From Maribellus maritimus (GTDB lineage Bacteria > Bacteroidota > Bacteroidia > Bacteroidales > Prolixibacteraceae), in the NCBI RefSeq assembly GCF_022267315.1, contig NZ_JAIKLE010000014.1, forward strand, positions 1-64,000: a stretch of DNA of 64,000 bases, written 5' to 3'. Below are positions 1-64,000 of the stretch, one piece after another. Below the pieces are notes generated by a model. The model was given only the letters and a program-made list of their open reading frames with translations. It was not told the DNA's origin and did not search any database. Position numbers and translations under genes: made by a program. Position 1 is the stretch's first letter, and each line of letters starts with the position of its first letter.

Positions 1-1
1 C

Positions 2-427
2 GAAAACATTCAGATGGATAGCTTGGAAGCGTGGAAAGACCTTGGGATTTCCCCTGAAGGAAAGGCATTCTCAGGTTCTGCAACCTATTCTGTTTTTTTC
101 AATTTAGATGAAATAAAACCCGAAACGGATTATTTATTGGATTTAGGAAAGGTAGAAATGATTGCAGTTGTGTCATTAAACGGAAAAGAATTACGAACGC
201 TGTGGTCACCGCCATTTCGTTTGAATATAAATGAAGCAATAAAAGAAGGGAAAAATGACCTTACCGTTGAAGTGACAAGCTCCTGGTTTAACCGTCTTGT
301 TTATGATGCCGGGCAGCCGGAAGAAAACAGAAAGACATGGACGATAAGCGGACCACCGATGGATTCTCCTCTAAGAGAAAGTGGATTAATGGGACCCGTA
401 TCGCTTTCTGTATTCAAACATTTGTAA
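2..427 (+). CDS. GH106-type alpha-L-rhamnosidase, C-terminal fragment (cut by window edge)
   Basis: The reading frame is open to the left edge, so only the last ~140 residues are present. They align along their length with the C-terminal beta-sandwich of the complete GH106 protein at 4877-8122: shared features are a G-(S/T)-A-x-Y strand, FNLDE, a (D)LG(K/E)V strand, the W(S/T)PP(F/Y) turn, NRL and ERKTW/NRKTW, and a closing SGL(M/L)GPV. This domain is an ancillary jelly-roll fold in the family, so catalytic residues lie outside the window. Family assignment rests only on similarity to the neighbour. It is the first visible gene of a co-oriented glycan-degradation cluster. Confidence 0.75.
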   Translation, partial: ENIQMDSLEAWKDLGISPEGKAFSGSATYSVFFNLDEIKPETDYLLDLGKVEMIAVVSLNGKELRTLWSPPFRLNINEAIKEGKNDLTVEVTSSWFNRLVYDAGQPEENRKTWTISGPPMDSPLRESGLMGPVSLSVFKHL

Positions 428-480
428 AAGAGAAGCATCCTTTTTGTATTTGAATCTAAACAACTAAAATCAAATCAATA

Positions 481-2493
481 ATGAAAGTAAAATTATATTG
501 GTATAATCTGGTTCTTGGACTATTTCTGATTTTTTCAGTTTCTTGCTCTAATCAGTCTGAATTTTTTATTTCTCCCGAGGGGAGCGACTTGTATTCCGGG
601 ACAGAAGCAAAGCCGTTTAAAAGTTTGAAAAGGGCACAGGAAGCCGTTCGCATTCAATTAAAAGAAAATCCGGGGAAACAAATTATTATTACCGTTAGAG
701 GCGGAAATTATTCAGTAAAAGAGCCGATAATGTTTACTGCCGAAGATTCGGGAACGGAGGACGCTCCGGTAATATACAAAGCAGCAGATGGAGAAGAACC
801 TGTTTTTACCGGAAGTGTGCAGCTTAAAAAATGGAAACCCCTGGATAATGTTAAAAAGTTGAAAATGTTTTCTCCCGAAATTCAAGTCCGCTTATTTGTT
901 ACCGATTTAATATTGGAAGGGGTGACGGATTTTGGAGATCCCATAAAAATTGGGAAACGGCCGGAATTGTTTTGCAACGGTAAAATTCAAACACTGGCGC
1001 GCTGGCCCAATACGGGTTTTGTAAAAGCCGGAGTGGCCAGAGGAAAAACCGAATTGCCTCCGCACTACATCAAAAATCACGGAAGCAAGGAAGGTGTTTT
1101 TGAATATCTTGGAGACCGGCAAGACCAGTGGGCGGAAGAAAATGACGTGCGACTTGGTGGTTACTGGTTTTGGGACTGGAGTGACGAATTCCAAACAGTA
1201 GATAAGGTTGACGTAGAATCCCATACTTTTTATCTGAAAGAACCTTTTCATCGTTATGGTTATGGTGACAGTCTTCGTTATTTTGGGTTGAATTTATTTT
1301 GTGAAATCGACCAGCCGGGCGAGTGGTATCTCGACAGGCTGGATAACCATTTGTATTGGTGTATGCCTGAAGGTGTTGATCCTAAAAAGGATGAAGTGAC
1401 ACTTTCTGTGTTTAATGCGCCTTATATGGTTGAAATTCGGGATTGTTCAAATTTAAAACTTCAGGGACTGACTTTCCGCGAGGGAAGGGGAAGTGCAATT
1501 TTAGTAAGCGAAGGCAAAAATTGTTTGATTGCTGATTGCCGCGTGGAACGTTTCGGCCAGGACGGAATTCATATCGATGGAGGTTCTAACGATGGAATTT
1601 CCGGTTGCTATTTAAGTACTTTCGGATGTGCCGGAATTAGCATCAAAGGCGGCGATAGGAAAACACTTACTCCTGCCAATCATTTTGTTGAAAATACCAT
1701 TGTCAGCGATTTTTCATTGTTTCATAGAACCTACGAACCGGCGGTTTATGTGGCCGGTTGTGGCATCTCTCTCAGACATAATTGTTTTCAAAATTCATCT
1801 TCATCAGCGATGCGTTTAGAGGGAAATGATATAACCGTTGAGTACAATGAAATCAGTCATGTTGTAAACGAGTCGGATGATCAGGGAGGACTTGATATGT
1901 GGTATAATCCGTCTTACCGTGGAACTGTTGTGCAGTACAATTACTGGCACGACATTAAAGGGGGCACTGTTCACGGTGCTGCCGGTGTTCGTCTCGATGA
2001 TATGATTTCAGGTGTGAAAATTTATGGAAACGTTTTTGAACGCTGCGGTGCACGGCATTTCGGAGGTGTGCAAATTCATGGAGGAAAAGACAATCTGGTC
2101 GAAAACAATCTTTTTTATAATTGTCTGGCTGCTGTTAGCCTTTCTCCCTGGAAAGGAAACCGGTGGGCCGAAGGTTTGGAATCTCCGGTAATCCAAAAGA
2201 AAATGTATAACGATGTGGATATTCGTTCTGAATTGTATCAGCAAAAATACCCTGAATTAAAATCGATTCGGGAGAATCCCAATCAAAATACAATTAAAAA
2301 TAATCTTGTCGTTGATTGCGAGCAGGTGTTGTTAAAAGACGGAGGATTTAATATTGTTGAAAATAATACGGCAATAAATTCAGAAGGAAAATCAGCCACG
2401 GAATTTTGCAAAGCGGATATTTTGAAAGAATATGGATTAGAACCGATTCCTTTTAGCGAGATTGGCCTAAAGAACAATAAGTGGATAAATTGA
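481..2493 (+). CDS. Lipoprotein with right-handed parallel beta-helix (GH141-like candidate)
   Basis: A lipoprotein signal ends at Cys22 (lipobox around SVSC), predicting anchoring to a membrane, probably the outer one. Mature sequence starts with an FFISPEGSD / GT-x-A-KPF-x-SL-x-x-A segment typical of secreted right-handed beta-helix proteins. From about residue 310 to 560 there are successive short turns rich in N, G and I/V (NxxI, GxxI, ENN), the pattern of stacked beta-helix coils. Length (670 residues) and N-terminus resemble GH141 enzymes (fucosidase/xylanase family used in pectin breakdown) and polysaccharide-lyase-like proteins. I cannot place catalytic residues, so activity is inferred from fold and neighbours. 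Start codon follows an A-rich leader. Confidence 0.72.
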   Translation: MKVKLYWYNLVLGLFLIFSVSCSNQSEFFISPEGSDLYSGTEAKPFKSLKRAQEAVRIQLKENPGKQIIITVRGGNYSVKEPIMFTAEDSGTEDAPVIYKAADGEEPVFTGSVQLKKWKPLDNVKKLKMFSPEIQVRLFVTDLILEGVTDFGDPIKIGKRPELFCNGKIQTLARWPNTGFVKAGVARGKTELPPHYIKNHGSKEGVFEYLGDRQDQWAEENDVRLGGYWFWDWSDEFQTVDKVDVESHTFYLKEPFHRYGYGDSLRYFGLNLFCEIDQPGEWYLDRLDNHLYWCMPEGVDPKKDEVTLSVFNAPYMVEIRDCSNLKLQGLTFREGRGSAILVSEGKNCLIADCRVERFGQDGIHIDGGSNDGISGCYLSTFGCAGISIKGGDRKTLTPANHFVENTIVSDFSLFHRTYEPAVYVAGCGISLRHNCFQNSSSSAMRLEGNDITVEYNEISHVVNESDDQGGLDMWYNPSYRGTVVQYNYWHDIKGGTVHGAAGVRLDDMISGVKIYGNVFERCGARHFGGVQIHGGKDNLVENNLFYNCLAAVSLSPWKGNRWAEGLESPVIQKKMYNDVDIRSELYQQKYPELKSIRENPNQNTIKNNLVVDCEQVLLKDGGFNIVENNTAINSEGKSATEFCKADILKEYGLEPIPFSEIGLKNNKWIN

Positions 2494-2521
2494 GAAATTT
2501 TCACGAACAAATTGATTTTAT

Positions 2522-4009
2522 ATGAAAGATATTTCAAAAAGATGTCTCAGACTCGCAGGATTCGGTTTTATATTTATAACTGTTCTTCTTTTTACAAACG
2601 CTTTTGTGTGTAAGGCTCAATCTGTAATTCGAATTGATGCCAGGAGGGAGCTTTTTGTTGATTCGCTTTTGATTGAGAAACTAAATAATGCAACTCTAAA
2701 ATTAAATCATCCGCGAAATGAAGGACAGGTGTTTAATTTTGATAAACCATGGGAAGGAAATTTTAGCGCATATTGTACCATTCTGAAAGATGGCGATTTG
2801 TTCCGGGCTTATTACCGGGGATTGCGGGAAGCTGGTAATGATGGAAAAGATGCTGAAGTAACGTGTTACGCTGAATCACGCGATGGTATTATCTGGGAAA
2901 AATCAAATCTGCACCTTTATGAGATGAAAGGAACCATGGACAACAATGTAATTCTGGCGCATGCTGCTCCCGTAACACATAATTTCAGCCCGTTTATTGA
3001 TTCTAATCCAAATGTAAAACCAGAACAGAAATACAAAGCGCTGGGAGGAACAAAAAAAAACGGATTAATAGCCTATGTTTCAGCAGATGGAATTCACTGG
3101 ATAAAATTGCAGGAAGAGCCGGTTTTTACCAAAGGACTTTTTGACTCACAAAACGTAGCTTTCTGGTCAGAATCAGAACAAAAATATGTCTGCTATTTCC
3201 GTATTTGGTCGGGCGAAGGTTATAAGGGATTTCGAAGTGTCGGGCGAACCACTTCTGACGATTTTATCCACTGGACAGAGCCCGAGGCAATGACTTTCGG
3301 AGATACGCCAATGGAGCATTTATACACGCAGCAGACCAGTCCGTATTACCGTGCGCCGCATATTTATTTGGCAATCGGTGCACGTTTTATGCCCAACAGG
3401 CAGGTGCTAACCGAGGAGCAGGCACTTGCCCTGGAAGTTAACCCGGATTATTTTAAAGATTGTTCCGACGCTTTTTTTATGACCAGTCGAGGCGGGAATA
3501 AATACGACCGCACATTTATGGAATCGTTTATCCGTCCGGGAATTGGTTTGCAGAATTGGGTTTCACGATCCAATTATCCGGCGTTGAATGTGGTGCAAAC
3601 CAGCCCAACAGAAATCTCGGTTTATGTAAACGAAAATTATGCACAACCGACTGCTTTTTTGAATCGTTATTCTTTGCGTATTGATGGATTTGTTTCGCTT
3701 GCTGCAGGGTATGGTGGAGGTGAATTGCAAACAAAACCTTTTATTTTTCAAGGAAAGGAATTGGAAATTAATTATTCCACTTCGGCAGCGGGAGGAATTA
3801 AAATAGAAATTCAGAATGAAGATGGAGAGCCTGTTCCTGGTTTTACAATAAATGATTGCCAGGAAATAATTGGCAACGAGATTAGCAGAATTGTGACCTG
3901 GAATGGAAAAACTGATGTTGGAAGTCTTGCCGGAAAGCCGGTACGTTTGTATATTTATTTAAAAGATGCTGATTTGTTTTCTTTTAAATTCACTAGCAAG
4001 GAAAATTAG
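2522..4009 (+). CDS. Secreted five-bladed beta-propeller hydrolase-like protein (GH32/43/68 fold)
   Basis: A 495-residue exported protein with an N-terminal hydrophobic segment at about residues 11-32. The body has repeated blade-like units: DGDLFRAYYRG, YAESRDGIIWEKS, YVSADGIHWIKL, YVCYFRIW and DDFIHWTEP. The S-x-DG-x-x-W motifs recur at blade ends as in GH32/GH43-type five-bladed propellers. The last ~110 residues look like a beta-sandwich, with an aromatic- and glycine-rich stretch. No diagnostic WxNDPNG or catalytic triad was recognised, so the exact GH family is open. It lies 28 nt after the beta-helix gene and 6 nt before the deacetylase, which argues for co-transcription. Confidence 0.65.
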   Translation: MKDISKRCLRLAGFGFIFITVLLFTNAFVCKAQSVIRIDARRELFVDSLLIEKLNNATLKLNHPRNEGQVFNFDKPWEGNFSAYCTILKDGDLFRAYYRGLREAGNDGKDAEVTCYAESRDGIIWEKSNLHLYEMKGTMDNNVILAHAAPVTHNFSPFIDSNPNVKPEQKYKALGGTKKNGLIAYVSADGIHWIKLQEEPVFTKGLFDSQNVAFWSESEQKYVCYFRIWSGEGYKGFRSVGRTTSDDFIHWTEPEAMTFGDTPMEHLYTQQTSPYYRAPHIYLAIGARFMPNRQVLTEEQALALEVNPDYFKDCSDAFFMTSRGGNKYDRTFMESFIRPGIGLQNWVSRSNYPALNVVQTSPTEISVYVNENYAQPTAFLNRYSLRIDGFVSLAAGYGGGELQTKPFIFQGKELEINYSTSAAGGIKIEIQNEDGEPVPGFTINDCQEIIGNEISRIVTWNGKTDVGSLAGKPVRLYIYLKDADLFSFKFTSKEN

Positions 4010-4015
4010 AATCAA

Positions 4016-4801
4016 ATGAAAAACATATTCTTTTTATTCGCGATTGCAACTTCTTTTACAATAAAAGGACAGGTTCAAAAACAAAACCTTCCCGACAAAA
4101 TTGTGTTTTTAACATTCGATGATGCTGTGGTCAGCCAGTACAATTTTGTTGCGCCCTTACTAAAAAAACACGGATTTGGTGCTACGTTTTATATATGCGA
4201 ATTTCCACCCAATTTTGGCGATACTACAAAATATATGGATTGGCAAATGATTAAAAAACTGGATGATATGGGATTTGAAATTGCAAACCACACGCGCACT
4301 CATCCTGCTGTTGCAAAATTGTCGAAAGAAGAGTTACTAAAAGAACTGAATTACATAGAAGACAAGTGTGAGGAGTTGGGTATTAATAAGCCCGAAACTT
4401 TTGCCTACCCCGGATACAGCTTAAGCCAATCAGTAATGGATGTGTTATCAGAAAAAGGTTACCTTTTTGCTCGTGCTGGTGGCAGCCGTGTATATAAACC
4501 GGAATCGGATTATCCTTTGCTGGTGCCGAGTTGGGCAATGAATGCTGAAAATAAAACGCAAATAATGGAGGCTTTGAAACAGGCAGGAGAAGGTAAAATT
4601 GTTGTGTTAACCATTCATGGAGTGCCCGATATAGAACATCCGTGGGTGAATACACCTCCTGAATTGTTTGAACAATATGTCAATTATCTTGCTGAAAATG
4701 ATTTTACAGTAGTTGCTTTGCGCGATTTGGGAAAATATATTGATGTTGAAAATGCAATGAAAAAATTAATAGCTGATTTAACAAAACCGCTGAAAAATTA
4801 A
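4016..4801 (+). CDS. Secreted polysaccharide deacetylase (CE4 / NodB homology domain)
   Basis: Signal peptide at residues 1-19, then a compact NodB-type barrel. Motif 1 is TFDD (D35-D36), the catalytic base/metal Asp pair. Motif 2 is NHTRTHP with H92 and H96 as the metal-binding histidines. Later motifs include TFAYPGYS and a C-terminal LTIHGVPD segment supplying the active-site His. Family members remove acetyl groups from sugar N- or O-acetyl esters using a divalent metal. In this cluster the likely role is to strip acetyl groups so the glycosidases can act (inference). The gene starts 6 nt after the preceding stop. Confidence 0.83.
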   Translation: MKNIFFLFAIATSFTIKGQVQKQNLPDKIVFLTFDDAVVSQYNFVAPLLKKHGFGATFYICEFPPNFGDTTKYMDWQMIKKLDDMGFEIANHTRTHPAVAKLSKEELLKELNYIEDKCEELGINKPETFAYPGYSLSQSVMDVLSEKGYLFARAGGSRVYKPESDYPLLVPSWAMNAENKTQIMEALKQAGEGKIVVLTIHGVPDIEHPWVNTPPELFEQYVNYLAENDFTVVALRDLGKYIDVENAMKKLIADLTKPLKN

Positions 4802-4876
4802 GTTGAGCATTCTGTCAAAATTGGATTTTATGAAAAAAACAGAACAACCAAAAATTGGAACCAAAAGCTAAACCTA

Positions 4877-7800
4877 ATGAAAAAGAATTATTATCCGCTT
4901 TGTATTTTTATATTACTGGTAGTCTATTTTGTTTCCTGTTCAATTGATAAAAAGAATATCTCAGCTGGGGCATTGGAACAGAGTTTTGTAAGCCCACCTG
5001 ATTCGGTTCGTATCGGTGTTTACTGGTACTGGATTTCTGACCACATTTCAGAAGAGGGTGTGGTGAAAGATTTACAGGCGATGAAAAACGCTGGAATTAC
5101 CCGGGCTTTTATCGGGAATATCGGTTTAGATGAAATGCCAGCCGGGAAAGTAAAAATGTTTAGCGATGAGTGGTGGAAAATTTTGCACACAACATTAAAA
5201 ACAGCAACAGAATTGGGGATTGATATCGGTATCTTTAATTCGCCCGGTTGGAGCCAGAGTGGCGGTCCGTGGGTAAAACCGGAAGAAGCTATGCGTTACC
5301 TTGCCAGTTCTGAACTTTGGGTAAGTGGGCCCGGAAAAATAAATCAAAAGTTAAAACAGCCCACCGATTTTTTTCAGGATGTAAAAACCGTTGCCTGGCC
5401 AGTTCCCAAAGAGAATCAATTGATATTACAAAATTCAAATGCGGAGATTTTTTCTAATCCGAAAATCTCAAACATAAAAAGCGTATTGGACGAGGATGAT
5501 GGAACAGGTATTGAGTTTCCGCGAGGTGAAACTTTTTTTGTAGATATAAACAGCAAAGAATCTTTTACAGCACGCAGCCTTTCTGTTCAAACAACGAAAA
5601 CGCCATTTAAAGCAAATGCCGCTTTTCAGGTTCAAAATGGGGAAGGAATATTTCAAACAATTTCAGAATTCGAGATTGACCGTTCAAATCCTGAATTGCA
5701 TGTTGGTTTTAAACCCTATGCGCCGGTGGTAATTTCTTTCTCCGAGATAACGGCCAGAAATTTCAGGTTGATAATAAAAAATTACATTGAAAACAGCGGG
5801 GTAGCAGAAATTGTTGTCTCTTCATCGCCGCGGGTAGAACGTTATGCAGAGAAAACGCTGGCTAAGATGTTTCAAACACCGTTGCCCTACTGGGAGGAAT
5901 ATCAGTGGGGAAAACAAGCTGAACCTGTTGATAAATCAACAGTTATTGACGCTTCAAAAGTGGTTGATATTTCAGAATTTCTGGCAGAAGACGGAACGTT
6001 AACCTGGGATGTGCCGGAAGGTGATTGGGTAATTTTGCGCACTGGAATGACTCCAACAGGAGTGAAAAACAGTCCTGCCTCACCTGAGGCGACAGGTTTG
6101 GAAATTGACAAAATGAGTAAAGAGCATATAAAAAAACACTTTGACAGTTTTATTGGCGAAATTTTAAAACGTATTCCCGAAGCCGACAGAAAATGTTTTA
6201 AAGAGGTAGTTCAGGACAGCTACGAAATGGGCGGACAAAATTTTACCGATGATTTTATGAATGAATTCCAGGAACGGTACAATTATGATCCGCTTCCGTT
6301 TTTGCTTGTTTATAACGGTTTTGTGGTTGAAAGTCAATTGGCATCCGACCGTTTTTTGTGGGATATGCGCCGCATGGTAGCCGATAAAGTAGCTTACGAT
6401 TACGTTGGTGGTTTACGGGATGCATGTCATGAATACGGATTAAAAACCTGGCTTGAAAATTATGGTCACTGGGGTTTTCCGGGCGAGTTTTTGATGTATG
6501 GCGGGCAATCGGATGGAATTGGAGGCGAGTTCTGGAGTGAAGGCGATTTGGGAAATATAGAAAACCGTGCAGCAACTTCCTGCGGACATATTTATGGAAA
6601 AATAAAAATTTCAGCGGAATCAAATACTTGCGGAGGGCCGGCTTTTAGTCGTTACCCTGCAATGTTTAAACAGCGCGGCGACCGTTTTTTTGCTGAAGGA
6701 ATTAACAATACAATTTTACATGTTTATGTTTCTCAACCTTACGAAGACAAAAATCCGGGGGTGAATGCTTGGTTTGGCAACGAATTCAACCGAAAGAACA
6801 CCTGGTTTTCGCAAATGGATGTTTACACGGACTATTTAAAACGAATCAACTTTATGCTTCAGCAGGGACTAAACATGGCTGATGCTGCTTATTTTATTGG
6901 GGAAGATACACCCAAAATGACTGGAATTGCCGATCCGGAACTTCCGGTTGGATATCAGTTTGATTATATAAATGCGGAGGTTATTGAAAAATACATGACA
7001 GTTGAAAATGGTTTGCTCACTCTTCCGCACGGAACACAGTACCGCATTTTGGTTCTTCCAAAATTGGAAACGATGCGCCCAGAGTTGCTGCAAAAAATAA
7101 AACAACTGGTTACTGATGGTGCTATTGTTTTGGGACCGGCTCCAAACCGTTCACCCAGTCTTCAAAATCAACCGGAAGCCGACGAACAGGTAAAACAAAT
7201 GGCTGAAGAATTATGGGGAGATGTTGACGGAAAAAAAGTTAAAGCGCATTCTTTTGGAAAGGGAATGATTTTAAATGGACTGACAATGGAAGAAGCACTT
7301 GATATTATTCGCTGCATCCCCGACTGCAAACTGCCTCAGGATAAAAGTATTCACTTTGGACATCGTAAACTGGAAAATGTAGATATCTACTTTGTCTCGA
7401 ACCAAACAGCAGAAATCCAGACCTTTTCGCCTGAATTCAGAGTAATTAAAAAACAACCGGAATTGTGGAACGCCACTGATGGAAAAGTTCGCAATCTTCC
7501 TGTATTTGAGCAAACCGAAAATGGAATAGAAGTACCGCTGAAATTGGCTCCTTATGAAAGTGTGTTTATTGTTTTCAGAGGAAAAGCTACAAAAGTCGCT
7601 GAAACTGACTTGCGGGCTAACTTCCCTGAATCCGAAGTTTTAGTTAAGTTGAATGGTCCTTGGTCAGTTCTGTTTGATGCTTCTATGCGAGGCCCGGAGA
7701 AGCCCGTTGTTTTTAATTCGCTGCAGGATTGGACTTCTTCATCAGACGAAAAAATAAAATATTATTCGGGAACCGCAGTTTATACCAGCAAATTTAATTT

Positions 7801-8122
7801 AGATGAATTGCCAGCCAACGAGCAGTTTTTTATTGATTTAGGGGAAGTATCGGCAATGGCAAAAGTTACAGTAAACGACATTTATGTTGGAGGAGTGTGG
7901 ACTCCGCCGTATCAGATCAATATTTCAAAAGCAATAAAAGCCGGAGAGAATGAAGTAAAGATTGAGGTTGTAAATACCTGGGTAAACCGTCTGATTGGCG
8001 ACCAGAATTTGCCGGAAAATGAAAGAAAAACCTGGTGCTTGGTAAATCCATACAAAGCAGATAGTCAATTACAGTCATCCGGTTTGTTGGGGCCGGTTAT
8101 CGTTTCAAGTATCAAATATTAG
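4877..8122 (+). CDS. GH106 alpha-L-rhamnosidase, lipoprotein
   Basis: Full-length (1081 residues) GH106-type enzyme. Lipobox Cys21 predicts surface or periplasmic anchoring. The catalytic barrel opens with VYWYWISDHISEEGV (about 48-62), followed by NSPGWSQSGGPW (121-132). Mid-protein signatures include the VPEGDWVILRTG segment, NYGHWGFPGEF and ISAESNT, with acidic residues where the family carries its catalytic carboxylates. A C-terminal beta-sandwich at about 930-1081 matches the fragment at the left window edge. The family hydrolyses terminal alpha-L-rhamnose in pectic rhamnogalacturonans by inversion. The ATG follows a 75-nt gap, the first substantial space since the beta-helix gene. Confidence 0.92.
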   Translation: MKKNYYPLCIFILLVVYFVSCSIDKKNISAGALEQSFVSPPDSVRIGVYWYWISDHISEEGVVKDLQAMKNAGITRAFIGNIGLDEMPAGKVKMFSDEWWKILHTTLKTATELGIDIGIFNSPGWSQSGGPWVKPEEAMRYLASSELWVSGPGKINQKLKQPTDFFQDVKTVAWPVPKENQLILQNSNAEIFSNPKISNIKSVLDEDDGTGIEFPRGETFFVDINSKESFTARSLSVQTTKTPFKANAAFQVQNGEGIFQTISEFEIDRSNPELHVGFKPYAPVVISFSEITARNFRLIIKNYIENSGVAEIVVSSSPRVERYAEKTLAKMFQTPLPYWEEYQWGKQAEPVDKSTVIDASKVVDISEFLAEDGTLTWDVPEGDWVILRTGMTPTGVKNSPASPEATGLEIDKMSKEHIKKHFDSFIGEILKRIPEADRKCFKEVVQDSYEMGGQNFTDDFMNEFQERYNYDPLPFLLVYNGFVVESQLASDRFLWDMRRMVADKVAYDYVGGLRDACHEYGLKTWLENYGHWGFPGEFLMYGGQSDGIGGEFWSEGDLGNIENRAATSCGHIYGKIKISAESNTCGGPAFSRYPAMFKQRGDRFFAEGINNTILHVYVSQPYEDKNPGVNAWFGNEFNRKNTWFSQMDVYTDYLKRINFMLQQGLNMADAAYFIGEDTPKMTGIADPELPVGYQFDYINAEVIEKYMTVENGLLTLPHGTQYRILVLPKLETMRPELLQKIKQLVTDGAIVLGPAPNRSPSLQNQPEADEQVKQMAEELWGDVDGKKVKAHSFGKGMILNGLTMEEALDIIRCIPDCKLPQDKSIHFGHRKLENVDIYFVSNQTAEIQTFSPEFRVIKKQPELWNATDGKVRNLPVFEQTENGIEVPLKLAPYESVFIVFRGKATKVAETDLRANFPESEVLVKLNGPWSVLFDASMRGPEKPVVFNSLQDWTSSSDEKIKYYSGTAVYTSKFNLDELPANEQFFIDLGEVSAMAKVTVNDIYVGGVWTPPYQINISKAIKAGENEVKIEVVNTWVNRLIGDQNLPENERKTWCLVNPYKADSQLQSSGLLGPVIVSSIKY

Positions 8123-8133
8123 ATAATATTAAA

Positions 8134-9942
8134 ATGAAGCGAAATATAAAAATTGCTAACTTTAATTCTTTATGTGTCGTTTTTTGTTTCCTGATGGTTT
8201 TATTTTCAGGATGTACAAAAAATAAGACCGAAGATTATTTCCCTGACAGATTTGTTCCGCAACCTTTAGCCGGAACGGATGAATTGGGACGAATTTTGCC
8301 ATTGAACGATGATGTTGGAAATCCAAAACCAAACCGGCAGGTGGGGATTTTCTATTTTTTGTGGCAGGGGGATGGTACTGCTGAGATACATTGGGATTTG
8401 AGTGAGATTATCCCAAATCATCCCGAGGTATTGGAAGACTATGATAATCCTAAATGGGGGTTGCCGGTTTATCACAAAGGAGGGAAAGTTGGCATGTATT
8501 TCTGGGGGAAGCCTATTTACGGTTATTACCGAGGTGATGATTATTGGGTGCACCTGCGAAGTATGCAGCTTTTAACCGATGCCGGTGTCGATTTTGTTGT
8601 AATTGACGCCACTAACGGCCCAATTTATCCGGCTCAGTCGGAAGCTTTAATGAGAGCGATGGACACAATCAGGGAGCAGGGAAAAGATCCTCCCAAAATT
8701 GTTTATTATACCAATACGAAGTCGGGTGAGACAATGCAGAAGATTTACGATACTTACTATAAGCCAGAAGCTCTGTATTACCATCCTGATTGCTGGTATT
8801 ATCTCGATGGAAAGCCTTTAATTATTGGAATTTCAGCGGAAGCTGCCGAGCATAGTTATCAGAATTTTTTCACCTTCCGAGAGTCGCAGTGGCCTAACGA
8901 AAGCCAAAAAGTGAACGGTTGGCCATGGATTTCTTTTACTCGTCCGCAAAAAGTGCATTACAACAAAAATGGAGAAGCAGAGATTATGAATGTTTCTGTG
9001 TGCCAGCATCCAAATCCCGGAGCAGGTATGGGAGGTTCAGCATTTTATGGAAATATGGATAATTGGGGTCGGAGTTATCAAAACGGTTCGCATGGAAATC
9101 CTGAAACCGATATTTTTTATGGTTATAATTTTCAGGAACAATGGGATTACGCATTAAAACAGAATGTTCCTTTTATTTTCATAACAGGTTGGAATGAATG
9201 GGTTGCCGGCAGATGGGACAGTAAAGATGGAAATCCCGAACACTCGTGGTTTTGCGATCAGGCCAGCCCCGAATATAGTCGCGATATTGAACCAACGCGA
9301 ACAGCAGGTTTAAACGACAACTATTACATGCAGATGGTGGCGAATATCCGTCGTTATAAAGGGATGGCTCCGCTTCCCAATGTCAGCAAACAAAAAACAA
9401 TAAAATCGTTCGACGACTGGGAGAATGTATTTCCTGTTTACAACGATTATATTAGCGATACACAGGCGCGTAGTCATCCGGGGGCAGAATCAAATCCTAA
9501 AAAAAATTATATCAATAAAACCGGACGCAATGATTTTCAGCGAATGAAGGTGACCAATGATAAAAGAAACATTTTCTTTTTTGTGCAAACTGGGGAAGAT
9601 ATAACAGCAAAAAGTGGCAGCAACTGGATGAACTTGTATATTGATTGCGACAGAAAGGCCAATACCGGATGGTTTGGCTATGATTATAGAATAACCAATG
9701 GAAATCAGTTGCAGGAATATAAAAATAAGCAATGGAAAACAATTGCAGAGCTTATATCTCAAATAGGAAAAGATAAATTGATGTATACAATCCCTCTTAA
9801 AGAATTAGGAATCACAAACAAGCCTAATCTGGAATTTAAATGGTCTGATAATATGCAGAATAATACTGATCCGCTTGATTGGTATGTTAATGGAGATGTT
9901 GCTCCCGGAGGACGTTTTAATTTTATTTATACCAGAAAATAG
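8134..9942 (+). CDS. Lipoprotein with GH71/GH99-like TIM barrel and C-terminal CBM9-like domain
   Basis: A lipobox near residue 28 (FSGC) marks a lipoprotein. Residues ~70-430 begin with a VGIFYFLWQGDG strand and contain a DAGVDFVVIDATNG strand, a WYYLDGKPLIIG segment and a late FITGWNEWVAG. The last closely matches the GWNEW motif seen in the WbsX/GH99-like protein at 10978. This layout is typical of GH71/GH99-type (beta/alpha)8 proteins. From about residue 440 the sequence changes to a beta-rich module (FFFVQT, WMNLYIDCD, GYDYRI) resembling family 9 carbohydrate-binding modules. No characterised relative is recognised, so substrate is unknown. It sits 11 nt after the GH106 gene. Confidence 0.68.
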   Translation: MKRNIKIANFNSLCVVFCFLMVLFSGCTKNKTEDYFPDRFVPQPLAGTDELGRILPLNDDVGNPKPNRQVGIFYFLWQGDGTAEIHWDLSEIIPNHPEVLEDYDNPKWGLPVYHKGGKVGMYFWGKPIYGYYRGDDYWVHLRSMQLLTDAGVDFVVIDATNGPIYPAQSEALMRAMDTIREQGKDPPKIVYYTNTKSGETMQKIYDTYYKPEALYYHPDCWYYLDGKPLIIGISAEAAEHSYQNFFTFRESQWPNESQKVNGWPWISFTRPQKVHYNKNGEAEIMNVSVCQHPNPGAGMGGSAFYGNMDNWGRSYQNGSHGNPETDIFYGYNFQEQWDYALKQNVPFIFITGWNEWVAGRWDSKDGNPEHSWFCDQASPEYSRDIEPTRTAGLNDNYYMQMVANIRRYKGMAPLPNVSKQKTIKSFDDWENVFPVYNDYISDTQARSHPGAESNPKKNYINKTGRNDFQRMKVTNDKRNIFFFVQTGEDITAKSGSNWMNLYIDCDRKANTGWFGYDYRITNGNQLQEYKNKQWKTIAELISQIGKDKLMYTIPLKELGITNKPNLEFKWSDNMQNNTDPLDWYVNGDVAPGGRFNFIYTRK

Positions 9943-9950
9943 TGTTTAAT

Positions 9951-10853
9951 ATGAAGAAATTTTTGTCTTTAATTTTGTTTGTTCACTTTGTCTGTTTCAC
10001 AGGACTTGCTCAACAGGTAATTCCATTATATGATGGGGCAATTCCGGGAGAAATTCCGGCAGAGAATACAGAGGTTGACAATAATGGGATTTTTAGTAAA
10101 ATTTCGAAACCCGAGCTTACGATATATATTCCTGAAAACAGTGATACGGGAAAAACTGCAATTATAATTTGTCCGGGAGGAGGTTACGGAGTTGTGTGTG
10201 CCAGTTACGAAGGACATAAGATTGCCCGCGCGATGAATGAAAAAGGAGTGGCTGCTTTTGTGTTAAAATATCGTTTACCCAGCGACCGGACATGCAGCGA
10301 TAAATCCATCGCACCCTTGCAAGATGCTCAGCGAGCTATTAAAATTGTACGCGATAATGCTGAGAAATGGGGGATAAATCAGAATAAAATTGGAATTATG
10401 GGTTTTTCTGCAGGCGGGCATTTGGCTTCAACAGCTGGAACGCATTTCTCGAAAAATTATGTTCAAAATGATGAATCAACGAGTTTGCGTCCTGACTTTA
10501 TGATGCTTATTTATCCTGTTATTTCTATGCAACCGGGTTTAACACACGCCGGCTCGTGCAGAAATTTGCTGGGTGAAAATCCAGATTCGGAATTAATCGA
10601 ATTATTTTCCAACGAAAAACAAGTGACGGAGAATACACCTCCGGCTTTTTTGACGCATGCGATGGATGATGATGTGGTCCCGGTTGAAAACAGCATCCGG
10701 TTTTACGAAGCAATGAAAGAAAAAAATGTGCCGACAGATATGCATTTGTTTTCAACCGGCAAACATGGTTTTCCGCTTGAACCTGCAAAATCCAACTGGT
10801 TCGGTTATGCATTTCAATGGATGAGGGAAAAGCAACTCATCGGCGATAGATAA
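9951..10853 (+). CDS. Secreted alpha/beta-hydrolase, carbohydrate esterase type
   Basis: Signal peptide at residues 1-21. Alpha/beta-hydrolase hallmarks: oxyanion-hole PGGGY near residue 78, nucleophile elbow GFSAGG with Ser153, acidic residue in the DDD run at 239-241, and His272 in KHGF. The arrangement matches the esterase family often annotated as endo-xylanase-associated acetylxylan/feruloyl esterases. An in-frame GTG at 9942 overlaps the previous stop; the ATG at 9951 is preferred because it begins a clean signal peptide. Probable role: removing acyl groups from the glycan attacked by the neighbours (inference). Confidence 0.83.
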   Translation: MKKFLSLILFVHFVCFTGLAQQVIPLYDGAIPGEIPAENTEVDNNGIFSKISKPELTIYIPENSDTGKTAIIICPGGGYGVVCASYEGHKIARAMNEKGVAAFVLKYRLPSDRTCSDKSIAPLQDAQRAIKIVRDNAEKWGINQNKIGIMGFSAGGHLASTAGTHFSKNYVQNDESTSLRPDFMMLIYPVISMQPGLTHAGSCRNLLGENPDSELIELFSNEKQVTENTPPAFLTHAMDDDVVPVENSIRFYEAMKEKNVPTDMHLFSTGKHGFPLEPAKSNWFGYAFQWMREKQLIGDR

Positions 10854-10977
10854 GTTTTATTCAAAAGATGAATTTTGAAAAGAATCCAAACGGAACAATT
10901 AAAATTACATTGAAAGCACTTGGTAGAGTGACGATAATATATTAGATATATATTAACGAAAAATTATAATCCATTTT

Positions 10978-12156
10978 ATGAAAAAATTACTAGTTTTTTA
11001 TTTGCTCATTTGCTGTTTTGCAGCGTCAAAAGCACAGGAAAAAGAATCAGGAAAATACGATGTTGCGGCTTTTGTCTGGCCGTCGTATCATCCTGATGAA
11101 CGGGCAAAAATATTTTGGCCGGAAGGGATTGGAGAATGGCAAACGGTAAAAAGTAATCAATCCAAATTTGAAGGCCATGAACAGCCACGTTATCCGCTTT
11201 GGGGGTATATAAATGAAGCGGATCCCTATGTGGCAGAAATGGAAATTAACGCGGCTGCCGACCACGGAGTAAATGTGTTTATCTTCGATTGGTACTGGTA
11301 CGACAGAATGCCGTTCTTGGAAGGTCATTTAAATGATGGTTATTTGAAAGCCAGAAACAACGACCGGGTGAAATTTTACCTCATGTGGGCGAACCACGAC
11401 GTGAATATGACCTGGGACAAACGAAACGCCGGGAAACCAAACGATGCCCTGATTTGGAAAGGCTCGGTCGATCGAAAAGAGTTTGAAGTGATTTGCCATC
11501 GGGTGATCAAAAATTATTTTTCACATCCTTCTTATTACAAAGTGGATGGAAAGCCGAGTTTTATGATTTACGACTTAAATATACTGATTCAGGGATTGGG
11601 TGGAGTTGAAAATACAAAAGATGCATTTGAATGGTTCCGGAATGAAACAAAAAAAGCGGGTTTTAAAGGTCTCGATTTACAACTTACTTTACGCAAAAGC
11701 GGGAGTGGTGTAACCGGAATTGCCGGTGATAAAGTAGGCGCACAAAAAGAAGTTATTGAAAAACTCGATTTTGATGGCATAACCCATTACCAGTTTGTAC
11801 ATTTTACGAATGTGAATCGCGATTACAACGAAATTTTAGGTGATGTGGAAAAGGAGTGGAACACGCTGGATACGGAGTATAAAATTCCATACTACGTCCA
11901 TGTTTCAGTGGGGTGGGACAATAACCCGCGCTTTGAAATGTTTAGAGGTGGAATTGTAAAAAATAATACACCTGAAAATTTTGAGAAAGCACTTCGTAAA
12001 GCAAAAGATTTCGTCGATGCTCATCCCGGGCAGGCCCCGCTTATTACAATTAACAGCTGGAATGAATGGACAGAAACCAGTTATTTACAGCCCTGTACGA
12101 TGTATGGTTACGGTTATTTGAATGCGATAAAGAAAGTGTTTCTGAACGAAAAATAA
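10978..12156 (+). CDS. Secreted WbsX/GH99-like protein
   Basis: Signal peptide at residues 1-19, then a WbsX (Glyco_tran_WbsX, GH99-like) barrel. It starts with VAAFVWPSYHPDER and has NVFIFDWYWYD, a YLMWANHD strand, HPSYYKVDGKPSFMIYD and a terminal INSWNEWTE. The NEW acidic residues fit the active-site carboxylates of the clan. Such proteins are found both in cell-surface polysaccharide biosynthesis and in glycan-degradation loci; here the secretion signal and neighbours favour a hydrolase. A 124-nt gap precedes it, so an internal promoter is possible. Confidence 0.8.
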   Translation: MKKLLVFYLLICCFAASKAQEKESGKYDVAAFVWPSYHPDERAKIFWPEGIGEWQTVKSNQSKFEGHEQPRYPLWGYINEADPYVAEMEINAAADHGVNVFIFDWYWYDRMPFLEGHLNDGYLKARNNDRVKFYLMWANHDVNMTWDKRNAGKPNDALIWKGSVDRKEFEVICHRVIKNYFSHPSYYKVDGKPSFMIYDLNILIQGLGGVENTKDAFEWFRNETKKAGFKGLDLQLTLRKSGSGVTGIAGDKVGAQKEVIEKLDFDGITHYQFVHFTNVNRDYNEILGDVEKEWNTLDTEYKIPYYVHVSVGWDNNPRFEMFRGGIVKNNTPENFEKALRKAKDFVDAHPGQAPLITINSWNEWTETSYLQPCTMYGYGYLNAIKKVFLNEK

Positions 12157-12167
12157 ATCAACAAAAC

Positions 12168-13316
12168 ATGCTAAAAAGATTATCAATATTGCTCATTTGT
12201 ATAGCGTTTTTTTTTATTTCAGCAGGACAGGAAAATAAATCATTTTTCCATCCCCCGCAAATCATAAAAAAATCAGAGTTTAAAAAAAATCAACTACCGG
12301 AAAACCGAAAATTTTCAGGAATATCAAGTTTAGCAGTAAGCCCGGGTGGGCGAATATGGTGTATTTGGTATGCAGGAATTACGCCCAAGGAAGATTCAAA
12401 TAATTATGTTGTCCTGGCAAGTAGTGAAGATCAGGGAAATACATGGGAAGAAGTTCTGGTAATCGACCCCGATGGAGACGGCCCGGTGCGGGCTTTTGAT
12501 CCGGAAGTTTGGATCGACCCGAACGGCATGCTCTGGGTATTTTGGGCGCAAGCCATTGAGCATGACGGTACAGTGGCCGGTGTTTGGTCGTTAACAGCCA
12601 CCGAGCCGGACAGTAAAGATCCGCAGTGGTCTGAGCCCCGTCGTTTAACTGATGGAGTGATGATGTGCAAGCCTCTTGTACTTTCCAGTGGAGAATGGTT
12701 GTTGCCGGCCTCTACCTGGCGGCTTACAGATTACAGTGCAAAAGCCGTTGTTTCAGCAGATGAAGGAAAAACATGGACGCAACGTGGCGCCGTTGACGTT
12801 CCCAAGCAGTTCAGAAATTACGACGAACACATGATTATAGAAAAATACAACGGTGACTTGTGGATGCTGGTGCGCACAAAATACGGAATAGGGAAAAGTA
12901 TTTCATCAGACAGGGGAAAAAACTGGACGCCTTTAATCCCCTCCAAAATTCAACATCCTGCGGCGCGTTTTTTTATTCGACGTTTAAGTTCAGGAAATCT
13001 TTTATTGGTGAAGCACGGGCCAATTGATATGCGAACAGGACGTTCACATTTAATGGCTTTTATTTCAAAAGACGATGGTTTTTCGTGGTCGAATGGTTTG
13101 CTTTTGGATGAACGGCCGGGAGTTTCTTATCCCGATGGGCAGCAGACCAGCGATGGAACAATTTATATTACTTACGATTACAATCGCACAAAAGAACAGA
13201 ATGTTCTTTTTACAAGTTTTACTGAAGACGATGTGCTGACAGGAACCGACCGACAGATTTTGAATGTATTTAAAAATCGGAAAATAGTGAGTAACGGGGG
13301 AGGCAGGAAGGACTAA
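12168..13316 (+). CDS. Secreted sialidase-like BNR-repeat protein
   Basis: The start is placed at ATG 12168, where a signal peptide begins (MLKRLSILLICIAFF); an upstream in-frame ATG lies within the WbsX gene. Four Asp-box motifs (S-x-D-x-G-x-x-W) are visible: SSEDQGNTW, SADEGKTW, SSDRGKNW and SKDDGFSW, the signature of a six-bladed sialidase-type propeller. I could not confirm the arginine triad or Tyr/Glu pair of true GH33 sialidases. Other propeller families with the same repeat act on rhamnose- or glucuronate-containing glycans, so the substrate should not be assumed to be sialic acid. It starts 11 nt after the WbsX stop. Confidence 0.72.
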   Translation: MLKRLSILLICIAFFFISAGQENKSFFHPPQIIKKSEFKKNQLPENRKFSGISSLAVSPGGRIWCIWYAGITPKEDSNNYVVLASSEDQGNTWEEVLVIDPDGDGPVRAFDPEVWIDPNGMLWVFWAQAIEHDGTVAGVWSLTATEPDSKDPQWSEPRRLTDGVMMCKPLVLSSGEWLLPASTWRLTDYSAKAVVSADEGKTWTQRGAVDVPKQFRNYDEHMIIEKYNGDLWMLVRTKYGIGKSISSDRGKNWTPLIPSKIQHPAARFFIRRLSSGNLLLVKHGPIDMRTGRSHLMAFISKDDGFSWSNGLLLDERPGVSYPDGQQTSDGTIYITYDYNRTKEQNVLFTSFTEDDVLTGTDRQILNVFKNRKIVSNGGGRKD

Positions 13317-13363
13317 GTTTTTTATCTTTAATTATCATCGTTTAATCAATAAAATACACCTAA

Positions 13364-15595
13364 ATGAAGAAATATATCCTTGCTTTTGTTGCCGTTTCAT
13401 TTCTGGCAGCATGTGCTCCAAAGAAAAATACCGAAACATTAAGTACTTATGTGAATCCCTTTATTGGAACGGATGCGCACGGACATACCTATCCTGGGCC
13501 TCTGATGCCCTGGGGAATGGTGCAGCTTAGTCCGGATACTGGAAACGAAGATTGGGATTGGTGCTCGGGCTACCACAGTTCCGATAATTCCATAATGGGA
13601 TTTTCGCACAAACATTTGAGTGGAACCGGAATTCCAGATATGGGAGATATTTTACTAATGCCGATGACGGGTGAGCCAAAATTTGAACCCGGAAGTAAGG
13701 AAAATCCGGATGGAGGATACCGTTCCCGTTTTTCAAAGGAAAAAGAACATGCAAAGCCAGGTTATTATTCGGTAACTCTCGACGATTACGGTGTTGAAGT
13801 GGAGCTGACCGCAAGCAATCGCGTGGGAGTTCATCGTTATACATTTAATAATTCGAAGAACAATTCAGGTTGGATTATTATTGATTTGGGACACGGACTT
13901 TCGGATAAAAGTTTGTTTAATCATTTTGAGATTTCAGATGACAGTAAAGTTTCCGGTTACCGGCACTCAACGGCATTTGTCAAAAATCAGCATGTTTTTT
14001 TTACTGCCGAATTCTCAAAGCCATTCAAAAGCCACATCTCTTTAATTGATGGAATAAAAGGAAGTGACAAAAAAGGGGAAGGTGAAGTTTGTAAGCTGGC
14101 CCTTCAATTTGATGTAAAAGCCAATGAAGAAATTATTGTCAAAGTGGGCATTTCAAATGTGGATGAAGCGGGCGCTGAAAATAATATTTCGAAGGAGATG
14201 CCGGGTTGGAATTTTGACAAAATTGCTTCCGATGCCGCTTTGGCCTGGGAAAACAACTTATCAAAAATCAAAATCGACTGCAATGATTCGGATGAAAAGA
14301 CGATATTTTATACCGCTTTTTATCATAATATGATTTCTCCAAATTTGATTTCTGATGCCGATGGAAGATACCGCGGATGGGACGGAGAAGTGCACAAAAG
14401 CACACAGGAGTTTTATACCAATTATTCGCTTTGGGATACCTATCGCGGCGTTCATCCTTTTGTGGGATTGATGTTTCCGGAGATGGATGAAAAGTTCATC
14501 AATTCCATGTTACAGCGTTACAAGGAAATTGGTGAATTACCAATCAATGAATATGGAATTAATGAAACCTTTGCGATGATCGGACATCATGCAATTCCTG
14601 TTCTTGCAGATGCCATGATAAATGGTTTTGGAAAATTCGATAAAAAGTTGGCGTATAAAGCGGCAAAACATGCCCAGACTACCGATGATTTTAATATGAA
14701 AGCCGATTGGGAAAAGTACATGAGATACGGTTATTTGCCTTCCGATTCGATTATTGTGGAGTCGGTTTCCCGAACGCTTGAATTTGCTTATAACGATTGG
14801 TGTGTGGCTCAGATGGCAAAATACTTGGGATATACTGAAGATGCACAGTATTTCACAAAAAGATCTCAGTTCTATCGGAATGTTTTTGACGAAAAAACAA
14901 AATTGATGCGGGGACGAAATTCGGATGGAGCTTGGGTTACGCCTTTTGATAAGTTCAAAGTTTCGCACGCAGGAACCGGTGGCGGCGATTACACAGAAGC
15001 AAATGCCTGGCAATACACTTGGCATGTACAGCATGATATCCCCGGTTTGATCAATTTGATGGGTGGAAGTGAGTCTTTTGTAACCAAGCTCGATTCTTTG
15101 TTCGCATTCAATTCGGATGTTTACGGAGATGGTCTAACGTTGGATGTAACCGGGTTAATCGGACAGTATGCACATGGAAACGAACCCTGTCATCATGTAC
15201 CTTACCTTTATAATGTAGCAGGTGTACCTTGGAAAACACAGGAAAGAGTGAGCGAGATAAAAAATACATTGTATCATAATTCCCGCGACGGCCTTTGTGG
15301 AAACGATGACTGTGGCCAGCTTTCAGTATGGTATCTGTGGGGAGCGCTCGGATTTTATCCGGTTTGCCCCGGAGACGATTATTATTTGATCGGTTCTCCA
15401 TCGTTTCCAAAAGCTACGCTTGAACTTTCCAACGGAAAAACATTCGTAGTTGGTGCTCAAAATGCGACTAAACAAAACATTTACATTCAGTCGATGGAAC
15501 TAAACGGGCAAGATTATTCCAATTACGAACTCAAAGTAAAAGATGTTCTTGCCGGCGGACAATTAGATTTTGTTTTGGCGGCTTCACCTAAATAG
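13364..15595 (+). CDS. GH92 alpha-mannosidase-like lipoprotein
   Basis: Lipobox Cys17. GH92 signatures appear in order: YVNPFIGTDAHGHTYPGP (29-46), GMVQLSPDTG, GFSHKHLSGTG, INEYGINETFAMIGHHAIPV, YTEANAWQYTWHVQHD, EPCHHVPYLYN and, near residue 646, GNDDCGQLSVWYLWGALGFY. These cover the N-terminal beta-sandwich and the (alpha/alpha)6 barrel with the calcium-binding and general acid/base regions. The family is calcium-dependent exo-alpha-mannosidase. The length (743) is usual. A hairpin terminator follows, so this gene probably ends the first transcription unit of the cluster. Confidence 0.93.
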   Translation: MKKYILAFVAVSFLAACAPKKNTETLSTYVNPFIGTDAHGHTYPGPLMPWGMVQLSPDTGNEDWDWCSGYHSSDNSIMGFSHKHLSGTGIPDMGDILLMPMTGEPKFEPGSKENPDGGYRSRFSKEKEHAKPGYYSVTLDDYGVEVELTASNRVGVHRYTFNNSKNNSGWIIIDLGHGLSDKSLFNHFEISDDSKVSGYRHSTAFVKNQHVFFTAEFSKPFKSHISLIDGIKGSDKKGEGEVCKLALQFDVKANEEIIVKVGISNVDEAGAENNISKEMPGWNFDKIASDAALAWENNLSKIKIDCNDSDEKTIFYTAFYHNMISPNLISDADGRYRGWDGEVHKSTQEFYTNYSLWDTYRGVHPFVGLMFPEMDEKFINSMLQRYKEIGELPINEYGINETFAMIGHHAIPVLADAMINGFGKFDKKLAYKAAKHAQTTDDFNMKADWEKYMRYGYLPSDSIIVESVSRTLEFAYNDWCVAQMAKYLGYTEDAQYFTKRSQFYRNVFDEKTKLMRGRNSDGAWVTPFDKFKVSHAGTGGGDYTEANAWQYTWHVQHDIPGLINLMGGSESFVTKLDSLFAFNSDVYGDGLTLDVTGLIGQYAHGNEPCHHVPYLYNVAGVPWKTQERVSEIKNTLYHNSRDGLCGNDDCGQLSVWYLWGALGFYPVCPGDDYYLIGSPSFPKATLELSNGKTFVVGAQNATKQNIYIQSMELNGQDYSNYELKVKDVLAGGQLDFVLAASPK

Positions 15596-15621
15596 AATTA
15601 TAGAATAGTTTTGGGTAAGGA

Positions 15622-15655
15622 AAAAATCTCTTCGGGCATTGCTCTGGAGATTTTT
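15622..15655 (+). terminator. Rho-independent terminator after the GH92 gene
   Basis: Nine-base inverted repeat AAAAATCTC / GAGATTTTT (15622-15630 with 15647-15655), with the T-tract running out of the right arm. It lies 27 nt downstream of the GH92 stop. Confidence 0.6.
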
Positions 15656-15788
15656 ATATTGAGAGAGGAATCAAAATTGATAAAGGTACTTTTCAAAGAT
15701 TCTTAGTTTATTATAATCCGTAATTTTATAACTTACCTCCGAATTTATTCTTCAGTTGAAATCCTATTTCCAACTAAATAAAAAAACA

Positions 15789-18485
15789 ATGAAAAACACT
15801 TTACTTCTTTTAATATTTATTAGCATTTTTTCTCTGAATAATCATGTTCAAGCTGATGTCACTGTTACCAATTTGAAATGTGAATACCTGGTCAATCCCA
15901 TAGGATTGGACACAAAAAGTCCGCGGCTCTCCTGGCAAATTATTTCTGAAAAAACAGGTATTGAACAACAAGCCTATAAAATAATTGTAGGAACCGATTC
16001 TAAAAAAATAGTTGCAGGCGAAGGTGATTCCTGGGATTCGGGAATCATTGAATCTTCAACAATTCCGGCGGTCTATCAGGGAGAAGAGCTTCAACCTTTT
16101 ACTGGCTATTTCTGGAAAGTAAAAGTTCAGTTGCAGGATGGAAGCTGGTCCGATTATTCTGAAATCGCCAGTTTTGAAACAGGTATGATGGGACAGCACA
16201 ACTGGAAAGGAGCCTGGATTTCGGATAGCCATGATTTTAATATAAAACCAGCGCCTTATTTCCGCAAAGAATTTAGTTTGGGCAAAAAGATAAAATCAGC
16301 GCGTGCATATATTGCAGTGGGTGGTCTATATGAACTATATCTGAACGGAGAAAAAGTTGGGAATCATCGTCTCGATCCGATGTATACCCGTTTTGATCGC
16401 CGCACACTTTATGTAACTTACGATGTGACTGAGAATTTGACCAACGGTGAAAATGCAGTGGGTGTTATTTTGGGAAACGGCTGGTACAACCATCAATCTA
16501 CTGCGGTTTGGTATTTTGAAAAAGCACCGTGGCGTGCCCGTCCGAAATTTTGTATGGATTTGCGCATAACATATGCAGATGATTCCGAAGAAATAGTTTC
16601 CACAAACAGCGATTGGAAAACTTCGCTTTCGCCGGTGATTTTTAACAGTATTTATACTGCTGAACATTACGATGCGCGACTGGAACAAACCGGTTGGAAC
16701 AAACCCGGATTTGACGACAAAAAATGGGACGGTTCGATGTTAACTAACGCTCCGTCAAAAAATATCGTTGCCCAGGTAATGCACCCCATTCGGAATGTGA
16801 CTGAAATTCCTGCTCAAAAAGTAACAAAGTTTAGCGATACCAATTACGTGGTAGATTTTGGCCGGAATATGGCCGGTGTAACGAAATTGAAAATAAAAGG
16901 AGCGGAAGGAACAACTGTTCGTTTAAAACACGGCGAACGTTTATATGAAGATGGTCATGTGGATATGTCAAATATCGATGTGCATTACCGCCCAACAAAT
17001 GATTCAGATCCATTTCAAACCGACATCGTAATTCTTAGTGGAAAGGACGATGTTTTTATGCCCAAATTTAATTACAAAGGCTTCCAGTATGTAGAAATAA
17101 CTTCTGATAAGCCCATTAAATTTTCAGAAGAAAATCTGATAGCTTATTTTATGCATAGCGATGTTCCTCCGGTAGGGGAAATAAATTCTTCCAACGATGT
17201 GCTGAATAAAACCTGGAAAGCAGCAAATTCTTCGTATTTGTCCAATTTATTTGGTTATCCAACTGACTGCCCGCAGCGTGAAAAAAATGGCTGGACGGGC
17301 GATGCACAAATCAATATTGAAACCGGATTGTATAATTTCGAAGCAATTACGATTTATGAAAAATGGATGGCCGACCACCGCGATGAACAACAACCCAACG
17401 GTGTACTACCTGCAATTGTTCCTACCGATGGCTGGGGTTATACTTGGGCAAACGGACCTGATTGGACAAGTACCATTGCCATTATTCCGTGGAATGTGTA
17501 TCTGTTTTACGGCGACAAAAAGATTCTGGCAGACTGCTATGAAAATATCAAGTTGTATGTCGACCATATTGATGAATTGTACCCAAGTGGAGTTACGGAC
17601 TGGGGCCTTGGCGACTGGGTTCCGGTAAAATCGGAAGCGCCAAAGGAATTTACATCCACGGCCTATTATTTTGTTGATGCGACTATTCTCGCAAAAGTAG
17701 CCGCCATTTTAGGAAAAGGTGTAGATGCAGAGAAATATTTTGCGCTGGCCGAAAAAATCAAAAGTGCATTAAATAAAAAATATCTGAATCGGGAAACCGG
17801 TATTTATGGCGATGGCTTGCAAACCGAATTGAGTTTTCCGTTGCAGTGGAATTTTGTTCCTGATGACATGCGTGAAAAAGTTGCAGCAAATCTGGCAAAA
17901 CGGGTGGAAGCCGACGACAATCACATTGATGTAGGTTTGTTGGGAACAAAAGCCATTTTAAATGCCATGAGCGAAAATGGTTATGCTGATTTGGCCTACA
18001 AAGTAGCATCGCAGGAAACTTTTCCTTCGTGGGGATGGTGGATTGTAAACGGCGCTACTACGTTTTACGAAAACTGGCCGCTAGATGCTTCGCGCGATAT
18101 TTCGATGAATCACATTATGTTTGGCGAAATTGATGCCTGGTACTACAAAGCACTTGGCGGCATTTTCCCCGATGAAAAGAATCCTGGGTTTAAAAATGTT
18201 ATTTTGAAACCCAGTTTTGTTGAAGACCTCGACCATTTTACGGCAAAACATAAAAGTCCTTACGGTGAAATTGTTTCCTCGTGGAAGAAATCGGGAAAAA
18301 CAGTTACTTACAATGTTGTTGTTCCCGCCAATAGTACCGCAACCGTATACTTGGATGGGAAAAATGTAAAAGAAAGTGGTAAAGATATTTTGACAAATCC
18401 AACCATTCAGGTGGTTCAAAAGAATGAGAATAAAACCGTCCTGCAACTGGCATCGGGTTCTTATTCTTTTACTATTAAATGGTAA
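15789..18485 (+). CDS. GH78 alpha-L-rhamnosidase, secreted
   Basis: The ATG at 15789 starts a signal peptide (MKNTLLLLIFISIFS); the longer in-frame start lacks one. Domains in order: N-terminal beta-sandwich, rhamnosidase concanavalin-like domain (GGLYELYLNGEKVG), then the (alpha/alpha)6 barrel, which opens at DCPQREKNGWTGDAQ with E498. The barrel ends near a YENWPLDASRD segment (E761), followed by the C-terminal beta domain. Enzymes of this family release alpha-L-rhamnose by inversion. With two GH106 genes it makes three rhamnosidases in 18 kb. It is preceded by the GH92 terminator and 130 nt of AT-rich DNA, so it probably has its own promoter. Confidence 0.93.
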   Translation: MKNTLLLLIFISIFSLNNHVQADVTVTNLKCEYLVNPIGLDTKSPRLSWQIISEKTGIEQQAYKIIVGTDSKKIVAGEGDSWDSGIIESSTIPAVYQGEELQPFTGYFWKVKVQLQDGSWSDYSEIASFETGMMGQHNWKGAWISDSHDFNIKPAPYFRKEFSLGKKIKSARAYIAVGGLYELYLNGEKVGNHRLDPMYTRFDRRTLYVTYDVTENLTNGENAVGVILGNGWYNHQSTAVWYFEKAPWRARPKFCMDLRITYADDSEEIVSTNSDWKTSLSPVIFNSIYTAEHYDARLEQTGWNKPGFDDKKWDGSMLTNAPSKNIVAQVMHPIRNVTEIPAQKVTKFSDTNYVVDFGRNMAGVTKLKIKGAEGTTVRLKHGERLYEDGHVDMSNIDVHYRPTNDSDPFQTDIVILSGKDDVFMPKFNYKGFQYVEITSDKPIKFSEENLIAYFMHSDVPPVGEINSSNDVLNKTWKAANSSYLSNLFGYPTDCPQREKNGWTGDAQINIETGLYNFEAITIYEKWMADHRDEQQPNGVLPAIVPTDGWGYTWANGPDWTSTIAIIPWNVYLFYGDKKILADCYENIKLYVDHIDELYPSGVTDWGLGDWVPVKSEAPKEFTSTAYYFVDATILAKVAAILGKGVDAEKYFALAEKIKSALNKKYLNRETGIYGDGLQTELSFPLQWNFVPDDMREKVAANLAKRVEADDNHIDVGLLGTKAILNAMSENGYADLAYKVASQETFPSWGWWIVNGATTFYENWPLDASRDISMNHIMFGEIDAWYYKALGGIFPDEKNPGFKNVILKPSFVEDLDHFTAKHKSPYGEIVSSWKKSGKTVTYNVVVPANSTATVYLDGKNVKESGKDILTNPTIQVVQKNENKTVLQLASGSYSFTIKW

Positions 18486-18503
18486 GTTTTTCAATGTCAA
18501 TAA

Positions 18504-18531
18504 TTAACCCCGGACTTCAGTCTGGGGTTAA
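18504..18531. repeat. REP-like 13-bp hairpin without T-tract
   Basis: A 13-bp stem (18504-18516 with 18519-18531, one G-T pair) closes on a 2-nt loop around CTTCAG. It lies between two co-oriented genes and is not followed by a run of T, so it is more like an intergenic REP-type element or mRNA-stabilising hairpin than a terminator. Confidence 0.5.
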
Positions 18532-18592
18532 GATAAAGAATAGGGCACTGGCCCAAATTTGAAAAAGCCAACAAAACCTAAAAATCAACCAA

Positions 18593-20272
18593 ATGAAATC
18601 GATGCAGAATTCCTTTTACTTTTTTTTCCTGGTAACACTGCTTTTTTCGTGTGCAACGCCAAAAGAAAAAGAGGCTCAAGCCGAACCGGAAACGGAGAAA
18701 CCTAAAATTGTTAATATTATAAATTTTATTCGTTTGCTGGAACCAAGAAGCGAGGAAATCACAGAAGATGTGTTATATCAAACAGTGGTTCAGCAAGTGG
18801 AAATGATGAAGGAATATCATTTGGGCGGTACCTTTTTATTGCAGTACGATGCATTGATGGATTCCCGTTATCAGGAACTTTTAAAAAGTTTACCCGACAG
18901 CTCTTTTGAAATTGGTGGCTGGTTTGAAATTCCGCAGCCGCTGGTTGAAAACGCCGGAATGAAATGGCGCGGTCGTTATCCGTGGGATTGGCATGCTGAT
19001 GTGGGATTTGCCACCGGCTATACTCCCGAAGAGCGTGAAAAACTGGTAGATGTTTATATGGAAGATTTTAAAATGATTTTTGGATATTATCCTAAATCCA
19101 TGGGATGCTGGTTTATCGATGCGCACTCGTTGGAATACATGTACGAAAAATATGGAATTGTGGCCTCGTGCAATTGTAAAGACCAAGTGGGAACCGATGG
19201 TTACACCATGTGGGGCGGCTACTGGAATCAGGCGTATTATCCAAGTCGGAAAAACGCGTACATGCCCGCACAAAACAGCGAGAATCAAATTCCGGTTCCC
19301 ATTTTCCGAATGTTGGGAAGCGACCCGGTTTATCAATACGACGACGGTTTGGGAAATGAGCGTCAGGGCGTTGTTTCGCTGGAGCCGGTTTACAAAAAAG
19401 GGGGCGGTGATTCAACATGGGTGAACTGGTATTTTAAACATTTTGTGGAAGGCGAGAGTTTGGAATATGCTTATGTACAGGCCGGACAGGAAAACTCTTT
19501 TACTTGGGAGCGGATACAAAAAGGATTTGAAATTCAACTGCCATTGATTGCCCGGTTGCGCCATGAAAATAAAGTAAAAGTAGAAACGCTGGCCGAGTCG
19601 GGAGAGTGGTTTAGAAAGAATTACCAAACAACGCCGGCAACCTCGGTTTCTGTTTTGGAAGATTTGCCCGGAAAAAACAAAAAAACGTTGTGGTTTAACA
19701 GTCGCTTTTACCGTAGCAATTTACTTTGGCAAAACGGCGAGCTTTTCTTTCGCGACATTCAGCTTTTTGATGAAAACATGGAATCGCTGTATCTGAATAA
19801 AAAAGGAACGTCAAACCAGTGCCTCTATTTTGCTTTGCCTTTTGTTGACGGATATTTTTGGAGCAATTCCGAGCAGCGCGCAGGCCTCCGATTTAAAGCT
19901 TTGATTGACGGGAAAGAAATTTTTTTGAAAGGCAAGCAAATTTCAACGTCTGAACCTGAAAAAGGAACTTTACAAGTATTCTGGACATTGAATGACGAAC
20001 TTGGAACGTTTTCTGTCGAAATGAATGAAAAGAATCTCGAAATTTACTTGGACAGTAAACAGGAAATTAACTGGTTTTTGGATTTAAATGTAGTTGAAAA
20101 TGCCGACTTGCCTTTTATTGAAATCACTCCGCAAGAAATCACCAGCGAATTCAAAGGAATGAAATATGCAGTAACAGCTTCAAAAGGAGAAATTTCTATT
20201 CCTCAAAATGGAAATGTTTTTCGAATTACCCCACAGGAAAATACTCTTATCTTGAATTTTTCTAAAAAGTGA
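18593..20272 (+). CDS. Uncharacterised lipoprotein, possible NodB/GH57-like barrel
   Basis: I do not recognise this 559-residue protein. It has a lipobox (LLFSCAT, Cys ~21) and a charged linker. A region at about 40-350 looks like a sugar-active (beta/alpha) barrel: IINFIRLLEPRSEE, GGTFLLQYDALM, GGWFEIPQPLVE, PKSMGCWFIDAHSLEYM, a GYTMWGGYWNQ segment and WERIQKGFEIQLPLI. The last ~200 residues are beta-rich. Conserved-looking acids and histidines (EPR, DAH) resemble deacetylase or GH57/GH38-type barrels, but no family signature is complete. As the last gene of the rhamnosidase locus it probably acts on the same glycan. Confidence 0.55.
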   Translation: MKSMQNSFYFFFLVTLLFSCATPKEKEAQAEPETEKPKIVNIINFIRLLEPRSEEITEDVLYQTVVQQVEMMKEYHLGGTFLLQYDALMDSRYQELLKSLPDSSFEIGGWFEIPQPLVENAGMKWRGRYPWDWHADVGFATGYTPEEREKLVDVYMEDFKMIFGYYPKSMGCWFIDAHSLEYMYEKYGIVASCNCKDQVGTDGYTMWGGYWNQAYYPSRKNAYMPAQNSENQIPVPIFRMLGSDPVYQYDDGLGNERQGVVSLEPVYKKGGGDSTWVNWYFKHFVEGESLEYAYVQAGQENSFTWERIQKGFEIQLPLIARLRHENKVKVETLAESGEWFRKNYQTTPATSVSVLEDLPGKNKKTLWFNSRFYRSNLLWQNGELFFRDIQLFDENMESLYLNKKGTSNQCLYFALPFVDGYFWSNSEQRAGLRFKALIDGKEIFLKGKQISTSEPEKGTLQVFWTLNDELGTFSVEMNEKNLEIYLDSKQEINWFLDLNVVENADLPFIEITPQEITSEFKGMKYAVTASKGEISIPQNGNVFRITPQENTLILNFSKK

Positions 20273-20291
20273 TGATTTTGTTGATATTGTA

Positions 20292-20846
20292 TTAAAAATC
20301 AGGCCCAAATCCAATTAAATTAATGATTCCCAGCAGGAACAACATTACTCCGCCCCAGGCTTTAATGTAATATAGTCGTTTTCCGATGAGGCTTCTCCCA
20401 CGGAGAATACCAAGCGTGGTGGCAAAAAACAAAACAACTCCGCTTATCATGGCTACGGTTAAAATATTCAGGTTAAGCAAAGCCAAACTAATTCCAATGA
20501 TAAGTGCATCAAACAAAGCGGCCAAAATCATTCCAAGTAAAACAATTAGCGAAACCGATCTTAGTTTATTTTTCCTGACCAAACTTTCAATGATCATTTT
20601 TAAGCCAAGCAAAGCTAAAATGGCCAGTGCAATCCAGCTTTCATAACGCGTAAGCAAATCCTCCAGCTTTTCACCGGAATACCAACCAACAATCAGCACC
20701 GGAATGTGCAAAATAATTAGGGCCAACGCCACTTTTACTGATTGGTTAAAACGGATTCTGCTAAGGGTTTTCCCGGTGGAAAGTGAAATCTCCAAAACCC
20801 CCATAGAAAGAGCTGTAACAATTAAAATTATGGAAGGAACAGTCAT
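20292..20846 (-). CDS. MntP-like (YebN) manganese exporter homolog lacking the first conserved Asp
   Basis: A 184-residue protein with about six hydrophobic helices in the two-fold MntP layout. Second-half motif LFDALIIGISLA keeps Asp113, equivalent to the DAxxVG motif. In the first half, where E. coli MntP has SMDAF with Asp16, this protein reads SMGVL with Gly16. Length and spacing otherwise match, including MIIESL near residue 85. MntP exports Mn2+; loss of one of the paired membrane acids may alter ion specificity or abolish transport (inference). It converges on the preceding lipoprotein gene. Confidence 0.7.
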   Translation of the reverse strand: MTVPSIILIVTALSMGVLEISLSTGKTLSRIRFNQSVKVALALIILHIPVLIVGWYSGEKLEDLLTRYESWIALAILALLGLKMIIESLVRKNKLRSVSLIVLLGMILAALFDALIIGISLALLNLNILTVAMISGVVLFFATTLGILRGRSLIGKRLYYIKAWGGVMLFLLGIINLIGFGPDF

Positions 20847-21221
20847 TTTTGTTGTTTTTTAGTGGCTTGTATAAAGTTAGAATAATTATAACAATACTAA
20901 AGATTATCAATCCATAGATTTTTTAAAGGTGACTTTTATCCTCGTTTTTACAAGTTGTGTGAAAACTAAATTTTGCGGCTAACCCTGGTATTTTATGTCA
21001 GGGAATTACAATGAGAAACATGGGATTTAGCCCTTAATATCAACTCTCTGCACTAAAGTTCGCAAAGATATATAGCTCTGTTTTACTGGCATAAATACCG
21101 GCGTGATTAAAATTTTTCACAGCCTCTTTGGCAAAGTTTTGGAGGGGTGAAAACATATGATTACAAATTGTTTCAAATTCATTCTCGTCATTTAAAATCA
21201 AGAGACTACAAGAGAAAAAAG
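20847..21221 (-). promoter_or_regulatory. Intergenic region with structured leader upstream of the MntP-like gene
   Basis: No gene is visible here. A paired element lies 130-190 nt upstream of the MntP-like ATG: 20977-20985 (GGCTAACCC) pairs with 21022-21032 with a two-base bulge. Inside it, 20983-20987 (CCCTG) can instead pair with 20999-21003 (CAGGG), so two pairings compete for the same CCC. I see no yybP-ykoY consensus, so this is only a candidate cis-regulatory structure. Confidence 0.3.
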
Positions 21222-21266
21222 CTCCGGAGAGTGGAAGAAAAGTATCCCGGTTCTCCGGAGAAAAGC
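21222..21266 (-). terminator. Terminator of the regulator/kinase/OB-fold operon
   Basis: Nine-base stem CTCCGGAGA / TCTCCGGAG (21222-21230 with 21252-21260). Read on the - strand the stem is followed by CTTTTTT. It lies directly downstream of the OB-fold gene stop. Confidence 0.7.
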
Positions 21267-21269
21267 ATA

Positions 21270-21692
21270 TTAATTTGCCGTTGTAGTATCTGCTGAATCT
21301 GATGGTGTTTTAGTGGATCCGATTGTAATGTGTTTCACTTCAAACTCGGTACCTTCAAGTAAATCATAATCTATTTCTCCAACAATTGTTATTTCAGTTT
21401 TGTCATTAAATGGCTCTGCGGGCATGTGTTTCTTTTCAATTTCAATTTTAATTCGCCCACTCGAATCCTGAAACCAGTAATTGTCTTCGGTAATTTGCTC
21501 TACCACATAACCCTGAAGCTTTACCATGGTGTCTTTTCTGTCCAGTTTCAAGGCCTGGTCCGACGCGTCTTTCACTTTATACAATTGGGCTTTTGAACCC
21601 GGGCCTGTGTATTGTGCATACCCCATGCTACAAATAGCAGCAAAAAAAGCTGTGATAAAAATCATTCTGAACGTTTTTTTAATTGTTTTCAT
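21270..21692 (-). CDS. Periplasmic YgiW/NirD-like BOF (OB-fold) protein
   Basis: The ATG at 21692 is chosen because AGGAG lies just upstream and a signal peptide follows (MKTIKKTFRMIFITAFF...YAQ); a longer frame upstream lacks these. The mature part has the BOF layout: YTGPGS, a KDTMVKLQGYVVEQITEDNYWFQDSSG core like the YgiW T-V-L-R-G-N-I / Y-x-F-x-D-x-S-G core, then EITIVGEIDYD and EFEVKHI. BOF proteins are small periplasmic OB-folds linked to envelope or oxidative stress. It follows a response regulator and kinase on the same strand; E. coli ygiW lies beside qseBC, so the association is recurrent. Confidence 0.82.
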   Translation of the reverse strand: MKTIKKTFRMIFITAFFAAICSMGYAQYTGPGSKAQLYKVKDASDQALKLDRKDTMVKLQGYVVEQITEDNYWFQDSSGRIKIEIEKKHMPAEPFNDKTEITIVGEIDYDLLEGTEFEVKHITIGSTKTPSDSADTTTAN

Positions 21693-21839
21693 ACTCCTAG
21701 TTTTTGTGAAGCCCGTTTTCTGAGTGAGACTGATCTCGGTCTTTCTCATCGTTTTTCTGTTTTCTGTCTCAGCCACGAGCTGTTATGTTTTTAAATCGCC
21801 AGCTAAATTAAGAAGCAATTTTGGAGAGATTTGGGATTT

Positions 21840-23078
21840 TTATCCCTGCTGGAAATTTATTTCAATTTTGTGGTGATTCGTTTCTGAAATAGCGTATGAA
21901 AGTTTGAATTTATAAATTTCACAAATTTCTTTTACAATGGCCAGTCCGATGCCAATGTTGCCATTTTTACCTTTTGAAAAGCGTTGCAATAACAGCTTCG
22001 GGTTTCCGCTAAACCCTTGCCCGCTGTTTTCTATTATGAGACTTTTATCGGTTAGCTTTACGGAAATAGAACCACGTTGAATGTTGTGTTTTACTGCATT
22101 TTTTATGAGGTTGTTGACCAGAATTTCCGCAAGTCCCGTATCCATGAGAAGTGTGCAAGGCCTGGTTTCTTTTGAAATTTTTATTTCGCGAATGGCCGCA
22201 ACCTCGTCAAAAGTTTTGAGAGAACTTTCCAGAATTGTTTCAAAATTGATTTTTTCGTTGTTGTTGAATTCACGATTGTTGATTTTGCTCAGTAACAAAA
22301 GCGATTTTTGAATTTGCGAAAGCTTTGTGGCTGCTGAATAGATTTTATTCAACTCTTCCAAATGCGCTGTTTTGTTGCCCTCTCCAAGTAATTTTCCGGC
22401 GTTGGCTTTTATAACAGCAAGGTGGGTTTGCAGTTCGTGCGAGGCATTTTCATTAAATTCCTTATTGTGTTGAAAATCGTCGGTAATTTTTTTCAGGAAA
22501 GAATGCAAAGTCGAATTCAACTGGCTAAACTCATCAATAGTTGTTTTATCGAAATCGGGTGGAGGAGAGCCAATTTTGTGGTGGGTAATTTTGTTTAGTG
22601 TTTTGTAAAACGGATGCCAGATTCTGCCAGCCACTATATTGAGTGTGAGCACCAGAAAAATTCCAATTAGAAAAATGAGGCCGGTAATGATAAAAATAGT
22701 CCCTTGAGCAATATCGTCGCGGCCCAGCAACAAATGGCGGATAACAATAGTAAAATCGTGTCCGTTGTGATTGATGGAAAAACGCAGCTCGCGGTGAGGA
22801 ACCATTTCATTGTCGCCGGACTCAAGAAGGAGCGTATCTTTAAAAACGGGTTGTTCCAGTTTTAAATCAGGAATAATATCTGCTACTTTATGAAAATCAG
22901 GCAAGTCGTTGTTTTCTTCGTGGTAGCGAACCAGTCGCTCCATTTCATAGGTCAGAAACTCGTCGGTCTCTTCATAAGTAATGTATTCAATAATAAAAAA
23001 TGCAAAGAGGCTCCCGATAACCAAAACCGGAATTAACCACACCGAAGTGTAAATGTATGTCCGTTTAATAAGCCTCAT
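21840..23078 (-). CDS. Sensor histidine kinase with altered H-box
   Basis: Two membrane helices (about 11-32 and 127-150) bracket a ~95-residue periplasmic sensor. The dimerisation helix carries ENASHELQTHLAVI with phosphoacceptor His214. The proline that normally follows the H-E-L-x-T motif is replaced by His219. The ATPase domain has an N-box (NNLIKNAVKHN), a G1 box (ENSGQGF) and a G2 box (GIGLAIVKEI). The start overlaps the regulator stop by 4 nt, implying translational coupling. Transmitter type is HisKA/HATPase_c. The signal sensed is unknown, possibly an envelope stress handled with the OB-fold protein. Confidence 0.92.
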   Translation of the reverse strand: MRLIKRTYIYTSVWLIPVLVIGSLFAFFIIEYITYEETDEFLTYEMERLVRYHEENNDLPDFHKVADIIPDLKLEQPVFKDTLLLESGDNEMVPHRELRFSINHNGHDFTIVIRHLLLGRDDIAQGTIFIITGLIFLIGIFLVLTLNIVAGRIWHPFYKTLNKITHHKIGSPPPDFDKTTIDEFSQLNSTLHSFLKKITDDFQHNKEFNENASHELQTHLAVIKANAGKLLGEGNKTAHLEELNKIYSAATKLSQIQKSLLLLSKINNREFNNNEKINFETILESSLKTFDEVAAIREIKISKETRPCTLLMDTGLAEILVNNLIKNAVKHNIQRGSISVKLTDKSLIIENSGQGFSGNPKLLLQRFSKGKNGNIGIGLAIVKEICEIYKFKLSYAISETNHHKIEINFQQG

Positions 23079-23761
23079 TCAGTGGGGTTTGAGTCGAGTT
23101 TGTAGCCAATGCCGTACACTGCTTTTACAGGTGTGTTTATGCCGGCTGCATTAATTTTTTTGCGAAGGTTTTTTATGTGAGAATAAATAAAATCAAAGGA
23201 ATCGGCTAAATCCATGTTGTCGCCCCAAATGTGTTCGGCAATACTTTCTTTTGTTAGTGTCCGCCCCGGATTTGAAAAGAAAAACAAAAGGATGTCGTAT
23301 TCACTTTTTGTCAGTTCAATTTTTTGTTCGCCGGCAAAAACTTCGCGGCTGGCTGTATCGATCGAGATTCCATTTACAGTTACTTTGCTGTTTCCCGAAA
23401 AATTACGCCGGCGCAACAATGCTTTTATTCGGGCAACCAGTTCGGCCATGTCAAAGGGTTTGGTAATGTAGTCGTCGGCACCCAAATCAAGACCTTCTAT
23501 TTTGTTGTCGAGCGAGTTGCGTGCAGAAATAACAATGATTCCGGTTGAGGGATTTTGTGTTTTCATTTCTTTAATGAGTTCCAATCCCGAACCATCGGGA
23601 AGATTAATATCAACCACAAAAACATCGTAGTTGTACAGGAAAATTTTTTCATGTGCATTCTGAAAATATAGCGATGTTTCGCATAGAAAATTTTCCGATT
23701 CCAGGGTTTCGGTTATTGTTTCCATAAGTTTCGCGTTATCTTCAACAATCAGAAGTTTCAT
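23075..23761 (-). CDS. OmpR/PhoB-family response regulator
   Basis: Receiver domain with the acidic pocket VEDN, phosphoacceptor Asp51 in VVDINLPDGSG, a conserved Ser/Thr strand (VISA) and the Lys in TKPF. It is followed by a C-terminal winged helix (LTKSEYDILLFF, DFIYSHIKNLRKKI, VYGIGYKL). It is the first gene of a three-gene operon with the kinase and the YgiW-like protein. The receiver-to-DNA-binding layout and 228-residue length are standard. It is distinct in sequence from true QseB as far as can be judged by eye, so no gene name is given. Confidence 0.94.
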   Translation of the reverse strand: MKLLIVEDNAKLMETITETLESENFLCETSLYFQNAHEKIFLYNYDVFVVDINLPDGSGLELIKEMKTQNPSTGIIVISARNSLDNKIEGLDLGADDYITKPFDMAELVARIKALLRRRNFSGNSKVTVNGISIDTASREVFAGEQKIELTKSEYDILLFFFSNPGRTLTKESIAEHIWGDNMDLADSFDFIYSHIKNLRKKINAAGINTPVKAVYGIGYKLDSNPTE

Positions 23762-23945
23762 CTGTCACAATTTGTATCGCCCGTTAGCCCAGTGAAATAA
23801 AAGCTTGGCTATTTTTTGCTTTTTATCTCAGCCGAGGGTTTTTGTTCTCGTTTTTCAATAATAGAATTTAATTTTGGATAAATTTTGGATGTGTTAATAA
23901 AAGCTAAGATTATGGCTTTGTTTCAGAGTATTTTTTATATAAATA

Positions 23946-26747
23946 TCATTCTGAAAGTTCGTAACCCAGATCAGTTCCTTTATCTACCGCAGGTATTCCT
24001 TCTTTCATCCATTGGGGCATTGGTTCTCCTTTCAAGTAGTGGTCAAAAAACTGAGCCAGACGAATTTGGAAATCTGTTTTGTCGCGCACTTTTAAGGGCC
24101 AGTGATCGGCTTCGTTGTAGTTGAGCAACCACGCCGGTTTTTGTAATCGGCGCAAGCCTATAAAAAATTCAATTCCCTGATACCACGGCACAGCGCCATC
24201 ATCATCGTTGTGCATAATCAAGATTGGTGTATTTATTTTGTCGATGGTAAACAGCGGCGAATTTTCGAGGTACCGCAGTGGCGCGTCCCAAATGGATTTT
24301 CCAATGCGACTTTGCGTATGTTCATATTGGAACGAACGGTTTAAACCCGACCCCCAACGAATTCCTCCGTAAGCCGAAAACATATTCACAACCGGAGCTC
24401 CGGATTCAATGGCTGCGAATAAATTCGTCCGTGTAGCAAGGTAAGCCACCTGGTAGCCACCCCAACTATGCCCTTGCGCACCAATGTGTTTTTCATCAAC
24501 AAAACCTTTTTCAATTAAAGAGGTAACACCGGGCATCACGCAGTTAAATGCATCTTCGCCCGGATAGCCGGTTTTGTAATATACATCCGGATTAAAAACC
24601 AAATATCCGTTGCTGGTGTAGTAGTGGTAATCGATGGTGGAACGGTGATTTTCCGGCATCCGGTAACTGTACAATTCCTGCGAGCTCTTTTCGTAGAAAT
24701 TCACAATCATCGGGTATTTTTTTGAAGGATCGAAATTTTCCGGTTTGTGCAATGTGCCTTCCATTTTTCGTCCATCCAGCGATGTCCAGCTTACTAATTC
24801 CGCCGTTCCCCACAAGAAGTCTTTTTGTTGTGGTGCCGCAACGCTTATATGTTTTATTTCTTTGAATGATAAATCGGTTGCAATTAAATTGGGGTAAGTT
24901 TCAAAGTTTTCTTTGGTGAAAACAACCTGGTCTGCATCTTTTGCTTTGTGAGGCCGGTTCAAACTATATTTTCCGGAAATTAATTTTTGAGGCTCGCCTT
25001 TTTTGAGGGTCAAAACATAGTACCCGTCCTCACGTGTAACTTCATTGTGACCACTTAAATACATCGGTTTTTTAGGATCAATTCCTTGTTCTTCTCCTCC
25101 TCCGAAACGAGATCTTCCTTGATTTTCAAAATCAATAACACGGTATTCAATATTGTTTTCCCTCCCATTTTTTGTGATTTTTACCGGAGCTGTTTTGTTT
25201 TCCGGATCCACCTTCCACACATCAAAGCGGTCATTAATTAAAATCGCCTCATCGTCTTTTAACCAGCCTGCATTTCCGTAAGAACGCGGCAGATTCGGCA
25301 CATCATTTAATTCATCAGCTACCTGCACTGTAATCGGAGATGTAATTTTGAATTCTTTTTCACTTTTGATATTTAAGGTATTCCACGATGTATCAACTGC
25401 ATTGTACCAATAAACATATTTTCCTTCCGGCGAAAAACGTGGATTGGCACGTACGTTGGTATCGATTTTTTTTGCATCGCCGGTATTTACATCAACCAAA
25501 TAAAAGTCGTTGTGGTCGGGACTTCCTTCCCACATGCTCTGTACGGCGTACGGATGATTCGACCAGGCAATAAATTTATCGCCGTCACCACTTTGTGTTT
25601 GCTGTATTCCTGAAAAAGCTTTGGTTTCAAGTTGAACCGCTTTTTCTTTCGGAATATTAAAAACGGAAAGGTATGTTTTTTTCATATCGCGGTTACGGTT
25701 GTGCAACTGAACGGTTTGCAGTTCTTCTTCGTTCCATGTCCAAATATCCAAAACCGGAATTTCTTCCTCCAAAACCGTGGTGTCTTTGGGCGCTTTTTTC
25801 GGTGCGGTTCCGTAAAATAAACGTTCGCCCGAGTCAGAAAAAGAAAGTCCTCCGTCTTCGCTGATTTCCCAGCTTTCAGGAACAGCGTCGTTTTCGTTGG
25901 TGAGAACTACTGAAGCCGTTTCTTCGCCGTTCCACAAATACAAATTGTAGTTTGCTTCGTCCTTTTTATCTTCGGAACTATCACCTAAAAAAGCAATTTT
26001 ATCACCTGTCTTGCTGATTGTCAGTTGTTTGAATTTTCCTTCGCCGCTCCATACTTTTTGAGGCAGATTTGTTTTTAAATCAACACAATAAATTCCTGCG
26101 TCAAAAGTGCTGTCTTTTCCTTCAGAAATAAACGTGAGCATTTCCTTTTCTTCAGCAAAAACATAGTCGCTCACTGCGGGAAATTCAGAAACTTCACTTG
26201 AAATCAGATTTTTTATAAAAAGCGGAAAAACCTTTTCATCTTTTTTCCCTTTCGGTCCCTTTTCTTTTTTTGTGGTGTCTTTGGGCGTTTCTGTTTGCCA
26301 GGCAATCCAGCCAGCCCATTTTTCAGGAACTTTAACTGATTCGTAGTTTTTTACGGTATCGATTTGGTTATTCTTCAGATTATAAATTAAAAGATCGTCT
26401 TTGGGAAAATCTTCTTTTTTTGTCTTTTTCAGTTTAAGCGTGCGGATGGTATCTTCTGCAGGTTTTAGCGTAAATACAACAAACTTGGAGTCGGAAGTGA
26501 TTTGCGCGTTGGTAGCACATTCTATGGATGCTTTTTCATCTCCTTCCGGCGTTGTAATTTTTAGTGTCGGATCGCCTTTCCAGGGCTCTTGTTTATAAAC
26601 AACATATTTGCCATCGTTCGAAATGTGTTGTTCGGTAATTCGTTCCCACTTCAGAATATCATCGTGTGTAAGTGCTTTCTTTTCCCCCTGAGCAAAAAGA
26701 GATAACGAATACATTAAAAAAATAAACAGTGCAGCAGTTTTTTTCAT
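23946..26747 (-). CDS. Secreted S9-family prolyl oligopeptidase
   Basis: Signal peptide at residues 1-19, a long beta-propeller-type N-terminal half with a lysine-rich insertion (TKKEKGPKGKKDEK near 165), and a C-terminal alpha/beta-hydrolase. Catalytic triad: Ser761 in GHSWGG, an Asp in the DDD run at 848-850 (HNDDDGAVPW) and His882 in EADHWPLK. Length 933 is in the range of large Bacteroidota S9 peptidases. These cleave short peptides, often after proline or alanine. It is transcribed alone, divergently from the hemerythrin-like gene. Confidence 0.92.
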   Translation of the reverse strand: MKKTAALFIFLMYSLSLFAQGEKKALTHDDILKWERITEQHISNDGKYVVYKQEPWKGDPTLKITTPEGDEKASIECATNAQITSDSKFVVFTLKPAEDTIRTLKLKKTKKEDFPKDDLLIYNLKNNQIDTVKNYESVKVPEKWAGWIAWQTETPKDTTKKEKGPKGKKDEKVFPLFIKNLISSEVSEFPAVSDYVFAEEKEMLTFISEGKDSTFDAGIYCVDLKTNLPQKVWSGEGKFKQLTISKTGDKIAFLGDSSEDKKDEANYNLYLWNGEETASVVLTNENDAVPESWEISEDGGLSFSDSGERLFYGTAPKKAPKDTTVLEEEIPVLDIWTWNEEELQTVQLHNRNRDMKKTYLSVFNIPKEKAVQLETKAFSGIQQTQSGDGDKFIAWSNHPYAVQSMWEGSPDHNDFYLVDVNTGDAKKIDTNVRANPRFSPEGKYVYWYNAVDTSWNTLNIKSEKEFKITSPITVQVADELNDVPNLPRSYGNAGWLKDDEAILINDRFDVWKVDPENKTAPVKITKNGRENNIEYRVIDFENQGRSRFGGGEEQGIDPKKPMYLSGHNEVTREDGYYVLTLKKGEPQKLISGKYSLNRPHKAKDADQVVFTKENFETYPNLIATDLSFKEIKHISVAAPQQKDFLWGTAELVSWTSLDGRKMEGTLHKPENFDPSKKYPMIVNFYEKSSQELYSYRMPENHRSTIDYHYYTSNGYLVFNPDVYYKTGYPGEDAFNCVMPGVTSLIEKGFVDEKHIGAQGHSWGGYQVAYLATRTNLFAAIESGAPVVNMFSAYGGIRWGSGLNRSFQYEHTQSRIGKSIWDAPLRYLENSPLFTIDKINTPILIMHNDDDGAVPWYQGIEFFIGLRRLQKPAWLLNYNEADHWPLKVRDKTDFQIRLAQFFDHYLKGEPMPQWMKEGIPAVDKGTDLGYELSE

Positions 26748-26969
26748 TTGAATCGTATTTTTTCATTTGATTTTCCCTTTGAAAGGATTAAAGTAGAAAT
26801 ATTTTTAGAGATTTTAAATAAACAATCAAAATCTGAGTTGAAATATAATTTTAATATTAAACGTTTGTACTAATGATTAAATAATTTTAAAAAAAGTACT
26901 TCTACTGATGAATTTGCAATAATATTGTAACTTCGATTACTACGAAGTAGATTTAAAAGACCAAAAATT

Positions 26970-27731
26970 GTGATTGCAATAGAAGAACGAGTTGAGCACC
27001 TTTTGTTAATTTTTGAAATTCTTTTAAAAGGTGATAGCCAGGATAAGTTGTTTTCAGAAAACCGGGAGCTTTTGGAAAATTGTTCGCCGACAGATGTTTC
27101 TTCACTCGTTGACAGACTGGTTTCCATGGAGACTCCAATAGAAAAAATAAAAACTGGAATTGATAGATTAATGGCTATTCTTCGTCCGACCATTGAAAAT
27201 CATCCCTACATACCACCGTCATCGGAAACTTATCTTGGGTGTTTGCTGGAAAATAATAGAATACTGGATGAAAAATTGGGAGCTATTCAACCTTTGTTAA
27301 AGCAGTTAAACGAATTTCCTGAAAATGAAAACAACCGGACTTCGTTAAGCGCGGCTATCATCGAATTGTCGAAGTACAGAAATTATTATGAAATTAAGGA
27401 GAGTATTCTTTTTCCTGAAATTCGCAGACATATTTCGAAAAGCGGTTGTCTTACCGTAATGACATCGTATCACAAAGAAATTAAGACAAAATTGGAGTTG
27501 GTCTTACACTTGCTTTCTTCAGATAATTTAGACTTAGCTGAATTTAATAAAGTTGTAAGTGGATTACTGTTAGTTATGTACGAAGTTAAATTCAGGGAAG
27601 AAAGGATTCTTTATATTATTGTTCAGGACTCTATTTCAGAAACAGTGTTAAATTCTTTGTATGATGAAAGTATGGAAATAGGATTTCCCTATTTTCAGCC
27701 AAACCTTGAGGACAAAAAGGAGAACGAATAA
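26970..27731 (+). CDS. DUF438-hemerythrin-like protein with incomplete metal ligands
   Basis: Residues ~5-72 match the DUF438 pattern (LLKGDS, NRELLENCSPTDVSSLVDRL, MPxEEI-like TPIEKI). Residues ~79-240 look like an HHE hemerythrin helical bundle: KESILFPEI with Glu144, MTSYHKEI with His168 and KFREERILY with Glu210/211. The early His-x-x-x-His of the canonical five-ligand set is absent (ENNRILDEKL). The start is GTG 26970; no ATG exists in frame before the upstream stop at 26928. Canonical relatives bind a non-haem di-iron site; metal binding here is doubtful. Confidence 0.62.
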   Translation: MIAIEERVEHLLLIFEILLKGDSQDKLFSENRELLENCSPTDVSSLVDRLVSMETPIEKIKTGIDRLMAILRPTIENHPYIPPSSETYLGCLLENNRILDEKLGAIQPLLKQLNEFPENENNRTSLSAAIIELSKYRNYYEIKESILFPEIRRHISKSGCLTVMTSYHKEIKTKLELVLHLLSSDNLDLAEFNKVVSGLLLVMYEVKFREERILYIIVQDSISETVLNSLYDESMEIGFPYFQPNLEDKKENE

Positions 27732-27754
27732 AACTCTTTGCGTCTTGTTTTCAA

Positions 27755-28885
27755 TCAAATTATTGATTCCTTTTGGTAGATTACTCCACGTTCTTCCAAA
27801 TATTTTAAAATATAAGTGAGATTACCGTCATCTTCTCCAACAAATTCTGGAGGGTTAACTCCTGGTTTTGAAAATCCATTATCGAGGATAAGATTGGCTA
27901 CAGCAGCACATGTATAGCCGGTTGTACGTGCCATTGATATGGTTTGTGTTTCTCTGTCAAATTTGTCAAGAAGGTGATAAATATATTTTGCAGGAGAGCC
28001 ATTTTCGATTCCTTCAATAACGATACGCATTATGGTAAAATCTTCTTCGCCTTCTTTTAATTGCCATTTTGGAAACAGTAGTTTTGCTGTAATATCTATG
28101 GGGCGAATTTTTTTTCCGTCGATATCAATTTCCTCGTATGAGAAAAAACCGGATTCGCGCAGCACTTTTAGATATTCAATACAACCCGGATAACGCAGCG
28201 TTTTTTCAATCATATTTGGAATATTTTTCATGGTTTGCATCAAAGAACGCAGCCCGTCGGAATTCCAGGACTCCAGTGTCCCAATTTCTTCGAAATGAAT
28301 CAATTCTGGATCGGAAAGCGCTTCTTTGGTTACCATTTCATAATTTTGAATAAAACGCGCAGGACGAGTGTATTCTTCAATTACATCGATGGGAGAGAAC
28401 ACAGCTTTGTATTCGTAGGGCCACTCGCGAACCACGGGCAAACCACCAACCAAACATTCGTACGATTTTACACCCATTTTTTTATTGTGATGTCCCAAAA
28501 TAATATTTCCCATCCCCGGTGCCACTCCACAGTCGGCGACAACCGTTACCTGATGTTTCTTTGCGAGCCCGTCGAGTTGTATAAAATCTTCCGCCATAAA
28601 AGAAATATCGACCATATTTTTGCCCGACTGAATCACTGTTTTCATTGCCGGATATCCCATAAAACCAGGAACAGCCCCAACGACCAAATCAAAGTCTTTT
28701 ACGATTCTTTTTAGATTTTCAGAGCTACTTAAATCTGCCTGAATCGTTTTTATTTTAGGATGATTTTGAAACTTTTTTAAAGTGTCAGCGTGTAAGTCAA
28801 CACTGGTAACATCATAATTTTTAGAGAGGTCAATGGCAATGGCACTTCCTACAAGGCCTGCTCCAAGAACAATTATTTTTTTCAT
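27755..28885 (-). CDS. Saccharopine dehydrogenase-family oxidoreductase
   Basis: Start placed at ATG 28885, directly before the Rossmann strand MKKIIVLGAGLVGSAIA (GxGxxG). Further family features: an LSSSENLKRIVKDFDLVVGAVPGF segment, VVADCGVAPGMGNI, and a C-terminal SMARTTGYTCAAVANLIL. The fold is that of saccharopine dehydrogenase / lysine 6-dehydrogenase / carboxynorspermidine synthase relatives, which use NAD(P) with amino-acid substrates. Substrate cannot be read from sequence. It begins 2 nt after the stop of the glycosidase gene and so is second in a two-gene operon. Confidence 0.83.
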   Translation of the reverse strand: MKKIIVLGAGLVGSAIAIDLSKNYDVTSVDLHADTLKKFQNHPKIKTIQADLSSSENLKRIVKDFDLVVGAVPGFMGYPAMKTVIQSGKNMVDISFMAEDFIQLDGLAKKHQVTVVADCGVAPGMGNIILGHHNKKMGVKSYECLVGGLPVVREWPYEYKAVFSPIDVIEEYTRPARFIQNYEMVTKEALSDPELIHFEEIGTLESWNSDGLRSLMQTMKNIPNMIEKTLRYPGCIEYLKVLRESGFFSYEEIDIDGKKIRPIDITAKLLFPKWQLKEGEEDFTIMRIVIEGIENGSPAKYIYHLLDKFDRETQTISMARTTGYTCAAVANLILDNGFSKPGVNPPEFVGEDDGNLTYILKYLEERGVIYQKESII

Positions 28886-28887
28886 AA

Positions 28888-31038
28888 TTAGAATACTGGT
28901 TGCAGATTTTCCCACTTTACATTCCAGTCAGGAGGAAATCCGGGATTATTTTTTGTATTTCCTTCAAAACCGGCACACATCATTGCAACAGCGGTTAATA
29001 AACCTCCATTTCCCGGAAGATATATACGTAATCGCGATGTTTGATAATTGTGACCGTTTACCAGGTAACTGTTTTTTTGTACATCTTTTAACAAGAGACT
29101 AATGGCCTTGTCTGGTTCACCCAACCGTGTGGCTGACATTGCTGCCATTGGGTAGTCCCAGCCCCAGGTACTTTCCCAGTTCCATATTTTTTCAATGTGG
29201 TTGAAAGTGTTTTTCATGATAGCGGTATCCATTTTTACCGTGGCAGGCAAAATTCCAAAAGCGCCCAAAACCATTGGATGATCGGAATAGTAATGTTCGT
29301 TTTCATATGAATCGGGAGCACTTTCAGCAGCGAGGTACAGTCTGTCTTTTTGCGCAAATGCGGGTAGTCCGTCAATAACAGCCTGCCATTCCGGGTTCGC
29401 TGGCATGTTTAATCTTTTGAGCCAGTTTTGTGCAACTGATAATCCCCAGTGCCAGTATGCCACTTCAAAAGGAGGGTTGCAGGTTTTCTCCTTTTCCAGG
29501 CTTTCCTGTGCAGGGATGAGTGGCGGCCCTAAAATGTAACGGCTGTTCTCTTCGTCAAAACGGGCAAAGTCGGCCATAAAATCGGCAGTTGCAAAAACAA
29601 GATCAGCGTATTTTTTTAAAGTAGTGTCGGTTGGATTCTGACGGTAACATAATTCTGCAAAATAAATAATATGAGGTTGTTGCCAGATTAAAAATTCACC
29701 GACACCTGAGGGGCTGTCGCTCCCGTTTGGATCGGTCATTTTGGGCCAGCGGACACCATCGTATCCTTGAATTTTGGCCTTGATTTTTGCTTTTTGGAAA
29801 ATATCAGTGTAATATCCCAGACTTTTGGACAGAAGGTCGGTTCGATTCCAGTAGGCCCAATGTGCAGCATGCCACCAATGCATCTCAATATGGAATTTGC
29901 CAAACCAACTGTTGTAAGTTAATCCGGTTTCCTGGGGCGGTAGTGTTCCCGCACATTGAATTCGCTCCAGGTACTGCGAAAGAACAACACGGCGTTCCAG
30001 TTCTTTGGCCAGCGGATTTTCAGTAGCTGAAAAATCAACAGCACCACCTCTTTCCCAGTAGTTTTTCCACATTTTAATTGAGAGTTCTTTTGCATGCGCG
30101 AAACCGGATGTTTCCTTAAAATTGTTTGTAGTTTTGAACTCCACTGCTACTGATAATTCTGTGTTTCCATTCCCAGGTTGTAAAACAAAGTAGTGTGGCT
30201 CTTTCAATTTTAGTTCCGCATTTCCGGTCCAGGTGAGCCTTGCAAAATATTCAGTTGTATCAATTGTATGTTTGAACGTAACATCGTTGGGATTTTGGTT
30301 AACAATTTCGGAAGTGTGTTTCTCCGGGCTTTCCCAATCACAGGCATCGTCAGCATGATTCCCCGTTGGATAAGGAAAACGGAGTTTTATGCCAAGCTGA
30401 TTGTTTTTTATGATTTCTGACTTAATATGAATTCCTACTAAATCTTTTTCGGGATGACAAATCGTTTCAATATTTACTTTTTGTTCTGAAATGTCGAAAG
30501 AACTTGTAATCAGTCCCTTCCATAAATTCAATTGTTGGTCGATACTTTCTATTTCTTCCGGATTTACAGGTGTTTTGTCTGTATGTAAAAGTTCCAGACC
30601 AACAATTCCCAGATGCAAACGGTGGGGGTTTACTCTGCAGTAGTTAGCTGCTTCCTTTTTTCTTTCGGGTTCATTCCATTGAATTGCATATGGAACCTTT
30701 CTTCCTTCAACATCAAAATCCTTATATGATTCTTCCAGTTTATAGCTTTCTGCATTAGGAAAACTGTGCCAGCCCCATTCCGACATTGTCCCAAGGCAAA
30801 CACCGTTTTTATAAATTTCAGGAAAAGTTTGCAAGCCGGTGGCATCAACGGTAAAAGCAAACTTTCCGTTTCCCACCGAAAGCGACGAAAGAGAATCAAA
30901 ACTATTGATTTGAATATTGTGCCGGTTTACCAGCGCAAATCGGTCAATTTTAGTTCCTTCCTCTTTTGTTGATGTGCAAGAGAAAGCTATTCCACAGAAA
31001 AGAAAAATCAGAGAACTGAAGTTTAGTTTTGGTTTCAT
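28888..31038 (-). CDS. Six-hairpin glycosidase lipoprotein (GH65-like)
   Basis: The ATG at 31038 gives a lipoprotein signal (MKPKLNFSSLIFLFCGIAFSC); the frame extends 21 codons further upstream without a better signal. The N-terminus has RHNIQINSFDSLSSLSVGNGKFAFTVDATGLQTFPE (in two halves, about residues 39-74), a beta-sandwich signature shared with GH65-like proteins. The C-terminal half is an (alpha/alpha)6 barrel with TYNSWFGKFHIEMHWWHAAHW, GEFLIWQQPHI, YWHWGLSVAQNW and WNWESTWGWDYPMAAM. Candidate acid Glu in FHIEMHWWH. Substrate unknown. It is first in a unit with the saccharopine-dehydrogenase-like gene. Confidence 0.72.
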   Translation of the reverse strand: MKPKLNFSSLIFLFCGIAFSCTSTKEEGTKIDRFALVNRHNIQINSFDSLSSLSVGNGKFAFTVDATGLQTFPEIYKNGVCLGTMSEWGWHSFPNAESYKLEESYKDFDVEGRKVPYAIQWNEPERKKEAANYCRVNPHRLHLGIVGLELLHTDKTPVNPEEIESIDQQLNLWKGLITSSFDISEQKVNIETICHPEKDLVGIHIKSEIIKNNQLGIKLRFPYPTGNHADDACDWESPEKHTSEIVNQNPNDVTFKHTIDTTEYFARLTWTGNAELKLKEPHYFVLQPGNGNTELSVAVEFKTTNNFKETSGFAHAKELSIKMWKNYWERGGAVDFSATENPLAKELERRVVLSQYLERIQCAGTLPPQETGLTYNSWFGKFHIEMHWWHAAHWAYWNRTDLLSKSLGYYTDIFQKAKIKAKIQGYDGVRWPKMTDPNGSDSPSGVGEFLIWQQPHIIYFAELCYRQNPTDTTLKKYADLVFATADFMADFARFDEENSRYILGPPLIPAQESLEKEKTCNPPFEVAYWHWGLSVAQNWLKRLNMPANPEWQAVIDGLPAFAQKDRLYLAAESAPDSYENEHYYSDHPMVLGAFGILPATVKMDTAIMKNTFNHIEKIWNWESTWGWDYPMAAMSATRLGEPDKAISLLLKDVQKNSYLVNGHNYQTSRLRIYLPGNGGLLTAVAMMCAGFEGNTKNNPGFPPDWNVKWENLQPVF

Positions 31039-31306
31039 TTGATTAAGCATTTTCAGATTTAAAAACAGGACGACTCGTTGTTTGTATTTTCCTTGTAGCA
31101 TTCGTTGTATTAGAAGAAAGTGGTTTTCGGTTTTTCATTGGTTTAGTTTTAATCCTTCGAAAATAGTTAAAATCAATATTTTCCTGAAATTTAAATTATA
31201 ATCTTGAACCCGATAAAAAAGAAAGCGAAAAACATCAACATATTCTCCGCTCAAGATTTTTACATTTCTGGTGACGCAGAAATGCAATTAATAAACTAAA
31301 ACATTT

Positions 31307-31333
31307 TAGCCAGATAATACTGGCTACTTTTTT
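31307..31333 (+). terminator. Orphan terminator-like hairpin
   Basis: Perfect 7-bp stem TAGCCAG / CTGGCTA (31307-31313 with 31320-31326), followed by CTTTTTTA on the + strand. No + strand gene precedes it, so it would end a short or non-coding transcript. Confidence 0.5.
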
Positions 31334-31471
31334 ATTTCTTCCATCTCTTTGAGCACTGCAAGCTCTGCCGGAAAGGATATCTGGACGATTGCTAAATCGA
31401 TGACTATATTGAATGTTGCAAAAAAGGGTTGCTGAAAAAATAGCAAGGGAAATGACCGCATAAAGATTTTG

Positions 31472-31555
31472 TTAGGCTACATAAATAAGGACAAGTTGAA
31501 ACACTTTTCCCCGGAGAGTTGTTCGAAGGGGAGAAGTGTTTACGAAACAGCCTAA
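31472..31555. repeat. Nested palindrome
   Basis: The outer stem TTAGGCT (31472-31478) pairs with AGCCTAA (31549-31555). The inner 14-bp stem AAACACTTTTCCCC (31499-31512) pairs with GGGGAGAAGTGTTT (31528-31541) with one G-T pair. The apical loop is 15 nt. It could be a structured RNA or the end of a degraded element. Confidence 0.5.
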
Positions 31556-32100
31556 GACTACTTTAATTTAGAGGTATTTTCCTAACGCTTTACTTCGTTT
31601 ATTCGATACAATGGAAACAGTTTTATCGCAGTGTCAGATTTCCGGCTTAAAACAGAATCCAAAAGAAGAAAATGCTCGGTAGATTTATAAAGAAATTAGA
31701 CCTACATTGAGATATTCTGCAAATAAAATTTTCGAAGTTTTTTTTTATCGAACCAATACAATTTAATATGTACATACGTTCAGGTAGTAGTTGGGGAATT
31801 TTTATGTGTGAAATAATCATTTTTCGTTGTAATTCCTTGTTTGGTAGTTATTAATGGGTTTATTTTCTGAGTTTTTATTCTTTTTGAAGCAAAAATAATT
31901 TTTGTTTTTTAATGTATATATTATCCCATTTTTCTATTTAAATTCCTTTTTAATTGTTTGGATTTAAGCATTTTTCTGTTGATTTAGGGGTTACCTTTTG
32001 GGATTTTGCCGAATATAATAATGGAAGGACGCTGGTTCCCTTAAATCGTTAAATCAAATCATGATCGTAATCTTCGATTACACAAGAAAAGAAAGTACAG

Positions 32101-32130
32101 AAGGAGGCATACCCCGCCTCCTTTTCTTTT
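32101..32130. terminator. Terminator downstream of argS, possibly bidirectional
   Basis: Perfect 8-bp stem AAGGAGGC / GCCTCCTT (32101-32108 with 32116-32123). The T-tract is better on the + strand (TTCTTTTT), while on the - strand (argS direction) it is a mixed CTGTACTTTCTTTT. It lies next to the argS stop. Confidence 0.6.
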
Positions 32131-33920
32131 TACATTCTTTCAGGCATTTCTATGCCAAGCATATTCATTCCTGATTTTATAACATTACCAACGGTGGCTG
32201 ATAATATCAAACGGAAATTTCTTTTATCCATATCGGGTTCTGAAAGTATAGAATGATCATGATAAAACTGGTTATACTCTTTTACCAGTTCGTAGCAGTA
32301 GTTTGCAATTACTGCCGGACTGTAATTACTACCTGCTTCTTTAACAGTCCCCGGGAATAGCGAAATCCTTTTCAGGATATCTTTTTCCTTATCTGAAAGC
32401 GAACCTGATTGAATCGTTTTATCTATTGTAATAGTATTGTCAGCGGCTTTTCTTAGTACCGATTGAATACGCGCAAAAGTATATTGAATAAATGGACCGG
32501 TATTTCCATTAAAATCGATGGATTCTTCGGGATTGAATAACATGTTTTTCTTTGGATCTACTTTTAATATAAAATATTTAAGCGCCCCCATTGCAATCAT
32601 CCGGTAAGTTTTTTCTGCCTCCTGAGCTGACAGGGAATCAAGTTTACCAAGCTCCTTTGACATATTTCTGGCAACATTTACCATTTCCTCCACTAAATCG
32701 TCAGCATCAACCACTGTTCCTTCCCTCGATTTCATTTTTCCTGATGGAAGTTCTACCATACCGTATGAAAAATGATATAAATCTTTGCCCCATTCAAACC
32801 CCAATTTATCAAGCAAATGAGCCAAAACCTGAAAGTGGTAATTTTGTTCGTTCCCAACAACATAAACCATTTTATCAATAGCGAAATCAGCAAAACGCAT
32901 TTTTGCGGTACCAATATCCTGTGTCATATAAACCGAAGTACCATCGCTCCTCAGCAATATTTTTTGATCAAGTCCTTCTTTTGTTAAATCAGCCCAAACC
33001 GAGTTGTCGTCTTTCCTGTAAAATATTCCTTCATCTAATCCTCTGAGGACTTCCTCTTTTCCCACCAGATAGGTTTCTGATTCATAATAGATTTTGTCGA
33101 AATCTACACCAAGCTTTTTGTAAGTAATATCAAAACCTTCATAGACCCACTCATTCATGGTTTTCCAAAGTTGAACAGTTTCCTCATCTTTGGCTTCCCA
33201 TTTCCTTAAAAGTTCACGGGCCCCTAAAATGGAAGGAGCCTGGTTTTCGGCCTCCTCTTTTGATATCCCTTTTTGAACCAGTTCGGCTATTTCTGCCTTG
33301 TAATGTTTGTCAAATTCAACATAAAATTCGCCCACAAGGTGATCGCCTTTCATTCCTGAATTTTCCGGGGTTTTTCCATTTCCCCACATTTGCCAGGCAT
33401 ACATCGATTTGCAAATATGAATGCCACGGTCGTTAACAATGTTGGTTTTTACAACTTTTTTTCCGTTGGCCTTTAATATTTCTGAGATTGAAAAACCCAA
33501 CAAGTTGTTTCTGATATGTCCCAAATGCAAGGGTTTGTTTGTGTTGGGAGAGGAATACTCAATCATCGCCAATTCAGAATTCTCTTCAGATAATTTTATT
33601 CCATATTTTTCCTGAGAATAAGCTTCCTGTAAAACTGTTAACCAAAACGTTTTATCGATAACCAGATTTAGAAATCCTTTTATAACATTATAGTTTTCAA
33701 TAACATCAACCGATTTTAAAAGATGATTTCCAATTTCTTCTGCTGTTGCTTCAGGTGTTTTTTTTGAAAAGCGTAAAAAAGGAAAAACAACAAGTGTTAC
33801 GTCTCCCTCAAAGTCTTTTCGTGTATTTTGCAACTGAATCTGATTTTCATTGGCTTCCAGTTTATATAACTCATTTAAAGCCTTTTTTACAGCATCAAGA
33901 ATTATTTTATCGATATTCAT
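32130..33920 (-). CDS. argS: Arginyl-tRNA synthetase
   Basis: Class I synthetase of 596 residues. It has an N-terminal Add-1 domain, the HIGH-type signature HLGH at 132-135 within SSPNTNKPLHLGHIRNN, and the KMSKS-equivalent GKMKSREG near 385. The C-terminal anticodon-binding helical domain ends in GIEMPERM. Charges tRNA-Arg in the cytoplasm. The SPNTNKPLHLGH variant is usual in Bacteroidota ArgS. Single gene between its terminator and the OmpA terminator. Confidence 0.97.
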   Translation of the reverse strand: MNIDKIILDAVKKALNELYKLEANENQIQLQNTRKDFEGDVTLVVFPFLRFSKKTPEATAEEIGNHLLKSVDVIENYNVIKGFLNLVIDKTFWLTVLQEAYSQEKYGIKLSEENSELAMIEYSSPNTNKPLHLGHIRNNLLGFSISEILKANGKKVVKTNIVNDRGIHICKSMYAWQMWGNGKTPENSGMKGDHLVGEFYVEFDKHYKAEIAELVQKGISKEEAENQAPSILGARELLRKWEAKDEETVQLWKTMNEWVYEGFDITYKKLGVDFDKIYYESETYLVGKEEVLRGLDEGIFYRKDDNSVWADLTKEGLDQKILLRSDGTSVYMTQDIGTAKMRFADFAIDKMVYVVGNEQNYHFQVLAHLLDKLGFEWGKDLYHFSYGMVELPSGKMKSREGTVVDADDLVEEMVNVARNMSKELGKLDSLSAQEAEKTYRMIAMGALKYFILKVDPKKNMLFNPEESIDFNGNTGPFIQYTFARIQSVLRKAADNTITIDKTIQSGSLSDKEKDILKRISLFPGTVKEAGSNYSPAVIANYCYELVKEYNQFYHDHSILSEPDMDKRNFRLILSATVGNVIKSGMNMLGIEMPERM

Positions 33921-33984
33921 TTTGAAAGTATTTTAAGAGCGACAAAGATAATATTTTAGGGCGTGTGAAATTAAGAAATCAAAA

Positions 33985-34012
33985 AAAAGCCCTGTCAAAC
34001 GACAGGGCTTTT
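33985..34012 (-). terminator. Terminator of the OmpA-family gene
   Basis: Perfect 12-bp stem (33985-33996 with 34001-34012) containing GCCCTGTC/GACAGGGC and an AAAC tetraloop. On the - strand it is followed by a run of T. It lies 22 nt after the OmpA stop. Confidence 0.85.
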
Positions 34013-34033
34013 ACAAATATTATAAATCAATAA

Positions 34034-35347
34034 TTATTTTCTGATTTTTAATGTTTCGAATTCAACTCTACGATTTAGCTGACGGTTCGCACGTGAATTA
34101 TTTTCTACTTCCGGTTTGCTTTCTCCGTAGTAGTTTGAACTTACATAAGCATTGTTTATGCCTTTTGTGAGTAGGTATTTCACAACCGCCTGAGCACGTT
34201 TTTCAGAAAGTCCCATATTGTATCTTTCCGGACCGGTACTATCGGTATGTCCGCCAACTTCTATTTCATATTCTTTGCTTGACTGCAGTTTATCGACCAG
34301 TTTATCCAACTCTTCCTTCCCTTCTGATCTGAGTGTAGATTTATCAAAGTCGAAAAGAATATTTGGTATCTGAATTGTTTCCCAATCCGGACATCCGTCA
34401 TTATCAACAGAACCAGGTTCGGTAGGACATCTGTCCTGGCAATCAATAACACCGTCTCCATCAGAATCCAGCGGGCATCCGTTTTCATCAACCGGGCAAC
34501 CTTTTGGCGTATCCGGGCATTTGTCTTTTGGATCAGGAACACCGTCTTCGTCAGTATCGGGACATCCGTTGAATTTAGCCAAGCCAGGAACATCTGGACA
34601 GTCGTCATCTTTATCGGCAATTCCATCACCGTCTCTGTCAGGACATCCGTTTAGTTGTGGGCTTCCCGGTTCGTCCGGACAATCATCTTTGTAATCCGGA
34701 ACTCCATCACCGTCGCGATCCAGCGGACAACCTTTTTCGTCAACCTGTACTCCCGGAGGTGTATCCGGACATTCGTCTTTTCTGTCCGGGACTCCGTCAC
34801 CATCAGAATCTTTAGCTTTTCCTAATGCAAATTCAATAATTCCTGAAACTTTAATATGGTCATCAACAACATCGGTCAAAACATTGTTGATATGTCTTGT
34901 TCCATCTATGCCTTTAATGTAAGCAGCTTCCAAATACAAAGAAGTATTATCGCTTATAGGGAATTTAGAACCCACACCTGCATTAAAGTTCACTCCGTCT
35001 TTCAGGTTATCCCACATATAACCAGGGCCAGCAAATAAATAAGGTTGTACACTGGCGTTTTCTGAAAGAATAGAGCCATTATAAAATTTAAACCTCAAAT
35101 TCAGCAAAGGATTTCCAAAGTCAATACCGTCGTCGTTAAACCCCATTTCGTATTTCAACATAAGATCAAATGACGGACTTAAATAACGGCTGACATAAAA
35201 CTCACCTAAAAATCCAAGTTCATTTTTTTCGAGGTTTTGATACAATCCGGGCCCTAATCCAATTGCCCATTTGTTATCTGAATTCTGGGCAAATGCAGCA
35301 CCAATAATAAAGGATAGAACTAAAAAAAGTAAGGTAAATTTTTTCAT
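34034..35347 (-). CDS. OmpA-family outer membrane protein with thrombospondin type 3 repeats
   Basis: Start at ATG 35347, beginning a signal peptide (MKKFTLLFLVLSFIIGAAFA); upstream in-frame codons give no signal. An N-terminal ~165-residue beta-barrel is followed by five calcium-binding TSP3 repeats of the D-x-D-x-DG-x-x-D-x-x-D-x-CP type. A C-terminal OmpA peptidoglycan-binding domain has FDFDKSTLRSEGKEELD, GGHTDSTG, LSEKRAQAV and NRRVEF. The protein links outer membrane and cell wall; this barrel-TSP3-OmpA architecture is common in Bacteroidota. Confidence 0.93.
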   Translation of the reverse strand: MKKFTLLFLVLSFIIGAAFAQNSDNKWAIGLGPGLYQNLEKNELGFLGEFYVSRYLSPSFDLMLKYEMGFNDDGIDFGNPLLNLRFKFYNGSILSENASVQPYLFAGPGYMWDNLKDGVNFNAGVGSKFPISDNTSLYLEAAYIKGIDGTRHINNVLTDVVDDHIKVSGIIEFALGKAKDSDGDGVPDRKDECPDTPPGVQVDEKGCPLDRDGDGVPDYKDDCPDEPGSPQLNGCPDRDGDGIADKDDDCPDVPGLAKFNGCPDTDEDGVPDPKDKCPDTPKGCPVDENGCPLDSDGDGVIDCQDRCPTEPGSVDNDGCPDWETIQIPNILFDFDKSTLRSEGKEELDKLVDKLQSSKEYEIEVGGHTDSTGPERYNMGLSEKRAQAVVKYLLTKGINNAYVSSNYYGESKPEVENNSRANRQLNRRVEFETLKIRK

Positions 35348-35505
35348 AGTAGTATTTTTTGTTAATGTATTTCCACGTCGCATAACCAATTTAGGAATTA
35401 ATTTTGATATTCTAAACAGTGTATTTAATGTTTATGTTTAATTTTATGGTTCTTTTTACAAATTTATAAATTTTAATCAATTCGATAGATTAAATAATCA
35501 TTATT

Positions 35506-36045
35506 TTGTTTGCAATAATTGATATAGAAACAACAGGAAACAGTTATCAAAACGGTAAAATTACTGAGATTGCTATTTTTCAGCACAATGGAATTGAGAT
35601 TACCGATTCGTATTCAACGTTGATTCACCCGGAAATGGATATCCCTTACTTTATCACAAATTTAACAGGTATCAGTAATGAAATGGTTAAAAATGCTCCC
35701 AAATTTTATGAGGTGGCAAAGAAAGTTGCGGAAATGACAGCGGGGAGAATTTTTGTTGCGCACAACGTGAGTTTTGACTATAAGTTTGTAAAGGAAGAAT
35801 ACAATAGGCTGGGATATTTTTATAACAATAAAACGATGTGTACGGTGCAACTGGCCAGAAAATTGCTTCCTGGACACGAGTCATACTCACTGGGTAAGTT
35901 GTGTGCTGATTTGGGCATTGAAATAAATGGCAGGCACCGCGCAGCCGGCGATGCACTTGCCACTGTCAAACTTTTTGAGATTCTTTTGGAGAAAAATAAA
36001 TTGTATAACGATTCTAAATCATTGAATAATTATAAACTATTCTGA
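35506..36045 (+). CDS. DnaQ-like 3'-5' exonuclease (DEDDh)
   Basis: Exonuclease motifs: ExoI IIDIETTG (Asp and Glu at residues 6 and 8), ExoII VAHNVSFDYKF, and ExoIII HRAAGDALAT with the DEDDh histidine. 179 residues, the size of stand-alone epsilon-like proofreading or repair nucleases. The start must be TTG 35506: the only upstream in-frame codons are ATA/ATC/ATT before a TAA at 35491, and family members begin two or three residues before the first strand. The 3' end overlaps the convergent DUF5606 gene by 9 nt. Confidence 0.9.
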   Translation: MFAIIDIETTGNSYQNGKITEIAIFQHNGIEITDSYSTLIHPEMDIPYFITNLTGISNEMVKNAPKFYEVAKKVAEMTAGRIFVAHNVSFDYKFVKEEYNRLGYFYNNKTMCTVQLARKLLPGHESYSLGKLCADLGIEINGRHRAAGDALATVKLFEILLEKNKLYNDSKSLNNYKLF

Positions 36046-36471
36046 ATCGGATTTTATTTCCTCATCTTTTGAGGCATTTTCTTCTTCTTCGGAGAAATTT
36101 AGTAATTCCTTTTCCTTCAGAATATTATACCAAAGAAGTACTTTTTTTATGTCAGAAACATAAACACGCTCCTTATCAAAATCAGGAAGAATTTTTTCAA
36201 AATAATTTTTCAACTCGTTTCCGGATGATTTCGGACTTAAAGCTTCTCCTCCTTCCTCTTTTTCAGCAATCGATTTGAAAACATCTTTTAACGGTATATC
36301 TCCCGATTCGGTATAAATAGCAATATCTTCTAAAGCTGAAACCTTAGAGGTTGAATATACCGGAATTCTTTTTTTTGTGTCCAGTGATTCAACGATTATA
36401 CTATTTTTCGACTCGGCGACCATCTTAAAAAGTCCTGACTGACCTGAAATTGCTAATAATCCTTTTAACAT
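36037..36471 (-). CDS. DUF5606 family protein
   Basis: Starts with the family's MLKGLLAISGQSGLFKMV pattern, then IIVESLDTKKRIPVYSTSKVSALEDIAIYT, a conserved central helix with YFEKILPDFDKERVYVSDIKKVLLWYNIL, and an acidic tail (EEEENASKDEE). Function unknown; the family is widespread in Bacteroidota and the N-terminal part suggests a small beta-barrel. Converges with the exonuclease gene, tail to tail. Confidence 0.83.
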   Translation of the reverse strand: MLKGLLAISGQSGLFKMVAESKNSIIVESLDTKKRIPVYSTSKVSALEDIAIYTESGDIPLKDVFKSIAEKEEGGEALSPKSSGNELKNYFEKILPDFDKERVYVSDIKKVLLWYNILKEKELLNFSEEEENASKDEEIKSDSE

Positions 36472-36526
36472 GACTTATTTTTTTGGCGAATATACAATTT
36501 TTGAATCTCCATTGAAAATTCATTTT

Positions 36527-38488
36527 CTAATTAAAATTTATTTTATACGAAACACCTGTTTTTATCCATCGTCCTGGCTGAATAACGTTACCAATATCGT
36601 AATAATTGTTGTTGAAAATATTGGATGCCGAAATAAAAAGAGACAGATTTTTTAATGTATACGCAATTTTTCCGTCGAGTAACCAAAAAGGAGAATAATC
36701 AATTTCGTTTGCCCAATCATTGTTGTCAAAACCTGTAAAAGTTCCTTCTCGGTCTTGGTATATAAGTTTCATATTTAGTGATATTCTGTGCATAATTTTC
36801 TGGTTTAGTCCGATTACCAGTTTGTGTTTTAAATTATCCAAAACATAGTTTGAAATGAGTTCCTGGTTTTCTTTTGTAAGGTTGTTTATGAAATAATTTA
36901 TCTCTAATTGTTCAGGAAAAGGATTTCCCAGTTGTTTTTGAAGATTAAACCGGAGTTGAAATTCTGACCCCAAACTGTTGATTTGGGTGAGGTTTTGCGG
37001 TTGCCAAACGTCGTCGCTGCTGTTTTTAACCCAATCGATAATATTTTTTCCTTCTCTGTAAAATAAAACGGCATGCCCCTGAATAAATACTGTATTAAAT
37101 TTTAGTCCTCCTTCTATTGTCGCAGATTTCTCCGGTTTTAAATCCGGATTTCCGACATTGCTTGGCCCCTCATAATACAAATCAGTAAAAGTAGGCATCC
37201 TTAACGAAGTGTTAAAAGACGAGAATGCTTTTAGTTTGTCAGTAAAATTATAACTGATTTCCACACCTGGAAAAACGTTCCACCCGAGCTTGCTTTCCGA
37301 GATATGATTTGTCATTACACCACCGGTAAATGTCCAATTTTTAATATAAAAAGCATGTTCAAAAAAAGCCGACCATGTATTTCTTGATTTTGATTTTGTA
37401 AATTCAGCATCTTCTCCGGGTACCTTTTTGTGGTCTTTCATTTCTTCACCCAGAACATTACTTAGAATATTTTCTGAGCGGAATTCAAAGCCCAAAGCCG
37501 TTTTTCCCAAATCTGATTGAATCCAAGAGTTCAGGTTTGCTCCATAAACGTTAGTTAAGTGGTAATTGTGGGTTGTATACCAACTGACCGGATTATCCCG
37601 AAAAAGTTCAAACCTGTCTTTATGTCTGCGGTAGTAAACAACGGGAGTCAAATGCAGTTTTGACTTTGATTCCCACTTTGCTGATGAAAAAAGTGTTTTT
37701 GTTGCTTCGTATTGGTTTGGGTATTGGGGAGTATAAAAACTATTTGCCCCAAATCCTTTTTCTGAATTGCCCAATTGAAGTGAAAATGTTCCGCTTTTTG
37801 TTTTCAATTGATTGCTGTAAAATACGCTACTGGTTTTAAAATCAGTGTTCTGAATGTACCCATCCGAGCTTTTTCGGTTGACAGAAATACTGTGCCTTAA
37901 TTTTCCTGTGGCAACTGAACCCGAAATGTTAAAATCGGAATACGAAAAGCTTCCGTAGGTTGCACCTGCTGAAACCAAATTCGAATCGGGCATTTTGGTA
38001 ACAATATTAATTGCGCCCGAAAAAGCATTTGGACCATAAACTCTTGCAGCTGGTCCTTCCAGAATTTCAATATGCTCAATTTGATTTAAACTAACAGGAA
38101 GATTTAAGTTGTGATGTCCGGTTTGCGGGTCGGTGATGTTGACGCCGTTCAGAAGGATTAACATTTGGTCGAAAGTACCTCCGCGAATGCTTATATCCGC
38201 CTGTACTCCCTCAGAGCCTCTCTGTCTTACATCAACTCCGGCGATATATTCCAGGAGATCCTGAACGTTTTGTACCGGGGCATACTCAATTTCATCGCTC
38301 TCAATCACGGAAATAATCCGTGCCACCTGCGAATACACGGCAGGCGATCTTTGCGCACTGACCTCGATCTCATCAAGGTCGTATTGCATTTTAACTTCAG
38401 TTGTGTCTTGTTCCGTTGCTACGGAAAGAGACGGTGTGGAAAGAAAATAAATAACAGCTAAAACTGAAATTTTAACCACCCGGTGCAT
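36527..38488 (-). CDS. TonB-dependent receptor (BtuB-like)
   Basis: ATG 38488 starts a signal peptide (MHRVVKISVLAVIYFLS); earlier in-frame ATG codons do not. The plug domain contains YAPVQNVQDLLEYIAGVDVRQR, the ADISIRGGTFDQMLILLNG segment and EHIEILEGPAARVYGPNAFSGAINIVTK. A ~500-residue beta-barrel ends in a phenylalanine-containing strand. No N-terminal carboxypeptidase-like domain of SusC type, so this is a classical TonB receptor for a small nutrient (cobalamin-, haem- or siderophore-like). I see no cobalamin riboswitch upstream. Confidence 0.9.
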   Translation of the reverse strand: MHRVVKISVLAVIYFLSTPSLSVATEQDTTEVKMQYDLDEIEVSAQRSPAVYSQVARIISVIESDEIEYAPVQNVQDLLEYIAGVDVRQRGSEGVQADISIRGGTFDQMLILLNGVNITDPQTGHHNLNLPVSLNQIEHIEILEGPAARVYGPNAFSGAINIVTKMPDSNLVSAGATYGSFSYSDFNISGSVATGKLRHSISVNRKSSDGYIQNTDFKTSSVFYSNQLKTKSGTFSLQLGNSEKGFGANSFYTPQYPNQYEATKTLFSSAKWESKSKLHLTPVVYYRRHKDRFELFRDNPVSWYTTHNYHLTNVYGANLNSWIQSDLGKTALGFEFRSENILSNVLGEEMKDHKKVPGEDAEFTKSKSRNTWSAFFEHAFYIKNWTFTGGVMTNHISESKLGWNVFPGVEISYNFTDKLKAFSSFNTSLRMPTFTDLYYEGPSNVGNPDLKPEKSATIEGGLKFNTVFIQGHAVLFYREGKNIIDWVKNSSDDVWQPQNLTQINSLGSEFQLRFNLQKQLGNPFPEQLEINYFINNLTKENQELISNYVLDNLKHKLVIGLNQKIMHRISLNMKLIYQDREGTFTGFDNNDWANEIDYSPFWLLDGKIAYTLKNLSLFISASNIFNNNYYDIGNVIQPGRWIKTGVSYKINFN

Positions 38489-38857
38489 CGTTTGAAACGC
38501 CGAATAATTTTTTCTTTCCCATTTTCTGAAAGTTAAAATACAATGCGCATGTAAATTAATCTTTGCTTTATACATAATTAATATTTCAAGTCTGCAAATA
38601 TACTATTCGGTTCAGAACAACGTGAATGAAGATTTGTGGTCGCAACATTTTTAATGGTATGATTAAATAGAATTAGCGGAACAATATCATAAATGCTTTC
38701 AATACTTATTGTTTATATTTGTGTCTGAATAGATGAGGACAAAATTTAGATGTACGATTTAAGCAACATTCCTATTTTGTCTTTGTTATTTAACCTTTAG
38801 CCCGGATAGGTAAATCTGATGCTTTTTGGTCTTTGGTGTATAATTAATAATTTTTAA
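38489..38857 (+). promoter_or_regulatory. Divergent intergenic region with a -7-like box
   Basis: Between the TonB receptor (-) and the following gene (+). Contains TATATTTG at 38714-38721, matching the Bacteroidota TAnnTTTG -7 consensus on the + strand, about 140 nt before the next ATG. No other structure recognised. Confidence 0.35.
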
Positions 38858-40546
38858 ATGAAATTTTACTTACTCCTTATAAATTTAATTTTGTGCTCGT
38901 TTTTGTTAAATGCACAGAATATTCAGAGAAATAGTAACAATGAGAATTCAAAAAACAAAGGACTTGTAATTATAGGTTTAACAAATAACAGGGAGGTGGA
39001 AAAACAGTTTGAGGAGAAAATATCGCCCTCAGGGGATTATTTAAATATTGAAATCTCAAATAATGTGCTTAAGCCTCTTGATGAAAACATTTTAGGAAAT
39101 ATAGAGTCGAAACTGTTTTCAGAGGAAGATTTAAATTTGTTACTCAATAATAATAAGCTTGGGCAGCAAATTTTGTCATTTTGGTTTGCCCGGCGAGCGG
39201 ATGGTACTTTTGATATTAAATCGATACAGGAAAAAAAACATATAGATATTCATGAAGTTGTGTCATTACTGCAGCAAACCGATAAGAAAAGAGTTGGAGC
39301 AGATGATATAAGCGGGTTTGATGTGGTGAACAAGTCCTATATTATCTTGGTCGACTTTAAAGATATTCAATCCATGGATGAATACTATGATCAAAATGAT
39401 ATAGAAGATGAATATAGAATTTTGGAGGGCTTTATTTCCGGATTTAACTATTATTTGATGAAGCTCGACTTCAACAATTTCGTAGCCTCCCATTTTCTAA
39501 ATAATTATTTGATAACGGAAGAAACGAAGCAAAATCTGAATAAGAAACAGGAGTTCGTAACAGTTGACTTTCCTTTTGTATTGATAAAGGCAAAATCAGA
39601 CCAGGTTGCGTCAACGCTTCATACTGATCCTGAAAATGAATCTTCTGAGCTGGATCCTGAATTGTCAAGGCGATTATTAGGCCAGTTGGTTAATCTTGCT
39701 GTGAATAAAGCTTTGTTGAATATTGAAAGAGAGGATCATTTTTATAAATACAACAGAATTCAGTCAACAAAGCCTGTTGCTGCTTCAATGGGAATGAACG
39801 AAGAACTTAAATTTGATAGCCGGTATTCTGTTTTTACTAACCAGATTAATGAATTGGGGAAAGTAGAGAAAGAAAAGATTGGAGTTGTAAAATCGGTGAA
39901 AGTTGTTGATAACAGGCCAGGTAGAGAGGGAGTTGGTGATTTGTCGGAGTTTTACCAAATAGGAGGGAAAAAGATTACTTCGTCTGGGATGTATCTCGAA
40001 AGAAAAAAAGATCTGGGAATAAATATTGGTTTTGATCGCAGTTTTTACGGGCCAGTGAATACTTCAGCAAGGATAGAATATTACTTTTCAAAACTTTTCG
40101 ATGGAACAATTCAACCGGGGAAGCGTGCTCAAGGGTTAAGTTCTTTTAAAATTTATCTGGAGGCTGGATTTAATAATGGTACGTATAAAATAGATGATCA
40201 AAACAGGGACTTTGAATTTTTGCGAGGAGTAATTGGACTGAGTAAGGATTTTTATCCTGTCCGGTTTATGCACTGGAGTCCGTTTGTAGGATATGGATTT
40301 GAATCCGCAACATATAGTGGTTCTGATAATATTATTTCCACCAATTATGTGGAAGCTGGATTGCGTTTAGGAGTAAATATTACTCACAATCTTCAGGTGA
40401 TTGGCACCTTTAAGAATGACTTTCTCATCAATACTGTCTTACTTGACGGAGAAAGAGAAGTTATAAGCGAGAACTTTAATTATGTGCGTACTTTTGCAAA
40501 CAGAAAAGGAGTTTCTTTGGGGCTTGGTTTTCGGATAATGTTATAA
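38858..40546 (+). CDS. Uncharacterised exported protein, possible outer-membrane barrel tail
   Basis: I do not recognise this 562-residue protein. It has a signal peptide (MKFYLLLINLILCSFLLNA), then a polar, acidic N-terminal ~330 residues with SYIILVDFKDIQSMDEYYD, an SRRLLGQLVNLAVNKALLNIE helix and predicted surface helices. A C-terminal ~190 residues alternate aromatic and polar residues (GINIGFDRSFYGPVNTSARIEYYF, YLEAGFNNGTY, WSPFVGYGFESATY, YVEAGLRLGVNI, LGLGFRIML), consistent with an eight-strand outer-membrane barrel. Divergent from the TonB receptor. Function unknown. Confidence 0.6.
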   Translation: MKFYLLLINLILCSFLLNAQNIQRNSNNENSKNKGLVIIGLTNNREVEKQFEEKISPSGDYLNIEISNNVLKPLDENILGNIESKLFSEEDLNLLLNNNKLGQQILSFWFARRADGTFDIKSIQEKKHIDIHEVVSLLQQTDKKRVGADDISGFDVVNKSYIILVDFKDIQSMDEYYDQNDIEDEYRILEGFISGFNYYLMKLDFNNFVASHFLNNYLITEETKQNLNKKQEFVTVDFPFVLIKAKSDQVASTLHTDPENESSELDPELSRRLLGQLVNLAVNKALLNIEREDHFYKYNRIQSTKPVAASMGMNEELKFDSRYSVFTNQINELGKVEKEKIGVVKSVKVVDNRPGREGVGDLSEFYQIGGKKITSSGMYLERKKDLGINIGFDRSFYGPVNTSARIEYYFSKLFDGTIQPGKRAQGLSSFKIYLEAGFNNGTYKIDDQNRDFEFLRGVIGLSKDFYPVRFMHWSPFVGYGFESATYSGSDNIISTNYVEAGLRLGVNITHNLQVIGTFKNDFLINTVLLDGEREVISENFNYVRTFANRKGVSLGLGFRIML

Positions 40547-40564
40547 TCTGTTTTTGAACAAAAA

Positions 40565-40600
40565 ACCAGATTTTTCAAAAAATCGCAGGTGTTTTTTTAT
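40565..40600 (+). terminator. Possible terminator after the uncharacterised exported protein
   Basis: An imperfect hairpin, ACC-A-GATTTTT / AAAAATC-GCA-GGT, at 40565-40590 is followed by a T-rich tract (GTTTTTTTATTTTTT). Confidence 0.45.
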
Positions 40601-40810
40601 TTTTTCTATAGATTTTTTATTCCTATAGAACTTTTAAATCAAATGATTTTTGTTTTGTGTTTTTGTAATAAGCTTAAACATAGAATATTGCAATGTCGTT
40701 GCTAAACGCATTTAGACTTTGTTCACAATAGAATAAATATTCTTTATATGATATAGATAAAATCAACCACTAAAAGAGTTCAAAATCTTTTAATTCTGCT
40801 TTGTGCTTCT

Positions 40811-40818
40811 TAAATTTG
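40811..40818 (+). promoter_or_regulatory. -7-like promoter box of the ECF sigma gene
   Basis: TAAATTTG matches the Bacteroidota TAnnTTTG consensus, 26 nt before the sigma ATG. No clear -33 TTG at the usual distance. Confidence 0.4.
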
Positions 40819-40844
40819 TTTAGACAAATTAAAAATAACACGCC

Positions 40845-41354
40845 ATGACTCAGATTCAATTTAATAACGCGCTTCTCGGTTTAAGAGACAAATTGCATTA
40901 CTATGCACTAAGTTTAACTTCTGATTCAGAAAGAGCTGATGACCTTCTTCAGGAGACCTTTCTGAAAGCTTTAACCTATCGTGACAAATTTACGCAAAAC
41001 ACGAATTTTAAAGCCTGGATTTACACCATTATGAAAAATACGTTTATTAACGACTATCGTAGAAACGTAAAAACAAAAAATACGTTTGATGGTTCAAATA
41101 ACGACTTTCATCTGATGTTTTCAAAAGATAAAGTTTATCCGGCACCGGACTCTTTTTACAGTACAAAAGAAATTCATAAAAATATTAACGCGCTGGAAGA
41201 TGAGTATAAAATTCCATTTACAATGTTTCTGGATGGTTATAAATATAAAGAGATTGCTGAAAAGCTTGATTTACCGCTGGGGACAGTAAAAAGCAGAATT
41301 TTCTTTACGCGTAAAAAATTGGAAAAATCGTTGAATGAGTATTCAGATAATTGA
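40845..41354 (+). CDS. ECF-family RNA polymerase sigma factor
   Basis: 169 residues with sigma region 2 (SERADDLLQETFLKALTYRDKF, NFKAWIYTIMKNTFINDYRR) and region 4 (LEDEYKIPFTMFLDGYKYKEIAEKLDLPLGTVKSRIFFTRKKLEKSL). No regions 1 or 3, as in group IV (ECF) factors. No anti-sigma factor gene is adjacent: the next gene encodes a DJ-1 protein and a terminator separates them. Its stimulus is therefore not suggested by context. Confidence 0.94.
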   Translation: MTQIQFNNALLGLRDKLHYYALSLTSDSERADDLLQETFLKALTYRDKFTQNTNFKAWIYTIMKNTFINDYRRNVKTKNTFDGSNNDFHLMFSKDKVYPAPDSFYSTKEIHKNINALEDEYKIPFTMFLDGYKYKEIAEKLDLPLGTVKSRIFFTRKKLEKSLNEYSDN

Positions 41355-41372
41355 TATTAAAATGTATTAATC

Positions 41373-41410
41373 AAAAAAAGGTCTTCAGTTTCTGGAGATC
41401 TTTTTTTTAT
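41373..41410 (+). terminator. Terminator of the ECF sigma gene
   Basis: A stem of about 15 bp with two G-T pairs around GTCTTCAG / CTGGAGAT (41373-41388 with 41392-41407) ends in a run of eight T. It lies 19 nt after the sigma stop. Confidence 0.75.
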
Positions 41411-41431
41411 TTTGGGCGAAAAGTAAATTTT

Positions 41432-41980
41432 ATGGAAAGTATTGCTGTGCACTTAGCTGAAGGATTTGAAGAGATTGAAGCGATAAGTATTATCGATGTA
41501 TTAAGGCGTGCAGATTTTAAGGTTATCACGGTTTCTGTAACCGGAAATTTAACAGTTACCGGCTCACACGAAATTCCGGTAGTTGCTGATGAACTTTTTG
41601 AAAACGTAAACTTTGATTCAATCGATATGATTGTTCTTCCAGGCGGGATGCCGGGGGCGAAAAACCTGAATAATCACTCCGGACTAAAAAAGCAGATTTT
41701 AGAGTTTAATAAGAATGGCAAACATCTGGGCGCCATTTGCGCAGCACCGCTTGTTTTTGGTTTGTCTGGGATTTTAGAAGGTAAAAATGCAACCTGTTAC
41801 CCCGGTTTTGAAGAGAATTTGGAGGGCGCTTTAATTACTGAACAGCCAACCGTAGTGGACGGAAATATTACTACAGGAAAAGGAGCCGGTGTTGCGATTC
41901 AATTTGCACTTAAAATTGTAGAAGAGTTAAGAGGCGCGGAGGCTGCTGCTGAACTCGCAAAAAAGATGATAGTTCAATAG
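41432..41980 (+). CDS. DJ-1/PfpI superfamily protein
   Basis: The ATG at 41432 is used; the longer frame runs through the sigma terminator. Family features: AVHLAEGFEEIEA with the conserved acid at 14/15, VLPGGMPGAKNL, nucleophile elbow GAICAAP with Cys103, and TGKGAGVAIQFAL. 182 residues, typical of DJ-1/YajL proteins, which are linked to oxidative stress and repair of glyoxal or dicarbonyl damage. Single gene flanked by terminators. Confidence 0.92.
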   Translation: MESIAVHLAEGFEEIEAISIIDVLRRADFKVITVSVTGNLTVTGSHEIPVVADELFENVNFDSIDMIVLPGGMPGAKNLNNHSGLKKQILEFNKNGKHLGAICAAPLVFGLSGILEGKNATCYPGFEENLEGALITEQPTVVDGNITTGKGAGVAIQFALKIVEELRGAEAAAELAKKMIVQ

Positions 41981-41990
41981 AAAATTAATA

Positions 41991-42022
41991 CTCATTGGGT
42001 AGACTCACAGTCACCCAATGAG
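41991..42022. terminator. Bidirectional terminator between convergent genes
   Basis: Perfect 10-bp inverted repeat CTCATTGGGT / ACCCAATGAG (41991-42000 with 42013-42022) between the DJ-1 gene and the convergent flavoprotein gene. T-tracts on both sides are weak. Confidence 0.6.
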
Positions 42023-42027
42023 CAATT

Positions 42028-42687
42028 TTAATTTGCATACGGCGCATCAAACCGCTTTTCAAAAGCATTATTTTTTTTCAGATTTTTATCCCAGTAAAAA
42101 TTGGAAATTCCTGTTTTTTGCATCAGTCCAAAAACACCGAGCCTGAATTTTGAAAATTTATAAGGCCCCGAGAGTTTTGATAAATCCTTTTCATCGAGTT
42201 TTCCTTTCGTAACAAATTCGTTTCCCAGAAATTCCATTTTCTTAAATAGCTTTCTGGTCATCATTTCAGGCATAATTTTAATTCCTTCCACACCGGGTTT
42301 TACAATTACACCCAAACATTCCATTTTCCATCTTTTTGAGAGCAAAAGCAAATAATCTTTTACTTCCATTGAATGCACAGCTTCAGGAAAACCTGATTGA
42401 ACAAGGAAAAGTATTTTCTTTCCTGAACCATCAAAATTCCCAATAGTTTCAATAAATTGTTTTACCATTCCCGGCATAGAATCAACATAAAGCGGAAAAG
42501 CCAGAAAGATTGTTTCAGCTTCCTTGAAATGTTTTACTTGCTCTTCTAAATGTTTTTCCTGAATAAGGTAATCGATTGAAGTTACGCTGCCGCCAGCACG
42601 CTCCAAACCTTTTTGAAAGTGGGTGAGTAGAATTTTTGTATTTGAATTGTTCCCTCGTGGAGACCCGTTAAAGATGGCTGATTTCAT
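42028..42687 (-). CDS. Flavodoxin-fold NAD(P)H-dependent oxidoreductase
   Basis: Starts with the FMN phosphate-binding loop of NADPH-dependent FMN reductases (AIFNGSPRGNNSNT), then LAFPLYVDSMPGMVKQFIE, which packs on the flavin ring, and LFLVQSGFPE. 219 residues. The substrate is unknown: quinone-, nitro- or iron-reductase roles are all seen in the family. Its 5' end overlaps the 3' end of the upstream flavoprotein gene by 20 nt, so the two are translated from one message and may form a heterodimer. Confidence 0.85.
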   Translation of the reverse strand: MKSAIFNGSPRGNNSNTKILLTHFQKGLERAGGSVTSIDYLIQEKHLEEQVKHFKEAETIFLAFPLYVDSMPGMVKQFIETIGNFDGSGKKILFLVQSGFPEAVHSMEVKDYLLLLSKRWKMECLGVIVKPGVEGIKIMPEMMTRKLFKKMEFLGNEFVTKGKLDEKDLSKLSGPYKFSKFRLGVFGLMQKTGISNFYWDKNLKKNNAFEKRFDAPYAN

Positions 42688-43225
42688 GGCTAAGTTGTTT
42701 TGGATTGATGGAATTAATGGAATAAAAGAATTTTACTTCGGAATGAAAGTTTAGTTTAATCCGGCTAAAGATTTTTTCGACAAGTTCAAGTTCCTCTTTA
42801 CTGGAATCGTTTGGCTCAACCAGAACTCCCATTTTAGGATAGTTTGGGTATCGCTTTTTATGATGGTATTCACCTTCAACAATTTTTATGTATGGGTGAA
42901 CCAGCGGAATTGTTCTGTCGTGAAATTTCTTTAGAATTGCAGAATACATTCCCATAATCATGGGAGAGGAGTAGATGACTAAATCACTGTTTATTATTGA
43001 TTTTAGCGTCTCCGGTGCATCATCGTTAAAACGACAAACTCCCGGAGTTTTCCACCAGCAGTCCCAACACCCAATGCATTGTTTGATGTTTTTTTCGGAA
43101 AGATGAAAGATGTCCACATGAGAATTGCCGGCCTTTAATGCTAAAGTGAGTTCTTCGATGAAGCTATTTAGTGGATTTTTACCCGAATCGGGATTTCCAT
43201 CGACAATTGTAATTTTCTGAATCAT
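42668..43225 (-). CDS. Flavodoxin-family protein with cysteine-rich segment (iron-sulfur flavoprotein-like)
   Basis: Start at ATG 43225, just before TIVDGNPDSGKN, a flavin-binding loop. The segment CIGCWDCWWKTPGVC (about 60-74) matches the CxGCxxCxxxxxGxC pattern of iron-sulfur flavoproteins and related NAD(P)H-dependent reductases. VIYSSPMIMGMYSAILKKFHDR forms the second flavin contact. 185 residues, overlapping the next flavoprotein gene by 20 nt. Redox role inferred. Confidence 0.82.
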   Translation of the reverse strand: MIQKITIVDGNPDSGKNPLNSFIEELTLALKAGNSHVDIFHLSEKNIKQCIGCWDCWWKTPGVCRFNDDAPETLKSIINSDLVIYSSPMIMGMYSAILKKFHDRTIPLVHPYIKIVEGEYHHKKRYPNYPKMGVLVEPNDSSKEELELVEKIFSRIKLNFHSEVKFFYSINSINPKQLSHEISHL

Positions 43226-43341
43226 TTTTTTTGTTAGCTGATTGTTTTTAACCAAAATTATAGATGATTCATTTCGGAACAGACGAAAATTCGGTGAATG
43301 GAAGATTTTTAGTTATTAGTGAGTTTATATTTCCCATAAAA

Positions 43342-43372
43342 AAAAGAACCGTCCTAAAAGAACGGCTCTTTT
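43342..43372 (-). terminator. Terminator of purL
   Basis: An 11-bp stem with one G-T pair around GAACCGT / ACGGCTC (43342-43352 with 43362-43372). On the - strand the stem is followed by a run of T. It lies 25 nt after the purL stop. Confidence 0.85.
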
Positions 43373-43396
43373 GATTGGTTATGAAATAATTTAAAA

Positions 43397-46300
43397 TTAT
43401 TTAGTTTTTTCAGCAATCCAGTTTTTGGCATATACAAAAGCCTGAATCCACGGAGCCACTTCATCGTTTTTCCTGTCTGCCGGATAATTTGCCCACAGCC
43501 ACGGAGTAAATGCTCTTTCCAGGTGAGGCATCATTACCAGGTGGCGACCATCGTCGGAACAAAGTGAGGCTGCTGCATAATGCGAACCATTCGGATTTGC
43601 AGGATATGCATCGCGACTGTATTTTACCGGAATATTGTATTGTTGCTCGTTAAATGGCAAGTAGAATTTTCCTTCGCCGTGAGCTACCCAAATTCCCAGT
43701 TTCATACCAGCCATATTTTTTAACATTACCGAATCATTTTCCTGAATATCTACATTCAGGAATGCCGACTCAAATTTATGCGATTCGTTGTGCAACATTT
43801 TTGGCTGAATGCTGTGTTCCGGGTAAATCAGCCCGAGTTCAACCATCACCTGGCAACCGTTACAAACACCCAAACTTAATGTATCGTCTCGGCGATAGAA
43901 TTTTTCCAGCGCAATTCGTGCTTTTTCGTTGTATTTGAAAGCTCCGGCCCATCCTTTGGCAGAACCTAAAACATCAGAATTCGAGAACCCGCCAACAAAA
44001 ACAATCATCTTGATGTCTTCCAGCGTTTCACGTCCTGCAATAAGGTCGGTCATGTGAACGTCTTTCACATCCAAGCCGGCCAGATACATTGCATACGCCA
44101 TTTCACGGTCGCCGTTTACTCCTTTTTCACGGATAATTGCTGCTTTTATTCCTGATGGTTTTCGGCGTTTTACATCGATTCCCAAATCAGCAGCTTTTCC
44201 GGTAAAATCTTTAAAATCGTATTCTAAGTTGAAATTTTTATAGTTTTTAAAACGTTCCAGCGCCAAATCTTTTTGCATTTGTTTGCGGTCGAGCAAATAG
44301 GATGTTTTAAACCACAAATCACGCAACGAATCAATGTCAAAATCAACTTCTTTTTCCCCATTCTTTACTCTTACTTTTCGGTAAGGAGCAGGGAACCCAA
44401 GTGAAACAAATTCAACACCGTTTTCTGAAAGTTCAGCTTTTACTTTTTCAGCATCGGAACATTGAATTACGATTCCCGGATTTTCGCTAAACAGGACTTT
44501 TGCCAAATCTTTTTCTCCAATTCCTGAAAGATCGATTTTCATTCCGCCTTTTTTGTTGCTAAAACACATTTCAAGCAAAGTGGTAATCAAACCACCGGAG
44601 CCAATGTCGTGGCCTGCTAAAATTAAGTTCGCTTCAATCAGATCCTGAACCGTATTAAAAGCGGCAACAAATTTTTCTGGGCTTTTTACTGCCGGAGCTG
44701 TTTTTCCCAATTTATTTATTGACTGTGCAAAGGCACTTCCTCCGAGTGCACGTTCTGCAAACGAAAAGTCGATGAATAAAATTTCTTTTGATTCGTCATT
44801 TATCAAAACCGGCTCAACAACTTTACGAACATCGGTAACTTCACCCGACGCTGAAATTATAACGGTTCCCGGCGCGTAAACCACATCGTCTTTGTATTTC
44901 TGAGTCATCGACATGGAGTCTTTTCCGGTTGGGATATTTACTCCCAAAGCACAGGCAAAATCACTGGCTGCCTGAACAGCGTTGTAAATTCGGGCGTTTT
45001 CCCCCGGATTTTTTGCCGGCCACATCCAGTTGGCACTTAATGAAATGCTGCGGATTTTATCCGGCATTGGCGCCCAGATAATGTTGGTCAGCGCTTCAGC
45101 AATGGAAAGAACCGAGCCTTTCACTGCATCAACCAAACCTGCAACCGGCGCATGCCCCAATGAAGTTGCACTTCCGGCTTTTCCCTGGTAATCCAGCGTG
45201 ATTACCCCCAGGTTGTTCAAAGGAAGTTGTAATTCTCCGGCACATTGCTGTTTGGCAATTCGTCCGGTTACCGAGCGGTCAACTTTGTTGGTTAACCAGT
45301 CTTTACAAGCTACTGATTCCAGTTGAATTACGCTTTCAACCAGCGTATTTATTTCTTCGTTATCGTATTCTAATTCTTCAAAATCGGGAATTACAGTTGT
45401 ATCTTCCAAAACCGTTTTGGGCGGATTTCCAAACATGTAACCTAATTGCCAGTCAATAGGTTTTTCGCCTGTTTTTGAGTTTTCAAAAGTAAACTGCATA
45501 TCGCCGGTAGTTTCGCCAATTTCATAAATCGGAGCCCGTTCGCGTTCAGCAATTTTTTTGAGTAACTCCACACTTTTCGGTTTCATCACAAGCCCCATGC
45601 GTTCCTGCGATTCATTCCCGATGATTTCTTTTTGAGAAAGGGTAGGGTCGCCAACCGGAAGTTTGGCCGTGTCAATTTTTCCACCGGTAGTTTCCACCAA
45701 TTCAGAAAGACAGTTTAAATGTCCGCCTGCACCGTGGTCGTGGATGGAGATGACGGGATTTTCGTCTGCCTCACTCAAGGCACGGATAGCGTTGTACACA
45801 CGCTTTTGCATTTCAGGATTGGCACGCTGAACAGCATTTAATTCAATAGCGTTGGCAAATTCTCCGGTTGCTACAGAAGAAACTGCGCCTCCGCCCATTC
45901 CGATTCGGTAATTGTCACCACCTAGTAAAACTACTTTGTCGCCAACACCCGGATCGTCTTTCAGGCTGTCTTTTTTATTTCCGAAACCGATACCTCCGGC
46001 CAGCATAATTACTTTATCGTAACCGTATTTTTTGAAGTTTTCAAAATGTTCAAAAGTGAGCAAGGAACCGTTAATCAGTGGCTGCCCAAATTTGTTTCCA
46101 AAGTCGCTGGCTCCGTTTGACGCCTTTATCAAAATTTCTTCGGGAGTTTGGTACAACCAGTCTCTTTCTTCGGTTGCCTGCTCCCAACTGCGTTGTGCTT
46201 CTGTTCTCGGATAAGAAGTCATATAAACCGCAGTTCCGGCAATGGGTAAGCTTCCTTTTCCACCACCAATTCTGTCTCGAATCTCACCACCTGTTCCGGT

Positions 46301-47086
46301 TGCTGCTCCGTTAAAAGGTTCAACGGTTGTGGGGAAATTATGTGTTTCAGCTTTTAATGAAAGAACGGTTTCAATATCTTTTACTTCAAAGAAATCGGGT
46401 TTATCCTGCGTTGCCGGGGCAAATTGCTCTACTACCGGACCTTGAACAAACGAACAATTATCTTTATAAGCTGAAATAATTTTATTCGGATTTTTTTGCG
46501 AAGTTTTTTTAATCATCTGAAAAAGTGAAGATTCCATTTCTTTTCCATCGATGATAAAAGTTCCGTTAAAAATTTTGTGTCTGCAATGTTCCGAGTTTAC
46601 CTGTGCAAAACCATAAACTTCGCTGTCAGTAAGCGGGCGTTCCATTTGCTCCGAAACAGATTTTAGATAGCCAATTTCGTCTTCACTCAAGGCTAATCCT
46701 TCCTGTTCGTTATAAGCTGCAATGTCTTCAATGTTGACAATTGGCTCAGGTTGTTTGTTTATTGTAAAAATTTTCTGAGTCAGGTTTTGATACATTCGTT
46801 GTAACATCGGATCGTATTCCGCATTCTGATTTTCAACTTCAAAAAATTCTTCCATGCGGATAATGTCATCAATGCCCATATTCTGAGTAATTTCTACTGC
46901 ATTGGTACTCCACGGAGTAAGCATTTCTTTGCGTGGCCCAACAAACCATCCAAAGAGTTCTGTTTCGAGTTGATACTCAGCTTCTGAAAAAAGCCAAATT
47001 AGTTTTTCTATATTTTCCTGACTTAAAGTCTGTTTGGAGCTGACAGCGATGATACTGTTACTTTGGGTTTTGAAAAATTGAATCAT
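43397..47086 (-). CDS. purL: Phosphoribosylformylglycinamidine synthase, single-chain
   Basis: 1229 residues, the long PurL that fuses the PurS-like N-terminus, duplicated AIRS-type synthetase domains and a C-terminal glutaminase. Synthetase signatures: EHCRHKIFNG, AETHNFPTTVEPFNGAATG, GGEIRDR, HDHGAGGHLN. Glutaminase signatures: LSLGVCNGCQVM with the nucleophilic Cys, and VAHGEGKF with the His. Converts FGAR, glutamine and ATP to FGAM in purine synthesis. Monocistronic with a strong terminator. Confidence 0.97.
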   Translation of the reverse strand: MIQFFKTQSNSIIAVSSKQTLSQENIEKLIWLFSEAEYQLETELFGWFVGPRKEMLTPWSTNAVEITQNMGIDDIIRMEEFFEVENQNAEYDPMLQRMYQNLTQKIFTINKQPEPIVNIEDIAAYNEQEGLALSEDEIGYLKSVSEQMERPLTDSEVYGFAQVNSEHCRHKIFNGTFIIDGKEMESSLFQMIKKTSQKNPNKIISAYKDNCSFVQGPVVEQFAPATQDKPDFFEVKDIETVLSLKAETHNFPTTVEPFNGAATGTGGEIRDRIGGGKGSLPIAGTAVYMTSYPRTEAQRSWEQATEERDWLYQTPEEILIKASNGASDFGNKFGQPLINGSLLTFEHFENFKKYGYDKVIMLAGGIGFGNKKDSLKDDPGVGDKVVLLGGDNYRIGMGGGAVSSVATGEFANAIELNAVQRANPEMQKRVYNAIRALSEADENPVISIHDHGAGGHLNCLSELVETTGGKIDTAKLPVGDPTLSQKEIIGNESQERMGLVMKPKSVELLKKIAERERAPIYEIGETTGDMQFTFENSKTGEKPIDWQLGYMFGNPPKTVLEDTTVIPDFEELEYDNEEINTLVESVIQLESVACKDWLTNKVDRSVTGRIAKQQCAGELQLPLNNLGVITLDYQGKAGSATSLGHAPVAGLVDAVKGSVLSIAEALTNIIWAPMPDKIRSISLSANWMWPAKNPGENARIYNAVQAASDFACALGVNIPTGKDSMSMTQKYKDDVVYAPGTVIISASGEVTDVRKVVEPVLINDESKEILFIDFSFAERALGGSAFAQSINKLGKTAPAVKSPEKFVAAFNTVQDLIEANLILAGHDIGSGGLITTLLEMCFSNKKGGMKIDLSGIGEKDLAKVLFSENPGIVIQCSDAEKVKAELSENGVEFVSLGFPAPYRKVRVKNGEKEVDFDIDSLRDLWFKTSYLLDRKQMQKDLALERFKNYKNFNLEYDFKDFTGKAADLGIDVKRRKPSGIKAAIIREKGVNGDREMAYAMYLAGLDVKDVHMTDLIAGRETLEDIKMIVFVGGFSNSDVLGSAKGWAGAFKYNEKARIALEKFYRRDDTLSLGVCNGCQVMVELGLIYPEHSIQPKMLHNESHKFESAFLNVDIQENDSVMLKNMAGMKLGIWVAHGEGKFYLPFNEQQYNIPVKYSRDAYPANPNGSHYAAASLCSDDGRHLVMMPHLERAFTPWLWANYPADRKNDEVAPWIQAFVYAKNWIAEKTK

Positions 47087-47272
47087 TTTGCAGCACTAAT
47101 TTTGATATGGAACATGTTTTATAACACGCTGCAAAGATAGAAAATAATTGGAGGGGCATAATTATAATTTTTCTTCTTAAAACGATTAGTTTTCAACAAG
47201 CAAATCGTTAAATACTTTTAAATCGTGAGCTTTATTAAATATTCTGATTATTTTTCGGCAAAATTTATTTGG

Positions 47273-47602
47273 ATGAAGTTTCGTGTTATACTATTTGGTT
47301 TGCTGTTTTTTGCCTTTTTTTCATGTGGTACAAAAAAACAATTGCAGAGGGAGTACAAAGGTAAGCCTGTAGCTTTACTTAAAGAGACCTTTGGCGAGCC
47401 CAAAACAGTGTTGGAACAGGAAAATGCAACTGTTTATGTTTTTGAAAAGTTAAAAGAGCTGGAGAGTACAGAAATCAGTCAGGGAAAACTTACTCTCGAT
47501 GAAATTGTCACACCGAAAGTAAATAAAACCGAGCGCTACTATTTTACGGTAAGAGACGGAATAATTGTGGAAATCCGATATGAAGAAGAATACGAAAGAT
47601 AA
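47273..47602 (+). CDS. Small lipoprotein, unknown function
   Basis: The ATG at 47273 starts a lipoprotein signal (VILFGLLFFAFFSC, Cys ~18); a longer frame upstream has no signal. The mature ~90 residues read as one small alpha/beta domain (PVALLKETFGEPKTVLE, TVYVFEKLKELE, YYFTVRDGIIVEIRYEEEY), loosely similar in layout to BamE/SmpA-type lipoproteins. Not recognised as a named family. Confidence 0.62.
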   Translation: MKFRVILFGLLFFAFFSCGTKKQLQREYKGKPVALLKETFGEPKTVLEQENATVYVFEKLKELESTEISQGKLTLDEIVTPKVNKTERYYFTVRDGIIVEIRYEEEYER

Positions 47603-47738
47603 CCCTAACAAATTATTCTAAAACTATTTCCAGTTTAAAGAAATTTTATAGTTTTGCACTCACGTTTTTTGAAAACAAAAAATTAATGTGCCAAAGTGTT
47701 GGCAAACAGCATTAAGAGTTTAAAATGAAACAAGATAC

Positions 47739-47824
47739 GCCCAGGTGGTGGAATTGGTAGACACGCAAGGTTGAGGGCCTTGTGGGAGAATTTTCCCGTG
47801 CAAGTTCGAGTCTTGTTCTGGGCA
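47739..47824 (+). tRNA. tRNA-Leu (anticodon GAG)
   Basis: Cloverleaf visible. The acceptor stem GCCCAGG pairs with TCTGGGC (one G-T), and the D-loop GGAATTGGTAGAC fits. The anticodon stem CAAGG/CCTTG (47766-47770 with 47778-47782) has loop TTGAGGG giving GAG at 47773-47775. A long class II variable arm GGGA...TCCC and T-loop TTCGAGT follow. The 3' CCA is not encoded (A then CAA). A hairpin terminator follows directly. Confidence 0.95.
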
Positions 47825-47827
47825 CAA

Positions 47828-47857
47828 AAAGGAGAGCCAGTATGACTCTCCTTTTTT
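47828..47857 (+). terminator. Terminator of tRNA-Leu
   Basis: Perfect 9-bp stem AAAGGAGAG / CTCTCCTTT (47828-47836 with 47846-47854) followed by more T. Confidence 0.85.
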
Positions 47858-47880
47858 AATTCGTATTGGTTTACAGATAC

Positions 47881-50289
47881 TTAGTTTATTTCTAAACTAA
47901 TTGATTCAATTAATGGTGATGAAAGTTTTACCGACATCGGAGTCTGAGTCGAGTCTTTTTTTAGATAAATCACCATTCGGCCATTGACACAGCGCTGTTT
48001 GTTGTCATGATAATTTTCCGAAGCATTGCGGGAAGCACTTTCCATTCCCATTAAACTTCCTCCGGTTATACGGCACGTTACTTCATTGTCGGCCAAAACT
48101 ACATGATTCCCATTTTCATCCAAAACCGTTACAATTACCTGTCGTACCAACTCATTGTCTTTTGTTTCCAGCACTTCGGCTTTCAAATGGGCAGGCATGG
48201 TATTTGTAAAAATATTGTCGCTTACTACTTCCTTTCCGTCATTGAAGGCAACTACTTTCAATTCACCCGGTGTATAATTTACATCCCATGCAATGATTCC
48301 GGTTTCTTTGTCATAGGGTTGACGTTTGCCAATTATTTTTCCGTTTAACAGCAATTCAGCCTCTTCACAGTTAGTATAGCAGACAACTTTTACCGGCGCA
48401 TCTTTATCGTAGTTCCATACATGCGGCGCATCAGCAGATAACCAGTTTCCACGTCGTGCTCTCCTGTTGTCAAATTGCTGGTAGGAGCCAACATATACCA
48501 TAGGTTTTTCACTCCATAATGATTTGCGGAAATAACCTCTAGGTTTTATGTCTCCGGCGAGGTTTAATAAGCCGGCAGAAGAGCCCCGCGATGGCCAGGG
48601 GCCGGCTTCACCCAGGTAATCGATGCCTGTCCATAAAAACTGTCCGAAGATAAATGGCTTCTCTTTTACTGCATACCATGCCTGAATGCTGTGCCCGTTT
48701 TCACTTCCGTAAAGTATCCTTTCAGGATATTTTTGATGATCTGTATCGTAGCGATTTTCCGTGTAATTATAACCCACAACATCAAGAACAAAAGGGTATT
48801 CGGTATAGTTGGACATCACAGCTCCTGCAAGTGCCGCCGTTACCGGTCTTGATGTGTCAGCTTCTTTTACTGTGGCTACCAGTTCTTTTGCTATTTCACC
48901 AAGACGCTCTGCCCTTGGGTGATTTTTTAACATACCACGAACATGCTGCTGACCAATTCCTTCATCGTCGAGTATAGGGTGGGTGTAAGGATCATTGGGA
49001 TAATCCACTTCGTTTCCTATACTCCACATGATAATTGACGGATGGTTTCTATCGCGCAAAATCTGATCCTTTAAATCTTTTTTGTTCCATTCCCTAAAAT
49101 ATTCAAACGATCCCTGGTGCCCGGGAGTACCTTTGTTCCAGCCGTCAATCCATTTGTTTTTAGGGTATTCCCATTCATCAAATGCTTCATCCATGACTAT
49201 AAATCCCAGTTCATCGCACAAATCATATAGATCGGTGGCCTGAGGATTGTGACTGGTACGAATAGCATTGCATCCGAGGCTTTTTAACTGCTCCAAACGA
49301 TGCCGCCACACTGATTTGGGAACGGCCGAACCTAATACGCCGGCATCATGATGAATACATACTCCTTTCAATTTTGTATTTTTCCCGTTGAGTGAAAAAC
49401 CGGTATTCGGATCGAATTCTATTTTGCGGATCCCCACTTTACAACTGCTTTCATCAATCAGCTCATATCCTTTGTAAACTTTTGTATTCAATGTGTATAA
49501 GTAAGGTGAATCGATATTCCAAAGCTTAGGAGAGTCCAGTTTTATGGATTGGGAAAAATCAGTTTGTGAATTGCCGGTTGCCTTCCCGTTTTTTGAGGAT
49601 GACGCTACTTGGTTTCCTTTTGCATCGACCAACTCGTGAATGATTTTTATAGAGGCAGTTTCAATGCTATTGTCAATCGTTGTATTGATATTTATGATTG
49701 TTCTGTTGTTTTCTATTGTCGTTTGATAGGTCACTCCCCAAAGGTTGATGTGAATTGGATTGGCATGAATCAAATACACATCCCGATATATTCCTGAACC
49801 TGTGTACCATCGTGAATCAGCATCCTCGCTGTGATTTACTTTTACCGCAATTGAATTCTTCTCTCCCCATTTTATATAAGGTGTGAGTTCATACATAAAC
49901 GAAACGTAACCATTGGGGCGCTTACCCAGCCACTTTCCGTTTACAAATACTTCACTGTTATTATAAACTCCTTCAAAATAAATATAAACTTTGTTCCCTC
50001 TTTTTTCTAAAGGAATGTCAACCTCTTTTCTGTACCAACCGATTCCGCCGGGCAGAAAACCGGTGCAACTTGCCAATTCCGGACTGGCATTTTGTTTTAC
50101 GCTCCAGTCATGAGGAAGATTGACTGCAGTCCATTGGCGGCAATCCAGGAATTCTCTTCCGCCATATTGTACATCACCCAGATTAAAAAACCAATCGTTG
50201 TTTATTTGTTCCTTGTAACCAAATCCCTGGGGATATCCACTCTTGGTTATTGTTATGGCTATGACTATCAGAATTATAATTTTATTCAT
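47881..50289 (-). CDS. GH2 beta-galactosidase-like enzyme, secreted
   Basis: Signal peptide at about 1-20. N-terminal sugar-binding domain (NLPHDWS, GGIGWYRKEVDIP, YNNSEVFVNGKWLGKRPNGY), immunoglobulin-like domain, then a TIM barrel with GVCIHHDAG, GCNAIRTSHNP and DEAFDEW. The acid/base is Glu427 in WSIGNEVDY and the nucleophile is Glu530 in YGSENGHS; a GH2 C-terminal domain (CYTNCEEAELLLNGK) follows. Retaining beta-galactosidase is the usual activity; beta-glucuronidase or beta-mannosidase cannot be excluded. Not linked to the first GH cluster. Confidence 0.93.
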   Translation of the reverse strand: MNKIIILIVIAITITKSGYPQGFGYKEQINNDWFFNLGDVQYGGREFLDCRQWTAVNLPHDWSVKQNASPELASCTGFLPGGIGWYRKEVDIPLEKRGNKVYIYFEGVYNNSEVFVNGKWLGKRPNGYVSFMYELTPYIKWGEKNSIAVKVNHSEDADSRWYTGSGIYRDVYLIHANPIHINLWGVTYQTTIENNRTIININTTIDNSIETASIKIIHELVDAKGNQVASSSKNGKATGNSQTDFSQSIKLDSPKLWNIDSPYLYTLNTKVYKGYELIDESSCKVGIRKIEFDPNTGFSLNGKNTKLKGVCIHHDAGVLGSAVPKSVWRHRLEQLKSLGCNAIRTSHNPQATDLYDLCDELGFIVMDEAFDEWEYPKNKWIDGWNKGTPGHQGSFEYFREWNKKDLKDQILRDRNHPSIIMWSIGNEVDYPNDPYTHPILDDEGIGQQHVRGMLKNHPRAERLGEIAKELVATVKEADTSRPVTAALAGAVMSNYTEYPFVLDVVGYNYTENRYDTDHQKYPERILYGSENGHSIQAWYAVKEKPFIFGQFLWTGIDYLGEAGPWPSRGSSAGLLNLAGDIKPRGYFRKSLWSEKPMVYVGSYQQFDNRRARRGNWLSADAPHVWNYDKDAPVKVVCYTNCEEAELLLNGKIIGKRQPYDKETGIIAWDVNYTPGELKVVAFNDGKEVVSDNIFTNTMPAHLKAEVLETKDNELVRQVIVTVLDENGNHVVLADNEVTCRITGGSLMGMESASRNASENYHDNKQRCVNGRMVIYLKKDSTQTPMSVKLSSPLIESISLEIN

Positions 50290-50663
50290 AAGATTAAGTT
50301 TTGCTGGTTTACTTTTGATTTTAATTTTTAGCTAAATTAAGGAACAAAAACTTAAACTGATTATGAATAACGAGAGTTTGCTTTTATTGAGAAGATAAAA
50401 AGTCATTCAACAATGTCTTTATTGACAGGTTTTTCGGAAAAATGGGTTTATTTCAGTTCAAATTTATAACGCTTGAATGAGAATGAGGAATAATTTGCAG
50501 GGGTTTCACGTTGTTTAGGAATTGTTTGACTGAAAAATGTTTAAATTCAGAAAATGACAATTAGAAGTAAGTATATTATTAAATAGTTGTTTCGACAAAT
50601 AGATTTATAATTCACTTTTTTTTCTCATTTTTAGCCAACTATAATCAGTAAAACCAATAAACT
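50290..50663. other. Divergent intergenic region
   Basis: 374 nt between the GH2 gene (-) and the PQQ-propeller gene (+). AT-rich. I see no gene, strong hairpin or consensus -7 box. It must contain both promoters. Confidence 0.4.
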
Positions 50664-51893
50664 ATGAAAAAAGGATTTCTTTTTGGTAGTATTCTTTACC
50701 TCTGGACGAGCTGTTTTGCAACTGCACAAAACTGGCCCAATTGGCGTGGGGGAAATGGTGACGGAACAAGTTTGGAAACGAATTTACCTGTTCAGTGGGA
50801 TGCTAACACAAACATAATTTGGAAAACGAAAGTACCCGGTTTTGGACATTCGTCTCCTATCGTTTGGGAAGACAAGCTTTTTTTATTTACCGCCGATACA
50901 GAAACACAGGAAAGAATTTTGCTTTGTTATAACAGCAACAGCGGAGATTTGATTTGGCAAACATCGTTGCTAAAGGCAAAACTGGAGGATAAACACAGTG
51001 ACAATAGCTATGCATCGGGAACACCGGCAACCGATGGAAAGATGGTTTATGTATCGTTTTTTGACGGCGAAAATGTTATCGTAGCAGCTTATGATTTTTC
51101 AGGAACAGAAATCTGGAGACAAACCCCGGGCACTTTTTCAAGTCCGCACGGGTATAGCTGTTCGCCTGTTTTGTTTGAAGATAAAGTAATTATCAACGGA
51201 AATAGTTTAGGCGACTCGTTTATGGCCGCCATGAATAAAACAAGCGGCAAAATAATATGGAAAGTACCGCACGAAAAACCGGCGCACAGTTTTAGTACTC
51301 CAATCATTAGAGAAATAGACGGGGTAACTCAAATGATTTTTTGTGGCAACCAGGAAATAGCTTCTTATGATCCAAATACCGGGATTAAGATTTGGTTTGT
51401 GGATGGCCCATCCGAGGATTTCTGTTCGAGTCCTGTTTACAATAAAAAGCATGATTTGCTTTTGGTAAGCAGCGCCTGGCCTCAGCGGCATTTACTGGCG
51501 ATTAAACCCGACGGGAAAGGAGATGTGTCGGAAACTCATGTGGTTTGGCGAACAACAAAAGGAGCTTATTATGTTCCATCTCCGGTTTGTACCGATGATT
51601 ATTTGTATACAACAATGACGAATGGCCGGGTACATTGTTTGAATGTGACGAATGGTGACATTGTTTGGATTGAAGATATGGGAAAACAATATTCTTCCGC
51701 TGTTTTGGCCAATGGATTGGTTTATATGCCCAACGACGAAGGCGTGGTTACCGTTATCAAACCAGGCCCGGAGTTTACTGTTTTAGCCAAAAATGAAATT
51801 GGGGAGAAAATGAATGCATCTCCGGCAATAAGCAATGGAAAGATTTATATCCGGGGATATGAACATCTCTTTTGTATTGGAAAAAATGATTGA
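50664..51893 (+). CDS. Secreted PQQ-like beta-propeller protein
   Basis: Signal peptide at 1-21, starting NWPNWRGGNGDG as in secreted WD40-like/PQQ-repeat proteins. Blades repeat a (T/S)G-x-x-x-W pattern: NSGDLIWQTS, SGTEIWRQT, TSGKIIWKV, NTGIKIWFV, TNGDIVWIED, the tryptophan-docking motif of quinoprotein-type eight-bladed propellers. I see no Ca2+/PQQ-binding active site, so a scaffold or binding function is as likely as a dehydrogenase. Ends 6 nt before the convergent amidohydrolase stop. Confidence 0.82.
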   Translation: MKKGFLFGSILYLWTSCFATAQNWPNWRGGNGDGTSLETNLPVQWDANTNIIWKTKVPGFGHSSPIVWEDKLFLFTADTETQERILLCYNSNSGDLIWQTSLLKAKLEDKHSDNSYASGTPATDGKMVYVSFFDGENVIVAAYDFSGTEIWRQTPGTFSSPHGYSCSPVLFEDKVIINGNSLGDSFMAAMNKTSGKIIWKVPHEKPAHSFSTPIIREIDGVTQMIFCGNQEIASYDPNTGIKIWFVDGPSEDFCSSPVYNKKHDLLLVSSAWPQRHLLAIKPDGKGDVSETHVVWRTTKGAYYVPSPVCTDDYLYTTMTNGRVHCLNVTNGDIVWIEDMGKQYSSAVLANGLVYMPNDEGVVTVIKPGPEFTVLAKNEIGEKMNASPAISNGKIYIRGYEHLFCIGKND

Positions 51894-51899
51894 GTTTTT

Positions 51900-52727
51900 T
51901 TACAAGTTATAAACACGAGTGGCATTTTCATAAAGAATTAAATTTTGCTCGTATTTACTTAACGGTGCAAGCTGGGATTTTACAATCTCAACCCATGTTT
52001 TGTAGTCGGTTGCTACAAGACAAACCGGCCAGTCGGAACCAAACATTAATCGCTCCGGACCAAAAGTATTCAAAACAACGTCAAAATAGGGCTGGAGTTG
52101 TCCAACTGTCCACTCTGTAAAATTGGCCTCTGTTACCATTCCACTTATTTTGCAAAAAACATTTTCGCGTTTGCTCAATTCTTTTATGTATTTTTTCCAG
52201 TGTTCAATTTCGTTATTTTTTATTTTGGGTTTAGCAATGTGGTCAAGCACAAAAATCTGATCGGGGTGTCGATCTGCAAAACGAATTGTATTGGGAATTT
52301 GGTGTTCAAAAATCAAAATGTCATATATTAAGTCAAAGTTTTTGAGCAAACTGACTCCGGTATTAAATTTTTCTCCTAAGATAAATTCAGGATTCGGTTC
52401 TCCCTGAACAACATGACGTACTCCTTTTAGCAGAGTGTTGGAAGAATACTTTTCAAGAACGGGGTGAATATTTTCTGATGCAAGGGGAACCCAGCCAACT
52501 ATACCTTTTATAAAATTGTTTTCAGAAGCCATTTGCAGCAGCCAGTCGGTTTCTTCCAAACATTGTCTTGCCTGAACCGAAACGACTCCCGATACATCTG
52601 TCTTTGAAATCGTTTTTTCGAAATCGCCGGGTAAGAAGTTTTGTTTAATGGCTGCCATTTCCTCATCTATCCAGTAAAAATCAACAGGGTTGTAGTTCCA
52701 AAAGTGGTGATGTGTATCAATAATCAT
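51900..52727 (-). CDS. Amidohydrolase-2 family protein (fuconolactonase/rhamnonolactonase-type)
   Basis: 275-residue COG3618-type amidohydrolase. N-terminal metal motif IDTHHHFW, middle VLDHIAKP (active-site His), C-terminal GSDWPVC with the catalytic Asp. Characterised relatives hydrolyse L-fucono- or L-rhamnono-lactones in non-phosphorylative deoxysugar catabolism. In a genome with three rhamnosidases in this window, a rhamnonolactone is a plausible substrate (inference). Upstream by 10 nt lies a decayed coding remnant that may once have been its operon partner. Confidence 0.83.
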   Translation of the reverse strand: MIIDTHHHFWNYNPVDFYWIDEEMAAIKQNFLPGDFEKTISKTDVSGVVSVQARQCLEETDWLLQMASENNFIKGIVGWVPLASENIHPVLEKYSSNTLLKGVRHVVQGEPNPEFILGEKFNTGVSLLKNFDLIYDILIFEHQIPNTIRFADRHPDQIFVLDHIAKPKIKNNEIEHWKKYIKELSKRENVFCKISGMVTEANFTEWTVGQLQPYFDVVLNTFGPERLMFGSDWPVCLVATDYKTWVEIVKSQLAPLSKYEQNLILYENATRVYNL

Positions 52728-52737
52728 ATGAAAAAAT

Positions 52738-52969
52738 TTAAAGGTGTATGTATTCCGGATCAGGTATTCCGTTTTTTTTCAATTCATTCCAAAATTCCGG
52801 GGAAAGTTTTTTTTAGTACTTCTTGATTTTCTTTCATGTGTATTGGTTTGCCCTGGTTTAGCGCTATTGCGTTTATTTGTGTTGCAGAAATAGCAAGTTT
52901 TAAGTCGGCATCGCCAGGTTTTGTTGCTTTTATTTGATTGTATTGGTTTTGTATACTAGCATTACTCAA
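52738..52969 (-). pseudogene. Decayed 3' end of a coding sequence, possibly an aldo/keto reductase
   Basis: In one frame the - strand encodes KLAISATQINAIALNQ and GKPIHMKENQEVLKK, then stops. Shifting frame at an eight-T run (52807-52814 on +) continues as LSPEFWNELKKNGIPDPEYI and ends at a TAA at 52738. The final segment resembles aldo/keto reductase C-termini (x-FW-x-EL-K-x-x-G); the upstream part does not clearly fit, so the family is uncertain. It ends 10 nt before the amidohydrolase ATG, the spacing of an operon partner. Confidence 0.4.
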
Positions 52970-53301
52970 ATTTATTAAAATAGCGACAAATCGCTAAGTC
53001 GATTTAGGTTAAAAAAGCAGAGTTGAATATAACTTAAATTGTTTAAAGGCCGTATTATTTCTCAGGGTTGTCTGATTCTTGTTTCCATTAATTTATTGAT
53101 TACTAACAGTTACGTGTGTACAAATAATAAAAAAAATAAATTCAAATAAAGAACTTATACGGACACCGCTTGTTGTTGTTTTTGTCAAAAGCTATATCAC
53201 ATGGTTCTATGTCAGATATTTAAATGCGGGATAATCATGTGGTAACTAGCGCGATTCAGGGGGTTAAGAAAGTATTTCATAAACGATTAAATTTTTTTTT
53301 A
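52970..53301. other. AT-rich gene-free region
   Basis: Contains a small perfect palindrome TAGCGA-CAAA-TCGCTA (52981-52996). Nothing else recognised; it separates the decayed gene from the Ig-like lipoprotein. Confidence 0.35.
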
Positions 53302-53973
53302 ATGAAAAGGGGTTCAGTTATTCTTCTCGTATTTATTGTAGGATTGTATTCCTGCGAAAAAGAATTAAGTTCAATTCAGCTGGATAAAAATGAGATTGTA
53401 ATGCATTACAACGAAAGCGAAGAATTGAGTGTTTCCTATTCTCCATCTGATGTTGATGTTCTGCCGGTTTTTTTGTGGAACTCTGAAAACGAAAATGTTG
53501 CAACCGTAGATGGAGAAGGAAATGTGAGTGGCGTGAGGGTTGGAGAAACAAGCGTCGTGGTTTCAACAAATGACAATAAGTTTGTTGATTCCTGTAAAAT
53601 AGTAATTGAGCCAATAAGTAATTTATATTACGAACCTGTCTACGAACTTGGTCAAAGTATGTCTTACATAAAAAGTAACGAAATCCGTGAAGTATTAATC
53701 GAAGAAAAGGATGCATTGATTTATGATGACAGTAATACAAATGTGGTTTACGTAATGTATCGGTTTGATTCTGAAAGTCTGGAAAGTGTCACGGTTTTGT
53801 TAAAAAGTGATGTAATGTTGGAAGCTACTACATTTCTCACGGAAAGGTATGTTCCTTATTCAAATTCGGAGAATGTGTCATATTTTCAAATAAATGAAAA
53901 TGTGGTTGCAGGTTTAGCTTACGACCGAAAACTAGGTCTGGTTGTTACTTATGAGGAAAATAATATTCCCTAG
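53302..53973 (+). CDS. Lipoprotein with BIG2 immunoglobulin-like domain
   Basis: The ATG at 53302 starts a lipoprotein signal (VILLVFIVGLYSC). Residues ~21-105 are a BIG_2-type domain: SIQLDKNEIVMHYNESEELSV, FLWNSENENVATVDGEGNVSGVRVGETSVVVST. The remaining ~115 residues are a small unassigned domain (YVMYRFDSESLESVTVLLKSD). Likely surface-exposed. No functional clue from its neighbours. Confidence 0.75.
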   Translation: MKRGSVILLVFIVGLYSCEKELSSIQLDKNEIVMHYNESEELSVSYSPSDVDVLPVFLWNSENENVATVDGEGNVSGVRVGETSVVVSTNDNKFVDSCKIVIEPISNLYYEPVYELGQSMSYIKSNEIREVLIEEKDALIYDDSNTNVVYVMYRFDSESLESVTVLLKSDVMLEATTFLTERYVPYSNSENVSYFQINENVVAGLAYDRKLGLVVTYEENNIP

Positions 53974-54271
53974 TTATTATCATACCGGAAATAAAAGAGT
54001 AAGGCTCTGATTTTTAAGATTTCAGCTTTTTTCTTTGTCTTTTTATGGTACTTTTTTTGAGTCGAGATGAAGTTCCCATTGAAATATATTTTTTTAACGG
54101 ATTTGCTGGTTTTTCTGTTTTTCAAAAGCCCGCATAATAGAACTATTTTATTTATCGATGTGGTTGCTGACAACACTGAGTATTTAGTTGATGGAAGATG
54201 CTCGTTTGTCTGGACATTAAATAACTCGGAGTTAGCCAAAGGCAAAACGAGTCTTGTGTAGATAAACATTG
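53974..54271. other. Gene-free stretch before the reductase/AraC region
   Basis: Overlapping short frames exist on both strands (for example 54067-54261 on + and 53970-54290 on -), but neither has a family signature, so neither is called. An inverted TAGCCAAA / TTTGGCTA pair (54235-54242 with 54273-54280) joins the start of the operator that follows. Confidence 0.35.
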
Positions 54272-54331
54272 TTTTGGCTAAAACGATCATAGATTTGGCT
54301 ACATTGTTTTTTTTGTTTCTGCAGAACTTTG
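54272..54331 (+). promoter_or_regulatory. Operator-promoter 1: 21-bp-spaced direct repeats plus -7-like box
   Basis: Direct repeats TTTTGGCTAAAAC (54272-54284) and ATTTGGCTACATT (54293-54305) start 21 bp apart. After 18 nt comes GAACTTTG (54324-54331), a variant of the TAnnTTTG box, then 20 nt to the ATG of the NmrA-like gene. Two direct half-sites two helical turns apart are the known layout of AraC-family activator sites such as araI1-I2. The same geometry recurs at 58716 and 61945. Confidence 0.7.
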
Positions 54332-54351
54332 TTGAAACAAAAGATTAAAAC

Positions 54352-55254
54352 ATGAAAATAGTAGTAACAGGTTCATTGGGCCACATTAGCAAACCACTCA
54401 CACAGGAATTGGTACAAAAAGGACACTCGGTTACAGTTATAAGTCGTAAAGCCGAAAGAACAAAAGCCATCGAAACATTAGGCGCACAAGCGGCTATTGG
54501 CACCATGGAAGACGTTGGGTTTCTGACAACAGCTTTCAACGGTGCCGATGTAGTTTATGTGATGGAAGCACTTGCCTATGGCAGTTTTTTTGATAAAAAT
54601 CTAGACGTCATTGAAGCAAACACTCAAATGGGGCTCAATTACAAACAGGCAATTGATCAATCAGGTGTTAAACAAGTGGTTCATCTTAGCAGTATTGGTG
54701 CTCACACTAATAAAGGCACTGGCATTCTCAAGTTTCATTATAACGTAGAAAATATCTTGAAAGAACTACCAGACAATGTCGCTATTAAATTTATGCGGCC
54801 AGTAGGTTTTTACTACAACATGTATCAATATATACAAAGTATAAAAATGCAAGGGGCAATTATACAAAACTATGGCGGGGATGAAAAAGAGCCTTGGGTT
54901 TCGCCTTTGGATATTGCTGCCGTTATTGCTGAGGAAATTGAACTTCCTTTTGAAGGCAGAAAAATTCGTTACATCGCCAGCGATGAAGTTTCGCCAAATG
55001 AGATAGCAGGAACCTTGGGTGAAGCAATTGGGAAACCTGATTTAAAGTGGTTTGTAATATCTGATGAACAAATGCTAAACAGTATGATTGCCTCGGGAAT
55101 GAACCCGCAAACCGCCAACGGCTTTGTGGAGATGAATGCTGCCAGGCGTGGACGAGTTTTATACGAAGATTATTATAAAAACAGACCTGTATTGGGGAAA
55201 GTAAAATTAACTGATTTTGCAAAAGAATTTGCAAGTGTATTTAACCAGGAATAA
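54352..55254 (+). CDS. NmrA-like NAD(P)-binding protein (atypical SDR)
   Basis: N-terminal Rossmann motif MKIVVTGSLGHISKPL (variant of GxxGxxG), then VISRKAERTKAIE, GADVVYVMEA, and VVHLSSIGAHTNKG replacing the classical YxxxK. 300 residues with an NmrA/NAD(P)H-binding C-terminus (YEDYYKNRPVLG). Relatives are NAD(P)H:quinone-oxidoreductase-like or redox-sensing proteins. First gene of the unit NmrA - SDR - AraC driven by operator-promoter 1. Confidence 0.85.
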   Translation: MKIVVTGSLGHISKPLTQELVQKGHSVTVISRKAERTKAIETLGAQAAIGTMEDVGFLTTAFNGADVVYVMEALAYGSFFDKNLDVIEANTQMGLNYKQAIDQSGVKQVVHLSSIGAHTNKGTGILKFHYNVENILKELPDNVAIKFMRPVGFYYNMYQYIQSIKMQGAIIQNYGGDEKEPWVSPLDIAAVIAEEIELPFEGRKIRYIASDEVSPNEIAGTLGEAIGKPDLKWFVISDEQMLNSMIASGMNPQTANGFVEMNAARRGRVLYEDYYKNRPVLGKVKLTDFAKEFASVFNQE

Positions 55255-55275
55255 TACAAAAGAAAGGTGCATAAA

Positions 55276-56193
55276 ATGAATATAGAAAATATTGTAATGA
55301 CCGGAGGAACTTCAGGATTTGGTCTGGTAACGGCAAAAAAATTGATTCAGGCAAACAACGTGAATTTAATTATGGGATACAGAAGTAAAGGTGTTAAAGA
55401 TGCCGTGAACTTACCGCTCGAACTTACCAGTTTGCGCAGTGTAAACTCTTTTGCAGAAGAAGTTGTAAAGAGGTTGGGGAAAGATAAAATTGATGCACTT
55501 ATATTCAATGCCGGAATAAATTATCCCAGTATTAATACCTTAACTGAGGATGGAATAGAAATCAATTTCGGCGTGAATCACCTGGCACATTTTTACCTGC
55601 TTCGTTTGCTTATGCCTCATTTATCGGGTAACGCCAAAATAATAATCACAACCAGCGGAACAATCGATCCGGCTACAAATATCTTCGGGTCTCCTCCAAA
55701 ACATGCGAATGCGCTCTGGATGGCTTATCCGGAAATGGATGAAACGCTTGAAGAGGATGACAAAATAAACGGACAACGTGCTTACGCTTCATCCAAACTC
55801 TGTAATCTTTTAACTGCAATACAAATCAAAGAATTACCGGAATCCAAACAAAACAATTGGGAAGGAATAGCTTACGACCCCGGTGTAACGCCGGGGACAG
55901 GATTAGTCCGCTATTCAGATGAAGCAATGAAAATGCTTTCTCAACAATTCACCGACCCAAAAACGAGAAAAGAAAAATTCCCTTTAGCAAACAGCATTGA
56001 AGATGCAGGAAATACATTGGCTGACATAGCATTGGGCTTCATCGAACCTCCTCAAGATAGATATGTTGCTCTCCGTGGAGGTAAAATTACTTTTATGAAT
56101 CCTCCGGGATTGGCTCAGAATAACGAAACAATAAAAAAAGTATGGCAGGATACAGCGTTCATTTTGAACGATAAATTAGGTTTAACCTGTTAA
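55276..56193 (+). CDS. Short-chain dehydrogenase/reductase
   Basis: ATG 55276 preferred over an in-frame GTG at 55267; AGAAAGG lies 8 nt upstream. Cofactor motif TGGTSGFG, then FNAGIN (NAG motif), ITTSGT (Ser) and a YASSK catalytic Tyr/Lys pair in GQRAYASSKLCNLL. The C-terminus ends RGGKITFMNPPGL. 305 residues, in the protochlorophyllide-reductase-like SDR group. Second gene of the first module, 21 nt after the NmrA gene. Confidence 0.88.
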   Translation: MNIENIVMTGGTSGFGLVTAKKLIQANNVNLIMGYRSKGVKDAVNLPLELTSLRSVNSFAEEVVKRLGKDKIDALIFNAGINYPSINTLTEDGIEINFGVNHLAHFYLLRLLMPHLSGNAKIIITTSGTIDPATNIFGSPPKHANALWMAYPEMDETLEEDDKINGQRAYASSKLCNLLTAIQIKELPESKQNNWEGIAYDPGVTPGTGLVRYSDEAMKMLSQQFTDPKTRKEKFPLANSIEDAGNTLADIALGFIEPPQDRYVALRGGKITFMNPPGLAQNNETIKKVWQDTAFILNDKLGLTC

Positions 56194-56268
56194 TCTTAAA
56201 CAATTCATAGTCATTATTGTGTAATAAGTAACGCTAAAAAGATGCTATAAAAACAAATGGATTGAAAC

Positions 56269-57189
56269 ATGACAAATGAATATCCAAAACGAATCAGAAC
56301 AATAACAGAATTTCATCAGTTCAGGAATTTACCAAAACCGGAACATCCTTTGGTTAGCGTGGTCGATTACAGGGATATAAAACACTCTTCCGAAGAAAAC
56401 CGTGTAAGCTGGGTCCTCGACTTTTATTCAATTTCGCTAAAAAGAACTTCAAATGCCAAAATGAGATACGGTCAGCAGGAATATGATTTTGATGAAGGCA
56501 TAATGTTCTTTATGGCTCCCGGCCAGGTGTTTAGTGTTGAAGTGGAAAAAAACACCATCCAAAAACATACCGGGTGGATATTGCTTGTTCACCCTGATTT
56601 TCTGTGGAATACACCATTAGCCCAAACCATCAGGCTGTACGAATTCTTTGGTTATTCGGTAAACGAAGCGTTGTTTCTTTCCGATAAAGAAGAATCGATA
56701 GTCACCGGAATTATGAAAAATATCCAGCAGGAATATCATTCCAATATCGATAAATTCAGTCAGGATATAATCATTGCTCAAATTGAAACACTGCTCAATT
56801 ATTCAGAACGATTTTATCATCGGCAGTTTATTACGCGCAAAATCACCAATCATAAAACGTTAAGTGAGCTGGAAGAAATTCTCACCGAATATTTCAATAG
56901 CGATGATTTGGTTGTGAAAGGATTACCAACTGTCCATCAAATTGCAGAAGCATTAAACATATCGCCCAATTATTTAAGCGGATTACTTAAAACGTTGACC
57001 GGGCAAAGCACACAGCAACATATTCACGAGAAACTGATTGAAAAAGCCAAGGAAAAGCTATCCACCACTAATTTGTCCGTCAGTGAAATTGCCTACGAAC
57101 TGGGCTTTGAGCATCCGCAGTCATTCAGTAAACTATTCAAGACAAAAACGAATGTTTCGCCCCTGGAGTTTCGAAAGTCATTTAATTAA
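56269..57189 (+). CDS. AraC-family regulator (copy 1)
   Basis: Cupin-like N-terminal sensor (YDFDEGIMFFMAPGQVF, GWILLVHPDF) and a two-HTH AraC domain. HTH1 is VHQIAEALNISPNYLSGLLKTLTG; HTH2 plus tail runs from the IHEKLIEKAKEKLS helix to FEHPQSFSKLFKTKTNV and SPLEFRKSFN. It is paralogous to the AraC gene at 59596. The last ~55 residues are almost identical and 40 nt near the 3' end (57134-57173) are identical, while the sensor half is only about half identical. Probable regulator of the 21-bp direct-repeat promoters. Confidence 0.93.
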   Translation: MTNEYPKRIRTITEFHQFRNLPKPEHPLVSVVDYRDIKHSSEENRVSWVLDFYSISLKRTSNAKMRYGQQEYDFDEGIMFFMAPGQVFSVEVEKNTIQKHTGWILLVHPDFLWNTPLAQTIRLYEFFGYSVNEALFLSDKEESIVTGIMKNIQQEYHSNIDKFSQDIIIAQIETLLNYSERFYHRQFITRKITNHKTLSELEEILTEYFNSDDLVVKGLPTVHQIAEALNISPNYLSGLLKTLTGQSTQQHIHEKLIEKAKEKLSTTNLSVSEIAYELGFEHPQSFSKLFKTKTNVSPLEFRKSFN

Positions 57190-57272
57190 AACACGTTTTT
57201 CGGAGCACATTAATACATCGAAAATATTTGGCAGAATGTTATATCTGTATCATGCGGCACAACTATTTGAAA

Positions 57273-57632
57273 TCACTTTTCCTCTTTATATGCAATTTCC
57301 TTTCGATGCTTTAATCCCCAATCTGCCAGATTATCAATAATTGGAAGTAATTTTTGACTATATTCGGTCAATTCATATTTTACCGTAATGGGCCGGGTGT
57401 CTTTTATTGTTCTGCTCACAAGCAGGTTCATTTCCATTTCTTTCAGTTCCCTGCTCAACATCTTCCCTGAAATACCCTCAATATCTTCCAGTAAATCAGA
57501 ATACCGTTTTTCTCCAAAATAGAGAGCCGCTATAATATGCATCTTCCACTTCCCCCCTAAAACATACATCGTGTCTGCTATAGCCATTATTTTATGCCTA
57601 CAGGTTTTAATATCTTCCTTACTGCTTTCCAT
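57273..57632 (-). CDS. HxlR-type winged-helix regulator
   Basis: 119 residues with the HxlR signature: DTMYVLGGKWKMHIIAALYFGEKRYSDL, ISGKMLSRELKEMEMNLLV and TVKYELTEYSQKLLPII. It sits between AraC copy 1 and the nitroreductase and is divergent from the latter. HxlR proteins sense electrophiles or redox state, often through an early cysteine; Cys11 here (KTCRHKI) is in the expected place. A palindrome between the two divergent genes is its likely operator. Confidence 0.9.
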   Translation of the reverse strand: MESSKEDIKTCRHKIMAIADTMYVLGGKWKMHIIAALYFGEKRYSDLLEDIEGISGKMLSRELKEMEMNLLVSRTIKDTRPITVKYELTEYSQKLLPIIDNLADWGLKHRKEIAYKEEK

Positions 57633-57664
57633 AGAATGTTACTTTGTTACCTTAATGAAACTGT

Positions 57665-57713
57665 TACTTTTTGTCACTTGATGACAAAAGTAAATTAAAT
57701 CTATTTAAGTTTG
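57665..57713 (+). promoter_or_regulatory. HxlR operator and nitroreductase promoter
   Basis: The inverted repeat TACTTTTTGTCA (57665-57676) / TGACAAAAGTA (57682-57692) has a one-base bulge and a 5-nt spacer. The -7 match TAAGTTTG follows at 57706-57713, 27 nt before the nitroreductase ATG. The 12 bases GTTACTTTGTTA upstream partly repeat the left arm. Confidence 0.65.
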
Positions 57714-57740
57714 CACATAATAACACAAAAAAATAAGAAC

Positions 57741-58370
57741 ATGGATTTAATTAATGTACTCAATTGGCGATATGCTGTAAAGAAGTTTAACAAGGAAAAA
57801 GTTTCTGAAAAAAATGTTTCCCAGATTATAAGTGCTATATCGCTTTCAGCTTCTTCAACAGGCATTCAACCCTACAGAATTTTCGTAATTAGCAACAAGG
57901 ATATCAGACAGGAATTGGCTAAAGAATCCTTTAACCCGCAAATTACTGAAGCTTCTCATCTTCTTGCTTTTGCTGCCTTTGATTCTGTAACAAAAGAAAG
58001 GATAGCAAATTTAATTCAACTTATGGCCAGTGAAAGAGGTATTCCCGAAGATAATCTGGAAGATTACAAAAACACTCTTGAGTTTCATCTTTTGGGCAGA
58101 ACCAATGAAGAGAATTTTATCTGGTCATCCAAACAAGCCTACATTGCCCTTGGAACAGGATTAATAGCTGCCGCTAACTTAAAAGTAGATGCAACACCAA
58201 TGGAGGGGTTTAATACTGAAAAATTAGACGATTTGTTAAATTTAAAAGAGCAAGGACTGAGAAGTGTTTTGCTCATGGCATTGGGATATCGTGATGCCGA
58301 AAAAGATTTTTTGGCAAACCAGAAAAAAGTTAGGTTGCCCATTAGTGACTTGGTAGTTGAAATAGGATAA
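57741..58370 (+). CDS. Nitroreductase-family flavoprotein
   Basis: ATG 57741 starts MDLINVLNWRYAVKKFN, the nitroreductase R(R/Y)(S/A)-x-(R/K) FMN-phosphate motif. Later elements: SSTGIQPYR, WSSKQAYIALGTGLIAAANL and MEGFNTEKLDDLL, ending LPISDLVVEIG. 209 residues, NfsB/oxygen-insensitive group. Reduces nitro compounds or quinones with NAD(P)H. Divergent from the HxlR gene, a common redox-stress pair. A terminator follows. Confidence 0.92.
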   Translation: MDLINVLNWRYAVKKFNKEKVSEKNVSQIISAISLSASSTGIQPYRIFVISNKDIRQELAKESFNPQITEASHLLAFAAFDSVTKERIANLIQLMASERGIPEDNLEDYKNTLEFHLLGRTNEENFIWSSKQAYIALGTGLIAAANLKVDATPMEGFNTEKLDDLLNLKEQGLRSVLLMALGYRDAEKDFLANQKKVRLPISDLVVEIG

Positions 58371-58487
58371 ATAATCATTCCCATCAAATTACACCTTGAT
58401 TTTTTCAATAGTAATAATTTCAACATAATCTCAAAAGCATGTAAGTAAAAGCTCGAAATCTTTCCATTGGAATCACAAAATAGTATC

Positions 58488-58524
58488 AACTCCGCATTCA
58501 AAAAGAGATTGTGGAGTTTTTTTA
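58488..58524 (+). terminator. Terminator of the nitroreductase gene
   Basis: A 9-bp stem AACTCCGCA / TGTGGAGTT (58488-58496 with 58510-58518, one G-T pair) ends in seven T. Confidence 0.78.
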
Positions 58525-58598
58525 CTCCCCTCCCGGAGCGTTAAACATTACAGAACCTTGCTGAAACAAAAACACGAAAAGGTAAAAATGGAGACAAC

Positions 58599-58658
58599 AA
58601 ATTATTCAAGACAAAAACCAGATTTTAACCATTGGAATTCAGGCAGTCGTTTAATTAG
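58599..58658 (+). pseudogene. Decayed AraC 3' tail (scar 1)
   Basis: Read in frame from 58599 the DNA encodes KLFKTKT, a short divergent stretch with an internal stop, then PLEFRQSFN and a stop codon. This matches the C-terminus of the AraC protein at 59596 almost exactly, and the first 20 nt are identical to 60451-60470. No helix-turn-helix upstream remains. The segment just upstream (58553-58590) resembles the leader of the NmrA gene (GAAC(C/T)TTG(C/T)TGAAACAAAA). The body between leader and tail appears deleted. Confidence 0.75.
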
Positions 58659-58715
58659 AAAAGAGACTGACTCCCTGCAAACTACACTTAAATATAAAAA
58701 AACTATACTTCGAAA

Positions 58716-58775
58716 ATTTGGATACAATTTCCCGACTTTTGGATACTTAAGTGAGGTTTTCATAAACGAACTTTG
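58716..58775 (+). promoter_or_regulatory. Operator-promoter 2: 21-bp-spaced direct repeats plus -7-like box
   Basis: Direct repeats ATTTGGATACAAT (58716-58728) and TTTTGGATACTTA (58737-58749), identical over TTTGGATAC and 21 bp apart. After 18 nt comes GAACTTTG (58768-58775), then 16 nt to the SDR ATG. Geometry equals operator-promoter 1. The half-site core is TTTGGATAC instead of TTTGGCTA, which could reflect the different first HTH of the local AraC copy 2. Confidence 0.72.
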
Positions 58776-58791
58776 TATAAAAAATTGAAAA

Positions 58792-59592
58792 ATGAAAACG
58801 ACACTAATTACAGGGGCATCAAGCGGAATTGGTGAAGCTTTTGCAAAACGATTAGCAAAAGAGAAACACAACTTATTACTCGTTGCACGGTCTGAAATCA
58901 AACTGAAATCATTATGTCAGTCACTCAGCAATCAAAATGGGATTGACGCGCAGTATATTACTGTTGATTTGGCTAAGAAGGACTGCTATAAATTGATAGC
59001 GGATGAAGTCAAAAAGAGAAATCTGGAAGTGAACTGGTTAATTAATAATGCCGGTATCGGTTCTGGTGGTGATATTTTGGAATACAGTCTGGAAGATTAC
59101 CAAAACATGATGCACCTAAATATGGATGCAATGGTAGCTCTCACTTACACTTTTTTACCTCAAATGCGGGCTGCCAAAAACGGAACAATTATCAACGTCA
59201 GTTCTATGGCTGGTTTTGGGGCTATTCCATATATGAACATTTATGCCGCCACAAAAGGATTTGTAAAATATTTTACTGAAGCACTTTGGGAAGAAAACAG
59301 GCTATATAATATCCAAACCATGCTACTCTGTCCTGGAGCAACAGAAACAGGCTTCTTCGATGCAGCAAAAATTGGAAATGAACGGAAAAGCAGTTTTTCA
59401 ACCAAAAATCTGGAAACTCCTGATGCGGTAGTTGAATCTGCGATGAAAGGCCTTCGAAAAAAGTCAATGGTTACAATAAGTGGCTTTCAGAACAAAATAG
59501 CCCGAAGATTGCTTTTTATTGTACCAACCAAGTTTGGATTAAAAATGTGGGGTAACCAAATGCGCAAAAATCTCAAACTGGAAATTAAGTAG
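58792..59592 (+). CDS. Short-chain dehydrogenase/reductase
   Basis: Classical SDR: TGASSGIG cofactor loop, NNAGIG, VSSMAG (Ser) and YAATK (catalytic Tyr/Lys). 266 residues, similar to DltE/YqjQ-type SDRs with a C-terminal hydrophobic segment (RRLLFIVPTKFGLKMW). Directly downstream of operator-promoter 2 and 3 nt before AraC copy 2, so the two form one operon. Confidence 0.92.
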   Translation: MKTTLITGASSGIGEAFAKRLAKEKHNLLLVARSEIKLKSLCQSLSNQNGIDAQYITVDLAKKDCYKLIADEVKKRNLEVNWLINNAGIGSGGDILEYSLEDYQNMMHLNMDAMVALTYTFLPQMRAAKNGTIINVSSMAGFGAIPYMNIYAATKGFVKYFTEALWEENRLYNIQTMLLCPGATETGFFDAAKIGNERKSSFSTKNLETPDAVVESAMKGLRKKSMVTISGFQNKIARRLLFIVPTKFGLKMWGNQMRKNLKLEIK

Positions 59593-59595
59593 CTT

Positions 59596-60510
59596 ATGCA
59601 TCGTAACGAAATCTTACATGTCAAAAACATATCACAGTATTATGATATTAGTGGTTTAGGCAAACCCAGGCATCCGCTGGTAGCTATCTATTCGTTCTCT
59701 GAGATTCCAAAAATTGATATTCAGGAGCCTATTCGATTTACACTTGGTTTGTATGTGGTAACTATCAAACGCGAATGTAACTTCAAATCGCAGTATGGCC
59801 AGACCAGTTATGATTATGATGAGGGGGTTATGGGTTTTACTGCGCCAAATCAAGTTTTTAAGGCTGATGAAGATTTCTATTTCCCTGAACAAGGTTGGTG
59901 CCTGATCTTTCATCCTGATTTTTTGCTTAACTACGAGCTCGCACGAAAAATCAGACAGTATCATTTTTTCGATTATGCGGTAAGCGAAGCACTTATTTTA
60001 TCGGAAGATGAAGAACGGGATATTGTAGATTTGTTTCAAAAAATAAAACAGGAAATAGACCGACCCATTGATAAATTTAGTCAGGACGTACTTATCGCGC
60101 AGTTAGATTTATTGCTTACTTATAGCAACCGTTTTTACAACCGTCAGTTTATAACCAGAAAACCGTTGAACAATCACTTACTTTCGAGGTTTGAAAATCT
60201 TTTGGAAGCTTTCTTCTCAGAGGAAAATCGACATTTGGAAGGTTTACCTACTGTAAGTTATTTTGCTAGTAAATTAAATATTTCAAGCAAATACTTCAGC
60301 GATATGCTCAAGCAACTCACAGGACTCACAGCCCAACAACACATTCATGAAAAACTGATTGAAAAAGCTAAGGAAAAATTATCTGCAACCAATCTGTCTG
60401 TAAGCGAAATTGCCTACGAACTAGGCTTTGAGCATCCGCAGTCGTTCAGTAAATTATTCAAGACAAAAACGAATGTTTCGCCCCTGGAGTTTCGGCAATC
60501 TTTTAACTAA
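59596..60510 (+). CDS. AraC-family regulator (copy 2)
   Basis: Paralogue of copy 1. The cupin-like sensor (YDYDEGVMGFTAPNQVF, GWCLIFHPDF) has about half its residues in common with copy 1. HTH1 differs (VSYFASKLNISSKYFSDMLKQLTG) but HTH2 and the tail are nearly identical. 304 residues. It starts 3 nt after the SDR stop, so it is probably co-transcribed and autoregulated through operator-promoter 2 (inference). Its 3' end is shared with two scars nearby. Confidence 0.93.
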   Translation: MHRNEILHVKNISQYYDISGLGKPRHPLVAIYSFSEIPKIDIQEPIRFTLGLYVVTIKRECNFKSQYGQTSYDYDEGVMGFTAPNQVFKADEDFYFPEQGWCLIFHPDFLLNYELARKIRQYHFFDYAVSEALILSEDEERDIVDLFQKIKQEIDRPIDKFSQDVLIAQLDLLLTYSNRFYNRQFITRKPLNNHLLSRFENLLEAFFSEENRHLEGLPTVSYFASKLNISSKYFSDMLKQLTGLTAQQHIHEKLIEKAKEKLSATNLSVSEIAYELGFEHPQSFSKLFKTKTNVSPLEFRQSFN

Positions 60511-60651
60511 GCTAATTTAAACCACTTTCCTGCAACTATATTAGAATAAGAAACAAAAGAATAAGATCCCAATCACGGAATGATGAATGAACAGTTCAAT
60601 TTCGATTGTACTTAATCAAAACATTCACCAAATCCACTTGTTAATAACCCC

Positions 60652-61890
60652 ATGAATGAAAAACAATCTCCAGAATTTTATAAAACAGGAAAAGGAAGAG
60701 TTAAAATAATACTAATACTTGGTATACTCACCGCTTACGTGCCTTTTTCAATTGACACCTATTTACCTGCAATGACTCACATTGCAGATTATTTCGGTAC
60801 AACGTCGGCAAAAATGACGTTCTCGCTTACGACATTTTTTATTGGATTTGCAACGGGACAAATTTTGTACGGCCCGTTACTCGATTTGTATGGCCGAAAA
60901 ACACCCCTGTACATTGGGTTAGTAATAAGTATCCTTGCAAGTGTTGCGTGTATTTTTGCATGGGATGCAGGCTCATTTATCATCTTCCGTTTTATTCAGG
61001 CACTTGGTGCTTCGGTAGCTTCTGTTTCGGCATTGGCTATGGTGCGCGATTTTTTCCCACCGGAAGAAAGTTCCGGAATTTTTTCGATGCTTGTTTTGGT
61101 TATCGGCAGTTCACCGCTTATTGCTCCAACTCTTGGCGGTTATATCACGGCACACATTGGTTGGCCATGGATTTTCGTGTTCCTTTCGTTAATGGCAGTG
61201 GCTCTTATAAACCTCGTCTTTTTTGTCCTTCCGGTAAATTATTTTCCCGATAAAAACTCAAAACTAAAAATAGCTGTTTTAGTAAAAGATTACTGGGCGA
61301 TACTGAGTAACCCACAATTTATTACCTATGCATTGGCCGGAGCTTTTTCGTTTGCATCGCTGTTTATATACGTTGCCGGATCACCGATTATTTTTATGGA
61401 AAAATACCATATGACAGCACAAAATTTTGGTGTTGTCTTCGCCATGCTTTCGGTTGGTTTCATCGGCGGCAGTCAATTAAATATTCTGGCTTTAAAAAAA
61501 TTCAAAAGTCAGCAAATATTCCAATTTGCTTTGTTGTGCCAAATGTCAATCGCAATGGTCTTTTTTATTGGCATCTTAAATAATTGGTATGGGAGAAACA
61601 CTATCATCGTATTTTTATTCCTGATTTTGTTGTGTTTGGGATTTACGTCACCCAATGGCATTGCTCTTGCACTTTCGCCTATTCAAAAGAACCTGGGAAG
61701 TGCATCGGCTCTGGTCGGAACTATTCGAATTGGAATTGCAGGGCTAACTTCGGGAGGTATTGGTTTGCTAAATGTTTCAGATGGCATCCCAGTAGCAGGA
61801 ATGATGCTTGTCACTGCACTTATCTCTTTTTCTATTTTGGTCATCAATAGAAAACGTATTAGCCTTTTTTCGTTGGTAAAACAAAACTAA
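60652..61890 (+). CDS. Bcr/CflA-family MFS drug exporter
   Basis: Twelve hydrophobic helices. The start has LTAYVPFSIDTYLPAMTHIADYF and the Bcr/CflA loop motif GPLLDLYGRKTPLYIG; MFS motif C-like GSSPLIAPTLGGYI is in helix 5. 412 residues. Exports chloramphenicol-, bicyclomycin- or other small toxic compounds by proton antiport. It has no 21-bp repeat operator of its own and ends one base before a decayed AraC tail, so it seems to have been placed in front of a scar. Confidence 0.92.
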   Translation: MNEKQSPEFYKTGKGRVKIILILGILTAYVPFSIDTYLPAMTHIADYFGTTSAKMTFSLTTFFIGFATGQILYGPLLDLYGRKTPLYIGLVISILASVACIFAWDAGSFIIFRFIQALGASVASVSALAMVRDFFPPEESSGIFSMLVLVIGSSPLIAPTLGGYITAHIGWPWIFVFLSLMAVALINLVFFVLPVNYFPDKNSKLKIAVLVKDYWAILSNPQFITYALAGAFSFASLFIYVAGSPIIFMEKYHMTAQNFGVVFAMLSVGFIGGSQLNILALKKFKSQQIFQFALLCQMSIAMVFFIGILNNWYGRNTIIVFLFLILLCLGFTSPNGIALALSPIQKNLGSASALVGTIRIGIAGLTSGGIGLLNVSDGIPVAGMMLVTALISFSILVINRKRISLFSLVKQN

Positions 61891-61891
61891 C

Positions 61892-61927
61892 CTTTCGCCC
61901 TTGAAATTTACACAATCGTTCAACTGA
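61892..61927 (+). pseudogene. Decayed AraC 3' tail (scar 2)
   Basis: In frame from 61892 the DNA encodes LSPLKFTQSFN followed by TGA, matching the AraC C-terminus (V)SPLEFRQSFN with conservative changes; about 28 of 38 nucleotides match copy 2. It begins one base after the MFS stop and ends 17 nt before operator-promoter 3. No other AraC sequence is present. Confidence 0.7.
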
Positions 61928-61944
61928 CAGAACAAAATTCATTA

Positions 61945-62004
61945 TTTCGGCTAAAACAAAAGTTGTTTCGACTAAAACTGTTTTCTGACTGTGATATAGC
62001 TTTA
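61945..62004 (+). promoter_or_regulatory. Operator-promoter 3: 21-bp-spaced direct repeats plus -7-like box
   Basis: Direct repeats TTTCGGCTAAAAC (61945-61957) and TTTCGACTAAAAC (61966-61978), differing at one base, 21 bp apart. After 18 nt comes TAGCTTTA (61997-62004), one mismatch from TAnnTTTG, then 25 nt to the ATG of the SRPBCC pseudogene. Confidence 0.72.
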
Positions 62005-62029
62005 TTGAGAAAGTCAAAAATAAGAAGAT

Positions 62030-62457
62030 ATGAGCACCACTTATAAAAGAGTTTAGTTACAACGTGCCAATTGAGAACGTTTGGCAGGCTTTAACGGTTA
62101 AGGATAAAATGAGGAAATGGTATTTCCCTCAACTTCAAAAATTTGAACCGGAAGTCGGGTTTAAATTTCAATTTGAGGACGATGGTGCCGGGTACCTAAA
62201 AGAATGGGTTATGACCAAAGTGGTTAAGGGCAGAATGCTGGCGCATAGCTGGGCCTATAAAGGCTATCCGGGGAGCTCAGAGGTTACATTTGATTTGTTT
62301 TCAGAAGAGGGTAAAACCAGGTTAAGGGGTGACTCAAACAGATTTGGAAAGTTTTCCTGACCATCTTCATTTCAAAAGAGAGCGATTTGAATGGGGGTGG
62401 GACAATCTTCTTGGACAAAATTTGAAACACCTTCTCGAAAACAGCAATCATTCCTGA
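62030..62457 (+). pseudogene. SRPBCC (AHSA1-like) protein with two +1 frameshifts
   Basis: The three frames join into one AHSA1-type protein: MSTTYK, then (after one extra A in the run at 62045-62048) EFSYNVPIENVWQAL, WYFPQLQKFEPEVGF and SWAYKGYPGSSEVTFDLF. After one extra G in GGGG near 62327 it continues VTQTDLESFPDHLHFKRERF, EWGWDNLLGQNLKHLLENS and a TGA. Typical AHSA1 proteins have the same order and length (~140). Both changes add one base to a four-base homopolymer, so decay and sequencing error are both possible. Confidence 0.8.
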
Positions 62458-62538
62458 TTTAAAAAAACGCCTGATACCTGAGCTTCTCAACAATACAATA
62501 TTGGGCTTTTTAACAAAGTGGAGTATATTTTTTATGCT

Positions 62539-62546
62539 GAACTTTG
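62539..62546 (+). promoter_or_regulatory. -7-like GAACTTTG box without direct repeats
   Basis: GAACTTTG as in operator-promoters 1 and 2, 26 nt before the SDR ATG. No 21-bp repeats are found at the expected position upstream. Confidence 0.35.
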
Positions 62547-62572
62547 TAGTATAAAATTAAAAACAAAGGAAA

Positions 62573-63430
62573 ATGGAAAAAACAATTTTTATTACAGGAA
62601 CAAGCTCAGGTTTTGGCAAACTCACTGCCATTACATTATCAAAAGCAGGTCATACAGTAATTGCGGGAATGCGTGGCACAACAAATAAAAACAAAGCCGT
62701 AGCAGAAGAACTAAACATACTTCCTAATGTGGAAGTCGCAGAAATTGATGTTACAGATAATATTTCTGTTTCCAATGTATTTAAGCAAACATTAGAAAAA
62801 TATAAAAAAATAGATGTGCTGATCAATAATGCAGGAGTATCTGGTTATGGACTTGTAGAAGCCTACTCTATTGAACAAATTAGAAAGATATTCGAAGTAA
62901 ATTTCTATGGCATTATTCGTACCTATCAAGCCGTATTGCCTTCAATGCGACAAGCTAAAAGCGGTTTAATCATAAATATCACTTCGGGTGCAAGCGGACA
63001 TTCTTTGCCATTTATGGGAGTTTATTTAGCATCTAAATTTGGAGTAGAAGCGATTTCTGAAGCGATTCAGGATGAATTAGAACAATTCAATATCGAAAAC
63101 GTAACCATACAACCCGGGGTATACCCCACGAAGATGAACAGCGGTGAAAAAACTGGTCTAAATGCTGACAAGCTGGAAATTGCACAAGCTTATGATCCTA
63201 TTGCAACAGAAATGTTTAATACCATAGGTGCAGGATTATTTGGTAAAATGGAACAATTCAAAATGAATCCTCAAACCGTGGCAGACGGAATATTGGAACT
63301 TGTAAATATGAAAGATGGCAGTCGTCCACTACGCTTTCCTTTAGACGCAATAGCGCAAGGAACAGATAAAGAATTTATTAAAAACAGGGCGGATATAAAA
63401 GCCAAATGGTTAGCTACTTATCTCAAATAA
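62573..63430 (+). CDS. Short-chain dehydrogenase/reductase
   Basis: Classical SDR: TGTSSGFG, DVTDN (Asp of the adenine pocket), NNAGVSGYG, ITSGASG (Ser) and YLASK (Tyr/Lys). The tail GVYPTKMNSG is typical of the NAD(P)-dependent SDR group with a 285-residue length. AAAGGAAAATGG at the start includes a good RBS. It follows the SRPBCC pseudogene and precedes the epimerase by 57 nt, so the latter may be co-transcribed. Confidence 0.92.
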   Translation: MEKTIFITGTSSGFGKLTAITLSKAGHTVIAGMRGTTNKNKAVAEELNILPNVEVAEIDVTDNISVSNVFKQTLEKYKKIDVLINNAGVSGYGLVEAYSIEQIRKIFEVNFYGIIRTYQAVLPSMRQAKSGLIINITSGASGHSLPFMGVYLASKFGVEAISEAIQDELEQFNIENVTIQPGVYPTKMNSGEKTGLNADKLEIAQAYDPIATEMFNTIGAGLFGKMEQFKMNPQTVADGILELVNMKDGSRPLRFPLDAIAQGTDKEFIKNRADIKAKWLATYLK

Positions 63431-63487
63431 AGTAACAAAAGCTGAATTATCTATTTAGTTTGACTATTGTTTTTATATACATTGACA

Positions 63488-64000
63488 ATGAAAAACAATA
63501 AAACTGTTTTAGTAACAGGTGGAACCGGTTTTGTAGGCATTCACATCATTCTGCAACTATTGCAAAAAGAGTACAAGGTAAAAACAACAATCCGTAATCT
63601 GAACAGAAAAAGCGAAGTATATGAAATGCTTAAAAACGGCGGTATTACTTCGTTTGATAATCTTGAATTTGTCGAAGCGGATTTAATTAAAGATGATAAT
63701 TGGGATGAAACTGTAAAAGGCTGTGAATATGTTTTACATGTCGCTTCACCTTTCCCTTCTGGTGAACCCAAAAATGAGGACGAGCTTATTATACCCGCCC
63801 GGGAAGGAGCACTACGGGTCTTGAAAGCAGCACGAAATGCAGGTGTAAAACGTGTTGTATTAACGTCTTCCTTCGCTGCTATTGGGTACAGTGTCAATCC
63901 GAAGAATCATATTTTTACAGAAGAGGACTGGACAGACCCGGATGCAAATATTTCGGCTTACATCAAATCAAAAACACTTGCAGAGCTTTCAGCGTGGGAT
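63488..64000 (+). CDS. NAD-dependent epimerase / dihydroflavonol-reductase-like SDR (cut by window edge)
   Basis: Open to the right edge; 171 codons present. Extended-SDR features: VLVTGGTGFVGIHI (GxxGxxG), TTIRN, VEADLIKDD, VLHVASPFPSGEP, VVLTSSFAAIGY and, near the edge, an A-Y-I-K-S-K stretch that is the catalytic YxxxK. This matches the dihydroflavonol 4-reductase / aldehyde-reductase group. Start ATG at 63488. The rest of the gene, and any following AraC gene, is outside the window. Confidence 0.85.
   Translation, partial: MKNNKTVLVTGGTGFVGIHIILQLLQKEYKVKTTIRNLNRKSEVYEMLKNGGITSFDNLEFVEADLIKDDNWDETVKGCEYVLHVASPFPSGEPKNEDELIIPAREGALRVLKAARNAGVKRVVLTSSFAAIGYSVNPKNHIFTEEDWTDPDANISAYIKSKTLAELSAWD

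Follow-up and report, generated by a model that had tools for sequence, protein, structure and literature searches.

Three promoters in a 64,000-nucleotide stretch of the Maribellus maritimus genome (hereafter the window) share one arrangement of paired direct repeats and a −7 box. Each is very likely, judging from the sequence, the operator-promoter of an AraC-family activator that would bind as a dimer to both half-sites and activate its own reductase-araC operon. The operator sites, octamers, genes and araC remnants for which spans are given below are all on the forward (+) strand. Operator site 1 (TTTTGGCTA-N12-ATTTGGCTA, 54272..54301) is upstream of NmrA-SDR1-araC1 and is identical in the congener G031, site 2 (ATTTGGATA-N12-TTTTGGATA, 58716..58745) is upstream of SDR2-araC2, and site 3 (TTTCGGCTA-N12-TTTCGACTA, 61945..61974) is upstream of a broken AHSA1/SRPBCC gene. 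On re-reading of the sequence, pairs of TTTyGrmTA half-sites start at 54272/54293, 58716/58737 and 61945/61966, 21 bp apart at each site, just as a preliminary description of this DNA had it. The constant 18 nt that it reported between the second repeat and a −7-like octamer holds when the repeat is taken as 13 bp; the core common to the half-sites is 9 bp, and measured from this core the gap is 22 nt at all three sites. The octamer is GAACTTTG at promoters 1 (54324..54331) and 2 (58768..58775) and TAGCTTTA at promoter 3 (61997..62004), with the ATG 20, 16 and 25 nt 3' of it, respectively. The promoter 3 variant, in which the last base is A and not G, has a counterpart in three of the 79 sites aligned from relatives. 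Sites 1 and 2 are without the leading TA of TAnnTTTG.

The first operon is made up of genes for an NmrA-family NAD(P)-binding oxidoreductase (54352..55254; Pfam PF05368, 5.8e-16), the short-chain dehydrogenase SDR1 (55267..56193; PF00106, 1.4e-12) and AraC1 (56269..57189; PF12833, 4.6e-21), a one-component AraC-family regulator and the proposed operator binder, the model of which matches AraC-family structures. In the second, the short-chain dehydrogenase gene SDR2 (58792..59592; PF00106, 8.4e-49) is followed by araC2 (59596..60510), a paralogue of araC1 that is 54% identical to it, with the last 30 codons 91% identical in DNA. A gene for a Bcr/CflA-type MFS efflux transporter (60652..61890; TIGR00710, 5.3e-81) precedes site 3, and nitroreductase and efflux genes neighbour the operons. 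The third gene (62030..62360) has an early stop: the ATG at 62030 reaches TAG after eight codons, and the AHSA1/SRPBCC match (PF08327, 1.2e-14) is a residual 98-aa frame (62064-62360) listed with a GTG start. The sites had been described as preceding an NmrA gene, an SDR gene and an SRPBCC pseudogene; this is correct for all three, with the proviso that the third is a broken gene and not a reductase.

Chance coincidence in AT-rich intergenic DNA is hardly a credible source of these three sites. A half-site pair with at most one mismatch and TTT at the octamer occurs three times on the forward strand of the window, never on the reverse strand and never in 60 first-order Markov resamples of the window, the pattern used for this comparison being derived from the three sites themselves. 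This fitting of the first pattern to the sites leaves some room for chance, as does the lack of enrichment of looser versions: the short pattern gave 501/500 matches at up to three mismatches in the whole genome of M. maritimus against 562/543 for the reversed pattern, and a like short pattern showed no excess over the reversed control in 37 genomes of the genus, where, by eye, the full motif was present only in the site-1 matches of genomes G000 and G031 and at site 3 of G000. Against chance stands a non-circular test, in which a matrix built from 71 sites of other genomes, with the window excluded, placed exactly sites 1, 3 and 2 first over both strands of the 64-kb window (42.5, 36.0 and 16.1 bits), site 2 being the weakest and the next-best score being 8.1 bits. 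Furthermore, a strict pattern searched for in 392 genomes was matched at 41 places in 28 genomes, and its reversal at none. The three like sites are confirmed as real, and the arrangement recurs in relatives.

Extension of the set within the genome was judged among the loose matches listed. The place C120:1956 (L010) is operator-like at 19.4 bits yet reaches only 2.9 bits with the −7 columns; it has no −7 box at the right distance and was not counted. The promoter of SDR3 (62487) was rejected as a fourth member, its score of 3.7 being due, by eye, to the −7 box.

The paired repeats and their spacing are conserved near the genes of AraC1 relatives. Of 592 confirmed loci, 80 in Bacteroidota were kept, their AraC1 relatives being 61-76% identical. 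On the araC strand of these loci, half-site pairs matching TTTYGRCTA with no more than one mismatch numbered 19 at a spacing of 21 bp and none at any other spacing from 12 to 34; the opposite strand had five single matches, one of them at spacing 21. When two mismatches were allowed, TTTYGRMTA pairs numbered 64 at spacing 21 versus 2 to 23 at the others; the spacing scan and the matrix agree on a direct-repeat period of about 21 bp. TTTG lies 26 nt after 19/19, 27/28 and 54/64 pattern-only pairs across pattern stringencies, and it is at the predicted offset in 81 of 93 matches to a matrix that came from sites picked using the −7 columns. Five-fold cross-validation, with opposite-strand and reversed controls and with close relatives common to the folds, put 75 of the 80 loci above the 95th percentile of controls for the operator columns, the other five not being above it, and 78 for operator plus −7 columns; 47 and 51 loci, respectively, exceeded the highest control value. 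Mean identity between 71 loci, selected by score, is 67-74% for the half-sites and −7 box and 30-39% for the flank, spacer and bases 16-20. The consensus in relatives is TTTyGrCTACAACAA-N5-GATTTGGCTACATC-N18-sAACTTTGTA, in which the distances are fixed, including a constant 22 nt from the proximal half-site to the −7 octamer, and the flank and spacer vary. On this comparative evidence, the operator is very probably a real and widespread control site in many Bacteroidota. Among the downstream genes examined, 80 of 85 encode NAD(P) oxidoreductases of several families, four of the 80 being zinc-type MDR proteins. The earlier suggestion of a regulon of reductases is borne out by these relatives, with the correction that the operator recurs across the phylum and is not local to this genome.

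A further possibility is that the three sites are alike through recent duplication of a cassette, and so by descent and not function. Sites 2 and 3 are indeed each closely preceded by a remnant of an araC 3' end: the first (58596..58655) is 80% identical over 20 codons in a tblastn search with araC2 (E 1.2e-4) and has a stop inside, and the second (61883..61924) is 79% identical over 14 codons, with an E-value of 0.03 for the whole AraC2 protein and 3.8e-5 for the tail alone. The tails of araC1 and araC2 look converted, and the remnants indicate that recombination did occur at the locus; in addition, the flanking 10 bp at site 3 share 50-60% identity with those of the other two. Among the three sites, however, the spacer is 22-39% identical versus 60-90% for the −7 region, and the arrangement is kept across genera in which flank and spacer are 30-36% identical, which makes duplication a very improbable explanation.

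AraC1 (306 aa) and AraC2 (304 aa) have helix-turn-helix (HTH) Pfam domains only. PF12833 and PF00165 are above cut-off in both, giving each a C-terminal double HTH; the Pfam AraC_binding threshold is reached by neither, and neither has the periplasmic sensor, histidine kinase and receiver fused to an AraC-type domain that make up a hybrid two-component regulator (HTCS). In the AraC1 model, the HTH helices span residues 222-229, 233-244, 271-277 and 283-294, and Foldseek matches to the regulatory domains of RhaR, AraC and BgaR point to an N-terminal effector/dimerisation domain. The best E-values were those of full-length CsvR, Rns and ToxT (3e-8 to 1e-5), with full-length superposition at TM 0.25-0.37 and an rmsd of about 20, and the domain arrangement of the model therefore differs from theirs. 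Single domains gave TM-scores of 0.73 (by target) for the RhaR regulatory domain (5u93), 0.58 for that of AraC (2arc) and 0.74 for the AraC DNA-binding domain (2k9s); the regulatory domains have a like fold at 10-13% identity. The second HTH is nearly the same in AraC1 and AraC2, which makes it plausible that the two would read one class of site.

The occurrence of the operator across the 392 genomes bears on whether these proteins are its readers. Of the 39 genomes that have a close AraC (E<1e-90, a line set after the list was seen), 27 contain it and the other 12 lack the strict pattern; it is present in 0 of 48 with distant AraCs only and in 1 of 305 with neither (Fisher 2.8e-31). At least 32 of the 39 places outside the M. 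maritimus genome are followed within 3 kb by a close AraC gene on the same strand. Because araC mostly follows the operator in the same orientation, co-occurrence does not by itself tell a regulator from a target, and another transcription factor encoded elsewhere might read the operator, with araC as one of its targets; the seven places with no close AraC gene matched within 3 kb downstream would fit this. We consider it unlikely, as the operator tracks the close AraC clade and not the distant AraCs, direct repeats of period 21 are typical of AraC/XylS proteins, the target enzyme family varies while AraC and operator remain, and residue 284 of the HTH covaries with the half-site. In the model, the second recognition helix (283-294) begins close to this residue, and a half-site 2 of GGAA[AC] goes with Ala/Thr, not Gln, in 6/6 rows versus 0/71 others, in column statistics that ignore kinship; the mutual information between HTH and operator columns, which kinship confounds, was used for residue 284 only. 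On the tree, the change arose once and so counts as one event, and the six GGAA[AC] sites score among the lower alignments (10.9 to 41.1 bits); one row (L183), in which the AraC frame is cut in the alignment, was left out.

If the sites are indeed AraC operators, two AraC1 (or AraC2) monomers would sit in head-to-tail order on a single face of the DNA, with two helical turns from one to the next. Half-sites of this type beside the promoter had been proposed from the outset, and the relatives support the proposal, with binding as a prediction. Taking the octamer as −12 to −5, the proximal half-site would lie at about −43 to −35, adjoining the −33 region, and may overlap the −33 element; the bound dimer would touch RNA polymerase and compensate for a weak −33 element. 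From position only, we infer activation rather than repression. Of the three operons, two (54352-57189 and 58792-60510) include an araC gene, which makes autoregulation probable: NmrA-SDR1-araC1 and SDR2-araC2 would be switched on with positive autoregulation, and site 3 may once have driven the AHSA1 gene, now broken. The targets are NAD(P) oxidoreductases and there are nitroreductase and efflux genes nearby; our guess from this is that the inducer is a toxic small molecule (a carbonyl, quinone or other xenobiotic). More tentatively, and at somewhat less than even odds, the operator and araC could form a portable control cassette, in which the pair is constant and the captured oxidoreductases vary (NmrA, SDR, epimerase-like, zinc MDR), with arrays growing and shrinking by recombination at araC 3' ends that homogenises the second HTH, such that paralogues keep one operator.

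In a paralogue clade (AraCs about 43% identical), 8 of 29 loci have 21-bp repeat pairs in the 330 bp that precede araC. L080, L081, L083, L084, L095 and L096 share one type of pair, GTAATnnnGGTAA, which is oriented away from araC; L014 has a GGGTAA-type pair. Spacing counts of 160 at 21, 96 at 22 and 56 at 20 come from overlapping windows, and a tandem repeat in L099 makes them too high; as operators of like geometry, these pairs are suggestive only.

Literature searches, to which subscription journals were mostly out of reach, listed no paper with a title that concerned such an AraC/NmrA regulon, and matches for the letters TTTGGCTA were uninformative on the regulon. The regulon may thus be called undescribed in that these searches listed no earlier report, but its 21-bp geometry is not new. 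The analysis defines a regulon by sequence for a large and so far uncharacterised clade of AraC regulators in Bacteroidota; it also supplies a promoter architecture, a set of predicted targets and a candidate residue for specificity. Many neighbouring pairs annotated 'AraC family / NmrA / SDR' could be assigned to one regulatory system, which, given the inducer, could yield inducible promoters for Bacteroidota.

Among AraC/XylS proteins, direct repeats of period 21 are an established feature; for the HTCS of Bacteroides they have been predicted. PMC4514859 gives head-to-tail half-sites for XylS at Pm (TGCA-N6-GGNTA-N6-TGCA-N6-GGNTA) and for MekR (CACC-N5-CTTCAA-N6-CACC-N5-CTTCAA), from the spacings of which we summed the period of 21. 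As with these two, and with AraC at araI1/araI2, the operator described here consists of two head-to-tail half-sites of that period, which would adjoin the promoter, and its half-sites end in GGCTA/GGATA where that of XylS ends in GGNTA. It differs from all three in having a Bacteroidota-type −7 box instead of −10/−35, a different half-site and oxidoreductase targets. For Bacteroides HTCS, PMC3878776 describes predicted motifs that are direct repeats, on average 21 bp apart, and interprets them as dimers spaced by two helix turns. Phylum, AraC-type DNA-binding domain and 21-bp direct repeats are shared, but the HTCS are sensor-kinase fusions for polysaccharide utilisation genes, whereas AraC1 is a 306-aa one-component protein encoded beside reductases.

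The three window sites, starting at 54272, 58716 and 61945 on the forward strand, each consist of two half-sites with starts 21 bp apart, and in every case 22 nt separate the second 9-bp core from the -7-like octamer. The octamers (GAACTTTG at the first and second sites, TAGCTTTA at the third) lie 20, 16 and 25 nt before the respective ATG. Re-reading of the sequence therefore bears out the three sites and the distances of the preliminary description. Compared with the flavobacterial -7 box, given as TAnnTTTG at -12 to -5 (PMC9723704), the octamers match only in part: the first two are without the leading TA, and the third has a final A. The pattern put forward for these promoters was derived from the window sites themselves, and the genome-wide search proposed with it, loosely applied, found no excess in the organism's own genome; a like pattern was not enriched across 37 genomes of the genus either. 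An independent test was therefore required.

For this, the AraC1 protein, product of the last gene of the first operon and the proposed operator binder, was aligned with seven relatives and used as a query, and the best 80 of 592 confirmed loci (61-76% identity in the best segment) were taken. They come from Chryseobacterium, Flavobacterium, Pedobacter, Mucilaginibacter, Chitinophaga, Dyadobacter and others. Half-site pairs counted on the araC strand at spacings 12 to 34 gave a single sharp peak at 21, and TTTG stood at the window's offset after 19/19 pairs under the strictest pattern and after 27/28 and 54/64 under looser ones, the pairs having been picked without regard to any promoter. The paired repeats, their spacing and the -7 distance thus recur among relatives, where the preliminary description had suggested looking. 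A matrix alignment, which takes in 79/80 loci above its low threshold, has as its consensus TTT[TC]G[GA]CTACAACAA, 5 variable bases, GATTTGGCTACATC, 18 variable bases and [CG]AACTTTGTA; it also shows an A-rich leader. In a blind scan with an outside matrix, the window's sites were the top three in 64 kb on both strands. Cross-validation falls short of full independence, because training folds contain close relatives and every training site was chosen with one matrix; the spacing and TTTG-offset counts are free of this weakness. The cross-validation control is probably conservative, as the highest operator control value (31.0, from the opposite strand of locus L190) precedes an SDR-like gene.

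Among 392 Bacteroidota genomes of at least 90% completeness, the strict operator pattern occurs at 41 places in 28 genomes and its reverse at none. It is present in 27/39 genomes with a close AraC, 0/48 with only more distant paralogues and 1/305 with neither, the E-value dividing close from distant having been set after the list was seen. The single exception, G305, looks like coding sequence by its letters. At least 32 of the 39 places outside the own genome are followed, no more than 3 kb downstream and typically after about 1 kb, by a close araC in the same orientation. The geometry is conserved and the operator co-occurs with AraC, following the close clade and not the more distant paralogues. 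Six related AraCs that go with a GGAA[AC] second half-site have Ala or Thr at residue 284, the second residue of the second recognition helix in the AraC1 structure model; the other 71 rows have Gln (69) or Pro (2). These six form one clade on the tree, so the change counts as one event.

The matrix yielded 93 matches in 77/80 loci, 87 on the araC strand and 6 on the other, with 85 different downstream genes of at least 200 aa, classed by best BLAST match. NAD(P) oxidoreductases account for 80 (48 NmrA-like, 20 SDR, seven bearing our own label epimerase-like, 4 zinc-type MDR and 1 other NAD(P)-binding); the remainder are araC itself (2) and 3 others, including a TonB-dependent-receptor-type protein. 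The zinc MDR targets fall in different Pfam families from NmrA and SDR, which argues that operator conservation is not a mere passenger of one gene's history. The targets in relatives support the regulon of reductases initially proposed. In the window, the operons are NmrA-SDR1-araC1 and SDR2-araC2; what follows the third promoter is a broken AHSA1 gene.

G031, the congener whose AraC1 is closest (90% identical), aligns with the window's surroundings over two long stretches of 93.5% and 96.4% DNA identity and, in the MFS gene, at 82%. In the 40 kb read, G031 has site 1, NmrA-SDR1-araC1 and then the MFS gene; window segments ~57192-60615 and 61868-63486, with sites 2 and 3 and their genes, are absent at this place. 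Remnants of an araC 3' end lie upstream of both sites. Over its last 30 codons, araC1 is 91% identical to araC2 at the DNA level versus 81% to the G031 orthologue, while the two window genes share 36-63% up to about residue 257, a pattern suggestive of gene conversion at the second HTH. Arrays of araC are common, a second full-length AraC (at least 49% identity) lying within the fetched stretch in 13/80 loci (L132, L147, L162, L164, L167, L168, L182, L186, L187, L190, L193, L197, L205). The window's own long array of NAD(P)-oxidoreductase and AraC cassettes spans 54352-63430 and continues into L009:1-3323; it comprises NmrA-SDR-araC1, SDR-araC2, SDR3, epimerase-like-AraC and SDR-AraC, and differs from the congener G031. 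In that congener, reverse-complement 15608-17173 (L101/L102) holds one more intact araC plus an araC-like stretch for which the ORF list has no intact frame; both lie upstream of the block matching window 50185 onwards. Between the two window operons, an HxlR-type regulator (57273-57632, reverse strand) diverges from a nitroreductase (57741-58370, forward strand); absent at this place in the 40 kb of G031, they are a separate and possibly redox-responsive pair.

A second operator class occurs in the same array, with half-sites like GcCTTTTnAACAAAG 23 bp apart and then 20 nt to a -7-like octamer. Its members, at window 62481-62546, L009 (C55:64001-84000) 1357-1422 and G031:C1:814069-814134, precede SDR3, another SDR gene and, in G031, an epimerase-like gene, and lie beside two AraC genes (269 and 274 aa) that belong to a different subfamily. 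Repeat pairs of a similar kind, 22-23 bp, stand ~1.1-1.3 kb before AraC in 7/25 relatives looked at (L243, L247, L249, L253, L254, L261, L263). Some distant-paralogue loci (L014, L080, L081, L083, L084, L095, L096) have their own 21-bp direct repeats, of GTAATnnnGGTAA type, upstream of araC and pointing away, hinting that the spacing may be kept while half-sites diverge by AraC clade. An isolated operator-like site, TTTTGTCTA-N12-CTTTGGCTA, lies in the own genome at L010 (G000:C120) 1956-1985 on the reverse strand, flanked by genes whose translations read as DJ-1/PfpI-like and methyltransferase-like; a -7 box at the usual distance is missing.

By analogy with AraC/XylS proteins, two AraC monomers would each occupy one of the direct repeats, which lie two turns apart, with the proximal monomer next to the polymerase site. 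In the matrix of AraC1-relative loci, the -33-position columns are weakly conserved, as expected for an activator-dependent promoter. A title search found no literature report of such a one-component AraC/NmrA regulon. The XylS and MekR sites, as printed, are period-21 direct repeats like the window operator (PMC4514859), and predicted HTCS motifs in Bacteroides have an average distance of 21 bp, the same as the window half-site spacing (PMC3878776). The predicted fold of AraC1 matches AraC-family proteins. Period-21 direct repeats are usual in the AraC/XylS family, and the proposed regulon, phylum-wide and under a one-component AraC, falls within this known kind.
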